Assembly: GCA_913063525.1 (NCBI GenBank)
Contig: CAJXYV010000003.1
Span: forward strand, 1 to 49,749
From: an uncultured Verrucomicrobiota bacterium
GTDB lineage: Bacteria > Verrucomicrobiota > Verrucomicrobiia > Verrucomicrobiales > Akkermansiaceae
Direction of reading: 5' to 3'
Length of the DNA stretch: 49,749 nt
Made by a program: the position numbers and the translations under genes
In this document: in pieces, positions 1-49,749 of the stretch
Layout of the letters: every line of letters starts with the position of its first letter
Numbering within the stretch: the stretch's first letter is position 1
The notes under the pieces: generated by a model
Database searches by the model: none
What the model was told of the DNA's origin: nothing
Seen by the model: the letters and a program-made list of their open reading frames with translations, nothing else

Positions 1-52
1 TGCCCTCGGCTTTCGCTTCGGTGCATTCTAGGATGATAATCTCGCGTGGCAT
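1..52 (-). CDS. rpmG: 50S ribosomal protein L33, N-terminal fragment
   Basis: The reverse strand from base 52 down to the window edge reads MPREIIILECTEAKAEG, which matches the beginning of bacterial L33 (a small protein of the large ribosomal subunit). Only 17 codons are present; the rest lies left of the window. The start ATG is at 52..50. It lies 29 bp downstream of the stop of the DksA-like gene on the same strand, so the two may be co-transcribed. No clear Shine-Dalgarno sequence is visible. Identification rests on recognising the conserved PREII-LECTEA start of L33. Confidence 0.85.
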   Translation of the reverse strand, partial: MPREIIILECTEAKAEG

Positions 53-81
53 GACAGGTGACTTGGAGGGCGGATGTTGCT

Positions 82-1386
82 TTAATCTTCGTCCTCGTCA
101 AGAGAAACCGACTCAGAATCTTCATCTTCGATGTAATTTCCACCGCTGAAGCCAACTTCATTGGATGGACGGAAGCGGCGATTGCCATATTCCTTCTCCC
201 ATTGGCCCTGACATTCGACGGTGAGACGGGCAAATGGGATGGCTTCGAGACGGGCTTGGGGAATCTTGCGCAAGGACATTTCGCAGATGCCGTAGCTGCC
301 GGATTGGATGCGGCGGAGGGCTTGTTCGATTTCGTAAAGCGCGTCTTGTTCCTTGGCGAGGACGGAGAGAGCGAAATCGCGGTCGTAGGCATCGCTGCCG
401 GCATCGCCTTGGTGCTGGCCGCTGCCCGAGGCTTCGGAACCTTCGGGGGCGTTGCGGATGGTGTCGCGGGCCATGTCGGACACCGCATCGACAAGTTCGT
501 CGCGGAGATCGAGCAGGCGCTGGCGTTGTTTGAGGATGAATGAGGCACTGTGGGTGCCGGTGCCGCCCACGGGTGTGGAGCCACTTGGGTTCGCTGCCTT
601 TGGCGGAACGAAGGGTGGCTTGATCGGCGCAGGCGGCGCGGGGTAATCCACCACTGACGAGCGGGATTTGGCGACGACCACCACCTTTGGCACCACAGGG
701 GTCGCAACCTTTGGTGGGGTAACAACCTTAACTGGAGAGGCCACGACGGCTTTTGCCGGCTTGGCTGCGGGTTTCTTGGCCGTTACCGGCGCGGAATTGG
801 GCGCTGATTTTTTAGCAACGGGTGCTGGCTTGGCGGCGGATTTCTTGGCAGCAGGCGCTGGCTTTGAGGACTTGGCAGTAGTTTTTTTAGCGGTAGACAC
901 TGGTTTCTTTGGGGGATGAATCGGTGATTTTGCAGCAGCTTTCTTGACTGCCGGCGCTGACTTTTTGGCAGCGGGTTTTTTGGAGAGTGGAGCGGGCTTC
1001 TTTGCGACTGGCTTCTTCGCAGCGGGTTTCTTCGCAGCGGGTTTCTTCGCAGCGGGTTTCTTCGCAGCGGGCTTCTTCGCGGCGGGCTTCTTCGCGGCGG
1101 GCTTCTTCGCAGCGGGCTTCTTCGCGGCTGGTTTCTTCGCGGCTGGTTTCTTCGCGGCTGGTTTCGTTGCAGCGGGCTTCTTTGCAGCGGGCTTTGAAGG
1201 CTTCACCACCGACTTCTTGGCGAGCGGCGCGGGCTTGTTGGCTGCGGACCTCTTAGCGGCTGGAATCGGCTTCGATAGCTTGGCCGCTGGCTTTTTGACA
1301 GCAGCTGCAGGCTTCGACGGCTTCACCGCAGGCTTCGAGGCACCCTTTTGGGGCTTGGATTTTTGGATTTTTTTCTTCGCAGCCAT
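82..1386 (-). CDS. DksA/TraR-family protein with long histone H1-like Lys/Ala/Pro N-terminal tail
   Basis: 434 aa from the ATG at 1386, which opens MAAKKKIQKS; an upstream in-frame ATG at 1497 adds a non-conserved stretch and I reject it. Residues 1 to about 240 are a basic tail of K, A and P; about residues 65-132 are near-perfect KPAAK pentapeptides encoded by a 15-bp repeat. The C-terminal part is a DksA/TraR domain: a helical region (around LLDLRDELVDAVSDMAR) followed by the zinc-finger region YGIC...RLEAIPFARLTVEC. The four-Cys finger is degenerate: Cys368 and Cys392 remain, while the partners fall on Ser371 and Thr389 with the expected 17-residue spacing. The end is very acidic. DksA proteins bind RNA polymerase through its secondary channel; the tail resembles DNA-binding histone H1-like proteins such as chlamydial Hc2 or AlgP. 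A nucleoid or transcription role is inferred. It precedes rpmG by 29 bp. Confidence 0.85.
   Translation of the reverse strand: MAAKKKIQKSKPQKGASKPAVKPSKPAAAVKKPAAKLSKPIPAAKRSAANKPAPLAKKSVVKPSKPAAKKPAATKPAAKKPAAKKPAAKKPAAKKPAAKKPAAKKPAAKKPAAKKPAAKKPAAKKPVAKKPAPLSKKPAAKKSAPAVKKAAAKSPIHPPKKPVSTAKKTTAKSSKPAPAAKKSAAKPAPVAKKSAPNSAPVTAKKPAAKPAKAVVASPVKVVTPPKVATPVVPKVVVVAKSRSSVVDYPAPPAPIKPPFVPPKAANPSGSTPVGGTGTHSASFILKQRQRLLDLRDELVDAVSDMARDTIRNAPEGSEASGSGQHQGDAGSDAYDRDFALSVLAKEQDALYEIEQALRRIQSGSYGICEMSLRKIPQARLEAIPFARLTVECQGQWEKEYGNRRFRPSNEVGFSGGNYIEDEDSESVSLDEDED
991..1192. repeat. 15-bp tandem repeat inside the DksA-like gene
   Basis: About 13 copies of a 15-bp unit (consensus ttcttcgcagcgggc on the + strand) encode the KPAAK repeats of the basic tail on the minus strand. 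Copies differ mostly at synonymous sites (gcagcg/gcggcg/gcggct), so the peptide is conserved while the DNA drifts. Such arrays change length readily, so the tail length probably varies between strains. Confidence 0.9.
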
Positions 1387-1591
1387 GACGCAGAGGATTT
1401 GGTTCAGGATGACAAATGGTTTGTCGTTCGGTCTCAAAATAGAATTTGAGGTCACCGACGAGCGCGGTGGGTTAGCCCGCCAATCCCCATCCCGCAAGCG
1501 GAAAGTTCAGCGACGGCAAAATAAGTGATTTTCGAGGTTTTGGGCAGGAGACTTGAAATGCCGGATTGGATCCATAGAGTGCGGCACCGCC

Positions 1592-2317
1592 ATGCAGCTC
1601 AGCGCCATTGTCGAAGCCCTCTTAATCGCCTCTCAGGAACCTCTTCCATCCGAAGAAATCGCCCGTTTGGTGCGAGCCCGTGTCGCCGAGGCAGATGACA
1701 TCCGCATCCGCGAAACCGAGGAGGGCAATGCCCCTACCCCCCTGCCCGACTGGCTACAACAACTGGCCGCCACCTCACCAGAGAATGTCGCCCAAGCCAT
1801 CGGTGAGTTGAATCTAGTTTATCAGGAAACCCAACGCGTTTTCACCATCTTGGAACGACCCAAGGGCTGGAAACTTTACACCCGCCTCGAGTACGGCGAA
1901 TTCGTCCGCCAGCTCTTTCCCGGCCGCAAGCCCGAGCGCATGAGCGGCCCCGCTATGGAAACCCTGGCCATCATCGCCTACCGCCAACCCATTACCAAGG
2001 CCGCTATCGAAGCGGTACGCGGGGTGGCCTGCGACGGGATGATCCAAAAACTCCTCGACCGCGACTTGGTCCGCATCGGTGGCCGCGCAGAACTGCCGGG
2101 GCGGCCACTGCTTTACGAAACAACCGATCTCTTTTTCGAACACTTCGGCATCCGCTCGATCGACGACCTGCCCAACGCCTCGGAGCTGCGCAAAGTCAAG
2201 CTGCCTGAAGCCGCACCCGCAGCATCACCCGCTAACGAGCCCGATCAGCAATTGGCCCTCGGGCCCATCGGGATTCCTGCCGCCGCAGCGAACGATGAAT
2301 CCTCCACCGACGCCTAA
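1592..2317 (+). CDS. scpB: Segregation and condensation protein B
   Basis: 241 aa from ATG 1592 (MQLSAIVEALLIASQEPL); an in-frame ATG at 1553 would add 13 residues that do not look conserved. ScpB is the kite subunit that, with ScpA, completes the SMC condensin complex for chromosome compaction and segregation. Diagnostic features are the opening winged-helix segment 'VEALLIASQEPL', the central 'METLAIIAYRQPITKAAIEAVRG' region and 'LLDRDLVRIGGRAELPGRPLLYETT'. The C-terminal 40 residues are Pro/Ala-rich and low-complexity. The end overlaps the likely start of pheA by 23 bp. ScpA and SMC are not in this window. Confidence 0.93.
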   Translation: MQLSAIVEALLIASQEPLPSEEIARLVRARVAEADDIRIRETEEGNAPTPLPDWLQQLAATSPENVAQAIGELNLVYQETQRVFTILERPKGWKLYTRLEYGEFVRQLFPGRKPERMSGPAMETLAIIAYRQPITKAAIEAVRGVACDGMIQKLLDRDLVRIGGRAELPGRPLLYETTDLFFEHFGIRSIDDLPNASELRKVKLPEAAPAASPANEPDQQLALGPIGIPAAAANDESSTDA

Positions 2318-3401
2318 CTTTCCTACTGCCGTGAATCTCGACGAAATCCGCAACCAGATCGACACCCTCGATCGCGACCTCCTGGACATCCTTTCCCGCC
2401 GCGCCGATCTGGTCCACGAGGTGGGCGTGGTCAAAAAGCGCGACGGCCTGCAAATCTATGCCCCCGAGCGCGAAGAGGCGCTGCTGCGGCGGCTCATCGA
2501 GATGAACCAAGGCCGCCTGCCGGAGAAGTCGATCCGTGCAATCTATCGGGAAGTCATGTCCGCCGCGCTAGCACTGGAGGACGATCTCACCATCGCCTAC
2601 CTCGGCCCGGAAGGAACCTGGACCCACCAGGCAGCGATCAAAAAGTTCGGTCATTCGGTCAACTACTCCGCGCAGCCAAATTTCTCCGACGTCTTCGACC
2701 AAGTCGCCCGCCGCGCCGCCAGCTATGGGGTGGTGCCGATCGAGAATTCCACCGAAGGAGCGGTCTCGCACACGCTGGACTTGTTTGTCGACTCGCCGCT
2801 GCACATCTGCGCGCAGATCCTGCTGCGGATCGAAAACGGCCTGATGGCGTCGATCCCGCGCGAGCAGATCAAGACACTTTATTCCCACCCACAAGTGTTC
2901 GGCCAGTGCCGTGCGTGGATCTTGCGAAACTTTCCCGAGGCCGATCTCGTCGAGGTTTCTTCGACCACCAAGGCCGCGCAGATCGCCCGCGACCAGGCGG
3001 CACACGGCGCGGCGGCACTGGGTGGCCCACTCGCCGCGGAAATGTACGGCCTGACCCTGCTTGAGGAATCGATCCAGGACCGCGCCACCAACACCACCCG
3101 CTTTCTCGTCATCGGCGAGAAACCCTGCCCGCCCACCGGCAAGGACCGCACGTCCATCCTTTTTGCGATCCACGACCGCCCCGGCTCGCTGGTCAAAGCG
3201 CTCCAAGCCTTCGATCAATTTCACATCAACCTGTCGAAAATCGAGTCCCGCCCGTCCAAGCGCAAGGATTGGGAATACATTTTCTACGTCGATCTAGCCG
3301 GCCATTGCGACGATCCGAAAGTCGCCGAGGCACTGGAAGAACTCGGCAAACACTGCTCGCTCGTCAAGCTGCTCGGCTCCTACCCGGACGCTGGCGAGTG
3401 A
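2295..3401 (+). CDS. pheA: Bifunctional chorismate mutase/prephenate dehydratase (P-protein)
   Basis: 368 aa from ATG 2295. An alternative GTG at 2331 (MNLDEIRNQID) starts exactly at the family consensus and would avoid the overlap with scpB. It converts chorismate to prephenate and then phenylpyruvate, for phenylalanine synthesis. Order of domains: AroQ chorismate mutase (residues about 13-95, 'LDEIRNQIDTLDRDLLDILSRR'), prephenate dehydratase (about 99-275, starting 'TIAYLGPEGTWTHQAA', with 'PIENSTEGAV' and the catalytic 'TRF' in 'NTTRFLVI'), and a C-terminal ACT domain (from about 285) with the GSLV and ESRP motifs that bind phenylalanine. Feedback inhibition by Phe is therefore expected. 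Length is normal for a P-protein. Confidence 0.95.
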   Translation: MNPPPTPNFPTAVNLDEIRNQIDTLDRDLLDILSRRADLVHEVGVVKKRDGLQIYAPEREEALLRRLIEMNQGRLPEKSIRAIYREVMSAALALEDDLTIAYLGPEGTWTHQAAIKKFGHSVNYSAQPNFSDVFDQVARRAASYGVVPIENSTEGAVSHTLDLFVDSPLHICAQILLRIENGLMASIPREQIKTLYSHPQVFGQCRAWILRNFPEADLVEVSSTTKAAQIARDQAAHGAAALGGPLAAEMYGLTLLEESIQDRATNTTRFLVIGEKPCPPTGKDRTSILFAIHDRPGSLVKALQAFDQFHINLSKIESRPSKRKDWEYIFYVDLAGHCDDPKVAEALEELGKHCSLVKLLGSYPDAGE

Positions 3402-3466
3402 CATCGCGAAAATTCGTCGAATGCTTGCTAGCGTAATGGCGCGAATGCTGCTAGAACCACCCCCGC

Positions 3467-4759
3467 ATGAACGGAACAGTGGAATTGATCATCGACGGCA
3501 AGTCTCTAGAACTGCCGACAGTTATTGGAACTGAGGGCGAAGTTGGCATCGATGTCGGCGCGCTTCGCAGCAAAACCGGCTGCATCACGCTCGACCCGGG
3601 CTACGGCAACACCGGTGCTTGCAAGAGCGCCATCACATTCATCGATGGCGAAAAAGGCATTCTCCAGTATCGCGGCTACGACATCGCCGAGCTCGCGCAG
3701 AAGAGTACCTTCATCGAAACCGCCTACCTGCTCATCTACGGCGAGCTTCCCAGCGCAGCGGAACTCGAAGACTTTTCCAGCCTCCTCACGCAGAATCAAA
3801 TGCTGCACGAGGACATGCGCTTCCACTTTGACGCATTCCCGCCATCGGCCCACCCGATGTCGATCCTCTCCGCGATGATCCATGCCTCGTCGTCCTATCC
3901 CAGCCCCACAACTGCCGGCAAGTCGCTCAAGGAAGCATTCCCATTCCACGCCGCACGACTTATTTCCCAAGTCCGCACCATCGCCACCAGCTCATTCCGC
4001 AAGGCCCACGGACTCCCCGCAAGCTACCCGAAGAGCAAGCTGAAATACACCGAGAACTTTCTCCACATGATGTTCTCCCTTCCCGGCGAGGAGTATGAAC
4101 TCAACCCGGAAATCGTCCGCGCGCTCGACCTCATTTTCCTGCTTCACGCCGACCACGAACAAAACTGCTCCACCTCGACTGTCCGCATGGTCGCCTCCAG
4201 CCAGGCCAATGTCTTCGCCTCCGCTTCGGCCGGCGTCTGCGCGCTTTGGGGCCCGCTGCATGGCGGCGCCAATCAGGCGGTGCTGGAAATGCTGGAAGAA
4301 ATCCACCGCGAAGGCGACGACGGCACCAAGTTCCTCAACGGGGTCAAAAACAAGACCGGAAATCGCCGCCTGATGGGCTTCGGCCACCGGGTTTATAAAA
4401 ACTTCGACCCGCGCGCCGTCATCATCAAGGAGCAGTGCGACAAGGTTCTGGGCCAGCTTCACAAGTCCGATCCCCTGCTCGACATCGCCAAGAAGCTCGA
4501 AGAAATCGCCCTCAACGACGAATACTTCATCGCCCGCAAACTCTATCCAAACGTCGACTTCTACAGCGGCATCATCATGCGTGCCATCGGCATCCCGATG
4601 GACATGTTCACTGTCATGTTTGCCATCGGCCGCATGCCGGGCTGGGTCGCAAACTACAAGGAAGTCATGGACGATGCCGACAGCCGCATCTCCCGCCCCC
4701 GCCAGATCTACACCGGCGAAACGCTGCGGACCTACAAGCCGATGAGCGAGCGCGCCTAA
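3467..4759 (+). CDS. gltA: Citrate synthase (type I/II hexameric family)
   Basis: 430 aa. It condenses acetyl-CoA and oxaloacetate to citrate at the entry of the TCA cycle. The N-terminal beta-domain (residues 1-45) and 'TGACKSAITFIDGEKGILQYRGYDIAEL' are typical of the long bacterial form. The catalytic triad can be located: His265 in GPLHGGAN, His307 in MGFGHRVYK and Asp364 in NVDFYSG. The end 'SRISRPRQIYTG' is the usual C-terminal signature. The gene is followed by a strong intrinsic terminator. The 65-bp leader after pheA contains a direct repeat cgaatgct(t)gctag (about 3418 and 3441), which could be an operator; this is untested. Together with the nearby icd it supplies the first oxidative TCA steps. 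Confidence 0.96.
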   Translation: MNGTVELIIDGKSLELPTVIGTEGEVGIDVGALRSKTGCITLDPGYGNTGACKSAITFIDGEKGILQYRGYDIAELAQKSTFIETAYLLIYGELPSAAELEDFSSLLTQNQMLHEDMRFHFDAFPPSAHPMSILSAMIHASSSYPSPTTAGKSLKEAFPFHAARLISQVRTIATSSFRKAHGLPASYPKSKLKYTENFLHMMFSLPGEEYELNPEIVRALDLIFLLHADHEQNCSTSTVRMVASSQANVFASASAGVCALWGPLHGGANQAVLEMLEEIHREGDDGTKFLNGVKNKTGNRRLMGFGHRVYKNFDPRAVIIKEQCDKVLGQLHKSDPLLDIAKKLEEIALNDEYFIARKLYPNVDFYSGIIMRAIGIPMDMFTVMFAIGRMPGWVANYKEVMDDADSRISRPRQIYTGETLRTYKPMSERA

Positions 4760-4785
4760 CTTTCGTTAGCACAATTCCTCAGTCC

Positions 4786-4822
4786 AAGCCGCCATGCGTG
4801 ATCCGCGTGGCGGCTTTTTTAT
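4786..4822 (+). terminator. Rho-independent terminator of gltA
   Basis: A 13-bp stem (aagccgccatgcg, 4786-4798, with cgcgtggcggctt, 4804-4816, one G-U pair) with a 5-nt loop is followed by a T tract through 4820. It sits 26 bp after the gltA stop and just before the convergent SDR gene end at 4825. Confidence 0.92.
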
Positions 4823-4824
4823 AT

Positions 4825-5628
4825 TCACGACCGCCGCGGACGGAAACTCATCATGAAACGCATCAGGGTCCGCGGCAGATTTGACAATACCCAGGCGATA
4901 GCCGTGGTCTTGAATCCCGGATAGATCCGCGCGGCATCGCGCTCTAACGCGGCGAGAGACTCGGCCACGACCTGCTGCTTGGGCACGTAGAAAGACTTCT
5001 TCGCAGGGATCTTCTTGTTTGAATCCCGGCGCGCCACTTCACCAAACTCGGTTTTCACCGGGCCGGGGCAAACCGCTAACACGGGGATCCGGTGTTCGCT
5101 CAACTCAATCCGTAAGGCCTCCGAAAAACTCGTGACGTAAGCTTTCGTCGCAGCGTAAACCGCAAAGTCGGGAATCGGAATCAGGCTCGCCAGCGAACTC
5201 ACCTGAATGATTGCTCCCCTGCCCCGCTTGATCATTTGAGGCACCAGCAAATAACTGAGATGGGTGAGCGCCTCGATGTTGACGCCGAGCATCGACTGCA
5301 GTTTCCCCCAGTCGGACGAAACAAATTCTCCATAGTCGCCCAAGCCCGCGTTGTTGACTAACAAGTCTGGCAGCAAACCACGGCTCGATAACTGATCGAC
5401 CAGTAGTACGCGCTCGGCGCCGCGGTTCAGATCGACCGCAATGATGGCTACCTCAACGTGAGGAAATGCCCCGCGGATGCGCTCTGCCAGCTGGACTAAC
5501 AGAGGCCCGCGACGCGCCACGAGAACGAGTTTCTCAACTCGTGGCGCGATTTGGAGAGCAAACTCTTCGCCTAAGCCCGATGAAGCACCGGTGACGAGAG
5601 CGCAGGAAAAAGAGGCGGTTGGAGGCAT
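4825..5628 (-). CDS. Short-chain dehydrogenase/reductase (classical SDR)
   Basis: 267 aa, the usual size for a classical SDR. The Rossmann dinucleotide motif TGASSGLG is at residues 13-20, NNAG at 92-95, and the catalytic Asn118-Ser145-Tyr158-Lys162 tetrad is intact (VSSLAS, YAATK). Arg39/Arg40 after the second beta strand (VARR) suggest NADPH preference. The sequence resembles the YqjQ/DltE-like 'SDR family NAD(P)-dependent oxidoreductase' group, whose substrates are usually unknown. It starts 27 bp after the stop of the small conserved gene at 5656-6075 on the same strand, so the two are probably one transcript. Confidence 0.9.
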   Translation of the reverse strand: MPPTASFSCALVTGASSGLGEEFALQIAPRVEKLVLVARRGPLLVQLAERIRGAFPHVEVAIIAVDLNRGAERVLLVDQLSSRGLLPDLLVNNAGLGDYGEFVSSDWGKLQSMLGVNIEALTHLSYLLVPQMIKRGRGAIIQVSSLASLIPIPDFAVYAATKAYVTSFSEALRIELSEHRIPVLAVCPGPVKTEFGEVARRDSNKKIPAKKSFYVPKQQVVAESLAALERDAARIYPGFKTTAIAWVLSNLPRTLMRFMMSFRPRRS

Positions 5629-5655
5629 GGCGGAGTTTTACACCATGCCTTCGAA

Positions 5656-6075
5656 TTACGCCATCTGAGTTTCGTTGCTTACTTGAACGATGCGAAGCGG
5701 AAGACGAACGAGGATTTCGCCGTCGCAACCGATGTCGATCGAGTAGATGCCAGCTTCTTCAAAGCGCAGGCCTTGCAGATTCATCACGATGTTGCGCGTC
5801 AGGAACGGTACATTCTTCGGCAGCTGCACGTCGAACTCAGGCTCGATCGGCATGTTGTTCGGGTCGAGCGACTCGCCATCTTCGTTGATGATGTTGATCG
5901 AAAGCTTATGGCGACCGGCGTCTTCAGGAGTGAAGCAGAAGCGCATGGCGAGCGCGCACGATGGGTGCACGACGGGCACTGCACGGGCGGCAAGCGTGTC
6001 GAATGTTCCGGAAATGACGAGCTTGCCGTTGTAGTCAGCAGCGAAGTCACAAAGAGTAGCGATTTGAATGTCCAT
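5656..6075 (-). CDS. Conserved hypothetical protein (DUF6941-like)
   Basis: 139 aa from the ATG at 6075 (MDIQIATLCDFAADYNGKL). An in-frame ATG at 6120 would add 15 residues; I prefer 6075 because the recognisable family start lies there. The protein is all-beta in appearance, with the motif 'CDFAADYNGKLVISGTFDT' near the N-terminus and 'PVVHPSCALAMRFCF', typical of a small family found in many phyla and annotated as DUF6941. No signal peptide or membrane segment is present. Function is unknown. It lies upstream of the SDR gene, with the DnaA-box region immediately upstream of its own start. Confidence 0.75.
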   Translation of the reverse strand: MDIQIATLCDFAADYNGKLVISGTFDTLAARAVPVVHPSCALAMRFCFTPEDAGRHKLSINIINEDGESLDPNNMPIEPEFDVQLPKNVPFLTRNIVMNLQGLRFEEAGIYSIDIGCDGEILVRLPLRIVQVSNETQMA

Positions 6076-8941
<2,866 letters not shown>

Positions 8942-8962
8942 CGAACGTCCCCAGTGATCCCT

Positions 8963-9013
8963 CAAGAGGGGTGGCGCGAAGCTGAAAGGCAGAACGCCAC
9001 CCTTCTCTTTTTT
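8963..9013 (+). terminator. Terminator-like hairpin after icd
   Basis: The arm aagaggggtggcg (from 8964) pairs imperfectly with cgccacccttctc (from 8995), followed by a T tract (9008-9013), about 20 bp after the icd stop. A decayed copy of this hairpin lies at about 13130-13168. Confidence 0.7.
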
Positions 9014-9055
9014 CGGCCAGCAGTTGAATCAATTCTCGCGCTCAGGAATACGACT

Positions 9056-12000
9056 TCACGGAGTTTGGATCACTTGGAGGCGCAGGAATTTTCGCCCCGT
9101 GTTGCCGGGTGCGACCGTGAATTTGACGTTCTCGGTCGCACCTTGATTGATCACCGTTTCGGTGCCGGTGGCGGTGCTCCAAGAGGCCTTCGAGACATCG
9201 GAACTTTCCTGGACGGTGAACGCAAGATCGGTAAATCCTTTGGCCCGGGTGTAAATGATCGTTAGCAGTGGAGAGACTGGATCGACGGCGGGAAGGATCG
9301 ACGTATTTGCGACGTTGGGATTTCCACCGAGGGCGCGCTCCAACAGATTGTTCAAGCCGTCATTGTCTGGGTCGGCGCTATCAGCCGCATGGCCGGTGTT
9401 AGACGGGGTGCCGAACCAATTCTGCCGCCACATCTGAGTCGCGGTGAGCGCGGTGGCAGCAACTTCAGATGACGGGACGCTTTCCACGGCATCACGCACT
9501 GCCGTGACGACATAGTAGTAGGGAATTCCAGCAGTGACAGGATCATTCAAAAAACTGGTGGAGGTGATGTCCGGCGAAATGGTCGAGTAAGAGCTGCCAG
9601 AAATCGAGGATCGCTTCACTCGGTAGCCCGTTGCCCCAGCCACAGCCGTCCATGCTAAGGTGATTTTTCTGTCGCCAAGCGTAGCAGTGAGACCCGCTGG
9701 AGCAGCAGGCTGCGTTAGGGAATAGAGCAAATCCGTGGATGAAAGCGCCGTACTGGAGAGCCGGACGTCGTCGATGTAGCCGAGAAAACGGTCGGTGTGG
9801 GTCCCATCGAAAAGACCTCGCCCGACGGTAATCACTCCCGGATCCCAAGACGCGCTATCACCCGCTCCAGTTGAAAGTTGCGGGGTCGGACTGCCGGAAA
9901 TGTCGAGCGTACCAAGGAGGGTGTAAGCGAGAGCACCGGCGGTTATGTTTCGTCGATAGAGGCGCAGCACTTGTCCGTCGCAAGTGGCGGCCACGGCCTG
10001 CCACTGCCCGCTGACCATGGCGTTGGTCGCGGATTCCAAAGACCAGTTATTGTGCATGGCATCGGTAAAGCTGATGGCCAACACGCCATTGGGACGCAGC
10101 GAAAAGTAGAGTGCGGCAAGCAAGGGATTCCCGTCACAGGCACCCTGGCTGTCGCGCCCCACGATGGTCTGATAAGATGAGACGCCATCGGGCCGAATGG
10201 CGGCTTCGATGGTCCATGCGCTCGGGCTCCACGTCGTCAGCGAAGTGCCGATGGCGGAAAGCGAGGGAACGGTATTAGCGTTCTGCACACTTCGGGTATT
10301 GGCCACGCCGGTGATGGGAGTTCTCACCCACGGCACGACGGACTGATACCACGCCCAGTTAGCCCCCCAAGCGGAGAGATGATTCCCGTTGCCGGAAACG
10401 TCGGTGATGCTGCCGTCGTAGCTACCCGGAGTTGCCGGTGCGTAGGGGACGTAGGTATTAGCGGCTCCTTGCTCAAAGTTCCAATGGGCGACGGTGGGAG
10501 TGGAACGATACAGAAATTCGCTGGGAACCAAAGCGGCTTCGGACAGTCGAACATCGTCAATGAAGCCGAGAAAGCGATCCGTGTGAACCCCGTTGAAAAG
10601 TCCGCGACCTACGGTGATCACGCCGCGGTCCCAATCCACACCGTCGCCGGCACCGAGATGAATGGCGGCGTTCTTACTGGCAGAAATATCGAGCGAAGCC
10701 AGCAAGGTGTAGTTCGCCTCGCCATCGCTCAAGTTGCGCCGATAGAGGCGCAGCATTTTACCGTCGGATGACGCGACGATCGCCTGCCACTTCTGCACGG
10801 AAATGGCATTGGTCGCGGAATCCAAATTCCAGTTGTTCCCTGCGACATCGGTGAAAGCGATCGCCAGGACACCTCCCGGTCGCACCGAGAAATAGAGCGC
10901 CGCTACTGCCGGATTCCCAGAGTAAGCACCGTAGCTGTCGCGGCCCACAATGGTCTGATAACCGGAAACGACATCGGGACGGATGGTGGCTTCGATCGTC
11001 CAGCGCGTCGGACTCCAGCGAGTCAGATCCGTGCCGATGGCCGAGAGCGCGGGAAAGTTGTTCGCATTTTGTAAGCTGCGGGTATTGGCCACTCCCGTCG
11101 CCGGTGTGGCAATGGCAGGTACAGACGCGCGATACCAAGTCCAGTTTTTATCCCAAGCAGAGAGATGGTTGCCATTGCCAGTGACGTCGCGAATGCTGCC
11201 GTCGTAGCTTCCCGAGGCGGCGGGACTGTAAGGGACGTAGCTGTCGGCAGCACCTTCCTCGAAGTTCCAGTATGCGACGGCGCTCGGGCCACCGACTTTC
11301 GTACCCGCGAGCTGGGCGATTTCGCCGCCACTCAGCGCCCGTCCGTGAACGCGGAAGTCGTCGATACTACCAGAGAAATAGGGATCACTAGAAATTTGGC
11401 TTTTACCGAGGTAAAGGTTGCGGACGAGCAATTCCCATGGTCGGATCGAAATAACGTCGGTGCCGACTGGAGTACCGTTCAGATAAAGCGTGCCCAAATT
11501 GCCATCGATGCTCACCGCGACATGACACCACTGGTTTTGCGGCAGCGCCACGGAGGCGTCGACCCCCTCCTCCGCACCGCCATTCTTGATCCCGAAACGC
11601 ATCCGACCGTTCGCGCTGGTCGGGGTGAGATACATATAGGCGTTGGCGCTGACGCCGAAGTCGAAAATGCGCTGCCACGCTGCCCCGCCGTTCCATTTTA
11701 CCCAAGTCGAGAACGTGCGGGCGTTGCCCACCGATAAGGGCAATGTAACGTGCTGACCCGTGCCGGCAAGGGTGAGAACTTTCCCGCGACTCCCGCTATC
11801 CGCGACTGAAGCACCGTTGACCAACGTCGCGTTAAAAACCCCATTCTGGTCGCGGCCATCCACGTCAAAAGGATAAGAAGCCTCCCAATCACCTTGCACG
11901 ACCGGCCAACTATCTGCGCTCCAAGTGAGCTCCCGCAGCCCCAAGGTCGGCGCTCCGTTAGACACGCCGTCATAGTAATGATGACTCAGCCAGTAGCGGC

Positions 12001-12886
12001 CGTTTTCTTGAAAAATCCCCGCGTGACCCGGCCCGATAAACCGCCCAGTGCTTTCATAAATCGTGGTTCCGCCGCCCTTGTTAAGCAAGGCGACACCATC
12101 CTTATCAAGGTAAGGTCCAGTGATGCTGGTGCTGCGACCTACCCTCATGTTATAGGTGCTGTTCACACCCGAACAACAAGCGCCAATATTGAAGAAGAGG
12201 TAGTAATAGCCGCCGTGTTTGTAAATGGATGAGCCCTCGATCTGACTGGCGAGAGAGCCCCCATTGCTGTGGGCAATTCTTGTTGTCACATTGTTCAACC
12301 GCTTGCCCGTTGCGGGATCAATTTGCACGAGACCAATGCCATTCCAGAAGGATCCGAAGGTCATCCAGACGCTACCGTCGGTGTCCTGAAAAATGCTCGC
12401 GTCGATGCAGTTATAGTCGGTGTAATCAGTGGTAGAATCGGTCTTGCCCGAGGGGTCCGATTTCACGACCTTACCTTGATCCGTCCATACGGGGTTTTGC
12501 AGCGATGGAGTTGTCACCAAACCGATGACCGAGTCGTTAGTCCCAAAATTTGAGCAGGAATAGTAAACGTGATACACGCCGTTAAAGTAGGCAACGTCTG
12601 GCGCCCAGAAAGAGCCGCTGAAGTTAGTCACCGCAGTCGTCGTCCATGCCGGTGGCGTGGCGAAAACACTGCCCACCGTTGACCACGCACGAAGGTCTGT
12701 CGAGGACAGGCAGGAAATTCCATTGCCCGTCCCGAAAGTGTAATAGCGATTGCCATCATTGATGACCGTCGATGGATCGTGAATGCCATAGCTTCCAGAG
12801 AGTGGAAGTTGGGCCGTGAGACGAAGACCCGAGGCAACCAGCAGCAGGAGGCAGACAAGCGACCGTACGTGGAATCGTGTCGTCAT
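9056..12886 (-). CDS. Secreted GH43 arabinan endo-1,5-alpha-L-arabinosidase with three LamG-like domains, FN3 and C-terminal tail
   Basis: 1276 aa with a signal peptide (residues 1-25, cleaved near LTA-Q). The catalytic five-blade propeller (about 30-340) has the GH43 triad: Asp37 in GIHDPS, Asp162 in CIDASIF and Glu217 in QIEGSS, closest to arabinanases that cleave the alpha-1,5-arabinan side chains of pectin. Then follow a LamG/concanavalin-like domain (about 345-525) and two tandem LamG units (about 540-790 and 790-1045). The tandem units share long stretches ('WNFE.GAA..YVPY', 'GVITVGRGLF.G.HTDRFLG.IDDVRLS') and clearly arose by internal duplication. An FN3 domain (about 1050-1140) and a tail with 'DPDNDGLNNLLERALGGNP' ending in 'KFLRLQV' close the protein. 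It is alone between two copies of the icd 3' end, which suggests acquisition by transfer. It is probably exported to degrade plant polysaccharide. Confidence 0.92.
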   Translation of the reverse strand: MTTRFHVRSLVCLLLLVASGLRLTAQLPLSGSYGIHDPSTVINDGNRYYTFGTGNGISCLSSTDLRAWSTVGSVFATPPAWTTTAVTNFSGSFWAPDVAYFNGVYHVYYSCSNFGTNDSVIGLVTTPSLQNPVWTDQGKVVKSDPSGKTDSTTDYTDYNCIDASIFQDTDGSVWMTFGSFWNGIGLVQIDPATGKRLNNVTTRIAHSNGGSLASQIEGSSIYKHGGYYYLFFNIGACCSGVNSTYNMRVGRSTSITGPYLDKDGVALLNKGGGTTIYESTGRFIGPGHAGIFQENGRYWLSHHYYDGVSNGAPTLGLRELTWSADSWPVVQGDWEASYPFDVDGRDQNGVFNATLVNGASVADSGSRGKVLTLAGTGQHVTLPLSVGNARTFSTWVKWNGGAAWQRIFDFGVSANAYMYLTPTSANGRMRFGIKNGGAEEGVDASVALPQNQWCHVAVSIDGNLGTLYLNGTPVGTDVISIRPWELLVRNLYLGKSQISSDPYFSGSIDDFRVHGRALSGGEIAQLAGTKVGGPSAVAYWNFEEGAADSYVPYSPAASGSYDGSIRDVTGNGNHLSAWDKNWTWYRASVPAIATPATGVANTRSLQNANNFPALSAIGTDLTRWSPTRWTIEATIRPDVVSGYQTIVGRDSYGAYSGNPAVAALYFSVRPGGVLAIAFTDVAGNNWNLDSATNAISVQKWQAIVASSDGKMLRLYRRNLSDGEANYTLLASLDISASKNAAIHLGAGDGVDWDRGVITVGRGLFNGVHTDRFLGFIDDVRLSEAALVPSEFLYRSTPTVAHWNFEQGAANTYVPYAPATPGSYDGSITDVSGNGNHLSAWGANWAWYQSVVPWVRTPITGVANTRSVQNANTVPSLSAIGTSLTTWSPSAWTIEAAIRPDGVSSYQTIVGRDSQGACDGNPLLAALYFSLRPNGVLAISFTDAMHNNWSLESATNAMVSGQWQAVAATCDGQVLRLYRRNITAGALAYTLLGTLDISGSPTPQLSTGAGDSASWDPGVITVGRGLFDGTHTDRFLGYIDDVRLSSTALSSTDLLYSLTQPAAPAGLTATLGDRKITLAWTAVAGATGYRVKRSSISGSSYSTISPDITSTSFLNDPVTAGIPYYYVVTAVRDAVESVPSSEVAATALTATQMWRQNWFGTPSNTGHAADSADPDNDGLNNLLERALGGNPNVANTSILPAVDPVSPLLTIIYTRAKGFTDLAFTVQESSDVSKASWSTATGTETVINQGATENVKFTVAPGNTGRKFLRLQVIQTP

Positions 12887-13028
12887 TGGGTTGATTCGAT
12901 AAAGGTGCCGGAAGCACCCACGGTTACTTGCCCAAATCGTGGCAACGTGGGGCTGGGCGAATCAATCACGAAAAGGAGTAACATTCTAGCACATTTCACG
13001 CAAGTGATCCTCGAACAGCGATTTGAAT
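12887..13028. other. Leader region of the GH43 gene
   Basis: Non-coding on inspection. The GH43 promoter must lie here, read on the minus strand. A TAGAAT hexamer occurs on that strand near 12985, but no well-spaced -35 could be matched, so no promoter is called. Confidence 0.4.
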
Positions 13029-13127
13029 ATGCCCGAAGATGCACTCGCGTCGGCCACACTTCGGCCCAGCGCGACCTTCAATCGGATCGCCAACTCGCTC
13101 CAACGAACGCCCTCAGGAATTCTTTAA
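13029..13127 (+). pseudogene. Remnant of a second monomeric icd 3' end
   Basis: Reading from 13029, [20 protein letters not shown] continues ANSL, matching the last 22 residues of the intact Icd ([22 protein letters not shown]). Differences are mainly at third codon positions (gcc/gca, gcc/gcg, tcc/tcg, ctg/ctt, cgt/cgg), so the copy diverged while still coding. The icd stop TAA is CAA here and the frame runs on to a TAA at 13125. Similarity continues past the stop, through a decayed copy of the icd terminator, to about 13168. Nothing upstream of 13029 resembles icd. It looks like the 3' end of a foreign or paralogous icd brought in with the GH43 gene. Confidence 0.8.
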
Positions 13128-13254
13128 AAGGGGTAGCACAAAGTCGAAAGGCCGAGCGCCACCCTTCAAGGGCGTCGGCGCGTCCTTGCGATGCAAGGGG
13201 CGCTTATTCAGCATGCTCAAGGCATTTTTCCGTACAAAAAATTCATTCTTTAGC

Positions 13255-13507
13255 TTCGGAGATCCACTTCTGGCGATCAGAGATGGACTTCCGGTGACCG
13301 GAGCTAGACTTCTTGCGACCAGAGATCAACTTCCGACGACCAGAGATCAACTTCCGACGACCAGAGATGAACTTCCGACGACTAGAGATGAACTTCCGGC
13401 GAACGGAGATTGACTTCCGGCGATCGGAGATTGACTTCCGGCGATCGGAGATTGACTTCCGGCGATCGGAGATAGATCTCCAACGACCAGAGATAAAACT
13501 CCGAAGC
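13255..13507. repeat. 21-bp minisatellite, 12 units
   Basis: Twelve units of exactly 21 bp, with the anchor ACTTC at 13266, 13287, 13308 and so on to 13497. The consensus is about gagatNNACTTCcggcgatcg; units range from near identical in the middle (13390-13465) to diverged at both ends, the usual pattern of expansion by slippage or unequal exchange. Since 21 is a multiple of three, both strands are open and give heptapeptides (RRSEIDF or SPIAGSQ), but no start, signal or homology supports a protein. There are no spacers, so it is not CRISPR. Confidence 0.93.
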
Positions 13508-13985
13508 TTAATGATGCGTCTTTCTCATCGAAACTTCGATTGAGCCATTTCAAATCCCCGTCAATTCATGCGAACGGCTTCCGCCGTTCATGCAAGGATC
13601 TACCAGTCTCATCGAATTCCGCACAAGGGCCACTGAATGTCGGATCGCGCCAACCTAAACCCTCATCCTACCGACTCGTTTGCGCATCAAGATGACTGAA
13701 AGTCGCCGAGGAGCCCCGATGCAACGCGTAAGACTTGCCCGTCATTCACAGATGCTTGGGGATTTAAGCATGCAGGGATTCTCACAGTTATCCATTCAAC
13801 ATTGCTTGCGAAATTATCCATCTCGCCTGTGCATTGATGAAAGCTCCTCAATGAGGACAAGCAGCGTAACGAGACGGCGTAGGTTTTGGCGCTTTGTTTG
13901 AACGGGCGCCTTGAAGCAATTTGGCGATCAACCGACTACTAAAAAACACTTTTCAAGGTTGCCGGTGGGTAAATTTCGCGCGTAT
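13508..13985. other. Intergenic stretch, no supported gene
   Basis: 478 bp between the minisatellite and the small secreted protein. A perfect 7-bp hairpin (gaacggc-ttcc-gccgttc, about 13572-13589) is present without a T tract. A 73-codon open frame (13680-13901) has atypical Arg/Ser-rich composition and no recognisable domain. The promoter of the following gene should be in the AT-richer part near 13930-13980. Confidence 0.4.
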
Positions 13986-14315
13986 ATGAAAAAAATACAA
14001 ATTACCTTATTGTTAGGCGCGGCTTTTGCCGCGCTTTCCGCGACCGCTTCCGCGTCGGTCATGTACTGCACCCAAACGGGCTACATGTCAGGATCGCTGG
14101 GCGGCGTCTCATTCACGAATGCCGTTGCCACGCTCCGTAAAAGCGGCGACACCTCGAATGTGATACACACCACGATCTGTATGTTTGGCGCTCCTATTCC
14201 GGTTTGGGGTGTCGCAGGGGTGACCACCATCAATATCGCCGGTTTTGAAACAGCCGTCGTCGCGATCCTCAACAAATGCAACACTCTCATTCAAATAGGC
14301 TCCAATCTGTGCTAG
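13986..14315 (+). CDS. Small secreted hypothetical protein
   Basis: 109 aa from ATG 13986 (MKKIQITLLLGAAFAALSATASA); an upstream in-frame ATG at 13911 would bury the signal peptide behind 25 hydrophilic residues. A classical Sec signal peptide ends near ASA-S. The mature part of about 86 residues is small, neutral and rich in Gly, Ser, Thr, Val and Ile with four Cys (MYC, TIC, NKC and the final residue), which could form two disulphides in the periplasm or outside the cell. I recognise no family. The gene stands alone and faces the sugar dehydrogenase convergently. The abrupt end at Cys may reflect truncation of a longer ancestor. Confidence 0.6.
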   Translation: MKKIQITLLLGAAFAALSATASASVMYCTQTGYMSGSLGGVSFTNAVATLRKSGDTSNVIHTTICMFGAPIPVWGVAGVTTINIAGFETAVVAILNKCNTLIQIGSNLC

Positions 14316-14393
14316 TAGATGGATCAGTTTCTGTGCTTCGTTGGAATTCACGATTTTTGCAGAATTGCAGGTTTTCGCGCTCTCTTTTGAGAA

Positions 14394-16562
14394 TTATTGG
14401 AGCGGGATGCGGAACTTGGCGGCGGTGTAGCCGGGGGCTTCGGCGCTGAATTCCCATGCGCCGCTGGAGGTGGCGGTGGCAGGTCGGGCGGGAAGTTGCA
14501 GAGTGCCTGCGCTGCTGCCTTTAATTTCGCTGATGCCATCGGCGAGGTGGAGGATGGCGTTGAGAATGGTGTCGGCATCGCGGTCGCTGAGGGCGATTTG
14601 CGGTGGCATGGGGACTTCGCCCCAGACGCCTTTGCCGCCCATTTTGACTTTGGCTTTCAAAGTGTCGATCGCTCCGGCGGTCTTGCGGTACTTGAGTGAT
14701 ACGCTGGAATAGGCAGGGCCGACTGAGTTGTGGTCGACTTGGTGGCAGGCAAAGCAGGCATTGGCGGTGATGAGTGCCTGAATGTCTGTGGGGAGTTGCG
14801 GGCCGCCTGCATCGTGGCCAGTGGCGGGGATGTAGCGTGCGCGGACGGTGAGCTGGGCGGGATCGGGTTGGGGATCGGCGGTGATATTAAATGCGACGGA
14901 TTCGCCGAAGCTGAATGCCTTGGCTTTGCCCTTCAACTTGAGACGGAGCTCGGGGAGTGCCTCGGCTTTGAGGAGCGAAATGCGGGCGAATGAATGAGGT
15001 GACTTGCCGTCCGAGGCGACGACGCGCAGTTCGCTGCCGCTGGCATCGGGCGGCAGGATGATGGTGGAGCCGCTGCCGAGCTGCCGTTCCGTGGTGCCGC
15101 TGGTGAGCCACCAGTTGAAAGTGGATGAGCTCTTGTCGGATTTGACGGTGAAGCTGCGGTCGCTTTCAGGGACGGGCTCGATGCTGAGTTTTGGCCCGAG
15201 CTGAGTGGAAGAGGGGAAGAGGTGGATGACTTTACCCTTGGTATTGAACCACCATTCGGGACCGTAGTCGATCATCCACAGCGAGCCGTCGGTAGCCATT
15301 TGCAGATCCATCGGGTGGGTGAGATCCTCGTCGATGATGGCGAGACTTTGAAGTTTTTCGTCATCGGTCAGTTTGGCGAACCAGATTTTGCCGCGCGACC
15401 AATCGTAGGTCAGCAGGCCATGACCGCCGTTTGGAGGCAGCAGATTGTAGGGGCGCTTGGCGTCGTAATCCAGCATTGGGCCCGCCATTGCGCAGCGGCC
15501 GCTTTTGCCCAATATCGGAAATTCTTTGCTGGCGTCGTAGGGGTACCAGATGAAGGCGGGCTGGGCAGGCGGGAGCGTGGTGAGGCCGGTGTTGCGTCGG
15601 CTGCGATTGATCGGCGCGGCGGGATCGATCATCGCTCCGGGCTTGCCCGTGGCGAAGTCGACGATGGGGTAGGGCTGGTTGTTGGCGATGACCAATGGCC
15701 AGCCGTAGTTGCCAGCGGCCTTGGCTTGGTTGATCTCGTCGTAACCTGCGGGACCTTTGGCCGAGCTCTTGTCCGCGTCGGGGCCGATTTCGCCCCAGTA
15801 GAGGGTGTGGGTTTTCGGATTGATGGTGGTGCGATAGGGATTACGGCAGCCCATGATGTAGATCTCGGGGCGAGTTTTCGCGGTGCCCATGGGAAAAAGG
15901 TTGCCGGGTGGGATCGTGTAGCCTGTCTCCGTCGGGCGGATGCGGAGGATTTTGCCGCGCAGATCGTTGGTGTTGCCTGAGCTGCGCTGTGCGTCCCACT
16001 CGGCGCGATCGGCGCGGTTGTCGATCGGCGCGTAGCCATCGCTGGCAAATGGGTTCGTGTTGTCGCCTACACTCAGATAGAGCAACCCGTCTGCATCAAA
16101 ACGGATCGACCCGCCGTGGTGGCATACGCGGTTGTCGCGTTCGAGCGGGATGTCGAGCAACACTTGCTCGGAGGCGGGATCGAGGTTCCCGTCGCGGAGA
16201 TGGAAGCGGGCGAGTCGGTCGACGCGCCGCTGCGGGTGGCTGTAGTAGAGGAAAACGCGCGAATTTTTCTCGAAGTCAGGATCGAAAGCGATGCCTTGCA
16301 GGCCTTCTTCCACCGAGGTGTCGCTCTTAGGATCGCTGGCACGCAGCGCGGAAACGGCGAGATTGCCGATTTCAAATACGCCGCCCGTGTCGGGATGAAT
16401 GCGCAGGATTTTCCCCTCGCGCTCGACGACGTAGATGTCGCCATCCGGTGCGATGGCGAGCGACATTGGATCGTGCAAGCCATCGATGATCGTTTGCTGT
16501 TGAAGCGGTGCCGCTGTGACGGCACCTATGCAGAGCAGGAAAATCGATAGCGTTTTTCGCAT
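14394..16562 (-). CDS. PQQ-type sugar dehydrogenase (glucose/sorbosone family) with C-terminal cytochrome c
   Basis: 722 aa with a signal peptide (1-17, cleaved at VTA-A). Residues about 20-440 form a six-bladed propeller of the glucose/sorbosone dehydrogenase family: 'GLHDPMSLAIAPDGDIYVVEREGKI', 'GLQGIAFDPDF', 'CHHGGSIRFDADGLLYLSVGD', 'NTNDLRGKILRI', 'RNPYRTTI', 'GYDEINQAKAAGNYGWP'. A middle beta domain (about 450-580) is followed by a class I cytochrome c: CFACH at 603-607 and the axial Met in VPMPP at 652, like cytochrome c-551/c8 domains. The enzyme probably oxidises a sugar or other alcohol in the periplasm and passes electrons through its own haem. This propeller-cytochrome layout is common in Verrucomicrobia and Planctomycetes. 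The true substrate is not evident. Confidence 0.88.
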   Translation of the reverse strand: MRKTLSIFLLCIGAVTAAPLQQQTIIDGLHDPMSLAIAPDGDIYVVEREGKILRIHPDTGGVFEIGNLAVSALRASDPKSDTSVEEGLQGIAFDPDFEKNSRVFLYYSHPQRRVDRLARFHLRDGNLDPASEQVLLDIPLERDNRVCHHGGSIRFDADGLLYLSVGDNTNPFASDGYAPIDNRADRAEWDAQRSSGNTNDLRGKILRIRPTETGYTIPPGNLFPMGTAKTRPEIYIMGCRNPYRTTINPKTHTLYWGEIGPDADKSSAKGPAGYDEINQAKAAGNYGWPLVIANNQPYPIVDFATGKPGAMIDPAAPINRSRRNTGLTTLPPAQPAFIWYPYDASKEFPILGKSGRCAMAGPMLDYDAKRPYNLLPPNGGHGLLTYDWSRGKIWFAKLTDDEKLQSLAIIDEDLTHPMDLQMATDGSLWMIDYGPEWWFNTKGKVIHLFPSSTQLGPKLSIEPVPESDRSFTVKSDKSSSTFNWWLTSGTTERQLGSGSTIILPPDASGSELRVVASDGKSPHSFARISLLKAEALPELRLKLKGKAKAFSFGESVAFNITADPQPDPAQLTVRARYIPATGHDAGGPQLPTDIQALITANACFACHQVDHNSVGPAYSSVSLKYRKTAGAIDTLKAKVKMGGKGVWGEVPMPPQIALSDRDADTILNAILHLADGISEIKGSSAGTLQLPARPATATSSGAWEFSAEAPGYTAAKFRIPLQ

Positions 16563-16576
16563 GAATTGATGGCGGA

Positions 16577-17455
16577 TTACTCCGCAGTGGCGACTTCCTC
16601 AGAGGCTGGGGCTTCGATCTCGGCAACCACGGGTGCAACCTCAGCGATCGCATCGGCGATTGCAACTGGCTCCTCAATCGCTGCTTCAACTGGAACCAAC
16701 GCTTTTTGTTTGTTGGCCTCAATGATGCGGAGCACTTCGGCCTTGGCGGCGGCGATGCGATCGGTGTCAACAACGGGGCCGACTTTATTCAAAACCGCCG
16801 CAGGGCGCGACGGATCGCTGAAATCAGCGAGTTTCGCTTCGGCCTTTTCAAGGGCTTCGATGGCGGCGGCTTCGCGCTTTCTCACCTCGCCGGCGTAGCG
16901 GGTGGAAACGGCGACGGACTCGCGCAAGCGTTCGATTTCAGCTTGGAGTTCGACGGAGTCATTGGGCTGGGCCTGGAGGGTGGCGAGTTCACCGCGGACT
17001 TTGGAAAGCTCGTTTTCGAGGGCGAAGCTGCGGTCCTTCTGGGCCTTGTCTGTCTCGTTGGCGCGGGCATTGAGGTGCCTGATGGTTTCTTGGGACTTCT
17101 TGAGATCGGCTTCGAGGGTGGCGAGGCGCTTGGCTTCCACGTCGGCGGCTTTCTGAGCGGCGGTCAACTCGGCGACCTTGCTTTCGAAGGTGGCTTTGGA
17201 AACGGACTCGGTTTTCAGAGCTTCCAACTCGGTTTTCAGATCCTTGTTGGCGGCCTTGGAACTCTCCAGAGCGGCTTCCAGTTTCTTGGCGCGATCGGCT
17301 TGGGCTTTGTCGCCGTTGCCTGAGGGTTTAGTGGTCTTGCTAGGGGCGGGTTTATTGGCGGCCCCGCGCACGGCCCAACCGAGGAAACCGAAGACTGCGG
17401 CGATGAGCGCCAACTGTGGGAGTGCCTTGGAAAGTAATGCTAGTGTCTCGTTCAT
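16577..17455 (-). CDS. Membrane-anchored coiled-coil protein, hypothetical
   Basis: 292 aa. One N-terminal membrane segment (about residues 9-29, ALPQLALIAAVFGFLGWAV) is followed by a low-complexity linker (APSKTTKPSGNGDKA), a long coiled coil (about 50-190, heptad-rich in A, K, E, L) and an acidic Ala/Pro/Glu tail. The region 'LADFSDPSRPAAVLNKVGPVVDTDRIAAAKAEVLRIIEANK' has non-repetitive sequence and may be the functional end. No enzymatic motif is visible. It lies 14 bp downstream of the sugar dehydrogenase start, on the same strand and upstream in transcription order, so the two may form an operon. Function unknown; a structural or scaffolding role is only a guess. Confidence 0.75.
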   Translation of the reverse strand: MNETLALLSKALPQLALIAAVFGFLGWAVRGAANKPAPSKTTKPSGNGDKAQADRAKKLEAALESSKAANKDLKTELEALKTESVSKATFESKVAELTAAQKAADVEAKRLATLEADLKKSQETIRHLNARANETDKAQKDRSFALENELSKVRGELATLQAQPNDSVELQAEIERLRESVAVSTRYAGEVRKREAAAIEALEKAEAKLADFSDPSRPAAVLNKVGPVVDTDRIAAAKAEVLRIIEANKQKALVPVEAAIEEPVAIADAIAEVAPVVAEIEAPASEEVATAE

Positions 17456-17566
17456 AATCGGTATGGGTGAAATCGCGCCGATGAAATCGGCGGGCCGTCA
17501 TTTATCCCGACGGCGTACGACGGTCAACTTCATTGCCATGTGCAATTAATCTGGCATGATATCGGG

Positions 17567-18355
17567 ATGATTCGGTTTCTCGGTCGCAGTGCGCTGGATT
17601 TTCTCACCTATCTGGGGGAAATCGGGAAGCTGGTGGCTGCGGTGACTGATTCACTGCTGCACGGCAAGATCCGCGGCCGCATGGTGCTCGAACAGTTGGC
17701 GGAAACGGGCTTTCGCTCGCAGGCGGTGGTGATCGTGACAGGTGCTTTCACCGGCGCGGTGTTGGCAGCACAGGCGATGTTTCAATTCAAACCGATCGGC
17801 ATGGAAACGGGCGGCGGCCCCTTGGTCAGCGTGGGAATGCTGCGCGAACTCGGCCCTTCGGTTACGGCACTGATGCTGGCGGGCCGCGTCGGTGCGGCGA
17901 TGGCCGCGGAAATCGGCACGATGAAAGTGACCGAACAAATCGACGCACTGCGGTCGATGGGCGTGCACCCGACCGACTATCTGGTGACGCCGCGTTTCCT
18001 CGCGATGCTGGTAGCGATGCCACTATTGATCGCGGAGTCGGCCGCGTTTGGCATTCTCGCTTCATTGATCGTTGGCACCCAAGCCTTCAACGTGAACGGC
18101 GCCTATTGGCTCAACCAGATGAACAAACACACCGACGGCACGGACGTGGCGATCTCGATGATCAAGGGTCTGGTTTTTGGAATCTTGATTGTCCTGCTTT
18201 CCTGCCACCAAGGGCTGAAGGCAGATCAAGGAGCGGTCGGCGTCGGCCGCGGCACCACCCGGGCGATGGTTTATTCCGCACTGGCGATTTTGATCGTGAA
18301 CTTCTTCCTCACGATGCTGCTGAACCTCGTCTTTCCGGCGAGGACGGGAGCTTAA
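17567..18355 (+). CDS. MlaE/YrbE-family ABC transporter permease
   Basis: 262 aa from ATG 17567 (MIRFLGRSALDFLTYLGE); an in-frame ATG at 17540 adds nine residues. The MlaE family forms the membrane part of ABC systems that move phospholipids between inner and outer membranes. Hallmarks are 'GFRSQAVVIVTGAFTGAVLAAQ', 'LGPSVTALMLAGRVGAAMAAEIGTMKVTEQIDAL', 'MGVHPTDYLVTPRFLA' and five or so membrane segments. The partners MlaF (ATPase) and MlaD (MCE protein) are not adjacent: the next gene is convergent, its stop codon sharing TTAA (18352-18355) with this one. The permease is therefore an orphan here, or the partners are elsewhere. Confidence 0.9.
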   Translation: MIRFLGRSALDFLTYLGEIGKLVAAVTDSLLHGKIRGRMVLEQLAETGFRSQAVVIVTGAFTGAVLAAQAMFQFKPIGMETGGGPLVSVGMLRELGPSVTALMLAGRVGAAMAAEIGTMKVTEQIDALRSMGVHPTDYLVTPRFLAMLVAMPLLIAESAAFGILASLIVGTQAFNVNGAYWLNQMNKHTDGTDVAISMIKGLVFGILIVLLSCHQGLKADQGAVGVGRGTTRAMVYSALAILIVNFFLTMLLNLVFPARTGA

Positions 18356-19713
18356 ATTTCGTACTCGATGCCTGGCTCCGGAATGATGATTTCCGTTTTT
18401 GGCAGGCGGCGTTTGATTTCCTGGCGGAACCATTCGACTGCGCCGTCATCGCCGTGGACAAGGAAGGTCTTTTTCGGCGCGACCTTGACGATGAAGTCGG
18501 CGATCGCATCGCGGGCAGAGTGGCCGCTGAAATCGAAGATCCGCGTTTCGCAGTTGAGCTGGACCGCTGGGTGCGCGGGGTCGAGCACGATCATGTCGCC
18601 TTGTTTGGCGGTGCGGATCTTGCCGCCGGGCGTCTCGGGATCGGCGTAACCGACAAAGAACAAGCCGTGTTTGGCGTTTTCCAGAACCCCCTGACGGGCG
18701 AAGTTGTTGGAAACGGTCTTCTCCGACATCATGCCGCTGGACAGCGCGTAGATGCAGCCGGGGTGGAATGGGATCGGGCCCTTGCGCTTTTTGCTACCCG
18801 ACTCGAGTTCCATGTCCTTGAGGAAACGGAAGTTCGGCAAGTGGCGGCGCGAAGTGCCGCTGAAGCGATCGTAAACCTGCGTCATCTTGGTGCTGAGGCC
18901 GCCGATGTACACGGGAGTGCGTTTCGGGATCAGTCCCTCTGCCTTGAAGCGGTGGATCATGCCGAGCACTTCCTGAGTTTTCCCCATCGCGAAGACGGGA
19001 ATCAGCACCGAGCCCTTGCGCTCGATCACGTTTTTGATCGCTTCTGCAAACGCGGCTTCTTCGGTCGGGCGGTCGTACTTCGGGTCGCGCGGGTGCTCGC
19101 CGCGAGTCGTTTCGACGATCAGAGCGTCCACGGGGTGTTCAGGGAAATTCGCGCCTTTTTGCAAAGTGCTGTGCTCGAAATTCACGTCGCCGGTGTAAAA
19201 AATCGTTTTTCCTTCCGCTTCGATCGTCACGCCGACCGAGCCGAGGATGTGGCCCGCATCGTGGAATGTGCCACGGATCGATCCCGCTGGGTCGAGGTCG
19301 AATGGTCGCTCAAGGTGGCGCGTTTCGAAGCCATCTTCGATATCATCCAGCTCGCGGTGCTCAAACAACGGGTACTCGGCGATGCCGTGTTCGATGCGCT
19401 TCGACTGCATCACGTTCACCGAATTGTGCAGCATGGCCGAGGCCAATCCTGCGGTTTCGGGCGACAAGAAAACCCTCGCTTGTCCTTGTGTCTGAAGGAA
19501 AACCGGAAGAGTCCCGACGTGGTCGAGGTGAGAATGGGTGATGATAATCGAGTCGGCGGTGCCGGGCTCGAGAAATTCATAATGAGGGACCGCTTCCGAA
19601 CCTTCATGTTTGGGGTGCATCCCCGCGTCGAGCACGACTTTAGCAGTCTTGGTTTTCAACAAATAGGAATTCGCACCGATACCGGCGTGGCGACAGAGAC
19701 TTTTAAATATCAT
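18352..19713 (-). CDS. MBL-fold metallo-hydrolase / RNA-processing exonuclease (beta-CASP type)
   Basis: 453 aa from the ATG at 19713 (MIFKSLCRHAGIGANSYLL); an in-frame ATG at 19785 adds 24 unlikely residues. The metal-binding motif HSHLDH is at 60-65, followed by 'GHILGSVGV' and 'IFYTGDVNF', then a beta-CASP insertion ('VLIPVFAMGKTQEVLGMI', 'PVYIGGLSTKMTQVY') and a C-terminal RMMBL region ('FDFSGHSARDAIADFI', 'FLVHGDDGAVEWF'). Proteins of this kind resemble CPSF-73/YSH1-like nucleases and probably process RNA. It lies 93 bp downstream of the ROK kinase gene on the same strand and ends convergently on the MlaE gene. Confidence 0.88.
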   Translation of the reverse strand: MIFKSLCRHAGIGANSYLLKTKTAKVVLDAGMHPKHEGSEAVPHYEFLEPGTADSIIITHSHLDHVGTLPVFLQTQGQARVFLSPETAGLASAMLHNSVNVMQSKRIEHGIAEYPLFEHRELDDIEDGFETRHLERPFDLDPAGSIRGTFHDAGHILGSVGVTIEAEGKTIFYTGDVNFEHSTLQKGANFPEHPVDALIVETTRGEHPRDPKYDRPTEEAAFAEAIKNVIERKGSVLIPVFAMGKTQEVLGMIHRFKAEGLIPKRTPVYIGGLSTKMTQVYDRFSGTSRRHLPNFRFLKDMELESGSKKRKGPIPFHPGCIYALSSGMMSEKTVSNNFARQGVLENAKHGLFFVGYADPETPGGKIRTAKQGDMIVLDPAHPAVQLNCETRIFDFSGHSARDAIADFIVKVAPKKTFLVHGDDGAVEWFRQEIKRRLPKTEIIIPEPGIEYEI

Positions 19714-19806
19714 GATAGAGGCAGAAAGCAGTGGGACCATGGGGGCACCTGCCTCCCGTGTCAACTCGCCCTTGAAAATGCTCAAAAGGCCGCGGCTGAG
19801 GCGCGG

Positions 19807-20661
19807 TCAAGAAATCGCCAGCAGGAACGCACCGCAGATCCCGGCTTCTTGTCCGAGCGCGGGTGGGTACACGTAGTCAGGGACCAGCGCCGGCGGGAAA
19901 TAACCTGCCGCCAGTTCCACCATCTGCGCGTTGATTTTTGCGTGCAGCCCGGCCGCCTGCGATACGCCGCCGCCGACAATGACCCGCGATGGCGAGACGA
20001 TCGCGAGCAGCGAAAGAATGCCGTGGGCCAAATACCATGCCTGCGTGTCCCACGCCGGATGGTCGGCGGGAAGTTCGTGCGCGGGCCTGCCCCAGCGCGC
20101 GGCGATGGCGGGACCACTGGCAAGCCCTTCGAGGCAGTCGCCGTGAAACGAGCAGACGCCGGGAAAATCGTCGCTCGGCCGGCGTGGCACTTTCAGGTGG
20201 CCGAACTCGGGGTGCAGTGCGCCATGAATCAAGCGGCCGCCCGAAAGGATCCCGCCGCCGATGCCCGTGCCGATGGTAATATAAGCCACGTCATCCAGAC
20301 CTTTGGCTGCACCGATTGTCGCCTCGGCGAGGACCGCGGCGTTGACGTCGGTGTCGAGCGTGAGCTTTGCGCTCGGAAAGGCGGCGGCGAGTGTCTTGAT
20401 CAGCGGAAATCCCGCCCATCCCGGTTTGGGAGTGGCGAGGATTTGACCGTAGTTCTCGCGTCCCGGAGTCACGCCGACCGGTCCAAACGCTGCGATGCCG
20501 ATGCACCTAGGTTCACCGCGTTCCGCCAGCCATTGGCTGGCGATCGCGAGCGTCTCTTCGGGCAGAGTCGTCGGGAATCGGTATTCCTCAACGACTCGTC
20601 CTTTCGCCGAGCCGATGGCAACGACCGTCTTCGTCCCGCCCAGTTCGATGCCCGCGATCAC
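19807..20661 (-). CDS. ROK-family sugar kinase (fructokinase-like)
   Basis: 284 aa. The ATP-binding motif GIELGGTKT is at residues 4-12 and the catalytic Asp105 in LDTDVNAAV. The zinc site of ROK kinases is present: His155 in HPEFGH, and Cys170, His173, Cys176 in CSFHGDC. The combination HPEFGH plus CxFHGDCLEGLASGPA is characteristic of bacterial ROK fructokinases of the GmuE/YdhR type. It starts only 9 bp after the KDPG aldolase stop, in a cluster with tagaturonate epimerase. That context raises the possibility that it phosphorylates an intermediate of hexuronate breakdown such as 2-keto-3-deoxygluconate, a job usually done by PfkB-type KdgK. Sequence favours fructose; context leaves it open. 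Confidence 0.88.
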   Translation of the reverse strand: MIAGIELGGTKTVVAIGSAKGRVVEEYRFPTTLPEETLAIASQWLAERGEPRCIGIAAFGPVGVTPGRENYGQILATPKPGWAGFPLIKTLAAAFPSAKLTLDTDVNAAVLAEATIGAAKGLDDVAYITIGTGIGGGILSGGRLIHGALHPEFGHLKVPRRPSDDFPGVCSFHGDCLEGLASGPAIAARWGRPAHELPADHPAWDTQAWYLAHGILSLLAIVSPSRVIVGGGVSQAAGLHAKINAQMVELAAGYFPPALVPDYVYPPALGQEAGICGAFLLAIS

Positions 20662-20670
20662 GACGTTCGA

Positions 20671-21303
20671 TTATCGCGCCGCAGCAGCGGCGGCCAGTGC
20701 TTCGCGCGTGATGCGGGTGATCTCCGCCCACTTGCCGTCGTTGACGAGTTGTTTATCGACCATCCACGAACCGCCGATGGCTGCCACGACGGGCAATTTG
20801 AGATAGGCCGCGAGATTGCCCGAGGAAACACCCCCCGTGGGCACAAACTTCACGCCCGTGTGGCCGTAAGGACCGGCCAGCGCCTTGAGCATGTCCACAC
20901 CGCCCGCGACTTCTGCCGGGAAAAACTTCAGCAACTTGCAACCCAGTGAGAGCGCCAGTTCGACATCGCTTGGCGTCATCACGCCGGGTGAAAACTGCAG
21001 GCCGATCGCCTTGGCCGCTGCGATGATGTTTGGGTTGAGACCCGGTGCCAGTCCGAAGACCGCGCCCGCATCTTTTGCGCGTTTCACTTGGTCGACTTCA
21101 AGCAGTGTGCCGGCACCCAGCAGAATTTCGGGGAAACGAGCGGCGATGCGCTGGATCGATTCCTCCGCCGCAGCAGTGCGGAAGGTGATTTCCATGATGT
21201 CGAGACCGCCTTCGAGCAGGGCCTCGGCCAATGGTACGGCGGATTCAACACGGTCGAGGACGACAACGGGGACAATGCGTTTGGCGAGGATGCGATCAAT
21301 CAT
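20671..21303 (-). CDS. eda: 2-dehydro-3-deoxy-phosphogluconate / 4-hydroxy-2-oxoglutarate aldolase
   Basis: 210 aa from the ATG at 21303 (MIDRILAKRIVPVVVLD); an in-frame ATG at 21465 would add 54 residues without homology. This class I aldolase splits KDPG into pyruvate and glyceraldehyde 3-phosphate, the last step of the Entner-Doudoroff and hexuronate pathways. Catalytic residues are visible: Glu38 in IMEITFRT, the Schiff-base Lys126 in KLLKFFPAE and the phosphate-binding 'FVPTGGVSSGN'. Length is normal. It lies between uxaE (159 bp upstream) and the ROK kinase (9 bp downstream), all on the minus strand. Confidence 0.94.
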   Translation of the reverse strand: MIDRILAKRIVPVVVLDRVESAVPLAEALLEGGLDIMEITFRTAAAEESIQRIAARFPEILLGAGTLLEVDQVKRAKDAGAVFGLAPGLNPNIIAAAKAIGLQFSPGVMTPSDVELALSLGCKLLKFFPAEVAGGVDMLKALAGPYGHTGVKFVPTGGVSSGNLAAYLKLPVVAAIGGSWMVDKQLVNDGKWAEITRITREALAAAAAAR

Positions 21304-21461
21304 GGCGATGGTTTTGAGGGTGGCGGGTGATGGAAGAGAGCGAAAGCAAATAGGATGTTCACATTCGAAATTGCGGCCGATGGGGCGGGGCAGCACCACG
21401 AAAGAACCACCCACCTTTGACCGCACACGCTGCGTCCGACCAAAAGGGGTGTAGGGATTAA

Positions 21462-22712
21462 TCACAGGAACAGCACCTTCATGTGGCGATCCAGCAAGTT
21501 GCCGGTGACGTTTTTGGCAACCACTGTGGAGTTGTCCTTCAACGCTTGAATGTAGGTGTCGCCGAGTTGCGCGGCGACCTTGAAGCCGACATGCAGCAGC
21601 TGGCGGAGGTTCGCGTTGTAGCCGGGGTTGGCCGGATCGTGGCGGAGCGCGTCGGTGAACTGCGTGCTGGTCCAGCCGCTGACTTCCTCGGCGGAAGGAA
21701 GTTTGGCGTAATCGATGTCGATGACCGTTGCGTAAGGTTCGCAGAGCGCTTCCTTCTTTTCCAGCGCTTTGATGTAGATCTCCTTGGCCAGGGCCAAGCC
21801 GGTGCCGCCTGCTTCGGCGAGACCGACGATTTCTTCCAGCCAGTTGGTGCCGGCCGTCTTGATGTGGAGGCCCGCACCCGTGCGCTGGATCGCGCGCTTG
21901 ATGGCTGGGTAGATCGAAAACTTGTCGGAACCGGAGTGCACGGAAAGTTTCAGCGTCGCTGGCAGACCGTAGTTTTTCACCGCGTGGGCGATGACGGCGA
22001 GGTCGTCGTTGAATTCCTTTTCGAACTGCGGCACGTCACCGACATAATCGACACCCTTGTTGAAACGTCCGGTGAACTTCGGCGCGATCGTTTGGATCGG
22101 GATGCCTTGGTCGGCGATCGCCGCGAGGATGATCAGCATTTCCGGCGGCGTTTGCGGGCTGTCGGTTTCGTCCATCGAGACTTCGGTGACGAAGTTATCG
22201 ACGCCGCCCTTGGCTGCGACGATGTGCTGATAGATTGCCGCCGCCTTTTGGGTGGCCTTGAGGAATTGGTTCGCCGTTTTCTCGACGTCCTCGCGCGTGA
22301 TCTGGAATGGCTGGGCGATGCCATCGATCGCCACGGTGCCAATCAGCTCGGGGTGGCGGGCGATGAATGCTTCGACGTCCGCTGGCGTTGCCGCTTCACC
22401 GATGTCATCCGCGACATCGAGCGTGAAAAAATCGCAAGGCGCGACAAAACGATCGACCGTGGAAAGGTTGATGTGGTCGGCGTCGAGCAGGTATTCGCCC
22501 GTCCAGCCGAGATCGGCCACGGCCTTGTCCGCCGCCTGGCGAGTCTGGATCGGCTCCGAGCCGATGATGTTGTGTTCGCGGTTCGACTTGTTCCAGACAG
22601 GAGTGATGTCGATGCCGAGCTTTTTGGCTTCAATGAAAGCAGCGAGCTGGGCGTGTGCGCCATTGGCGAAACGATCGCCGACGCCGAAGGTGTATTTAGG
22701 GCAGGTCTTCAT
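21462..22712 (-). CDS. uxaE: Tagaturonate/fructuronate epimerase
   Basis: 416 aa from the ATG at 22712 (MKTCPKYTFGVGDRFANGAHAQL); an in-frame ATG at 22901 is less likely because the family starts at KYTFGVGDRF. UxaE interconverts D-tagaturonate and D-fructuronate, joining the galacturonate and glucuronate branches, and is known from Thermotoga and other bacteria that lack the two-enzyme UxaB/UxaA route. Supporting segments include 'GIDITPVWNKSNREHNIIGSEP', 'DADHINL', 'VSMDETDSPQTPPEML', 'KFTGRFNKGVDYVGD' and 'SVHSGSDKFSIYP'. Neighbours (KDPG aldolase, sugar kinase) fit the same catabolic route. The 154 bp upstream should hold its promoter. Confidence 0.88.
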   Translation of the reverse strand: MKTCPKYTFGVGDRFANGAHAQLAAFIEAKKLGIDITPVWNKSNREHNIIGSEPIQTRQAADKAVADLGWTGEYLLDADHINLSTVDRFVAPCDFFTLDVADDIGEAATPADVEAFIARHPELIGTVAIDGIAQPFQITREDVEKTANQFLKATQKAAAIYQHIVAAKGGVDNFVTEVSMDETDSPQTPPEMLIILAAIADQGIPIQTIAPKFTGRFNKGVDYVGDVPQFEKEFNDDLAVIAHAVKNYGLPATLKLSVHSGSDKFSIYPAIKRAIQRTGAGLHIKTAGTNWLEEIVGLAEAGGTGLALAKEIYIKALEKKEALCEPYATVIDIDYAKLPSAEEVSGWTSTQFTDALRHDPANPGYNANLRQLLHVGFKVAAQLGDTYIQALKDNSTVVAKNVTGNLLDRHMKVLFL

Positions 22713-22782
22713 AAGGTAGATGTCAGGGTGATAATTTGCTGGGGACGAATCTTTTTTAAAACCATCTATCCGATCTGCGAAC

Positions 22783-22812
22783 AAAAAACTTTTCCCCTTT
22801 TGGGTTAGTTTA
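22783..22812 (-). terminator. Possible terminator of the nspC gene
   Basis: On the minus strand AAACTAACCC is followed by AAAA and GGGGAAAAGTTTTTT, giving a stem (AAACT/AGTTT plus CCC/GGG around a small internal loop) ending in six T. It is located 55 bp after the nspC stop and 70 bp before uxaE. The stem is short and mostly A-T, so confidence is limited. Confidence 0.4.
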
Positions 22813-22866
22813 CGGCGAGTGCTGGCTTGGATGGTACGCGGGCGAGGTTTTCCAAGTAGATAACCG

Positions 22867-24048
22867 TTAGGAAAGCCGGTCGCGGAAGTCGGCGTAGCCA
22901 AACTCGCGGATAATTTCGAGCTGCCCGTCGTCGTGTTGCAGGGCGATGGGAGGGTGCTTCACGCCGTTAAAAGTCGTAGTCTTCACCATCGTGTAGTGCG
23001 CCATGTCGTCGAAGACGAGCACATCGCCGACCACCAGCGCGCGGTGAAAGGAAAAGTCGCCGACGACATCGCCCGCCAGGCAAGTCGGGCCACCGAGGCG
23101 GTAGGTCCACTCGCCGGATTCGCCCGCTGCATGGTAGTTTTCGCCCGCCATCACGACCGCGGGTTGGCCGTGAGACGGTGCGGCATCGACCAGGAAAACG
23201 TCGGGCCGATACGGCATTTCCATCACGTCGGGCATGTGCGCGGTGGCGGAGATGCTGAGGATCGCGAGGCGGTGGCCGGCGGATTCAAACACGTCCATCA
23301 CCGTCGCCCGCAGCACTCCGCTGTGGATGGCGATCGCTTCGCCGGGTTCTAACCAGACATCGACGCCGTAATTGGCGCGGGTCTCCTTCACCAGGAGGAT
23401 CAGCCGCTCGCGGTCGTAGAAGGGCTTGGTGATCCAGTGCCCGCCGCCCATGTTGAGATAGGTGAATTGGGGCAGCCGCAGCAGGTGGCCGAACTTCTCG
23501 TCGACGGCTGTTAGTGTCTTCTCCAGATCGTCGGAGTTCTGCTCGCAGAGCGTGTGGAAGTGCAGGCCGGAGAGCCCCGTTAGATCCGCGCCCGCCAGCT
23601 GTTCGGCGGTGATGCCGAGTCGCGATCCCGCCACGCAGGGGTCGTAGATCGGCGTGTCGCCGGTCGAACATTCCGGGTTGATACGCAGGCCGCAGTGCAG
23701 CGCGCCACTCTGAAAGCGCGGGTGGGCCATCACAAATTCCCGGAAGCGGAACCACTGCGTCAGCGAGTTGAAATCCAAATGATCGGTGAACTCGCACAGC
23801 GCCGCCACGTCCGCCTCGTCGTAGGCGGGCGAGTAGGTGACGATGTGTTTCTGGAAATAGTCGTGCGCCAGCTGGGCCTCCCACAATCCCGACGCGCAGC
23901 AGCCGTCGAGATCGTCGCGCAGGTAAGGGAAGGCCTTCCAGCAGGAAAATCCTTTCAGCGCCAGCACCAAATGGCAGCTGGCGGCTTCCTTCACCTCTCG
24001 CAAAATCGTAGTGTTGCGCTTCAGTGCGGCGGTCGAGATAACAAACAT
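22867..24048 (-). CDS. nspC: Carboxynorspermidine/carboxyspermidine decarboxylase
   Basis: 393 aa from the ATG at 24048 (MFVISTAALKRNTTILREVKE); an in-frame ATG at 24078 adds ten residues. This fold III PLP decarboxylase makes norspermidine or spermidine from the carboxylated precursor, the alternative polyamine route. The PLP lysine is Lys32 in LALKGFS. Other hallmarks are 'GCCASGLWEAQLA', 'GLRINPECSTGDTPIYDPC', 'GLHFHTLCEQNSDDL', 'LNMGGGHWITKPFYD', 'EPGEAIAIHSG' and 'GGPTCLAGDVVGDF'. The partner, carboxynorspermidine synthase (Lys1-like), is not next to it. The gene is transcribed away from the metzincin locus, with about 160 bp in between. Confidence 0.93.
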   Translation of the reverse strand: MFVISTAALKRNTTILREVKEAASCHLVLALKGFSCWKAFPYLRDDLDGCCASGLWEAQLAHDYFQKHIVTYSPAYDEADVAALCEFTDHLDFNSLTQWFRFREFVMAHPRFQSGALHCGLRINPECSTGDTPIYDPCVAGSRLGITAEQLAGADLTGLSGLHFHTLCEQNSDDLEKTLTAVDEKFGHLLRLPQFTYLNMGGGHWITKPFYDRERLILLVKETRANYGVDVWLEPGEAIAIHSGVLRATVMDVFESAGHRLAILSISATAHMPDVMEMPYRPDVFLVDAAPSHGQPAVVMAGENYHAAGESGEWTYRLGGPTCLAGDVVGDFSFHRALVVGDVLVFDDMAHYTMVKTTTFNGVKHPPIALQHDDGQLEIIREFGYADFRDRLS

Positions 24049-24208
24049 AGTTCCTGACACAGGCTGAGACCTAGTCACGCTGCAATCCAGCAGTTTCTAC
24101 CCGATCGCAGGAAATCACAGCCATCAGGGATAAATTCGGGAAGCCGCCGCTTGGTGCGCAACTTGGCGGATCCATGCAGCCTCAAGATTTCGTGGTTGCG
24201 AGAATTTT

Positions 24209-24991
24209 ATGGCTGGCGAAGATCTGTCAAAGCTCATGCTCTGTCTGTCGCCAATTTTTGATTTTTTGAAGTCTTTCGCCAAGAGAGGATGGATATTTTG
24301 GTCGCTGCTGATTTTTGGCTTGGCGGTCAGTTGGGTGATTTTACAGCGACAGACAGAAAAGCCGACGGTCGCGATGGTGAAAACGGCCAAGACTGCCACC
24401 GATGTGCCGGAACAAGTGGCGGCCGCTCCTGGTGCACGGCTGAATTTTGCGGATTTCAAAAAACGTCCGCTGCCCGTGACCCAGCACAGTGCTACCCATG
24501 AATGGACGGAGGGAGATGGTCGCGATCCCCAAGTGGTCCAACAGATCGCCCACAATGAGGACGAATTCATCAGATTGATGGAGGAGAACGAGCGGATCAT
24601 CCGTCGGCAGCTAGTTTATCGCAATGACACTGCCGCCGCTGTGATTCAACGCTCAAAGCTGAATGGCGGAATGGTGAACCGACTGGTCCTTCCGGGTTTG
24701 GATGGAAAGGAACTCGATTTTGAAATTACCGGCGCTGACCTCGAACCATCCGGACAAATCGGGAGCTTTTCTGGCCATTTGGCGGATCGTCCCACATCGA
24801 GGGTGTCGATTGCGTTCAAATTTGGGCGCGAAGCATTCACGGTCATGTCAGCGGATGATGGAATATTTCTCCAAGGAAGTCCGCGCGAGTCGGGTGAGAT
24901 CATCGTCACGAGTTTCGACCCAGACACTTATTCTCCTCCGCTCGGGGAGGATCATATCAAAACCTCCGAAAATTTCAAATCTGCCCAATGA
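24209..24991 (+). CDS. Membrane-anchored protein resembling a reprolysin (M12B) prodomain
   Basis: 260 aa. One membrane segment near residues 27-45 (GWIFWSLLIFGLAVSWVIL) anchors it, with the rest outside. The C-terminal half (about 150-235) has the look of the propeptide of metzincin/reprolysin proteases: 'LVLPGLDGKELDFEITG', then 'FSGHLADRPTSRVSIAFKFG' and 'AFTVMSADDGIFLQGSP', the beta-sandwich pattern G-x-(V/L)-x5-S-x-V-x-(L/I) seen in those prodomains. No cysteine is available for a cysteine switch in that part. Its stop overlaps the next start as ATGA (24988-24991), so translation is coupled to the giant protein that carries a metzincin domain but no prodomain of its own. The family assignment is from pattern recognition, not a search. 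Confidence 0.65.
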   Translation: MAGEDLSKLMLCLSPIFDFLKSFAKRGWIFWSLLIFGLAVSWVILQRQTEKPTVAMVKTAKTATDVPEQVAAAPGARLNFADFKKRPLPVTQHSATHEWTEGDGRDPQVVQQIAHNEDEFIRLMEENERIIRRQLVYRNDTAAAVIQRSKLNGGMVNRLVLPGLDGKELDFEITGADLEPSGQIGSFSGHLADRPTSRVSIAFKFGREAFTVMSADDGIFLQGSPRESGEIIVTSFDPDTYSPPLGEDHIKTSENFKSAQ

Positions 24992-27900
24992 TGATTCCGA
25001 CTTTAAAAACTTTGGTTCGATCCGCTTTTCTCGCTTCCGCGGTCGTCGTTTTCTTGATGTCGGGTCATGCATTTGCTGCGGCCGAGGCGGATTTGCTGGT
25101 CGCCTACGATCAAACTTATCCACCCACCGTCGGTGGTTCGGATAACGTGCAAGTGCTCGCAGCCAATGCCATCGCGGGCTCCAACTTGATCAATGAACGC
25201 TGCGGCACAGGGGCACGCGTGCGGATCGTCGGATATCATCAAGCGGCTCAATATAGTTACCAGGCCAGTTCGAAGGGCGGCTATGTTGGCTGGATGGCAA
25301 ATTACGATTCCCGCCTTGCCGATGTGGTTGATGCCGGTAACGCGCGGGCCGCGGACTTGGTGGCATTTCTCTGCGTATCTACGAGTGATGGTGCAGCCGC
25401 CGTGGCGCAGCAGCCAGGGCGTTATTCCGCGTTTGATCCCGGCCAGTTTTGGTCCACCGTGGTTGCGCACGAACTGGCGGGACACAACTACGGCTGCGAC
25501 CACAAAGGTGGCAGGGAAAATCCAAAAACCGTGATGCTTCACAACTATTGCGGCGGCGGTGCCCAGGCTTGGTATTCCAATCCGAACATCTGGCTCAATG
25601 GCACCCGCTTGCTTGGCGAAGGAAGCTGTCTCGGCGCTGCGGTTAGCGGAGGTGATAACTCTCTTCTCATCAGTAATAATGCCCAAGGGGTGGCCGACCG
25701 CTATACCCGAGTCGTGACCGCGCCAAATCTCGGCAATGTCGTTCAGCGGTGGGCTTTTAATCAAGCGGCCGGCAACGCGCCAGCGGGAACCACGGTGACC
25801 GATTCCGTCGCCGCTACCCTGCAGGCCACGGTGCAGGGAAATGGCGCGATCTTCACCGGCAGCGGGCTGCGTCTTCCTGGCGGCGCGTCGGGCAGTAATG
25901 CCGCCTACCTGCAATTGCCGTCGGGGGTGATTTCGAAAAATACCAACGCGACCATCGAAATCTGGGCATCGCCTCTCTCCGCGCCGAATTGGTCGCGAAT
26001 CGCAGATTTCAACAACGGCACTTCAAATTACCTAACCCTGACTTCGGCCATTGGCACCGACATCACTGCCCAGCGCTTCGAATCCAAGGTCGGCGGCACT
26101 ACGGTGTCGCTCGATAGCGACCTGCCAACCACAGCGGGCGTGCAACACCTTTACACCATCACTTATGCGAGCACGGGTACCGCCACGGGGCGCTGGACGT
26201 GGTATCGCGATGGCGACGAAGTGGCTTTTCTGGATGTCGCCTACGCACTGTCTGCGCTTTCTGACGTGAATAACTGGCTTGGTCGCTCCGCATTTTCGGC
26301 CGACGCCTTTGCCAACTGCGAGTATGCCGAAGTCCGCATCAGTAACGTGGCGATGAGTCGCGATGAAATTCTCGCCAACTACGAACTTGGACCGAACCGA
26401 ACAAGCGCCAGCGCCAATCTGACAATGGACGATGCCCTCGGCTCGACTTCGTTCAACTCTGCCGGCCACTGGAGCGACGGCTTGGCTCCAGCCGCTGGAA
26501 ATAGCTACGAGACCTACAATTTTCGTCTGCGCACGCCGGCCGACACCGTTTCGCGGACCTTTGCCGGAAAATCATTGAAGCTCAGTGGTGGTTGTTTCAC
26601 ATGGAAAGGAACCTCCAGCAATACAATCACCGTCAATGATCTCACTCTTAGCGGCGATTGCGAAGTTCTCCACGCCGGTTCGGGAACGTGGACGCTGGCC
26701 GGAAACCTGAAGGTCGATTCGGACTCTTCCATGATGCGGGCCGCGAATGGCCCGATCAATCTCACCGCCAATCTCACGGGTGCCAGCACGCTGCTTTGCG
26801 TAAACAACACGGTCACGCTGGGCGGTACGAATACAACCTTTAGTGGTAAAATCGCCGTTGGCGATGGGCGGAGCAGTAGCATCGCTATCGATTCGGAGGC
26901 GCGGCTTGGTCCGAATCCTCCCACGCTTGTCACCGACCAGCTCACGTTCAACCGCGGTGTAATCACGACTTCGGGCACTCTGGTCCTTGACGATCCGAAC
27001 CGCGGCATCCTGTTCGACGTCAACGGTGGGACATTCAATGTCGCCAGCGGCACCACCACGCTCTCGTGTCCGCTTTACAGCCCGGATCTTGGGACTTCTG
27101 TTGTTGCCGGTGGGATTGCCAAGGGCGGCCTTGGAACCCTTATTCTCAGCAGCCCCACGAGCACTTTCAGCGGCACCCTCTGTGTGGATACGGCCAGTAC
27201 GACCTCCGACGACGGGATCGTTCGGGTGGTGAACAATCAGGTTCTCGCGAATGCTCATAACCCGATCTACATCAATAATAACACGACCGGCAGCTCGCGG
27301 CTTCAGATCGACGGTTCGTCCGGCGGCATCACCCTGACGCGCGTGTCTCTCGCGGGTCGGAACGGCGTCACTCCTGCCGTTCAGAATCTCGGCGGCACCA
27401 ATAACGTCGGTGGCCTGACCGTGATGGCGGGGGGCACGAACCACATCGTCCAATCCGACAGCGGTTTGCTGAATTTCACGGGTTCGATTTACTCCGGCGC
27501 GACCGGTACCCAAAACATCACCTTCCAAGGCAGTGGTGACATCGCCACGCTCAGCACGATTTCCGAACTTACTGCGGATCTCGTGAACGTCGTCAAAATC
27601 GGCGGCGGTACTTTGACTCTCGAGGGTGAGTGTTCGCACGACGGCACCACCACGCTAAGTGGCGGCACTCTCCGTCTCAATGGCAGCATGACGACGACAA
27701 CAGGTGCGACTACCACTGCCGTCGGCACGACCTTTGCTGGAACGGGCACCACCAGTTCTCCGACCCGGATTGGCGGCATACACGCGCCCGGAAACTCGAC
27801 CAATTCAACGGGCACGCAAACATTCACTGGTGCGCTTACCTACAGCGCGGCTGCAAAACTCAACTGGTCCCTCGTGGCCAACGGCACTGCTGCAAACTCC

Positions 27901-30900
27901 TCCAATAAAGTCGCCGCCCAAACCGTGACGGTCGATGCTGGGGCTGCGGTCAATCTGGTGTTCAACGGAGCGGGAAGCGCGGTGAACTTCACCAACGTTT
28001 ATTGGACGCAGCCACATAGCTGGAGCGTTCTGACAGCCACGGCGATGGGCGGGCAGTTCGCTCTTGGCACCGTCAGCACCGACTCTGCGGGCAACTCGGT
28101 ATCCAGCTTCGGTTCGTTTTCGCTGCAACAAACCGCCACGGATGTGAAGGTCAACTATTTCCCATTGAATGCCACACCGCCTTCGGTCCCGACGGGGCTG
28201 TCCTCGGCGGCTTCGCCAAGCATGGCGGCTCTCGCATGGGTGGCGCCCATCGGTGCCACGAGCTACAACGTAAAGCGCTCTTCGAACTCTGGCGGCCCCT
28301 ACGAAACCATCGCGACAGGCGTGATCGCCACGACTTTCACCGACACTTCCGTGACCAACGGTACGACCTATTATTACGTCATCACCGCGCTGAACCCGTT
28401 TGGCGAGAGCGGCGAATCGGCCGAAATTTTCGCGACACCCCACTTGCCAGCCACGATCAACAAGGCGAGCAACACCACCTATCTCAATCTACCCGGTAGT
28501 TGGACCGGCGGCATTCTTCCCAATGCGTGGGACACTGCGGTGTGGAGTGGTCTGGCAGGGGCAAACTCGGTGACCCTCGGTTCTAACATGAGTCTCAAGG
28601 GAATCACCGTCGCCACGAATGGTGGTGCCGTCAGCATCGGTGCGGGTAATACCCTTACGGTCGGCATGGGCGGCATCGATCTGAGTGCGGCTACGCAAAA
28701 TCTGACCCTCTCTTCTGGACTAACGATTGGCACGGGCCATCAGGTCTGGAACGTCGCTTCCGCTCGCACACTCACGCTCAACACCGGCGCCTTCACCCGC
28801 ACGGCAGGAGCGACGTTGAATATTCAGGGCGCTGGCACGGTGGCCAGTAGCATGACGGGGTTCACCAATACGAACGGCATTTTGGGATCCTGGGCCACTA
28901 TCGGTACCGGTGCATCCACCCTCTACGCCACCCTCAATGCGGGCGTGATTGCTGGCCTAACTGGAACCAGCAGCGCCATCGGCTGGACTAGCACCAACAA
29001 CAATACTTTCAATTACGACGTGTCTGCCACTGCTGGCAACCTTGGCGTCAGTCGGGTGGCCAATACGGTGAGATATACGGGGGCGGCCGCGAGCCAGAAT
29101 TATGGCAACAGTAACACCACCACGCTGACCCTGAATGGTCTGCTAAACGTCGGGACTGGTACCTTGACTCTGACGCAGGCGGGCGGCACCAGTCTTGGTC
29201 AGGTGTTGATCGGTACCAACAATGCTAACGAGCTGGATCTCATCGCTGCCAATGCGGAGATTGCCATTGCGATTCCGATCATGAACACGGGGACAAACGC
29301 TGGATCGGTGATCATTGCCGGGCCGAATACCGTGACCCTTTCCGGATCGAACACGTTCACTGGGGGGCTCAGTCTGAATTCGGGTACCCTTCAGATCGGT
29401 AACGACAGCGCGCTCAGTTCGGGAACGCTCACGATTTACGGCGGTGCCATTCGTGCCACGGGGGCCTCGCGCACCATTGCCAACAATGTGGTCCTCAATG
29501 GCGATTTCACCCTCGGTCGCAACACGGCATTTACCGGCGCGATCACTCTCAACGACAACGTCACCATTACCTCCGCCAACCCAGACGTGCTGGCCACCAC
29601 CACCACGACTTTCAGCGGCATCATCAGCGGAAGCTGCGGCCTCACCTTCACCCAAGGAGCCAATCCCATCGGGACCATTGCTCTCAATGCAGCCAATACC
29701 TACAGTGGAGGCACGACTCTTGCCGCCGGCAATTTGCAGCTTGGAAATGCATCCGGATTCGGTGCGACCACTGGTGCACTCATCGTGAACGGCGGCACGC
29801 TGAATTTGAATGCATTCAGCCCGACGGTCGGCACGCTCTCGGGCACGGGCGGGATCATCGTCAACCAAGCGACCGGAACCTCGACTTTGACATCCCAGTC
29901 GGTGGCCTCGGCCACTTTTGCCGGGTCGCTTCAAAACGGTGCCGCGGGTCAGGTACTATCTCTAACCAAAAAAGGTAGCGGCACGCTCACACTGACGGGT
30001 TCGAGTAGCTACACCGGCGCCACCACCGTGAGTGCGGGAAAACTCTGCGTCACCGGTTCGCTCTCCGCGACAACCACCACCGTTGCCGTAGGCGCGACAC
30101 TCGGCGGTTCCGGTAGCATCGCTGGGGCAGTCACCTGCAATGGCATACTTGCTCCGGGCGTTTCGACCGAAACCTTGACCCTCGGTTCAGGACTGGTTCT
30201 TACCTCCACCAGCACGCTGGATTATGAGCTCGGCACTACATCTGATCGCACCGTCGTTACCGGGAATTTGACCCTCGACGGTACCGTCAACGTCACCGCT
30301 GGCGCTGGCTTCGCTGCCGAAACTTACACACTGATCACTTACACCGGGACTCTTACTAACAATACGCTCAACGTCGGCACTCTGCCCGCAGGCTTCGCCG
30401 CGACGGTCAATACCGCCACCACAGGCCAAATCAATCTGGTTGTCACCAGCACCAAGACCACGCCGACCATCACAGTCGTACCTACCGCAACAGCGATCAC
30501 CTACGGTCAAACGCTTTCCAACTCCTCACTGACGGGTGGCACCGCATCGGTCGCAGGCACCTTCGCGTTCACTGCTCCTAACACAACGCTCAACGCCGGC
30601 ACCGCAAGCCAAAGCGTGACATTCACCCCAACGGATTCCACCAACTACGACACCGTCACCACCACGACCAGCGTGACAGTCAACAAGGCCACTCCGACCA
30701 TCAGCGTCGCGCCGACTGCATCAGCGATCACCTATGGCCAAGCACTCTCCAGTTCCTCGCTGACGGGCGGCACCGCGTCGGTCGCGGGATTCTTCGCATT
30801 CACCACTCCTGCCACCACTCCCAATGCCGGAACTGCGAGCCAGAGCATGACCTTCACTCCTACTGATTCGAGCAACTACAACACCGTTACCACCACGACC

Positions 30901-33450
30901 AGTGTGACGGTCAATAAAGCCACGCCCACCATCAGCATCGCGCCGACGGCATCAGCGATCACCTACGGCCAAGCACTCTCCAATTCCTCGCTGTCGGGCG
31001 GCACCGCGTCGGTCGCGGGCACCTTCGCGTTCATCACTCCTGCCACCACCCCCAACGCCGGAACTGCGAGCCAAAGCGTGACCTTCACTCCAACGGATTC
31101 GAGCAACTACAATACCGTTACCACAACGACCAGTGTGACCGTCAATAAATCCACGCCCACCGTCAGCGTCGCTCCGACGGCATCAGCGATCACTTACGGC
31201 CAAACGCTATCCAATTCCTCGCTGACGGGCGGCACCGCGTCGGTCGCGGGCTCCTTCGCGTTCACCACTCCTGCCACCACCCCCAACGCAGGAACTGCGA
31301 GCCAGAGCGTGACCTTCACTCCAACGGATTCCATCAATTACAACACCATCACTACCTCGCTCAGCGTGACAGTGAATGAGGGGACTGCAATCTATCAAGT
31401 CACAAACGTTTACTCGGGCGATGGAAGTGAGGACGTGCTTTTCCAAAACGCGGATGGATCGCTTCTCGATGGTGGCATCGTCGCTATTGGTTACTTTCCA
31501 GAAGATTACAGCATTCCAGACAGTTTGAGTCAGGCGAATATCGCGTCAGCCGTGGCCAATTTTACTCCACTCGCATCAGCGTTGTGCGGCGGTTACTCCA
31601 TCAGCCTAGACGGATCGTTCTCTGGTTATGTGGAAGGTGAACAAGTTCCCGGAGAAAACGCCTCCAGCCTGATTGGCCGTCCTCTCTATGTGTTTGTTGG
31701 CAACGCATCCACACTGGCTGCTTCCACTTCGATCGCCATCCACCAAATGGCTGAGTTCGGCCCCAACAATCCACCGTTGGATATTTATTATGGCGCATAC
31801 GTGCTCGACTTCATCGTGGGTGCTCCAGCCCCACTGATCGGACAAGTCGGCACATTCACTGGGATTGCATGGCAAGGGGGAGAAGTTTCTACCTACCAGA
31901 CACTTCAGCTCGCCGGACCGCCACCTGCAACAATCACCACTCCTCCAATGGCTTCGACAATCACCTATGGACAAACCTTAGCGTCTTCCTCGTTGAGCGG
32001 CGGGGTGGGTTCCGTACCCGGAAGTTTTGCATTCTCCACGCCGAGCACGATACCTGGCACGGGCACCTACCTCGCTAGTTACACGTTCATCCCGACGGAC
32101 ACGGTGGCTTACACGAAGACAACGGGCATCATCAGCGTGTTGGTCAATAAGGCCACCCCAACGGTCAGTATCTCACCCACTGCTTCGGCGATCACCTACG
32201 GTCAGGCTCTCTGGAACTCCTCACTGTCGGGCGGCACCGCCTCAGTCGCTGGAACCTTTGCCTTCACGACGTCTGGCACGACTCCCGATGCGGGCACTGT
32301 GAGTCAGAGTGTCGTCTTCTTCCCCACGGATTCAAACAACTACGATACTGCCGCCACCACAGTCAGCGTGACGGTTAACAAGGCTGTGCCCTCCGTCAAT
32401 GCCGCTCCTATGGCCTCAGCGATCACCTACGGGCAAGCGCTCTCCAATTCATCACTCTCGGGCGGTACCGCATCGGTAGCTGGTACATTTAACTTCACAA
32501 CTCCCAGCACCACTCCCAACGCTGGCGCGGCGAACCAAGGCGTGACATTCACGCCCATGGACTCCAGCAACTACAGCACAGTCACCACCACGGCAAGCGT
32601 GACAGTCAACAAGGCCACGCCGACAGTCAGTATCTCACCCACAGCTGAGGCGATTACCTACGGGCAAACTCTCTCCAGTTCCTCTCTATCAGGCGGCACC
32701 GCATCGGTCGCGGGAACCTTCGTTTTCACGAATCCCGTCACGATCCCCGATGCAGGCACGGAAAACCCGAGTGTAACTTTCATCCCCACGGATTTGGACA
32801 ACTATAACACCGCCTCCACTTCAACCAGTTTGACCGTTAATAAGGCCACCGCCACCGTCACGCTGGGCAGCCTTGTCACCACCTACGATGGAACCTCCAA
32901 ATCCGCCACTGCCACCACCACACCAAGCGGTCTAACGGTGAACTTCACCTACGACGGCTCAGCTACGGCGCCGACCAATGCTGGAACTTACTCTGTCGTC
33001 GGAACCATCAGCGATGCCAACTACACGGGCGGTGCCTCAGGTGTTCTGATAATTGCCCAAGCATCCTCGCGCAGTTACAACGCCTGGGTGGGTGAAAAAT
33101 TCACTCCGTCCCAGATTGCCGCCGGTGACTCCGCGGCTACCGCCGACCCCGACCGAGACGGTCTCACCAACCTCGCCGAATACGCGCTCGGCGGCGATCC
33201 TTACGTCTTCACCCCGCAGCCCACAGTCACATCAAACGCCAGCTCGCTGTCGATCACCTTCCAACGCCCCGTGTTGACCAACGACGTCATCTACCGCGCC
33301 GAAAGCTCGTCCGACTTCGCCAACTGGACCGCCCTCACGCTCAACGTGCTCACCACCGGCATCGATCCAGAAACTGTCCGCGCCACCTACACGTATCCGA
33401 ACCCGAATCCACCCAAGAAGCAGTTCATCCGCCTGCGCTTTGAAAAATAG
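24988..33450 (+). CDS. Giant secreted metzincin-domain protein with LamG, autotransporter-associated and MBG-type repeats
   Basis: 2820 aa with a signal peptide (about 1-30, AFA-A). Residues about 35-245 form a metalloprotease-like domain: the zinc motif HELAGHNYGCDH (161-172, HExxHxxGxxH) and a Met-turn candidate Met183 in TVMLHNYC. Next are a LamG-like domain (about 260-470), autotransporter-associated beta-strand repeats (about 480-1055 and 1155-1820; 'GGTLTLEG', 'LTLSGSNTFTGGLSLNSGTLQIGN', 'GSGTLTLTGSSSYTGATTVSAGKL') with an FN3 domain between them (about 1062-1151). Then come eight 'ITYGQ.LS.SSL.GGTASVAG' repeats (about 1825-2620) interrupted at about 2132-2311 by a unique domain, one 'TYDGTSKSATATTTPSGL' MBG unit, and a tail 'DPDRDGLTNLAEYALGG' ending FIRLRFEK. 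No autotransporter beta-barrel is present. It is probably a surface or released adhesin-protease. Confidence 0.9.
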   Translation: MMIPTLKTLVRSAFLASAVVVFLMSGHAFAAAEADLLVAYDQTYPPTVGGSDNVQVLAANAIAGSNLINERCGTGARVRIVGYHQAAQYSYQASSKGGYVGWMANYDSRLADVVDAGNARAADLVAFLCVSTSDGAAAVAQQPGRYSAFDPGQFWSTVVAHELAGHNYGCDHKGGRENPKTVMLHNYCGGGAQAWYSNPNIWLNGTRLLGEGSCLGAAVSGGDNSLLISNNAQGVADRYTRVVTAPNLGNVVQRWAFNQAAGNAPAGTTVTDSVAATLQATVQGNGAIFTGSGLRLPGGASGSNAAYLQLPSGVISKNTNATIEIWASPLSAPNWSRIADFNNGTSNYLTLTSAIGTDITAQRFESKVGGTTVSLDSDLPTTAGVQHLYTITYASTGTATGRWTWYRDGDEVAFLDVAYALSALSDVNNWLGRSAFSADAFANCEYAEVRISNVAMSRDEILANYELGPNRTSASANLTMDDALGSTSFNSAGHWSDGLAPAAGNSYETYNFRLRTPADTVSRTFAGKSLKLSGGCFTWKGTSSNTITVNDLTLSGDCEVLHAGSGTWTLAGNLKVDSDSSMMRAANGPINLTANLTGASTLLCVNNTVTLGGTNTTFSGKIAVGDGRSSSIAIDSEARLGPNPPTLVTDQLTFNRGVITTSGTLVLDDPNRGILFDVNGGTFNVASGTTTLSCPLYSPDLGTSVVAGGIAKGGLGTLILSSPTSTFSGTLCVDTASTTSDDGIVRVVNNQVLANAHNPIYINNNTTGSSRLQIDGSSGGITLTRVSLAGRNGVTPAVQNLGGTNNVGGLTVMAGGTNHIVQSDSGLLNFTGSIYSGATGTQNITFQGSGDIATLSTISELTADLVNVVKIGGGTLTLEGECSHDGTTTLSGGTLRLNGSMTTTTGATTTAVGTTFAGTGTTSSPTRIGGIHAPGNSTNSTGTQTFTGALTYSAAAKLNWSLVANGTAANSSNKVAAQTVTVDAGAAVNLVFNGAGSAVNFTNVYWTQPHSWSVLTATAMGGQFALGTVSTDSAGNSVSSFGSFSLQQTATDVKVNYFPLNATPPSVPTGLSSAASPSMAALAWVAPIGATSYNVKRSSNSGGPYETIATGVIATTFTDTSVTNGTTYYYVITALNPFGESGESAEIFATPHLPATINKASNTTYLNLPGSWTGGILPNAWDTAVWSGLAGANSVTLGSNMSLKGITVATNGGAVSIGAGNTLTVGMGGIDLSAATQNLTLSSGLTIGTGHQVWNVASARTLTLNTGAFTRTAGATLNIQGAGTVASSMTGFTNTNGILGSWATIGTGASTLYATLNAGVIAGLTGTSSAIGWTSTNNNTFNYDVSATAGNLGVSRVANTVRYTGAAASQNYGNSNTTTLTLNGLLNVGTGTLTLTQAGGTSLGQVLIGTNNANELDLIAANAEIAIAIPIMNTGTNAGSVIIAGPNTVTLSGSNTFTGGLSLNSGTLQIGNDSALSSGTLTIYGGAIRATGASRTIANNVVLNGDFTLGRNTAFTGAITLNDNVTITSANPDVLATTTTTFSGIISGSCGLTFTQGANPIGTIALNAANTYSGGTTLAAGNLQLGNASGFGATTGALIVNGGTLNLNAFSPTVGTLSGTGGIIVNQATGTSTLTSQSVASATFAGSLQNGAAGQVLSLTKKGSGTLTLTGSSSYTGATTVSAGKLCVTGSLSATTTTVAVGATLGGSGSIAGAVTCNGILAPGVSTETLTLGSGLVLTSTSTLDYELGTTSDRTVVTGNLTLDGTVNVTAGAGFAAETYTLITYTGTLTNNTLNVGTLPAGFAATVNTATTGQINLVVTSTKTTPTITVVPTATAITYGQTLSNSSLTGGTASVAGTFAFTAPNTTLNAGTASQSVTFTPTDSTNYDTVTTTTSVTVNKATPTISVAPTASAITYGQALSSSSLTGGTASVAGFFAFTTPATTPNAGTASQSMTFTPTDSSNYNTVTTTTSVTVNKATPTISIAPTASAITYGQALSNSSLSGGTASVAGTFAFITPATTPNAGTASQSVTFTPTDSSNYNTVTTTTSVTVNKSTPTVSVAPTASAITYGQTLSNSSLTGGTASVAGSFAFTTPATTPNAGTASQSVTFTPTDSINYNTITTSLSVTVNEGTAIYQVTNVYSGDGSEDVLFQNADGSLLDGGIVAIGYFPEDYSIPDSLSQANIASAVANFTPLASALCGGYSISLDGSFSGYVEGEQVPGENASSLIGRPLYVFVGNASTLAASTSIAIHQMAEFGPNNPPLDIYYGAYVLDFIVGAPAPLIGQVGTFTGIAWQGGEVSTYQTLQLAGPPPATITTPPMASTITYGQTLASSSLSGGVGSVPGSFAFSTPSTIPGTGTYLASYTFIPTDTVAYTKTTGIISVLVNKATPTVSISPTASAITYGQALWNSSLSGGTASVAGTFAFTTSGTTPDAGTVSQSVVFFPTDSNNYDTAATTVSVTVNKAVPSVNAAPMASAITYGQALSNSSLSGGTASVAGTFNFTTPSTTPNAGAANQGVTFTPMDSSNYSTVTTTASVTVNKATPTVSISPTAEAITYGQTLSSSSLSGGTASVAGTFVFTNPVTIPDAGTENPSVTFIPTDLDNYNTASTSTSLTVNKATATVTLGSLVTTYDGTSKSATATTTPSGLTVNFTYDGSATAPTNAGTYSVVGTISDANYTGGASGVLIIAQASSRSYNAWVGEKFTPSQIAAGDSAATADPDRDGLTNLAEYALGGDPYVFTPQPTVTSNASSLSITFQRPVLTNDVIYRAESSSDFANWTALTLNVLTTGIDPETVRATYTYPNPNPPKKQFIRLRFEK
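30460..31383 (+). repeat. 231-bp tandem coding repeats (MBG-type), first block
   Basis: Four consecutive copies with a period of exactly 231 bp (77 codons), boundaries at about 30460, 30691, 30922 and 31153, highly similar at DNA level. A second, more diverged block of four copies lies at about 31930-32850 after a non-repetitive insertion. High nucleotide identity points to recent expansion or gene conversion within the first block. Confidence 0.9.
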
Positions 33451-33594
33451 TCGGTTCGTCATTCGTATTGTTCGCAGATGTTTTTACGGGTCCCTCATCT
33501 CCGTGCAAGTGGGCGACGTGAATTCGGTCAGTGCGAATCCGAAGCGATTTATCAGACTTCAAGTGCGACACTGACACCCCCGCCCCGGATCAAA

Positions 33595-34695
33595 TCACAG
33601 CCACTTCATCCGCTTGAAGATGATCAGCTGAACCACCGCGATCACGGCCATGATGGCCATCACGTCGATGTAGCCATGCGGCAGATAGAGTTCCGGCATG
33701 TTGTAGGGCAGCTTCCGCCCGTCCGCGGTTTGCGGCGCGAAGTTCATGCCGTACACCCCCGCGATGAAAGTCAGCGGGATGAAAATCGAGGTGATCACCG
33801 TCAGCACTCGCATCACCTCGTTGGTCCGCAGGCCGACGCTGGAGTGGTAGAGTTCCATCAGACCGGAGGTCAGTTCCTTGTAACTCTCCACCAAATCCAT
33901 CAGCTGCACGGTGTGGTCGTAGCAGTCGCGCAGGAAAATCTTCGACGGCGTGGTGATGTAGCCCGATGTGTCGTGCAGCAAGCCATTGATCACGTCGCGC
34001 AATGGCCAGACAAAGCGGCGCATCTGCGTCAGGCTACGCTTATAGTCGTGCAAGATGACGAGCATCTCGCGTGACGGCTTTTCTAGCAGGTCGGTTTCCA
34101 GCTCCTCGATCGCCGTGCCGACGTCTTCGAGCACCGGGTAGTAGTGGTCGATGATCGAATCGAGCAACGCGTAGGTGAGATAGTCCGCCTTCGACTTGCG
34201 GATCGAGCCGCGACCCGAGCGGATGCGCTCGCGCACCGGTTCGAAGACGTCGTACTCGGCCTCCTCCTGCACGGTGATGAGGAAGTTTTTGCCGAGAAAA
34301 AAGCTCACCTGCTCGCCGCGGATCGCGCGGCTATTATCCTGATAGACCATCTGCGCGATGATAAACAGGTAGTCGGGCGACTGCTCAACCTTCGGCCGTT
34401 GGCCGGTGTTGAGCACGTCTTCGAGCGCCAGCGGGTGGAGGTGGAATTTTTCGCCCAGAATCTTCAGCGCCTCCACATCGCCGAGCCCGTCAATGTTGAT
34501 CCACGTCACCTTGCGGTTGTCCAGATGCGCTGCCAATTCTTCCAGATCCACCACCTCGCGCTCCTCCAGCGAATCCCGATCGTACTCGATGATCTGGATC
34601 TCCGGCTTGCGGATCTGGCCATCGACCAGATGGGGCAGCAGCGTGGCGGGCGATGATCCCGGCGGGCCGTGGCGTTTGGCGAACATACTCGCCAT
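33595..34695 (-). CDS. corA: CorA-type magnesium/cobalt transporter
   Basis: 366 aa from the ATG at 34695; ATGs at 34743 and 34686 are also in frame, and no Shine-Dalgarno sequence decides among them. CorA proteins are pentameric channels in the inner membrane that import Mg2+ (some carry Co2+ or Zn2+). The large cytoplasmic domain is followed by two membrane helices; the selectivity motif GMN is at 316-318 (GVYGMNF). Other family segments are 'HPLALEDVLNTGQRPKVEQ', 'DYLTYALLDSIIDHYYPVLE' and the basic C-terminal end 'IIFKRMKWL'. It is convergent with the giant protein gene, with 144 bp between them and no clear terminator. Confidence 0.95.
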   Translation of the reverse strand: MASMFAKRHGPPGSSPATLLPHLVDGQIRKPEIQIIEYDRDSLEEREVVDLEELAAHLDNRKVTWINIDGLGDVEALKILGEKFHLHPLALEDVLNTGQRPKVEQSPDYLFIIAQMVYQDNSRAIRGEQVSFFLGKNFLITVQEEAEYDVFEPVRERIRSGRGSIRKSKADYLTYALLDSIIDHYYPVLEDVGTAIEELETDLLEKPSREMLVILHDYKRSLTQMRRFVWPLRDVINGLLHDTSGYITTPSKIFLRDCYDHTVQLMDLVESYKELTSGLMELYHSSVGLRTNEVMRVLTVITSIFIPLTFIAGVYGMNFAPQTADGRKLPYNMPELYLPHGYIDVMAIMAVIAVVQLIIFKRMKWL

Positions 34696-34815
34696 GTTAG
34701 CCAGCGCGCCCGCCGAAGCAAGCCGCCGAACGTGCGCGTTCAAAACGCTAGATCAAATCGCCTCCACAGCGGCGATGATGGCGCGTTTCGGCTTCGGCCA
34801 GCCCCGCATAAAGGG

Positions 34816-35667
34816 TCACAGAACTTCCTGAACAAAGCGCTCTTTCTCGAAGATCGCAAACGCCTCGGGCTCCTCGCCCGTGCCGATGAATCGCGGCGCG
34901 ATGCCCAGCTGCTCGTGGATCGTTACCGCGATCCCGCCCTTGCCGGAACCATCGAGTTTGGTCACGATCAAGCCGTCAAGCGGACTCGCCTTGTGAAATT
35001 CCTTCGCTTGGTTGAGCGCATTCGAGCCGGTCGTGGCATCGACCACCAGCAAGGTCAGGTGCGGCGCAGTTTCGTCCTGCTTGGCCAGCGTGCGGCGGAT
35101 TTTGCCCAGCTCCTCCATCAGATTGTGGCGCGTGTGGATCCGCCCGGCAGTGTCGCAAATCAAAAATTCCGTGCCTGCGGCGATCGCCTTCTGGTGCGCG
35201 CTGAAACACACCGACGATGGGTCGGCATTCGGGCTGCCCTTGACCACCGGCAGGTTCAGCCGCTCGCCCCACCGCTGGAGTTGCTCCACTGCCGCCGCGC
35301 GAAAGGTGTCCGCCGCGGCCATGATCACCGAGTGGCCGCGCTTTTGAAGCCACAGACCGAGCTTGGCGGAGGATGTCGTCTTGCCCGTGCCATTCACGCC
35401 CACCACCAGAATCACAAACGGCTTGCCGTCGGCACGCGGCGCGGGTGGCGGAGAATCGGCGGGCAAACGCTTGGCCAGATGGCGGCGAGTCGTCGCCACC
35501 ACATCGTCGGCGGAAATGTCACGGCCCAGATCGCGCAGCTCGTCGAGAATCGCCGTCGTCTGGCGGATGCCGAGATCCGCGCTGATCAGGTCGGACTCCA
35601 GCTCGTCCCAATCAATTTCCGCGCGGTTGGTGATCTTGTTGAAGAGAGATTTGAAAAAGCCAGCCAT
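34816..35667 (-). CDS. ftsY: Signal recognition particle receptor FtsY
   Basis: 283 aa. FtsY is the GTPase that docks SRP-ribosome complexes at the membrane. N domain about 1-78, then the NG GTPase: P-loop GVNGTGKTT (90-98), 'DTFRAAAVEQLQRW', 'DTAGRIHTRHNLMEEL', 'TKLDGSGKGG' and the closing 'GIAPRFIGTGEEPEAFAIF'. The acidic A domain found in enterobacterial FtsY is absent, as in many other phyla; the start MAGFFKSLFNKI forms a short amphipathic, membrane-binding helix. It is divergent from the methyltransferase gene and has corA downstream on the same strand. Confidence 0.96.
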   Translation of the reverse strand: MAGFFKSLFNKITNRAEIDWDELESDLISADLGIRQTTAILDELRDLGRDISADDVVATTRRHLAKRLPADSPPPAPRADGKPFVILVVGVNGTGKTTSSAKLGLWLQKRGHSVIMAAADTFRAAAVEQLQRWGERLNLPVVKGSPNADPSSVCFSAHQKAIAAGTEFLICDTAGRIHTRHNLMEELGKIRRTLAKQDETAPHLTLLVVDATTGSNALNQAKEFHKASPLDGLIVTKLDGSGKGGIAVTIHEQLGIAPRFIGTGEEPEAFAIFEKERFVQEVL

Positions 35668-35790
35668 GGGGATAGCCCGAGACTAACCGAAGGACGAGAC
35701 AGGTCAATGGGATTGAAGTCCGCGCGAACTTTGCCGCAGTCATCACAAATGCACGCAAACCCAAAGCGCGGGATTGCGCGGCGGCGAGCG

Positions 35791-36447
35791 ATGAGCGATC
35801 TTGGCCTCATGACGGACTGGGAACAACGCTATCAGCTGGGCGACACACCATGGGAAAAGGGAATGGCAGCCCCGCCCTTGCAAGAGGTGCTGGCAAAAAG
35901 CGCGGACTGGGGCGCTGGGCCGATCCTGGTGCCAGGCTGCGGACTCGGCCACGATGTGCGGGCGCTGGCGACTCTGGGAGTTCCGATCGTCGGCCTGGAC
36001 CTTTCGCAAACGGCGGTGGAGCGGGCGCAGGAATTTCCGCAAGTGAGCAATGAAGTCTACGAAGTGGGGAATTTCCTCGATCCGGCATGGCGGGCGGTGC
36101 GGAAGTTTTCGGCGCTGTGGGAGCACACCTGCTTTTGTGCGATCGACCCCAGCGAACGCGACCGTTACGCCGAAGCCGTCGCGGACTGCCTCATCGATGG
36201 CGGGCTACTGGCGGGCGTGTTTTTCCTGACACCGTTCGATCCCGGCGAAGACGCCAGCGGCCCGCCGTTTGCGACAACGGTGGAGGAGCTGGAAACACGG
36301 TTTGCGCCGTGGTTCGAACGCATCGATGCGTGGGTGCCCACCCATGCCTACCCCGGCCGGGAGTCCCGCGAGTGGATCGGGCTATTCCGCAAGCTGCCCA
36401 TGCTCGAGATCGCGCGGATGGAGCAGAACATAGGCACCGACCACTGA
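35791..36447 (+). CDS. TPMT-family SAM-dependent methyltransferase
   Basis: 218 aa from ATG 35791 (MSDLGLMTDWEQRYQLGDTPWEKG); ATG 35809 is an alternative six codons later. The frame stays open leftwards to 34669, but that part is only the antisense of ftsY. The fold is a Rossmann methyltransferase of the thiopurine methyltransferase family: 'WEQRYQLGDTPWEKG', SAM motif I 'ILVPGCGLGHDVRALA', 'VGLDLSQTAVERA', 'WEHTCFCAIDPSERDRYAEAV' and 'FFLTPFDPGED'. Family members methylate thiols, selenium or tellurium compounds, or halides. The substrate is unknown here. Confidence 0.88.
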   Translation: MSDLGLMTDWEQRYQLGDTPWEKGMAAPPLQEVLAKSADWGAGPILVPGCGLGHDVRALATLGVPIVGLDLSQTAVERAQEFPQVSNEVYEVGNFLDPAWRAVRKFSALWEHTCFCAIDPSERDRYAEAVADCLIDGGLLAGVFFLTPFDPGEDASGPPFATTVEELETRFAPWFERIDAWVPTHAYPGRESREWIGLFRKLPMLEIARMEQNIGTDH

Positions 36448-36469
36448 CACGGCTTTCATGCCGCCCCCA

Positions 36470-37441
36470 TCAAGAACGCGACGCAGCGGAAAACACGATG
36501 AATGGAACCAGCAGTGCCACATCCGCCAGTACTCGCAGGGCATCCATCTGCAGCCGCGCCCGCACCCGATTGAGAACATGCAACAGCGCCGCCCCCGTTA
36601 GGATGGCATAGAAAAACGGCCGCGTGGTGAGCTCGTGATCCTGCAAGGCAAAGACCAACGATGCTCCGCCTAACAGCGTCAGCGGCAATGTCAGCGATAG
36701 CTCGTCAGTCGCCTTGGCCTCCGGATCCGATGAGCGGTTGGCGTGCTCCCACAGATCAATCGCCGAAATATTGAGAACACACAAAACCGCAAAACAAATC
36801 AGCTCGCGCGATTGGAGCAACTCCCACCAATCAAAACCGGTAAAGACAAAGGCAATCATCGCCGTGCCATAGGCAAACGCGAGACCCGCGAGCACGTTTT
36901 TGGCATACGGGATGTCATCAGGCCCCTGTGTCGAGAAGATCGATAACGCAAAAAAACCCGCGATCAACATGCCGCCAGCAATGGCGTAGCCATAGATCGA
37001 CACCGGCATTCCCTTGATCACAAAGAGCAAGGCAAGCGCGCTGGCCATCACCGCCACGCGCCGGAAGCGGCGCTGATGCCTGCGGTGAAACTCATGGCGC
37101 GCCTCCAGTTTGCCGACGATCGCCCCTTGCATCGATGCGTCTAACAAGCGATCCGTGACGTAAATCACCCACACCACCAGGCCGAGCGAGGCGTAGGCGA
37201 CCCAAGGCAAATACTGGACGCGCCAAGTCTTTGCGAAAATATACAGCCACGAAACAGCAACCAGCGGAGCATCTAGACTCAACAAGTTAGGAATAAGCCA
37301 AAGCGGCCGATGATGCTTAGCTGGCACGACCCGAAGAACATCCCCGAGCCGCCCAGTGATGGCAAGCTCATTGCGCGGCTTCGAACAACACGATGCGCCT
37401 GATAGGAAGAAAATTCCCGCAATGGGAGCTTCAGCGCCCAC
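36470..37441 (-). CDS. Multi-pass membrane protein, UbiA-like prenyltransferase superfamily (tentative)
   Basis: 323 aa with about eight hydrophobic segments. The pair of Asp-rich loops expected of UbiA-type prenyltransferases is suggested by 'YVTDRLLDA' (about 94-102) and 'DLWEHANRSSDPEAKATDEL' (about 228-247), each after a membrane helix, but neither is a classical NDxxDxxxD. The start is uncertain: the first 35 residues after the ATG at 37441 look non-conserved, and translation may begin further in. Function unknown. It ends convergently on the methyltransferase gene (22 bp apart). Confidence 0.6.
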   Translation of the reverse strand: MGAEAPIAGIFFLSGASCCSKPRNELAITGRLGDVLRVVPAKHHRPLWLIPNLLSLDAPLVAVSWLYIFAKTWRVQYLPWVAYASLGLVVWVIYVTDRLLDASMQGAIVGKLEARHEFHRRHQRRFRRVAVMASALALLFVIKGMPVSIYGYAIAGGMLIAGFFALSIFSTQGPDDIPYAKNVLAGLAFAYGTAMIAFVFTGFDWWELLQSRELICFAVLCVLNISAIDLWEHANRSSDPEAKATDELSLTLPLTLLGGASLVFALQDHELTTRPFFYAILTGAALLHVLNRVRARLQMDALRVLADVALLVPFIVFSAASRS

Positions 37442-37532
37442 CTCGCTTTTTGCTTTTCGTGGATCCTATCTTCGAATCGAGGAACCAATCCCCAGCCTTT
37501 GCGGCGGGGAAATTCCATGATACATTCGCTGC

Positions 37533-38627
37533 TTGCTGATTTACCTGCACATCCCCTTCTGCCACCGCGTCTGCCCCTACTGCTCGTTTTACAAGCACAC
37601 CCCGGGCGCCACGCCCATCGGCACCTTTGTCGATGCCCTTGTCGCGGAAACGAAACAACGCCTCGCCCAAACGGCCGAAGCCCCGCGCACGATCTACCTC
37701 GGCGGCGGCACCCCCAGCATGCTTTCCCCCAGCCTCCTCTCGCGCCTCTTCGCCGGACTCCACACGTCGATCGACTTTTCAAAACTCGATGAAGTCACAC
37801 TCGAAGCCAACCCCGCCACCTTCGACGCCGCCAAAGCCCGCCTCTTTCGCGAGCTCGGCGTCACCCGCGTCTCGCTCGGCATCCAGTCATTCACCCCGCA
37901 TGTCCTGGAAATCCTCGGCCGCGAACACTCCGTCGAACAAGCCAGCGAAGCCGTCGCCATCCTCCGCGCCGCCGGCATCCCCTCGATCAACATCGACCTG
38001 ATGTTCTCCATCCCCGGCCAATCCAAGGCCGACTGGGAAGCCACCCTGCGCCACGCCATCGCCCTGCGGCCCGACCACATTTCCGCCTACAACCTCACCT
38101 ACGAAGAAGACACCGCCTTCTTCGAATCCCTCCGCCGCGGCGAAATGCGCGAAAACGAAGACCACGACGCCGAGTTTTTCCACCTCGCCGACGAACTCCT
38201 CACCGCCGCCGGATTCGACCACTACGAAACCTCCAACTACGCCCAGCCCGGCCACCACTCCACCCACAACCGCGGCTACTGGCGCGGCGAAGACTACCTC
38301 GGCCTCGGCCCCTCCGCCGTCTCCACCCTCGGCGGCACCCGCTGGAAAAACATCCCCGACACCGCCCGCTACGTCGCCCAAGTCCAGTCCGTCGGCCACG
38401 CCCTCAGCGAGTCCGAAACCCTCGACGCCGAAGCCCGCCGCCTCGAACGCATCGCCCTCGGCCTGCGCACCTGCGACGGCATCCCGCTCGACCTGCTCGC
38501 CCCCGAAGCCCGCCAGCGCGCCGCCCACTTCGCCGCCGAAGGCCTCGCCCGCATCGCAGACGACCGCCTCATCCTCATCCACCACGGCCGCGCCTTGGTG
38601 GACCCGATCGCCGCAGAGCTGGTTTAG
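37533..38627 (+). CDS. hemW: HemW-like radical SAM protein (haem chaperone family)
   Basis: 364 aa beginning at a TTG codon (37533, LIYLHIPFC); no in-frame ATG or GTG precedes the conserved start, so TTG use appears real. The radical SAM cluster motif is Cys10, Cys14, Cys17 (CHRVCPYC). Also seen are 'IYLGGGTPSMLSP', 'EANPATF', 'GVTRVSLGIQSF', 'NIDLMFSIPGQ' and the C-terminal winged-helix region with 'HYETSNYAQPGHHSTHNRGYW'. HemW is related to oxygen-independent coproporphyrinogen oxidase HemN but lacks the fourth motif cysteine and acts in haem trafficking. The gene is strongly C-rich at third codon positions compared with neighbours. Confidence 0.92.
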   Translation: MLIYLHIPFCHRVCPYCSFYKHTPGATPIGTFVDALVAETKQRLAQTAEAPRTIYLGGGTPSMLSPSLLSRLFAGLHTSIDFSKLDEVTLEANPATFDAAKARLFRELGVTRVSLGIQSFTPHVLEILGREHSVEQASEAVAILRAAGIPSINIDLMFSIPGQSKADWEATLRHAIALRPDHISAYNLTYEEDTAFFESLRRGEMRENEDHDAEFFHLADELLTAAGFDHYETSNYAQPGHHSTHNRGYWRGEDYLGLGPSAVSTLGGTRWKNIPDTARYVAQVQSVGHALSESETLDAEARRLERIALGLRTCDGIPLDLLAPEARQRAAHFAAEGLARIADDRLILIHHGRALVDPIAAELV

Positions 38628-38768
38628 AGTCTGATAGGACCGATGGCTTTCATATCCTTACACCGCGCAAGTCCCGTCTCCCGCCAGATTCCTTTTGCGT
38701 TAAATCGAATCGTTTAAAATACCAAAACTCCTCTTGTCGTGGCGTGCGTAAGTTGCCAGCGTCTTGTC

Positions 38769-39398
38769 GTGATCTCACTCGCAAAACTCTTTGGAAAGTC
38801 GGACCGGTTCTTTGAACTCCTCGCCACCAGCGCAAAATCCGCGCACCTCAGCATCGAAGCCTTGGCCCGCTTGTTGAAAGAATCCAACGGCAACGTGTCG
38901 CTGGCGGAACTCGCCGTGGCCCGCCGCAATGAAAAGAAAAACGCCGAAATCATCAGCGAAGAACTCGTCCGGGTCTTCGTCACCGCTCTCGACCGCGAGG
39001 ACATCGAGGCGCTTTCCAAGGCGCTCTACCGCATTCCCAAGACGGTCGAAAAATTCGGCGAGCGCTACCAGATCATGCACCACCTCGTGAAGTCGGAGAA
39101 CTTCGCCCCGCAGATGGAGATCGCCCAAGAGGCGGCTCTCGTCGTCGTGCGGATGGTCGACATGCTGGCGAAAAGCCCGAGCCTGGAAGCCATCAAGGCG
39201 GAAAACGACCTGATGCAGGAGCTCGAAGGCCGCGCCGACCAACTCGTGCTTGGCTACCTCAAGGAAATCTACTCCGGCAACATGGAGCCGCTCAAGGCGA
39301 TGGCGATGACCGACCTCTACGATCTGCTGGAGAAAGTCATCGATCGCTGCCGCGACTGCGGCAACGTCGTCTCCCAGATCGTCCTGAAAAACTCCTAA
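38769..39398 (+). CDS. DUF47 (PhoU-like) phosphate transport regulator
   Basis: 209 aa from GTG 38769 (translated M-ISLAKLFGKSDRFFELL); an in-frame GTG at 38739 adds ten residues that do not fit the family. Proteins of this family are all-helical, PhoU-related, and usually encoded directly before a PiT phosphate transporter, whose activity they modulate. Typical segments are 'LFGKSDRFFELLATSA', 'LDREDIEALSKALYRI' and 'DLYDLLEKVIDRCRDCGNVV'. The next gene, a PiT transporter, begins 12 bp after the stop, so the two are an operon. Confidence 0.9.
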   Translation: MISLAKLFGKSDRFFELLATSAKSAHLSIEALARLLKESNGNVSLAELAVARRNEKKNAEIISEELVRVFVTALDREDIEALSKALYRIPKTVEKFGERYQIMHHLVKSENFAPQMEIAQEAALVVVRMVDMLAKSPSLEAIKAENDLMQELEGRADQLVLGYLKEIYSGNMEPLKAMAMTDLYDLLEKVIDRCRDCGNVVSQIVLKNS

Positions 39399-39410
39399 GG
39401 TCCGCCGCGC

Positions 39411-40889
39411 ATGAGTCTCGGAATTATCTTTTTGGTGATCTTCATCGCCCTGGTGTTCGAATACATCAACGGCTTTCACGACACCGCAAACTCGATCGCC
39501 ACCGTCGTCGGCACCAAGGTGATGACGCCGCGCCAAGCGATCGCCATGGCAGCCGCCACCAATCTGATCGGCGCGCTGGCGGGGCATGCGGTGGCCAAGA
39601 CGGTTTCCTCGGGGCTGGTCGATGCGCAGTTCATCTCGCCGCTGGTCATTGTCTGCGCTTTGCTCGGTGGCATTGTTTGGAACCTGATCACTTGGTGGTT
39701 CGGCCTGCCATCCAGCTCCACGCACGCCTTGGTCGGCGGCATTTGCGGCGCCGCCGTTGCCAGCGCCCACGGCAATTGGCACGCCATCATCTGGTCGGTG
39801 GAAAAGGTCAAAGACGGCAAGGTCGTCATGGAAGGCGTGCTGCACAAAGTCGTCATCCCGATGATCAGCTCGCCGCTCATCGGCTTTTTCGGTGGCTTCC
39901 TGCTGATGGGCCTTCTCTACTTCCTGTTGCAAAATGCGCGCCCGCGGTTTGTGAATCACTTCTTCGGCAAGGCGCAGATTTTCAGCGCCAGCTACATGGG
40001 GTTCGCCCACGGTCTGGCCGATGCGCAGAAGACCATGGGTGTCATCACCCTCGCGCTGGTGACAGCCACGGCGACCGGCAGTTTCCAACACATCCCCGAC
40101 TGGCTTGGCTTCCTGAGAATGGATAAATCGCAGCAATCGGAAACCAGCATCAAGCTGATCCAGAACGCCAAGTCCACGCCCGCGCAACTCCACGGAGCCG
40201 CCGCCGTCTTGGAAAACGAAAGCCGCCGCCTGCAACCCGGCGAATTCCGCGAAGCCTTCCAAACGCTCGCCGCCAAAACCTACGCCGCCACCCAAGACGC
40301 CGCCGCTGCCCAGCGCTTGACCAATCTCGCCACCGCGACCCACCGCGAAATCCTCGCTGCCGAAGACGCCCGCTGGCTGACGAAAGTACCCGTGCTCGGC
40401 AGCATGGTCGCCGGCAAATTCACCGATTGGCAGAAAACCCTCGGCTCCGAGATGAAGGCCGCCGAAGCCGCCGGCAAACCCGCCCTCAGCATCGCCGCCA
40501 AAAAAGTCCAAGACCTCTCCCCCGACGTGCCCGCCTGGATCAAGATCGTCTGTTCTCTCACCATGGCCGCAGGTACCATGGCCGGCGGCTGGCGGATCAT
40601 CAAAACTCTTGGCCACAAAATGGTCAAACTCCAGCCCGTCCACGGTTTCGCCGCAGAGGCCACCGCCGCAACGCTGCTGGCCGTCACCGGCAGTTTCGGC
40701 ATGACGGTTTCCACCACCCACAGCATCACCACCTCGATCATGGGCGTCGGCTGTGCCAAACGCTTCAGCGCGCTCAAGCTCTCGCTGATCGAGCGCATCC
40801 TCTGGGCCTGGGTTCTCACCCTGCCCGCCGCCGGCGGTGTCGCCTACCTAATGGTCAAAGGCTTCCAAGTCTGCGGCTGGATTCCTTGA
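39411..40889 (+). CDS. pit: PiT-family inorganic phosphate transporter
   Basis: 492 aa. Low-affinity phosphate (metal-phosphate):proton symporter in the inner membrane. The two inverted PiT signature repeats are clear: 'EYINGFHDTANSIATVV' (about 17-33) with 'GLPSSSTHALVGGICGAA' (about 97-115), and in the second half 'VHGFAAEATAATLLAVTG' with 'GMTVSTTHSITTSIMGVG'. A central insertion of about 130 residues (about 235-370), Ala/Gln/Lys-rich and probably cytoplasmic, separates the halves and contains no motif I recognise. It pairs with the DUF47 gene just upstream. Confidence 0.94.
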   Translation: MSLGIIFLVIFIALVFEYINGFHDTANSIATVVGTKVMTPRQAIAMAAATNLIGALAGHAVAKTVSSGLVDAQFISPLVIVCALLGGIVWNLITWWFGLPSSSTHALVGGICGAAVASAHGNWHAIIWSVEKVKDGKVVMEGVLHKVVIPMISSPLIGFFGGFLLMGLLYFLLQNARPRFVNHFFGKAQIFSASYMGFAHGLADAQKTMGVITLALVTATATGSFQHIPDWLGFLRMDKSQQSETSIKLIQNAKSTPAQLHGAAAVLENESRRLQPGEFREAFQTLAAKTYAATQDAAAAQRLTNLATATHREILAAEDARWLTKVPVLGSMVAGKFTDWQKTLGSEMKAAEAAGKPALSIAAKKVQDLSPDVPAWIKIVCSLTMAAGTMAGGWRIIKTLGHKMVKLQPVHGFAAEATAATLLAVTGSFGMTVSTTHSITTSIMGVGCAKRFSALKLSLIERILWAWVLTLPAAGGVAYLMVKGFQVCGWIP

Positions 40890-41407
40890 AGTCTAAAGCG
40901 CCAGCACGACCTACTGAGCAGCGCGCCGTCCGGCCCTTGGCTCTGGCGGATCAAGCTGCGGTTCTCGCGCTCCGCCTTCTGTCAGCGGTGTCATTGCGTT
41001 TGTCGAACGGCCCCCGATCCTTGTCACGGACCGCGAGGAATTTTCTTCCTCGGCTTGGGCCTTGTGCATGACCGAAAAATCTACTTCTGGATCTAAAAGC
41101 GGATTTTTCACCGATGGAAAATTCACTTTTGCGATGAAAAGCGGATTTGTCACTTGAGAAAAATTCACTTCTGGGCCGAAAAGCAGACTTATCACTCGTA
41201 ACAAGCCCTTCGGCACGGTGCAAAAAATCCACTAGGCGGGCGAAAAGCGGATTTATCACCAACGGAAAATCCGCTTTGAGGGCTGGAAGAGGATTTTCCA
41301 CCGGGCGAATGGCTTGGCCCAGCCGTCCAAGGTTCCTCGGCACCAGTGCCTTGCGATTCCCGAGTCTCGGCGATTTCCCACGCGCCCGTACCCGGCAAGA
41401 ATCCAGC
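40890..41407. other. Intergenic region with degenerate 21/42-bp repeats
   Basis: 518 bp between the PiT transporter and cysE. The part 41080-41300 has units of 42 bp (two half-units of about 21): 'aaaa-ttcactt-ttg' at 41083, 41125 and 41167 alternates with 'aaaagcggat-tt-tcac' at 41096, 41137 and 41179, and with further copies near 41231 and 41243. Open frames on both strands only reflect the multiple-of-three period. The core ACTTCTGG is shared with the minisatellite at 13255-13507. The rest shows no gene, and no clear terminator for pit. Confidence 0.6.
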
Positions 41408-42271
41408 TCAAATGTGATAGCAGCCGTCGAGTTTCTGATTCATCGCGGTGGCGGGATTCTCCTCGCTGGGCACGCCGACGACCACGGCAGGCACACCGGC
41501 CACGGTCGTGTGGGGTGAAACGTCGTTGAGAACCACGCTGCCAGCACCGACCTTGGCCCCGGTGCCGATTTCGACGCGGCCGAGGATTTTCGCGCCCGCG
41601 CCAAGGAGGACGCCCGAGCGGATGATCGGGTGGCGATCGCCGACGTCCTTGCCGGTGCCGCCGAGCGTGACTTCGTGCAGGATGGAGACGTCGTCTTCGA
41701 TGATCGCGGTCTCCCCCACCACAAAGGAGGTGGCGTGGTCCAGCAGGATGCCGCAGCCGATGCGCGCGGCGGGGTGGATATCGACGGAAAACGCTTCGCT
41801 GGCGAGACTTTGCAAGTAAAGCGCCAGCCAGCGGCGGCCATCGTGCCACAGCTGGTGGGCGACGCGGTAGGTGGTGAGTGCCAGGAATCCTTTGAAAAAC
41901 AACACCGGCTCCAGCGGCGAAAAGCACGCGGGATCGCGCTCGAACATCGCCAACAAATCGCGGGTGGCGCTGTGGACGATGTGTGGGTGCGCCACAAAAA
42001 CCCCGGTCAGCAGCGGCTCCATCGAGCTGCGCGGCATGTCCTCCCGCGCCAGACGGCGGGCCAAGCGGGCCCCCAAGGCGGCGGCCAGCGTCTCGCGGGA
42101 AAGAATCACATCGTGGACGAGGTGCTGGAGCGTCGGCTCTTCGGCGGCGACGCGGCTGGCCTCGCTGCGCAAGGTTTCCCAAACATTCTGCATGTCCGCC
42201 ACTTTGCCGGCGCAAAGCTTGCCGGCGTTCTTGCTCGCCGGCTCGGTTCCGATCTGTTGGGATTCGCTCAT
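41408..42271 (-). CDS. cysE: Serine O-acetyltransferase
   Basis: 287 aa from the ATG at 42271 (MSESQQIGTEP...); ATG 42193 (MQNVWETLRSEASR) is a strong alternative because E. coli CysE also starts just before this segment. It acetylates serine with acetyl-CoA, committing it to cysteine synthesis. The helical N-domain ('WETLRSEASRVAAEEPTLQHLVHDVIL') is followed by the left-handed beta-helix of hexapeptide repeats with 'DIHPAARIGCGILLDHATSFVVGETA', 'ILHEVTLGGTGKDVGDRHPIIRSGVLLGAGAKILG' and 'GAGSVVLNDVSPHTTVAGVPA'. The C-terminal end (YHI) could bind CysK. It is head-to-head with an Rrf2 regulator that probably controls it. Confidence 0.93.
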   Translation of the reverse strand: MSESQQIGTEPASKNAGKLCAGKVADMQNVWETLRSEASRVAAEEPTLQHLVHDVILSRETLAAALGARLARRLAREDMPRSSMEPLLTGVFVAHPHIVHSATRDLLAMFERDPACFSPLEPVLFFKGFLALTTYRVAHQLWHDGRRWLALYLQSLASEAFSVDIHPAARIGCGILLDHATSFVVGETAIIEDDVSILHEVTLGGTGKDVGDRHPIIRSGVLLGAGAKILGRVEIGTGAKVGAGSVVLNDVSPHTTVAGVPAVVVGVPSEENPATAMNQKLDGCYHI

Positions 42272-42683
42272 GAAGATTTCGCAGAAATTAGAGTACGCCT
42301 GCCGGGCGATGGCCCAGCTGGCGAAACACCACGACGGCCGAACGCTCACGCGGCTGGAAGAGCTTGCGCAACGCGAAGCCGTGTCTGCAAACTTTCTTGT
42401 GCAAATTCTCAATGATTTGCGCCGCGCGGGTCTCATCGAAAGCCGCCGCGGCAAGGCCGGCGGCTACCTGCTGAGCCGCAGCGCCGCGCAAATCACCCTG
42501 CGCCAAGTCGTCGATGCCGTGGATCCGATGTTGCTGCAGTGCTCCGTCGCCAACGAGGGCGACTCCGGCCCCACGGTGCGGCGCGGCTGGGAGCAAGTGT
42601 CCGTGGTGCTCCTCCACGCGCTCGAGCAGATCACCGTGGAAAGCCTAGCCGGCAACCAAGGCGCGCCGATGTTCTATATTTGA
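42270..42683 (+). CDS. Rrf2-family transcriptional regulator (CymR-like)
   Basis: 137 aa from ATG 42270 (MKISQKLEYACRAMAQLAKH). The winged helix-turn-helix is clear: 'YACRAMAQLA', 'LAQREAVSANFLVQILNDLRRAGLIESRRGKAGGYLLSR'. Iron-sulphur members such as IscR carry three clustered cysteines after the dimerisation helix; here only one Cys is left in that region (LLQCS), so an Fe-S cluster is unlikely and the CymR type, which represses cysteine metabolism, fits better. Its start codon overlaps the longer cysE start on the opposite strand (CATG, 42269-42272), suggesting a shared regulatory zone and direct control of cysE and itself. Confidence 0.87.
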   Translation: MKISQKLEYACRAMAQLAKHHDGRTLTRLEELAQREAVSANFLVQILNDLRRAGLIESRRGKAGGYLLSRSAAQITLRQVVDAVDPMLLQCSVANEGDSGPTVRRGWEQVSVVLLHALEQITVESLAGNQGAPMFYI

Positions 42684-42771
42684 GCCGCGTCGTGATGGCC
42701 TGCCAGTAGGCCTGAGCGATATAGTCAAGATATCCGAAATATTTTGCTGGCAGGGGGGAGCGATTCTGTTA

Positions 42772-43437
42772 ATGGAAGTGCATCAATTTAACGCGCGATC
42801 CCTTATGAGTGCACTTGGCGAACATACCCACCACATCAAAATCCGTTCGACACAAATGGAAATGGCTTCGGCCAACAGTTTCAACCGGGAGGACGACTTC
42901 GACCGCAAGCTGAAGGATGCGGAGGACGACATCAACCGCATCAAGCAGCAACAGGAGGAGCTGGAGCGCAAAAAGAGCGAGCTGGAAGAGCTGACGGCGC
43001 GCAAACGGACCTTCGTTTCCCAGCAGGTCGAGCTAACCGAAAGACTGACCTCGTCGATCACCTTGATCGACCGCGAACTGCTCGAGATGCATCAGGAGAC
43101 GAACGATCTGGAAGAATGCCGGACGATGTTTGCCAGCCACCTCGACAAGATTCATAAGTTCAATCCGGAAAGCTGGAGCCGCGAGCAAGTCTCCGAGCGG
43201 CTCGACAAGGCGACGATCGCCATCGACCTTGCCGCAGACGAATACGACCAAGCCGCCTCGCACTTTGAAGGCAGCCGCAGTGGCGCGATCTTTGGCCGCG
43301 CGGCCAAGCGCAGCCGCGGCAGCAACCGCCGGGTGGTGAGCTCGGAGTTCATGGTCAACCTTCGCAATGGTTTCGCCTTCAATCTGCCGATCCTCGTGCT
43401 CGGCGGGCTGGCCCTGCTGGTGTACCTCGCCAAATAA
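42772..43437 (+). CDS. Coiled-coil protein with C-terminal membrane anchor, hypothetical
   Basis: 221 aa from ATG 42772; ATG 42805 is an alternative, but a purine-rich gggggag lies about 14 bp before 42772. Residues about 40-125 form a coiled coil rich in E, K, L and R ('EELERKKSELEELTARKR'), followed by a basic stretch (KRSRGSNRR) and one C-terminal membrane segment (NLPILVLGGLALLVYLA) with only one residue after it, a tail-anchor layout with the bulk in the cytoplasm. No family recognised. It is followed after 14 bp by another small coiled-coil/TM gene, probably in the same operon. Confidence 0.7.
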   Translation: MEVHQFNARSLMSALGEHTHHIKIRSTQMEMASANSFNREDDFDRKLKDAEDDINRIKQQQEELERKKSELEELTARKRTFVSQQVELTERLTSSITLIDRELLEMHQETNDLEECRTMFASHLDKIHKFNPESWSREQVSERLDKATIAIDLAADEYDQAASHFEGSRSGAIFGRAAKRSRGSNRRVVSSEFMVNLRNGFAFNLPILVLGGLALLVYLAK

Positions 43438-43451
43438 CCGAACCGCAAGCC

Positions 43452-43772
43452 ATGAGCCGCAGCACCCTTTCTGCCGAAGACATTGAGCTGAACCAGCTCA
43501 ATGAACATCGGCGGCGGCTGGAGGAGCAACAGAGGGAGCTGGCAAAAATCCCGGAAAGGCTGGCGCGCGAACAAAAAGAGCGCGAGACGACGATGCCACC
43601 GCTGGCTGATCTGGTGGATCGCATGCGCGCGAAGGAGCACCAGCGTAAATATTCGCGGGGAGAAGTCTCCAATGTCTTGCGAGATCAGAACCGAAGCCTG
43701 CTGCTGTTGCTGCTCTTGCTAACGGCCACCGGGACTTTGATCTGGTGGGGCATGCAATTGATGCGCGGGTGA
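43452..43772 (+). CDS. Small coiled-coil protein with C-terminal membrane anchor, hypothetical
   Basis: 106 aa. The N-terminal part (about 10-50) is a charged coiled coil ('LNQLNEHRRRLEEQQRELAKIPERL'), and residues 82-103 form one membrane helix (LLLLLLLLTATGTLIWWGM). The layout mirrors the preceding 221-aa protein, so the two may interact. The stop TGA (43770-43772) directly abuts the stop of the convergent SET gene (43773), with no space for a terminator between them. Function unknown. Confidence 0.68.
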   Translation: MSRSTLSAEDIELNQLNEHRRRLEEQQRELAKIPERLAREQKERETTMPPLADLVDRMRAKEHQRKYSRGEVSNVLRDQNRSLLLLLLLLTATGTLIWWGMQLMRG

Positions 43773-44327
43773 TTACGCTTTTGCCTTGAGGCGGGTCCCT
43801 AACTCCGCCCACTGGCTGCGGCTGACGATGTAACCGACGCAGCCTTCTTTACCACAAAGACAGGGGTGGTCTTCGTAGCAATCAACGTCGAATCCATAGT
43901 CGAATGTTAGCTCGTCTCCGGCGTTGATGTCGCCGAGGGCGTGGATGAAGATTTTGCGGCCATCGATCCATGCCTCGCAGTTCGGCCGGCAGGAATGATT
44001 GATCAAACGGGCGGTGTTCCACGGCACATTGCCGTCGATGTCGCAGGTGTTGGTGAGCGTGAAGATATAGACTGCGGCGTCGCCGGTCTTCAGGGATTTG
44101 GCGTGTTGCGCATTGCCGCGGCGTTCGCTCTCCTCCTTGTCGATCAACTCGCCGACGTACTCGATGATCTTGGTCTGGTCGGGGATGAAGCGGGTCGCAT
44201 AGACACCGCGCCCGTGAATCTCCGAACCCCGGACTTCACAGTACTTGCTCTGTCCGCGGTTCCATAACTGGACGAGCTTGCGGTGGAGCACCTTTGACTC
44301 TGAAACTTTTTTCTTCCTTGCTGCCAT
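43773..44327 (-). CDS. SET-domain protein-lysine N-methyltransferase
   Basis: 184 aa. A complete SET domain: 'IHGRGVYATRFIPDQTKIIEYVGELI' (38-63), the knot NHSCRPNC (110-117), and 'ELTFDYGFD' (139-147) with the catalytic Tyr144. A post-SET zinc-type segment (Cys156, Cys158, Cys163, with Cys115/117 region nearby) is also present. The N-terminus is basic (MAARKKKVSESK). It transfers methyl groups from SAM to protein lysines. Chlamydiae, also PVC bacteria, have a SET enzyme that acts on the histone H1-like protein Hc1; a Lys-rich H1-like tail protein exists in this window (82-1386), a possible substrate. The gene starts 11 bp after the stop of the secreted hypothetical gene, on the same strand. 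Confidence 0.92.
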   Translation of the reverse strand: MAARKKKVSESKVLHRKLVQLWNRGQSKYCEVRGSEIHGRGVYATRFIPDQTKIIEYVGELIDKEESERRGNAQHAKSLKTGDAAVYIFTLTNTCDIDGNVPWNTARLINHSCRPNCEAWIDGRKIFIHALGDINAGDELTFDYGFDVDCYEDHPCLCGKEGCVGYIVSRSQWAELGTRLKAKA

Positions 44328-44338
44328 AAACCAATACT

Positions 44339-45019
44339 CTAACGGGATTCGCGTTTCTCTAACGGCGGCAATTTGAGATCGGCGGGCAAGGTCAGGTACA
44401 AGCTCCGCAGATCGTTCACCGACAGCCCGGAGCCATCGATAAAGCTCCAGTTGTTTTTGCCCTTGTCGGAGATCGCGACTTGGTAGCCGATGCTTTCAAT
44501 CACCAGCGGTTTGGGATCGCCCGGGCGGACAATCCGAAACTTGGTCGCTGTCGGGACCAGCACCAACCACTGGTTAAAGATGAGCGATTCGACATCCTGG
44601 CCATCGATTTTTTCCACCTTGGTGCCCGGTCCGACCTCGAACGAGCGCGGCTGGCCTTGGGGCTTGAAGGAAACCATACTGATGCCCTCTTTCACCATCT
44701 GGCGCGCCACGTTGGCGAGTTGGGTTTCCAGCTGCTGCATCCCCCCCATCCGCTCGGCGGTGCGTTCTTTCCAGTGCGAGTTCATCCGCTCGACCGCGAC
44801 TTGATAGCGGCCCAGCACGACTTCGTTGCCGAGACTGGCCACGGCTGAGACCGCAGAGGCGACCACTTCTGCCGGTGCCACAGAGGCGTGGGACGGGGCT
44901 GGAGTTTCTTTGGCCATCTTCGGCAAAGGAGCCAGCGGCGGCGCCACATGCTGGGCGGATGCCGCACCGGCAGCCAGCACCAGAGCGGCACATGAAGAAA
45001 TAAAGAGCGTCAATTTCAC
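44339..45019 (-). CDS. Secreted hypothetical protein
   Basis: 226 aa from a GTG at 45019 (M-KLTLFISSCAALVLAAGAASA-Q), which places the signal peptide exactly at the N-terminus; the ATG at 45055 would add 12 residues. After a Pro/Ala-rich stretch, the region 'NEVVLGRYQVAVERMNSHWKERTAERMGG' is helical and the second half ('FEVGPGTKVEKIDGQDVESLIFNQWLVLVPTATKFRIV') looks beta-rich, ending 'WSFIDGSGLSVNDLRSLYLTLPADLKLPPLEKRES'. I do not recognise the family. It precedes the SET methyltransferase gene in the same transcription unit. Role unknown, probably periplasmic. Confidence 0.72.
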   Translation of the reverse strand: MKLTLFISSCAALVLAAGAASAQHVAPPLAPLPKMAKETPAPSHASVAPAEVVASAVSAVASLGNEVVLGRYQVAVERMNSHWKERTAERMGGMQQLETQLANVARQMVKEGISMVSFKPQGQPRSFEVGPGTKVEKIDGQDVESLIFNQWLVLVPTATKFRIVRPGDPKPLVIESIGYQVAISDKGKNNWSFIDGSGLSVNDLRSLYLTLPADLKLPPLEKRESR

Positions 45020-45135
45020 GCCGCAAGGGATGCCCACATGCCCCCTCCCCGTCAAGCGTGGTGCAGCGGCATTTCAACCCCGCCGCCGAATTCCGCTTGG
45101 ATTGTCCGGCGGGTTTTCGTAAAGCTCGCCGCCTC

Positions 45136-46038
45136 ATGGCGAAGCAGGCACTCGGAAAAGGACTCGGAGCACTCATTAAAAAGAGTGCAAACCCAACGGC
45201 GACCCCAGCCGCAGTTGCCCCGGATGATTTCAAGCGCGTGCGCGATGTGACTCTGGACCTGATCGTCCCCAGCCCGCTGCAACCGCGCCACCAGTTCGTG
45301 GAATCGCCGTTGGACGACTTGATGGAGTCGATCCGCCAGCACGGCATCATCCAACCGCTGATCGTGCGGCCGGTGAATGGCAAGCTCGAGCTCATCGCCG
45401 GCGAACGCCGCTGGCGCGCTTCCAAAAAACTCGGCCTCGCGACCGTGCCCGTGATCGAGCGCGAAGCATCCGACCGCGATGTGTTGGAAATGGCGCTGAT
45501 CGAAAACCTTCAGCGCGAAGACCTCAACCCGATGGAAGAGGCCGCCGGCTATGTCCGCCTGGCCGAAGAGTTCACCCTCAAGCAGGAAGAAATCGCCGCC
45601 CGCGTTGGCAAGTCCCGCGCCAGCGTCGCCAATGCGATGCGCCTGTTGGGACTTCACCTCGATGTCCAGATGCTGGTCGCCCAAGCGCGCCTCACCGTCG
45701 GCCACGCCAAGGCAATCTTGGCGATCAAGGACCACGCGACGCAGTTGCTCGCCTCCGATCAAGTGATCCGCCGCCAGCTCACGGTGCGCGCGACTGAAAA
45801 GCTGACGCAATCGCTGATCAACCAAGATTCCTCGGATTCCAACGAGGCGAAAAAGACGCCTGCGGTCCGCGAGATCGACATCCATGTCCGCGCAGTCACC
45901 AACCGCCTGCGCGAGCACTTTGCCACCCACGTCTCGATCCAACATTCTGCCAAAAAGGGCAAAATCGAGATCGAGTATTACGGCGACGACGACTTGCAGC
46001 GCTTGATCGAGCTGCTGGGTTTACCGAGCGACGATTGA
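45136..46038 (+). CDS. parB: ParB/Spo0J-family chromosome partitioning protein
   Basis: 300 aa from ATG 45136 (MAKQALGKGLGALIKK); an in-frame ATG at 45058 is rejected because ParB proteins start with this GKGLGALI motif, which also binds ParA. CTP-binding ParB domain with 'PRHQF', 'LMESIRQHGIIQPLIVRP' and GERRWRA at 89-95; 'LIENLQREDLNPMEEA'; helix-turn-helix near 'QEEIAARVGKSRASVANAMRLL'; C-terminal dimerisation part to 300. It binds parS and organises the origin region. No parA is adjacent and I found no 16-bp parS palindrome in the window. Its presence is compatible with, but does not prove, an origin-proximal location. Confidence 0.93.
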   Translation: MAKQALGKGLGALIKKSANPTATPAAVAPDDFKRVRDVTLDLIVPSPLQPRHQFVESPLDDLMESIRQHGIIQPLIVRPVNGKLELIAGERRWRASKKLGLATVPVIEREASDRDVLEMALIENLQREDLNPMEEAAGYVRLAEEFTLKQEEIAARVGKSRASVANAMRLLGLHLDVQMLVAQARLTVGHAKAILAIKDHATQLLASDQVIRRQLTVRATEKLTQSLINQDSSDSNEAKKTPAVREIDIHVRAVTNRLREHFATHVSIQHSAKKGKIEIEYYGDDDLQRLIELLGLPSDD

Positions 46039-46151
46039 GCTCCGCGCCACTAGCGCTTGCCGCGTCGACTTTTACGGGTTAGCTAGACGGCATCAAAAGT
46101 CGCTCCTTCAGCCTCCTCCTCGCCCGCCGGTATCTCAATCCGCGCCGCTCG

Positions 46152-47711
46152 ATGCTGTCCTCATTCAGCCTGATCTCCCTCGTCGGAGTCATGCTGGGGG
46201 TACTGGTTCTCGTGGTGGTCATGGCCGTTTACTCGGGTCTCGAGCGCAACGTGAAAAGCCGCCTGCTCGGTTTCACGCCCCACGTCCTGATGAGTCTGCA
46301 CGACGGCGAATCCGCCGATGGCCGGATGACGGATTGGGCCAGTGCCGCCGCCAAGGCCAAGGCGCTTCCCCACGTCGAGGCAGCCACCGCCTACGTCGCG
46401 GACAATGTCATCGTCGATGTCGAATCGTGGCAGCGGCCAGTACTGTTCCGCGGCGTCGATACTTCGGATCCGGCACAGGTCGCGGGCATCGCCAGCATGC
46501 TGGATTTGGAAAACCACCCGACTTCGACGGCGGATCTCGGCATCGATGACCGCGTGGTCATTTCCTCGATCCTCGCCGAGCAACTGCGCATCAGCGTCGG
46601 CAACAAGCTGAGGCTCTATTCGACCCGCAATTTCGAGGCCGTCATGCGCGCCTACAAAGCGACCGAAAACCCTCCCCTGCGCACCGCATTCGCGGAAAAC
46701 TGGAACCACGCCACCCAAATTCTGAGTAGTACTTGGAAAACCAGCACCGGCCAGCCCGCACTGCCCTTCGCCGCCTACCGCGAAGCCTACACCCTGCTCG
46801 ATCACATCCTGGCTGAGAGCCTGCGCGAACCTGAACGCGAGCTGCTTTCCAATCTGCTTCTCGCCATGGACAGCTCCGAAAAGGACGAGACCGCCCAAGT
46901 CTTCCGCTTCGACGCGAAATCCAAATCCGCCATCGAGTCCGCCATCGCCGAACTCAACACCACCGATGCCGAAAAGATGGATGGCGAAACCCTCAAGGGC
47001 CTCAAAAACGTCGTCCTGCCCAAGGAGGCTGAAGTTATCGGCGTTTATCAAGCTTCGCAAATGGCCGTGACTCCCGATCTATTTGTTCCGCTGCCCCTCG
47101 CCCAAAGCCTCGCGGGCCTCGGACAGGCCGTCCAAGGCATCGCGCTGCGTCTCGACAACCCTTACGACGCGGAAACCTTCGCCGCCTCCGCCCGCCAGAC
47201 GCTGGGGCCAGAAGTCTCACTCGTCACCTGGGGGCAGCAATACCAGGCTTTTTTCTCGCTGATCGAACAACAACGTGGCATGATGTATTTCCTCCTTTCA
47301 TTCATCGTGCTGGTCTCCGCATTTTCCATGATGGCCGTCATGTTCACCGTCACCATCCAGAAACGGCGTGAAATCGGTGTCATGAAAGCCCTCGGTGCCG
47401 CCCCTAATCAAATCGTCCGCGTGTTCCTCTATCAAGGCATGATCCTCGGCACCCTCGGTGCCATTCTCGGCGTGGGCCTTGGCCGGGTCGTCATCCACTT
47501 CCGCGGTGCCATCCAGGCCTTGTTCCGCAGCCTCGGTTTCGATCCATTCACCTCCTCGTTCACCGGCTTCAATGTTCTGCCCGCGCACAACGACCCGCTG
47601 GAACAAGCCGTATTCGCCCTGATGGCATTCTTCCTCTGCTCCCTTGCCGCCCTGATCCCGGCCTTCTTCGCCGCCCGCAGCGATGCTGCCAAATCCCTCC
47701 GCAATCTCTAA
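46152..47711 (+). CDS. LolC/LolE-type lipoprotein-releasing permease (FtsX family)
   Basis: 519 aa from the first canonical start, ATG 46152. LolC/E forms the membrane part of the LolCDE ABC exporter that extracts lipoproteins from the inner membrane. The first helix 'LISLVGVMLGVLVLVVVMAVYSG' is followed by a large periplasmic domain and three C-terminal FtsX helices ('MMYFLLSFIVLVSAFSMMAVMFTVTIQKRREIGVMKALGA'). In-frame sequence upstream (46092-46151, IKSRSFSLLLARRYLNPRRS) matches the conserved N-terminus of LolC-type proteins, so the true protein probably starts near 46092 although no ATG/GTG/TTG is there, only ATC. The periplasmic domain carries an Ala/Glu-rich stretch. The LolD ATPase is not in the window. 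Confidence 0.88.
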   Translation: MLSSFSLISLVGVMLGVLVLVVVMAVYSGLERNVKSRLLGFTPHVLMSLHDGESADGRMTDWASAAAKAKALPHVEAATAYVADNVIVDVESWQRPVLFRGVDTSDPAQVAGIASMLDLENHPTSTADLGIDDRVVISSILAEQLRISVGNKLRLYSTRNFEAVMRAYKATENPPLRTAFAENWNHATQILSSTWKTSTGQPALPFAAYREAYTLLDHILAESLREPERELLSNLLLAMDSSEKDETAQVFRFDAKSKSAIESAIAELNTTDAEKMDGETLKGLKNVVLPKEAEVIGVYQASQMAVTPDLFVPLPLAQSLAGLGQAVQGIALRLDNPYDAETFAASARQTLGPEVSLVTWGQQYQAFFSLIEQQRGMMYFLLSFIVLVSAFSMMAVMFTVTIQKRREIGVMKALGAAPNQIVRVFLYQGMILGTLGAILGVGLGRVVIHFRGAIQALFRSLGFDPFTSSFTGFNVLPAHNDPLEQAVFALMAFFLCSLAALIPAFFAARSDAAKSLRNL

Positions 47712-47714
47712 ACC

Positions 47715-48542
47715 ATGGACATCTGGATCATCCGCGACGGCGAAAAAATCGGGCCCATTCACGACTTCGAAATCCGCCGCCAAATCGCCAACGGCACACT
47801 CCCCGCCACCACCCCCGCATGGCACGAGGGGCTTCCCGCGTGGAAACCGCTGGACGAAGTCGACCTCTTCACTCGCGAGTTCCAACTTCCCATCATCCCG
47901 GAACCCACCTCTCTCGAAAATTCTCCGGATAGCGACTCCACGCCTCCGCCACTCCCCACAAGGACCCACTACGGTCGTCGTTTTTGGGCGCGCTGGTTCG
48001 ACCTTACCCTCTACTCCGGCATCTGGTGGATCGGCATGTGGGCCGCAGGCCAGAACATCGAAGCCGCCCTGCTCAACCCATGGGTCATGATTTTCCAGTA
48101 CGCTCCTTGGTTCATCCTCGAGGCGCTGCTCCTGCATCAATTTGGAACCACTCCCGGCAAGTGGCTGCTCGGCCTCCAAGTCGTCAACAAGGATGGCTCC
48201 CCGCTGAGCCTCGCCGCCTCCAGCCGCCGTTCGATGCGCGTCCTCTTCAGCGGAATCGGCTTCGGCTGGAGCATCCTCGCGCTGCTCTGCCAAGCCCTGA
48301 GTTGGTTCATGGCCAAGCGCCTCGGCAACACCGTCTGGGATTACGCCGGTGGCCACCGGGTGACCGCCGCCCCACTCCGTCCCCTCCGCGTTGTCGCGCT
48401 CCTCATCCTGTTCATAGGGGCCCTTCAACTGCAAATGATCGTCGTCGCCCCTCACCTCTTCAAGATCGCCGGGGAAACCTATCCCTTCCTCAAAGCGGAA
48501 TACGAAAAAAATCCGCCCTGGCACCTGCCCCCGCGTTTCTGA
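47715..48542 (+). CDS. GYF_2 and RDD domain membrane protein
   Basis: 275 aa. Residues 1-50 form a GYF_2-type domain ('WIIRDGEKIGPIHDFEIRRQIANGTLPATTPAWHEGLPAWKPL'), a small fold common in Verrucomicrobia and thought to bind peptides. A Pro/Ser-rich linker follows, and then an RDD membrane domain (about 87-230: 'RRFWARWFDLTLY', 'GTTPGKWLLGLQVVNKDGSPLS'), with about four or five helices in total. RDD proteins have been linked to ion transport, but most are uncharacterised. It starts 3 bp after the LolC/E gene, so they are co-transcribed. Confidence 0.85.
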   Translation: MDIWIIRDGEKIGPIHDFEIRRQIANGTLPATTPAWHEGLPAWKPLDEVDLFTREFQLPIIPEPTSLENSPDSDSTPPPLPTRTHYGRRFWARWFDLTLYSGIWWIGMWAAGQNIEAALLNPWVMIFQYAPWFILEALLLHQFGTTPGKWLLGLQVVNKDGSPLSLAASSRRSMRVLFSGIGFGWSILALLCQALSWFMAKRLGNTVWDYAGGHRVTAAPLRPLRVVALLILFIGALQLQMIVVAPHLFKIAGETYPFLKAEYEKNPPWHLPPRF

Positions 48543-48648
48543 CCCCACAGCGGCGACCGCAGAAAAGAATTCATTTTTTCACGCAAATCAGCTTGCCAAC
48601 CCGCCGCCACGACCTTATTCGTCTCGCCCCGCGAGAGCGGAAATGAAG

Positions 48649-48721
48649 GCGAGGATAGCTCAGTTGGTAGAGCAGTTGGCTTTTAATCAATTGGTCCTGG
48701 GTTCGAGTCCCAGTCCTCGTA
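48649..48721 (+). tRNA. tRNA-Lys (anticodon TTT)
   Basis: A 73-nt cloverleaf: acceptor gcgagga/tcctcgt (first pair G-U), D arm GCTC-AGTTGGTA-GAGC, anticodon stem-loop GTTGG-CTTTTAA-TCAAT with anticodon TTT, variable loop TGGTC, T arm CTGGG-TTCGAGT-CCCAG and discriminator A at 48721. CCA is not encoded (the next bases are cttcc). Confidence 0.96.
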
Positions 48722-49133
48722 CTTCCTTCATTTTCAAAGAGTTTTGAAATGAACCAGCCAAGATTGGCCTAAATGAGAACAAAAGTGGGAACAAATCCAC
48801 CAAGTTCCCCTAACGTCTTTAACGCTTCACGCGCACCACGTTCGCTTATTTTGAATTGCCTAGCATTAGCGAGCACGGGCCAACTGCACTCTCAATCCGG
48901 CAAAGCCTAGGCCCAGTTCAGCTTTAAAGCGGAACTCACGGCATTGCCTAGCGGAGGCTAAATCAGAACTACGCCTAAACGGACTTACCGACTGTGGGGC
49001 CATCAACAGTTCTGAGGAAAGTACCCGATCAGGGACAAATAAAGCCGCATTTTGTAAACGAGGCCGTTAACAATTTGTCAAAATCACCACGAAAGGTACC
49101 AACCTAGCAAAGCAAAGTCCCTCTCGCCTACTC
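48722..49133. other. Gene-free stretch after tRNA-Lys
   Basis: 412 bp without a credible gene, lower in GC than the flanking coding DNA. Immediately after the tRNA there is an imperfect AT-rich hairpin (cattttcaaa-gag-ttttgaaatg, 48728-48750) and two close copies of gaacaaa (48777, 48791), but no integrase, and no repeated tRNA 3' end was seen. It could be the edge of a variable region; nothing here proves it. Confidence 0.45.
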
Positions 49134-49529
49134 TTAAGCCCCTTCGCGCAACCGCTCTTCAAAGCCACTAAGCTCAGCTGAAATCCCATCAAAGCAACCG
49201 TGGATTTTCAGTTGGCCCTGTGTCACCGAGAAAATCGCGTTCTGCTGGTACTGCCTCCCCAACGCTAGGGCGTCTTCAAGGTCGAGTCCACCGATCGCAA
49301 ACCCCGCTTCACGGTGCTGCCCGTCGGGCGATGATCCATCCACCGGATGCTGCCAATAGCCCGCAGCGGTCAGTTGTTCGCTCAAGGTTTTGATCGCATC
49401 CGCATCGTCACCGCGCTCACCCATGCTGTGAGGGTTGCAGGGCGTGATGATGAAAAACAGATCAGGCCAACCGTTCACGGGCGTCTCCGTCGTGAAACAG
49501 GTTATGAGATACTCGGGTAGGATGTCCAC
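49134..49529 (-). CDS. DUF3293 domain protein
   Basis: 131 aa from a GTG at 49529 (M-DILPEYLITCF). The sequence fits the DUF3293 family: 'DLFFIITPCNPHSMGERGDDADAIKTLSEQLTAAGYWQHPVDGSSPDGQHREAGFAIGGLDLEDALALGRQYQQNAIFSV', with the usual N-P-(H/R)-S, GYW and FGQNA-like (YQQNAIF) motifs. The N-terminus is a little shorter than typical members, so an earlier start cannot be excluded, though the upstream sequence in this frame offers no better one. No signal peptide. Function unknown. It is transcribed away from the SAM riboswitch region. Confidence 0.8.
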   Translation of the reverse strand: MDILPEYLITCFTTETPVNGWPDLFFIITPCNPHSMGERGDDADAIKTLSEQLTAAGYWQHPVDGSSPDGQHREAGFAIGGLDLEDALALGRQYQQNAIFSVTQGQLKIHGCFDGISAELSGFEERLREGA

Positions 49530-49675
49530 GACAGGGTTCGGGTGCTATTGACCTGAAGTCTCCATATACGGCCGTGTAATGCAATTGTGGAAGCGGTAAA
49601 CAGATCCTCTTTTTATGACAACCGCCGTCGTACAATACTCTTGATGGGGGTGGTCCCTCCGTGCTAATTTTTTTC
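49530..49675. other. Leader region before the riboswitch
   Basis: About 145 bp between the divergent DUF3293 gene and the riboswitch. TACAAT at 49631-49636 could be a -10 element for the + strand transcript; no well-spaced -35 was found. A short T7 tract precedes the riboswitch at 49668-49674. An overlapping minus-strand open frame (49462-49743) is not credible. Confidence 0.4.
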
Positions 49676-49749
49676 CCGACATCAGGAGTGACTTGCCGCA
49701 AGGCGGGTCCAGCAACCTGGCAGAGACGCCAAGGTGCTTCCACGGATCA
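49676..49749 (+). promoter_or_regulatory. SAM-clan riboswitch (SAM-I/IV type), truncated by the window end
   Basis: The + strand carries the conserved core of SAM-I-clan riboswitches: atcaggagtga, a P2-like helix gacttg/cgggtc around ccgcaagg, the invariant CAGCAACCTGG, and the P3 partner gccAAGGTGCTtcCA before the 3' half of P1, which lies beyond the window. CCTGGC pairs with GCCAAGG with one bulged A. Such elements repress methionine or SAM-related genes when S-adenosylmethionine is abundant, so the gene to the right is probably one for methionine synthesis or transport. The exact subtype (SAM-I versus SAM-I/IV variant) I cannot decide. Confidence 0.75.

What the first reader, a model, noticed from the sequence alone, without database searches (positions are those of the whole stretch)
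24209..25700. Split metzincin: a membrane-anchored prodomain-like protein translationally coupled to a giant secreted protease
In reprolysins the inhibitory prodomain and the protease are one chain. Here the giant protein's signal peptide leads directly into the protease-like domain (HELAGHNYGCDH at residues 161-172, Met-turn candidate Met183) without a prodomain. The gene just before it, overlapping by ATGA, encodes a single-pass membrane protein whose C-terminal half has the prodomain-like pattern 'FSGHLADRPTSRVSIAFKFG...GIFLQG'. A prodomain supplied in trans and held at the membrane could keep the enzyme inactive, or act as folding chaperone, until export. I know of no described system of this kind, but this is inference from motif patterns.
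Basis: partly seen in the sequence, partly recalled or inferred. Interest (0 to 1): 0.78.

Follow-up and report, generated by a model that had tools for sequence, protein, structure and literature searches.

The report
Split membrane-tethered prodomain paired with metzincin
A bacterial secreted protease has its inhibitory and folding "prodomain" on a separate membrane-anchored protein made by the gene next door, and relatives with the two parts still joined show that the pair arose by splitting one enzyme, a parallel to the known CpaA-CpaB protease-chaperone pair.

Summary
ORF1 (24209-24991, 260 aa, one N-terminal membrane helix) overlaps by ATGA the 2820-aa ORF2 (24988-33450), whose signal peptide runs straight into a reprolysin-like metzincin domain. 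The pair is conserved: 25 of 30 ORF1 loci in the family sit beside a metzincin gene. In the wider phylum most relatives of this metzincin (39 of 53 classified) carry an N-terminal prodomain in cis, and a profile of split ORF1s matches a profile of these cis propeptides (hhalign probability 97.7%, P 2e-12), which were chosen only by their protease domains. Split and fused states changed at least 2-3 times on the tree. ORF1 is therefore a detached, membrane-anchored propeptide. A Cys motif after the propeptide (21/21 fused, 26/36 split) looks like a cysteine switch, but the window copy lacks it. Extra surprise: the window clade (10/10) has a zinc motif one residue too long, HExxGHNxGxxH. Function is inferred, not tested.

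The parts
24209..24991 (+). ORF1: membrane-anchored trans propeptide (260 aa)
24287..24343 (+). single transmembrane helix of ORF1 (residues 27-45), positively charged N-side
   Evidence: hydropathy 2.07 over 19 residues, no second segment
24464..24658 (+). conserved pre-core region of ORF1 (residues 86-150: RPLPV, HEWT, ENERI, RRQLVYR), typical of the family-level split forms
   Evidence: alignments A1 and A7; predicted mostly helical at low confidence
24668..24940 (+). propeptide core of ORF1 (residues 154-244), homologous to cis propeptides of fused relatives
   Evidence: hhalign A1/A3 and A4/A3; HMM test against shuffles
24941..24988 (+). C-terminal tail of ORF1; in most relatives it holds a cysteine-switch-like xCG motif, absent in the window copy
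24988..24991 (+). ATGA start/stop overlap (translational coupling)
   Evidence: same -4 overlap in L055 (GTGA), L056, L065, L117, L119, L120
24988..33450 (+). ORF2: giant secreted protein with N-terminal metzincin domain
24988..25080 (+). signal peptide of ORF2 (about residues 1-31)
   Evidence: sequence, aligned N-termini of all paired proteases
25081..25716 (+). metzincin (reprolysin-like) domain
   Evidence: Pfam PF13688; PDB profile match to CpaA, BaP1, adamalysin
25468..25503 (+). zinc motif HELAGHNYGCDH = HExxGHxxGxxH, one residue longer than canonical
   Evidence: conserved in 10/10 of the clade
25534..25536 (+). Met183, Met-turn candidate (KTVMLHNY)
   Evidence: aligned T(I/V)M in most paired proteases
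25717..33447 (+). rest of ORF2: LamG-like region, autotransporter-type PATR repeats, MBG-like repeats, C-terminal domain
   Evidence: PF12951 / TIGR02601, 5 stretches; other labels from reading the sequence

Best explanation
ORF1 is the propeptide of the ORF2 metzincin, split off onto its own gene and held in the cytoplasmic membrane facing the periplasm. Translational coupling makes the two together; ORF2 enters the periplasm by its own signal peptide; the ORF1 core folds onto the protease domain, helps it to fold and masks its zinc site (by a cysteine switch in most relatives, by another residue or by bulk in the window copy); the finished protease is then released without any cleavage and exported, probably by a type II secretion system, leaving the anchored propeptide behind. 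Shown here: gene arrangement, conservation, homology to cis propeptides, repeated change between split and fused, Cys motif. Inferred: contact, folding help, inhibition, route of export, re-use of the propeptide.
For: Pair conservation: 25 of 30 ORF1 loci in the family adjoin a metzincin (23 with it downstream, window included, 2 upstream); 14 of 53 phylum loci picked by the protease alone are split, each with an ORF1-like neighbour. Homology: ORF1 profile against cis-propeptide profile, probability 97.7% / P 2.3e-12, and 98.4% / 6.3e-15 with more rows; an HMM of split cores only scores 34 of 39 fused N-termini above all 780 shuffles. Fused forms exist in the same class, family and genus (L122, L086/L087, L088). 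Conserved Cys right after the propeptide, 21/21 fused and 26/36 split, with almost no Cys elsewhere in the core. Tree: at least 3 changes between split and fused, 2 forced by well-supported branches. ORF1 and protease distances go together (r 0.84, 0 of 5000 permutations). The protease's best solved relative is CpaA (1.2e-10), some members match CpaA or Mep72 in NCBIfam; CpaB is second by VIA-align among fold matches of ORF1. Secretins are encoded in the genome.
Against: No direct evidence of contact or activity. The ORF1 model has pLDDT 44, the protease model 35, so the CpaB fold match is only a hint. PF01562 is not matched. The window ORF1 lacks the Cys. Co-variation of distances is expected for adjacent genes anyway. 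Four ORF1 relatives have no metzincin nearby and one adjoins a different HELGH protein. That ORF2 is an active protease is unproved, given its odd zinc motif.
Confidence: 0.72

Rival explanations
1. ORF1 is a membrane-bound folding chaperone of the CpaB/Lif type only: it helps the protease fold and reach the secretion system but does not serve as an inhibitor.
For: CpaB and Lif have the same build (N-terminal anchor, adjacent gene; PMC4713064); the window copy has lost the switch Cys; splitting would let one chaperone act many times.
Against: Homology to propeptides with a conserved Cys motif points to masking of the active site; CpaB itself blocks the CpaA site (PMC7542363).
Confidence: 0.4
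2. ORF1 is a periplasmic safety inhibitor (as potempins are for Tannerella proteases), not needed for folding.
For: Operon pairing with a protease, inhibitor gene first, as for potempins (PMC7296668).
Against: Homology to cis propeptides; membrane helix in place of lipoprotein lipidation.
Confidence: 0.2
3. The pair is an accident: a recent split or frameshift of a fused gene in one assembly, or a chance neighbour.
For: An ATGA overlap could arise by a small frame change; fused relatives exist.
Against: Same pair in many genomes with different spacings (-62 to +240 nt), own signal peptide on ORF2 and own anchor on ORF1, at 33-48% ORF1 identity in the clade.
Confidence: 0.01
4. ORF2 is a catalytically dead metzincin-like binding protein (HExxGH breaks zinc binding), and ORF1 is a scaffold or assembly factor.
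For: One-residue insertion in the zinc helix in 10/10 of the window clade.
Against: All three His, the Glu, Gly and T(I/V)M are kept across 46-78% identity; dipeptidyl peptidase III enzymes (M49) are active with HExxGH (PMC5805324, PMC5667867).
Confidence: 0.2

Closest known systems
CpaA-CpaB of Acinetobacter (type II secreted metzincin and membrane-anchored chaperone)
   Same: Adamalysin-like metzincin; adjacent gene for a protein with one N-terminal TM helix and a periplasmic domain; protease is the best PDB profile match (6o38_A); CpaB's C-terminal tail blocks the active site (PMC7542363).
   Different: cpaB lies downstream of cpaA; CpaB was assigned to an SRPBCC-like domain (PMC4713064) and shows no sequence match to ORF1 here; ORF2 carries LamG/PATR/MBG-type repeats; a propeptide origin of CpaB is not stated in the passages I could read.
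Mep72 (PA2783) of Pseudomonas aeruginosa and its neighbour with an N-terminal TM helix
   Same: Metzincin plus adjacent anchored protein (Table 1 of PMC4713064); the NCBIfam Mep72 model hits 3 of 23 paired proteases.
   Different: Partner sequence not compared here.
Fused reprolysin-like metallopeptidases of the same phylum (propeptide in cis)
   Same: Same metzincin family and same propeptide core and Cys motif.
   Different: One chain; propeptide would have to be cut off; canonical HExxH.
Lipase-specific foldases (Lif/LipB)
   Same: Membrane-anchored steric chaperone encoded next to its secreted client; anchor, linker, folding domain.
   Different: Client is a lipase; no match of ORF1 to lipase-chaperone models.
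Potempins of Tannerella forsythia
   Same: Inhibitor gene directly before a secreted protease gene (PMC7296668).
   Different: Small lipoproteins; ORF1 has a TM helix and propeptide homology.
Dipeptidyl peptidase III (M49)
   Same: HExxGH zinc motif with one extra residue.
   Different: Not a metzincin; only the motif is alike.

Membership tests
Metzincin / M12 reprolysin-like peptidase | match to a curated family model | tested here: met
   PF13688 at 32.6 bits, cut-off 27; 20 of 23 paired proteases match
Metzincin / M12 reprolysin-like peptidase | zinc motif HExxHxxGxxH | tested here: not met
   window has HExxGHxxGxxH; all 10 of its clade do, the HExxH spacing is in the other paired and the fused relatives
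Metzincin / M12 reprolysin-like peptidase | Met-turn below the zinc | tested here: inconclusive
   aligned Met183 in T(I/V)M, but no usable structure
M12B propeptide (PF01562) | match to the Pfam model | tested here: not met
   genome scans found nothing over the cut-off
M12B propeptide (PF01562) | cysteine switch after the propeptide | tested here: not met
   absent in the window ORF1; candidate Cys present in 26/36 split and 21/21 fused relatives
Propeptide of this phylum's reprolysin-like family (cis forms) | homology to cis propeptides | tested here: met
CpaAB-type membrane-anchored metzincin chaperone pair | client metzincin related to CpaA | tested here: met
   6o38_A E 1.2e-10 with the profile; NCBIfam CpaA in 4 of 23
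CpaAB-type membrane-anchored metzincin chaperone pair | adjacent gene with one N-terminal TM helix | tested here: met
CpaAB-type membrane-anchored metzincin chaperone pair | partner has the CpaB fold | tested here: inconclusive
   6o38_G is second in VIA-align, Z 4.4, from a model of pLDDT 44
CpaAB-type membrane-anchored metzincin chaperone pair | needed for type II secretion of the client | not testable with these tools
   two secretins in the genome but no functional link
Lipase-specific foldase | lipase chaperone model | tested here: not met
   no such match in Pfam or NCBIfam
Potempin | lipoprotein signal | tested here: not met
   no lipobox in the window ORF1

The most novel reading that the evidence does not exclude
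Membrane-anchored metzincin chaperones of the CpaB kind are split-off zymogen propeptides: fused reprolysin-like zymogens, themselves often seemingly anchored by the propeptide end, were cut into two genes several times, turning a one-use, cleaved propeptide with a cysteine switch into a reusable trans-acting foldase and inhibitor; in one clade the client even changed its zinc motif to HExxGHxxGxxH.
Probability: 0.45. Interest if true: 0.78.

Novelty: new variant of a known kind. Interest (0 to 1): 0.62.

Why it matters
It ties two things that were described apart: zymogen propeptides in cis and membrane-anchored secretion chaperones such as CpaB. A protein family with both fused and split members, in which the state has changed more than once and one genome can hold eight such propeptide genes, makes the origin of these chaperones testable by sequence and by swapping parts. 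It would also explain why CpaB plugs the CpaA active site. A metzincin clade with a lengthened zinc motif is a further test of how rigid that motif is.

Tried and rejected
Sequencing or frameshift artefact: rejected by conservation in many genomes with separate signals. M12B propeptide by Pfam: no match in ORF1, in its relatives or in the fused propeptides. Hits of the ORF1 profile to designed beta-trefoil and TIM-barrel proteins rest on a short repeated stretch and are taken as artefacts. The XPC-binding hit of ORF1 is below cut-off and without meaning. A direct sequence comparison with CpaB or the Mep72 partner was not made: their sequences did not turn up in what I searched, and I did not fetch pathogen plasmids for it. 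Relatives on plasmids of Photobacterium and Pseudoalteromonas look fused but score weakly with the propeptide HMM. Promoter and terminator scan of 23900-25100 gave nothing beyond chance.

Full report
WHAT IS THERE. ORF1 runs from 24209 to 24991 and ORF2 from 24988 to 33450 on the + strand, sharing ATGA. The two-gene unit lies between genes on the opposite strand (ORFs 22867-24078 and 33595-34743). ORF1 has one hydrophobic helix (residues 27-45) with positive charges before it, a linker, and a conserved remainder. ORF2 has a signal peptide, then at once a metzincin domain (Pfam Reprolysin_5, 32.6 bits), then about 2,580 residues of repeats, of which the PATR repeats are recognised.

CONSERVATION OF THE PAIR. 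In 195 genomes of the same family, ORF1 finds 20 genomes and the protease domain 18, largely at the same places. I inspected 30 ORF1 loci including the window: 23 have a metzincin directly downstream (start codon from 62 nt before to 240 nt after the ORF1 stop), two have it directly upstream (L080, L082), one adjoins another HELGH protein and four have none nearby. One genome, G115, holds eight ORF1 copies. In the smallest pairs the protease is only 231-243 residues: signal peptide and metzincin domain, nothing else. In two loci of G131 the genes are in frame with one stop and 27 nt between them.

FUSED RELATIVES. A profile of the paired proteases (A2) was run over 388 genomes of the phylum. 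Of the 53 loci I could classify, 14 are split and 39 have about 120-385 residues before the protease in the same frame. These N-terminal stretches were collected by the protease alone (A3), so comparing them with ORF1 is an independent test. An HMM of split cores alone scores 34 of 39 fused N-termini above the best of 780 shuffled sequences (39.5 bits for the best, 3.5 for the best shuffle). Fused forms also occur in the window's own family and genus (L086, L087, L088). ORF1 is thus a detached propeptide. Several fused forms begin with what reads as an uncleaved anchor (L122, L181), so tethering by the propeptide may be older than the split (reading of the sequence, not tested).

HOW OFTEN THE STATE CHANGED. 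On a maximum-likelihood tree of 68 protease domains, split and fused need at least three changes, two of them forced by well-supported branches; no shuffle of labels comes near. L179 is a lone split among fused relatives, with a signal-peptide-bearing ORF1; L115, L117-L120 and L165 form another split group within a mostly fused part. The root is unknown, so the direction of the deepest change is not settled. In L126, L080 and L082 the order of the genes is reversed, the order reported for cpaA-cpaB.

A CYSTEINE-SWITCH-LIKE MOTIF. Just after the propeptide core lies the one conserved Cys, often in xCGG or xCG: 21 of 21 fused rows with a residue there, 26 of 36 split rows; the core has five other Cys in 58 rows. 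A switch role is inferred by analogy with MMP and ADAM zymogens (own knowledge). In split pairs it sits on the anchored partner. The window ORF1 and its nearest relatives (L055, L056, L116, also L061) lack it, so their masking, if any, must use something else.

AN ODD ZINC MOTIF. The window clade, ten proteins in two families of the class, has HE[LST][AG]GHN[YF]GxxH, one residue more between HE and H than any other relative aligned. The remaining ligands and the T(I/V)M are kept. The hexapeptide HExxGH is known from dipeptidyl peptidase III; a search for papers on a metzincin with HExxxH found one paper, not on this point. Whether these enzymes are active is open.

COMPARISON WITH THE KNOWN. 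CpaA of Acinetobacter, a metzincin, is the best match of the paired proteases among solved structures (E 1.2e-10) and NCBIfam calls some of them CpaA- or Mep72-like. CpaA depends on CpaB, anchored by an N-terminal helix, encoded next door, binding 1:1 in the periplasm, its C-terminal tail in the active site 'similar to zymogens'; without the anchor the complex is secreted (PMC7542363, PMC4713064). Mep72 also has an adjacent protein with an N-terminal helix. So the arrangement is not new. What I did not find described is that such a partner is a propeptide by descent; the two papers on the CpaAB complex itself were not held. ORF1 and CpaB could not be compared by sequence. From the low-confidence ORF1 model, chains of CpaB come second in VIA-align (Z 4.4 over 83 residues, rmsd 6.9) and sixteenth in Foldseek (E 0.21), in the very entry that the protease points to. 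Z below 8 proves no shared fold, so I use this as a lead only. The ADAM17 propeptide is the only propeptide among the sequence matches of the ORF1 profile, at E about 0.1.

MECHANISM. Most likely ORF1 binds the nascent protease in the periplasm, helps it to fold and keeps its zinc site covered; release and export need no cleavage. Gene arrangement, homology, repeated change of state and the Cys motif are shown; binding, chaperoning, inhibition and the export route are inferred. Two secretins in the genome fit type II secretion but prove nothing.

VERDICT. A real, conserved split zymogen, a new variant of the CpaA-CpaB kind, with fused relatives that reveal where the partner came from.

Noticed in passing
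25468-25503; L055-L061, L114, L116: Metzincin zinc motif lengthened by one residue (HExxGHNxGxxH) in all ten members of the window clade, HExxH spacing in other relatives.
   Followed up: partly
L064-L071 (G115): One small genome holds eight ORF1 genes, most with their own small metzincin of about 230-243 residues; a paralogue expansion of unknown purpose.
   Followed up: partly
L067, L070, L081, L083, L121: ORF1 relatives without a metzincin nearby; L083 and L081 adjoin other secreted or anchored proteins, L121 may be a lipoprotein. Possible orphans or other clients.
   Followed up: partly
L084, 364-3316 of the reverse complement: ORF1 relative next to a 969-aa secreted protein with HELGH but without the metzincin third His: perhaps another class of metalloprotease using the same kind of partner.
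   Followed up: no
L080 1219-4633, L082 1-3316: Large proteins with a C-terminal metzincin domain directly upstream of the ORF1 gene: reversed gene order and reversed domain layout.
   Followed up: partly
window 29900-33000: ORF2 is twice as long as its relatives (2820 against about 1280-1380 aa), with repeated MBG-like units and PATR repeats.
   Followed up: no
L060 and L061: In G131 both pairs are in frame, separated by a single stop and 27 nt; a natural place to look for read-through or refusion.
   Followed up: no
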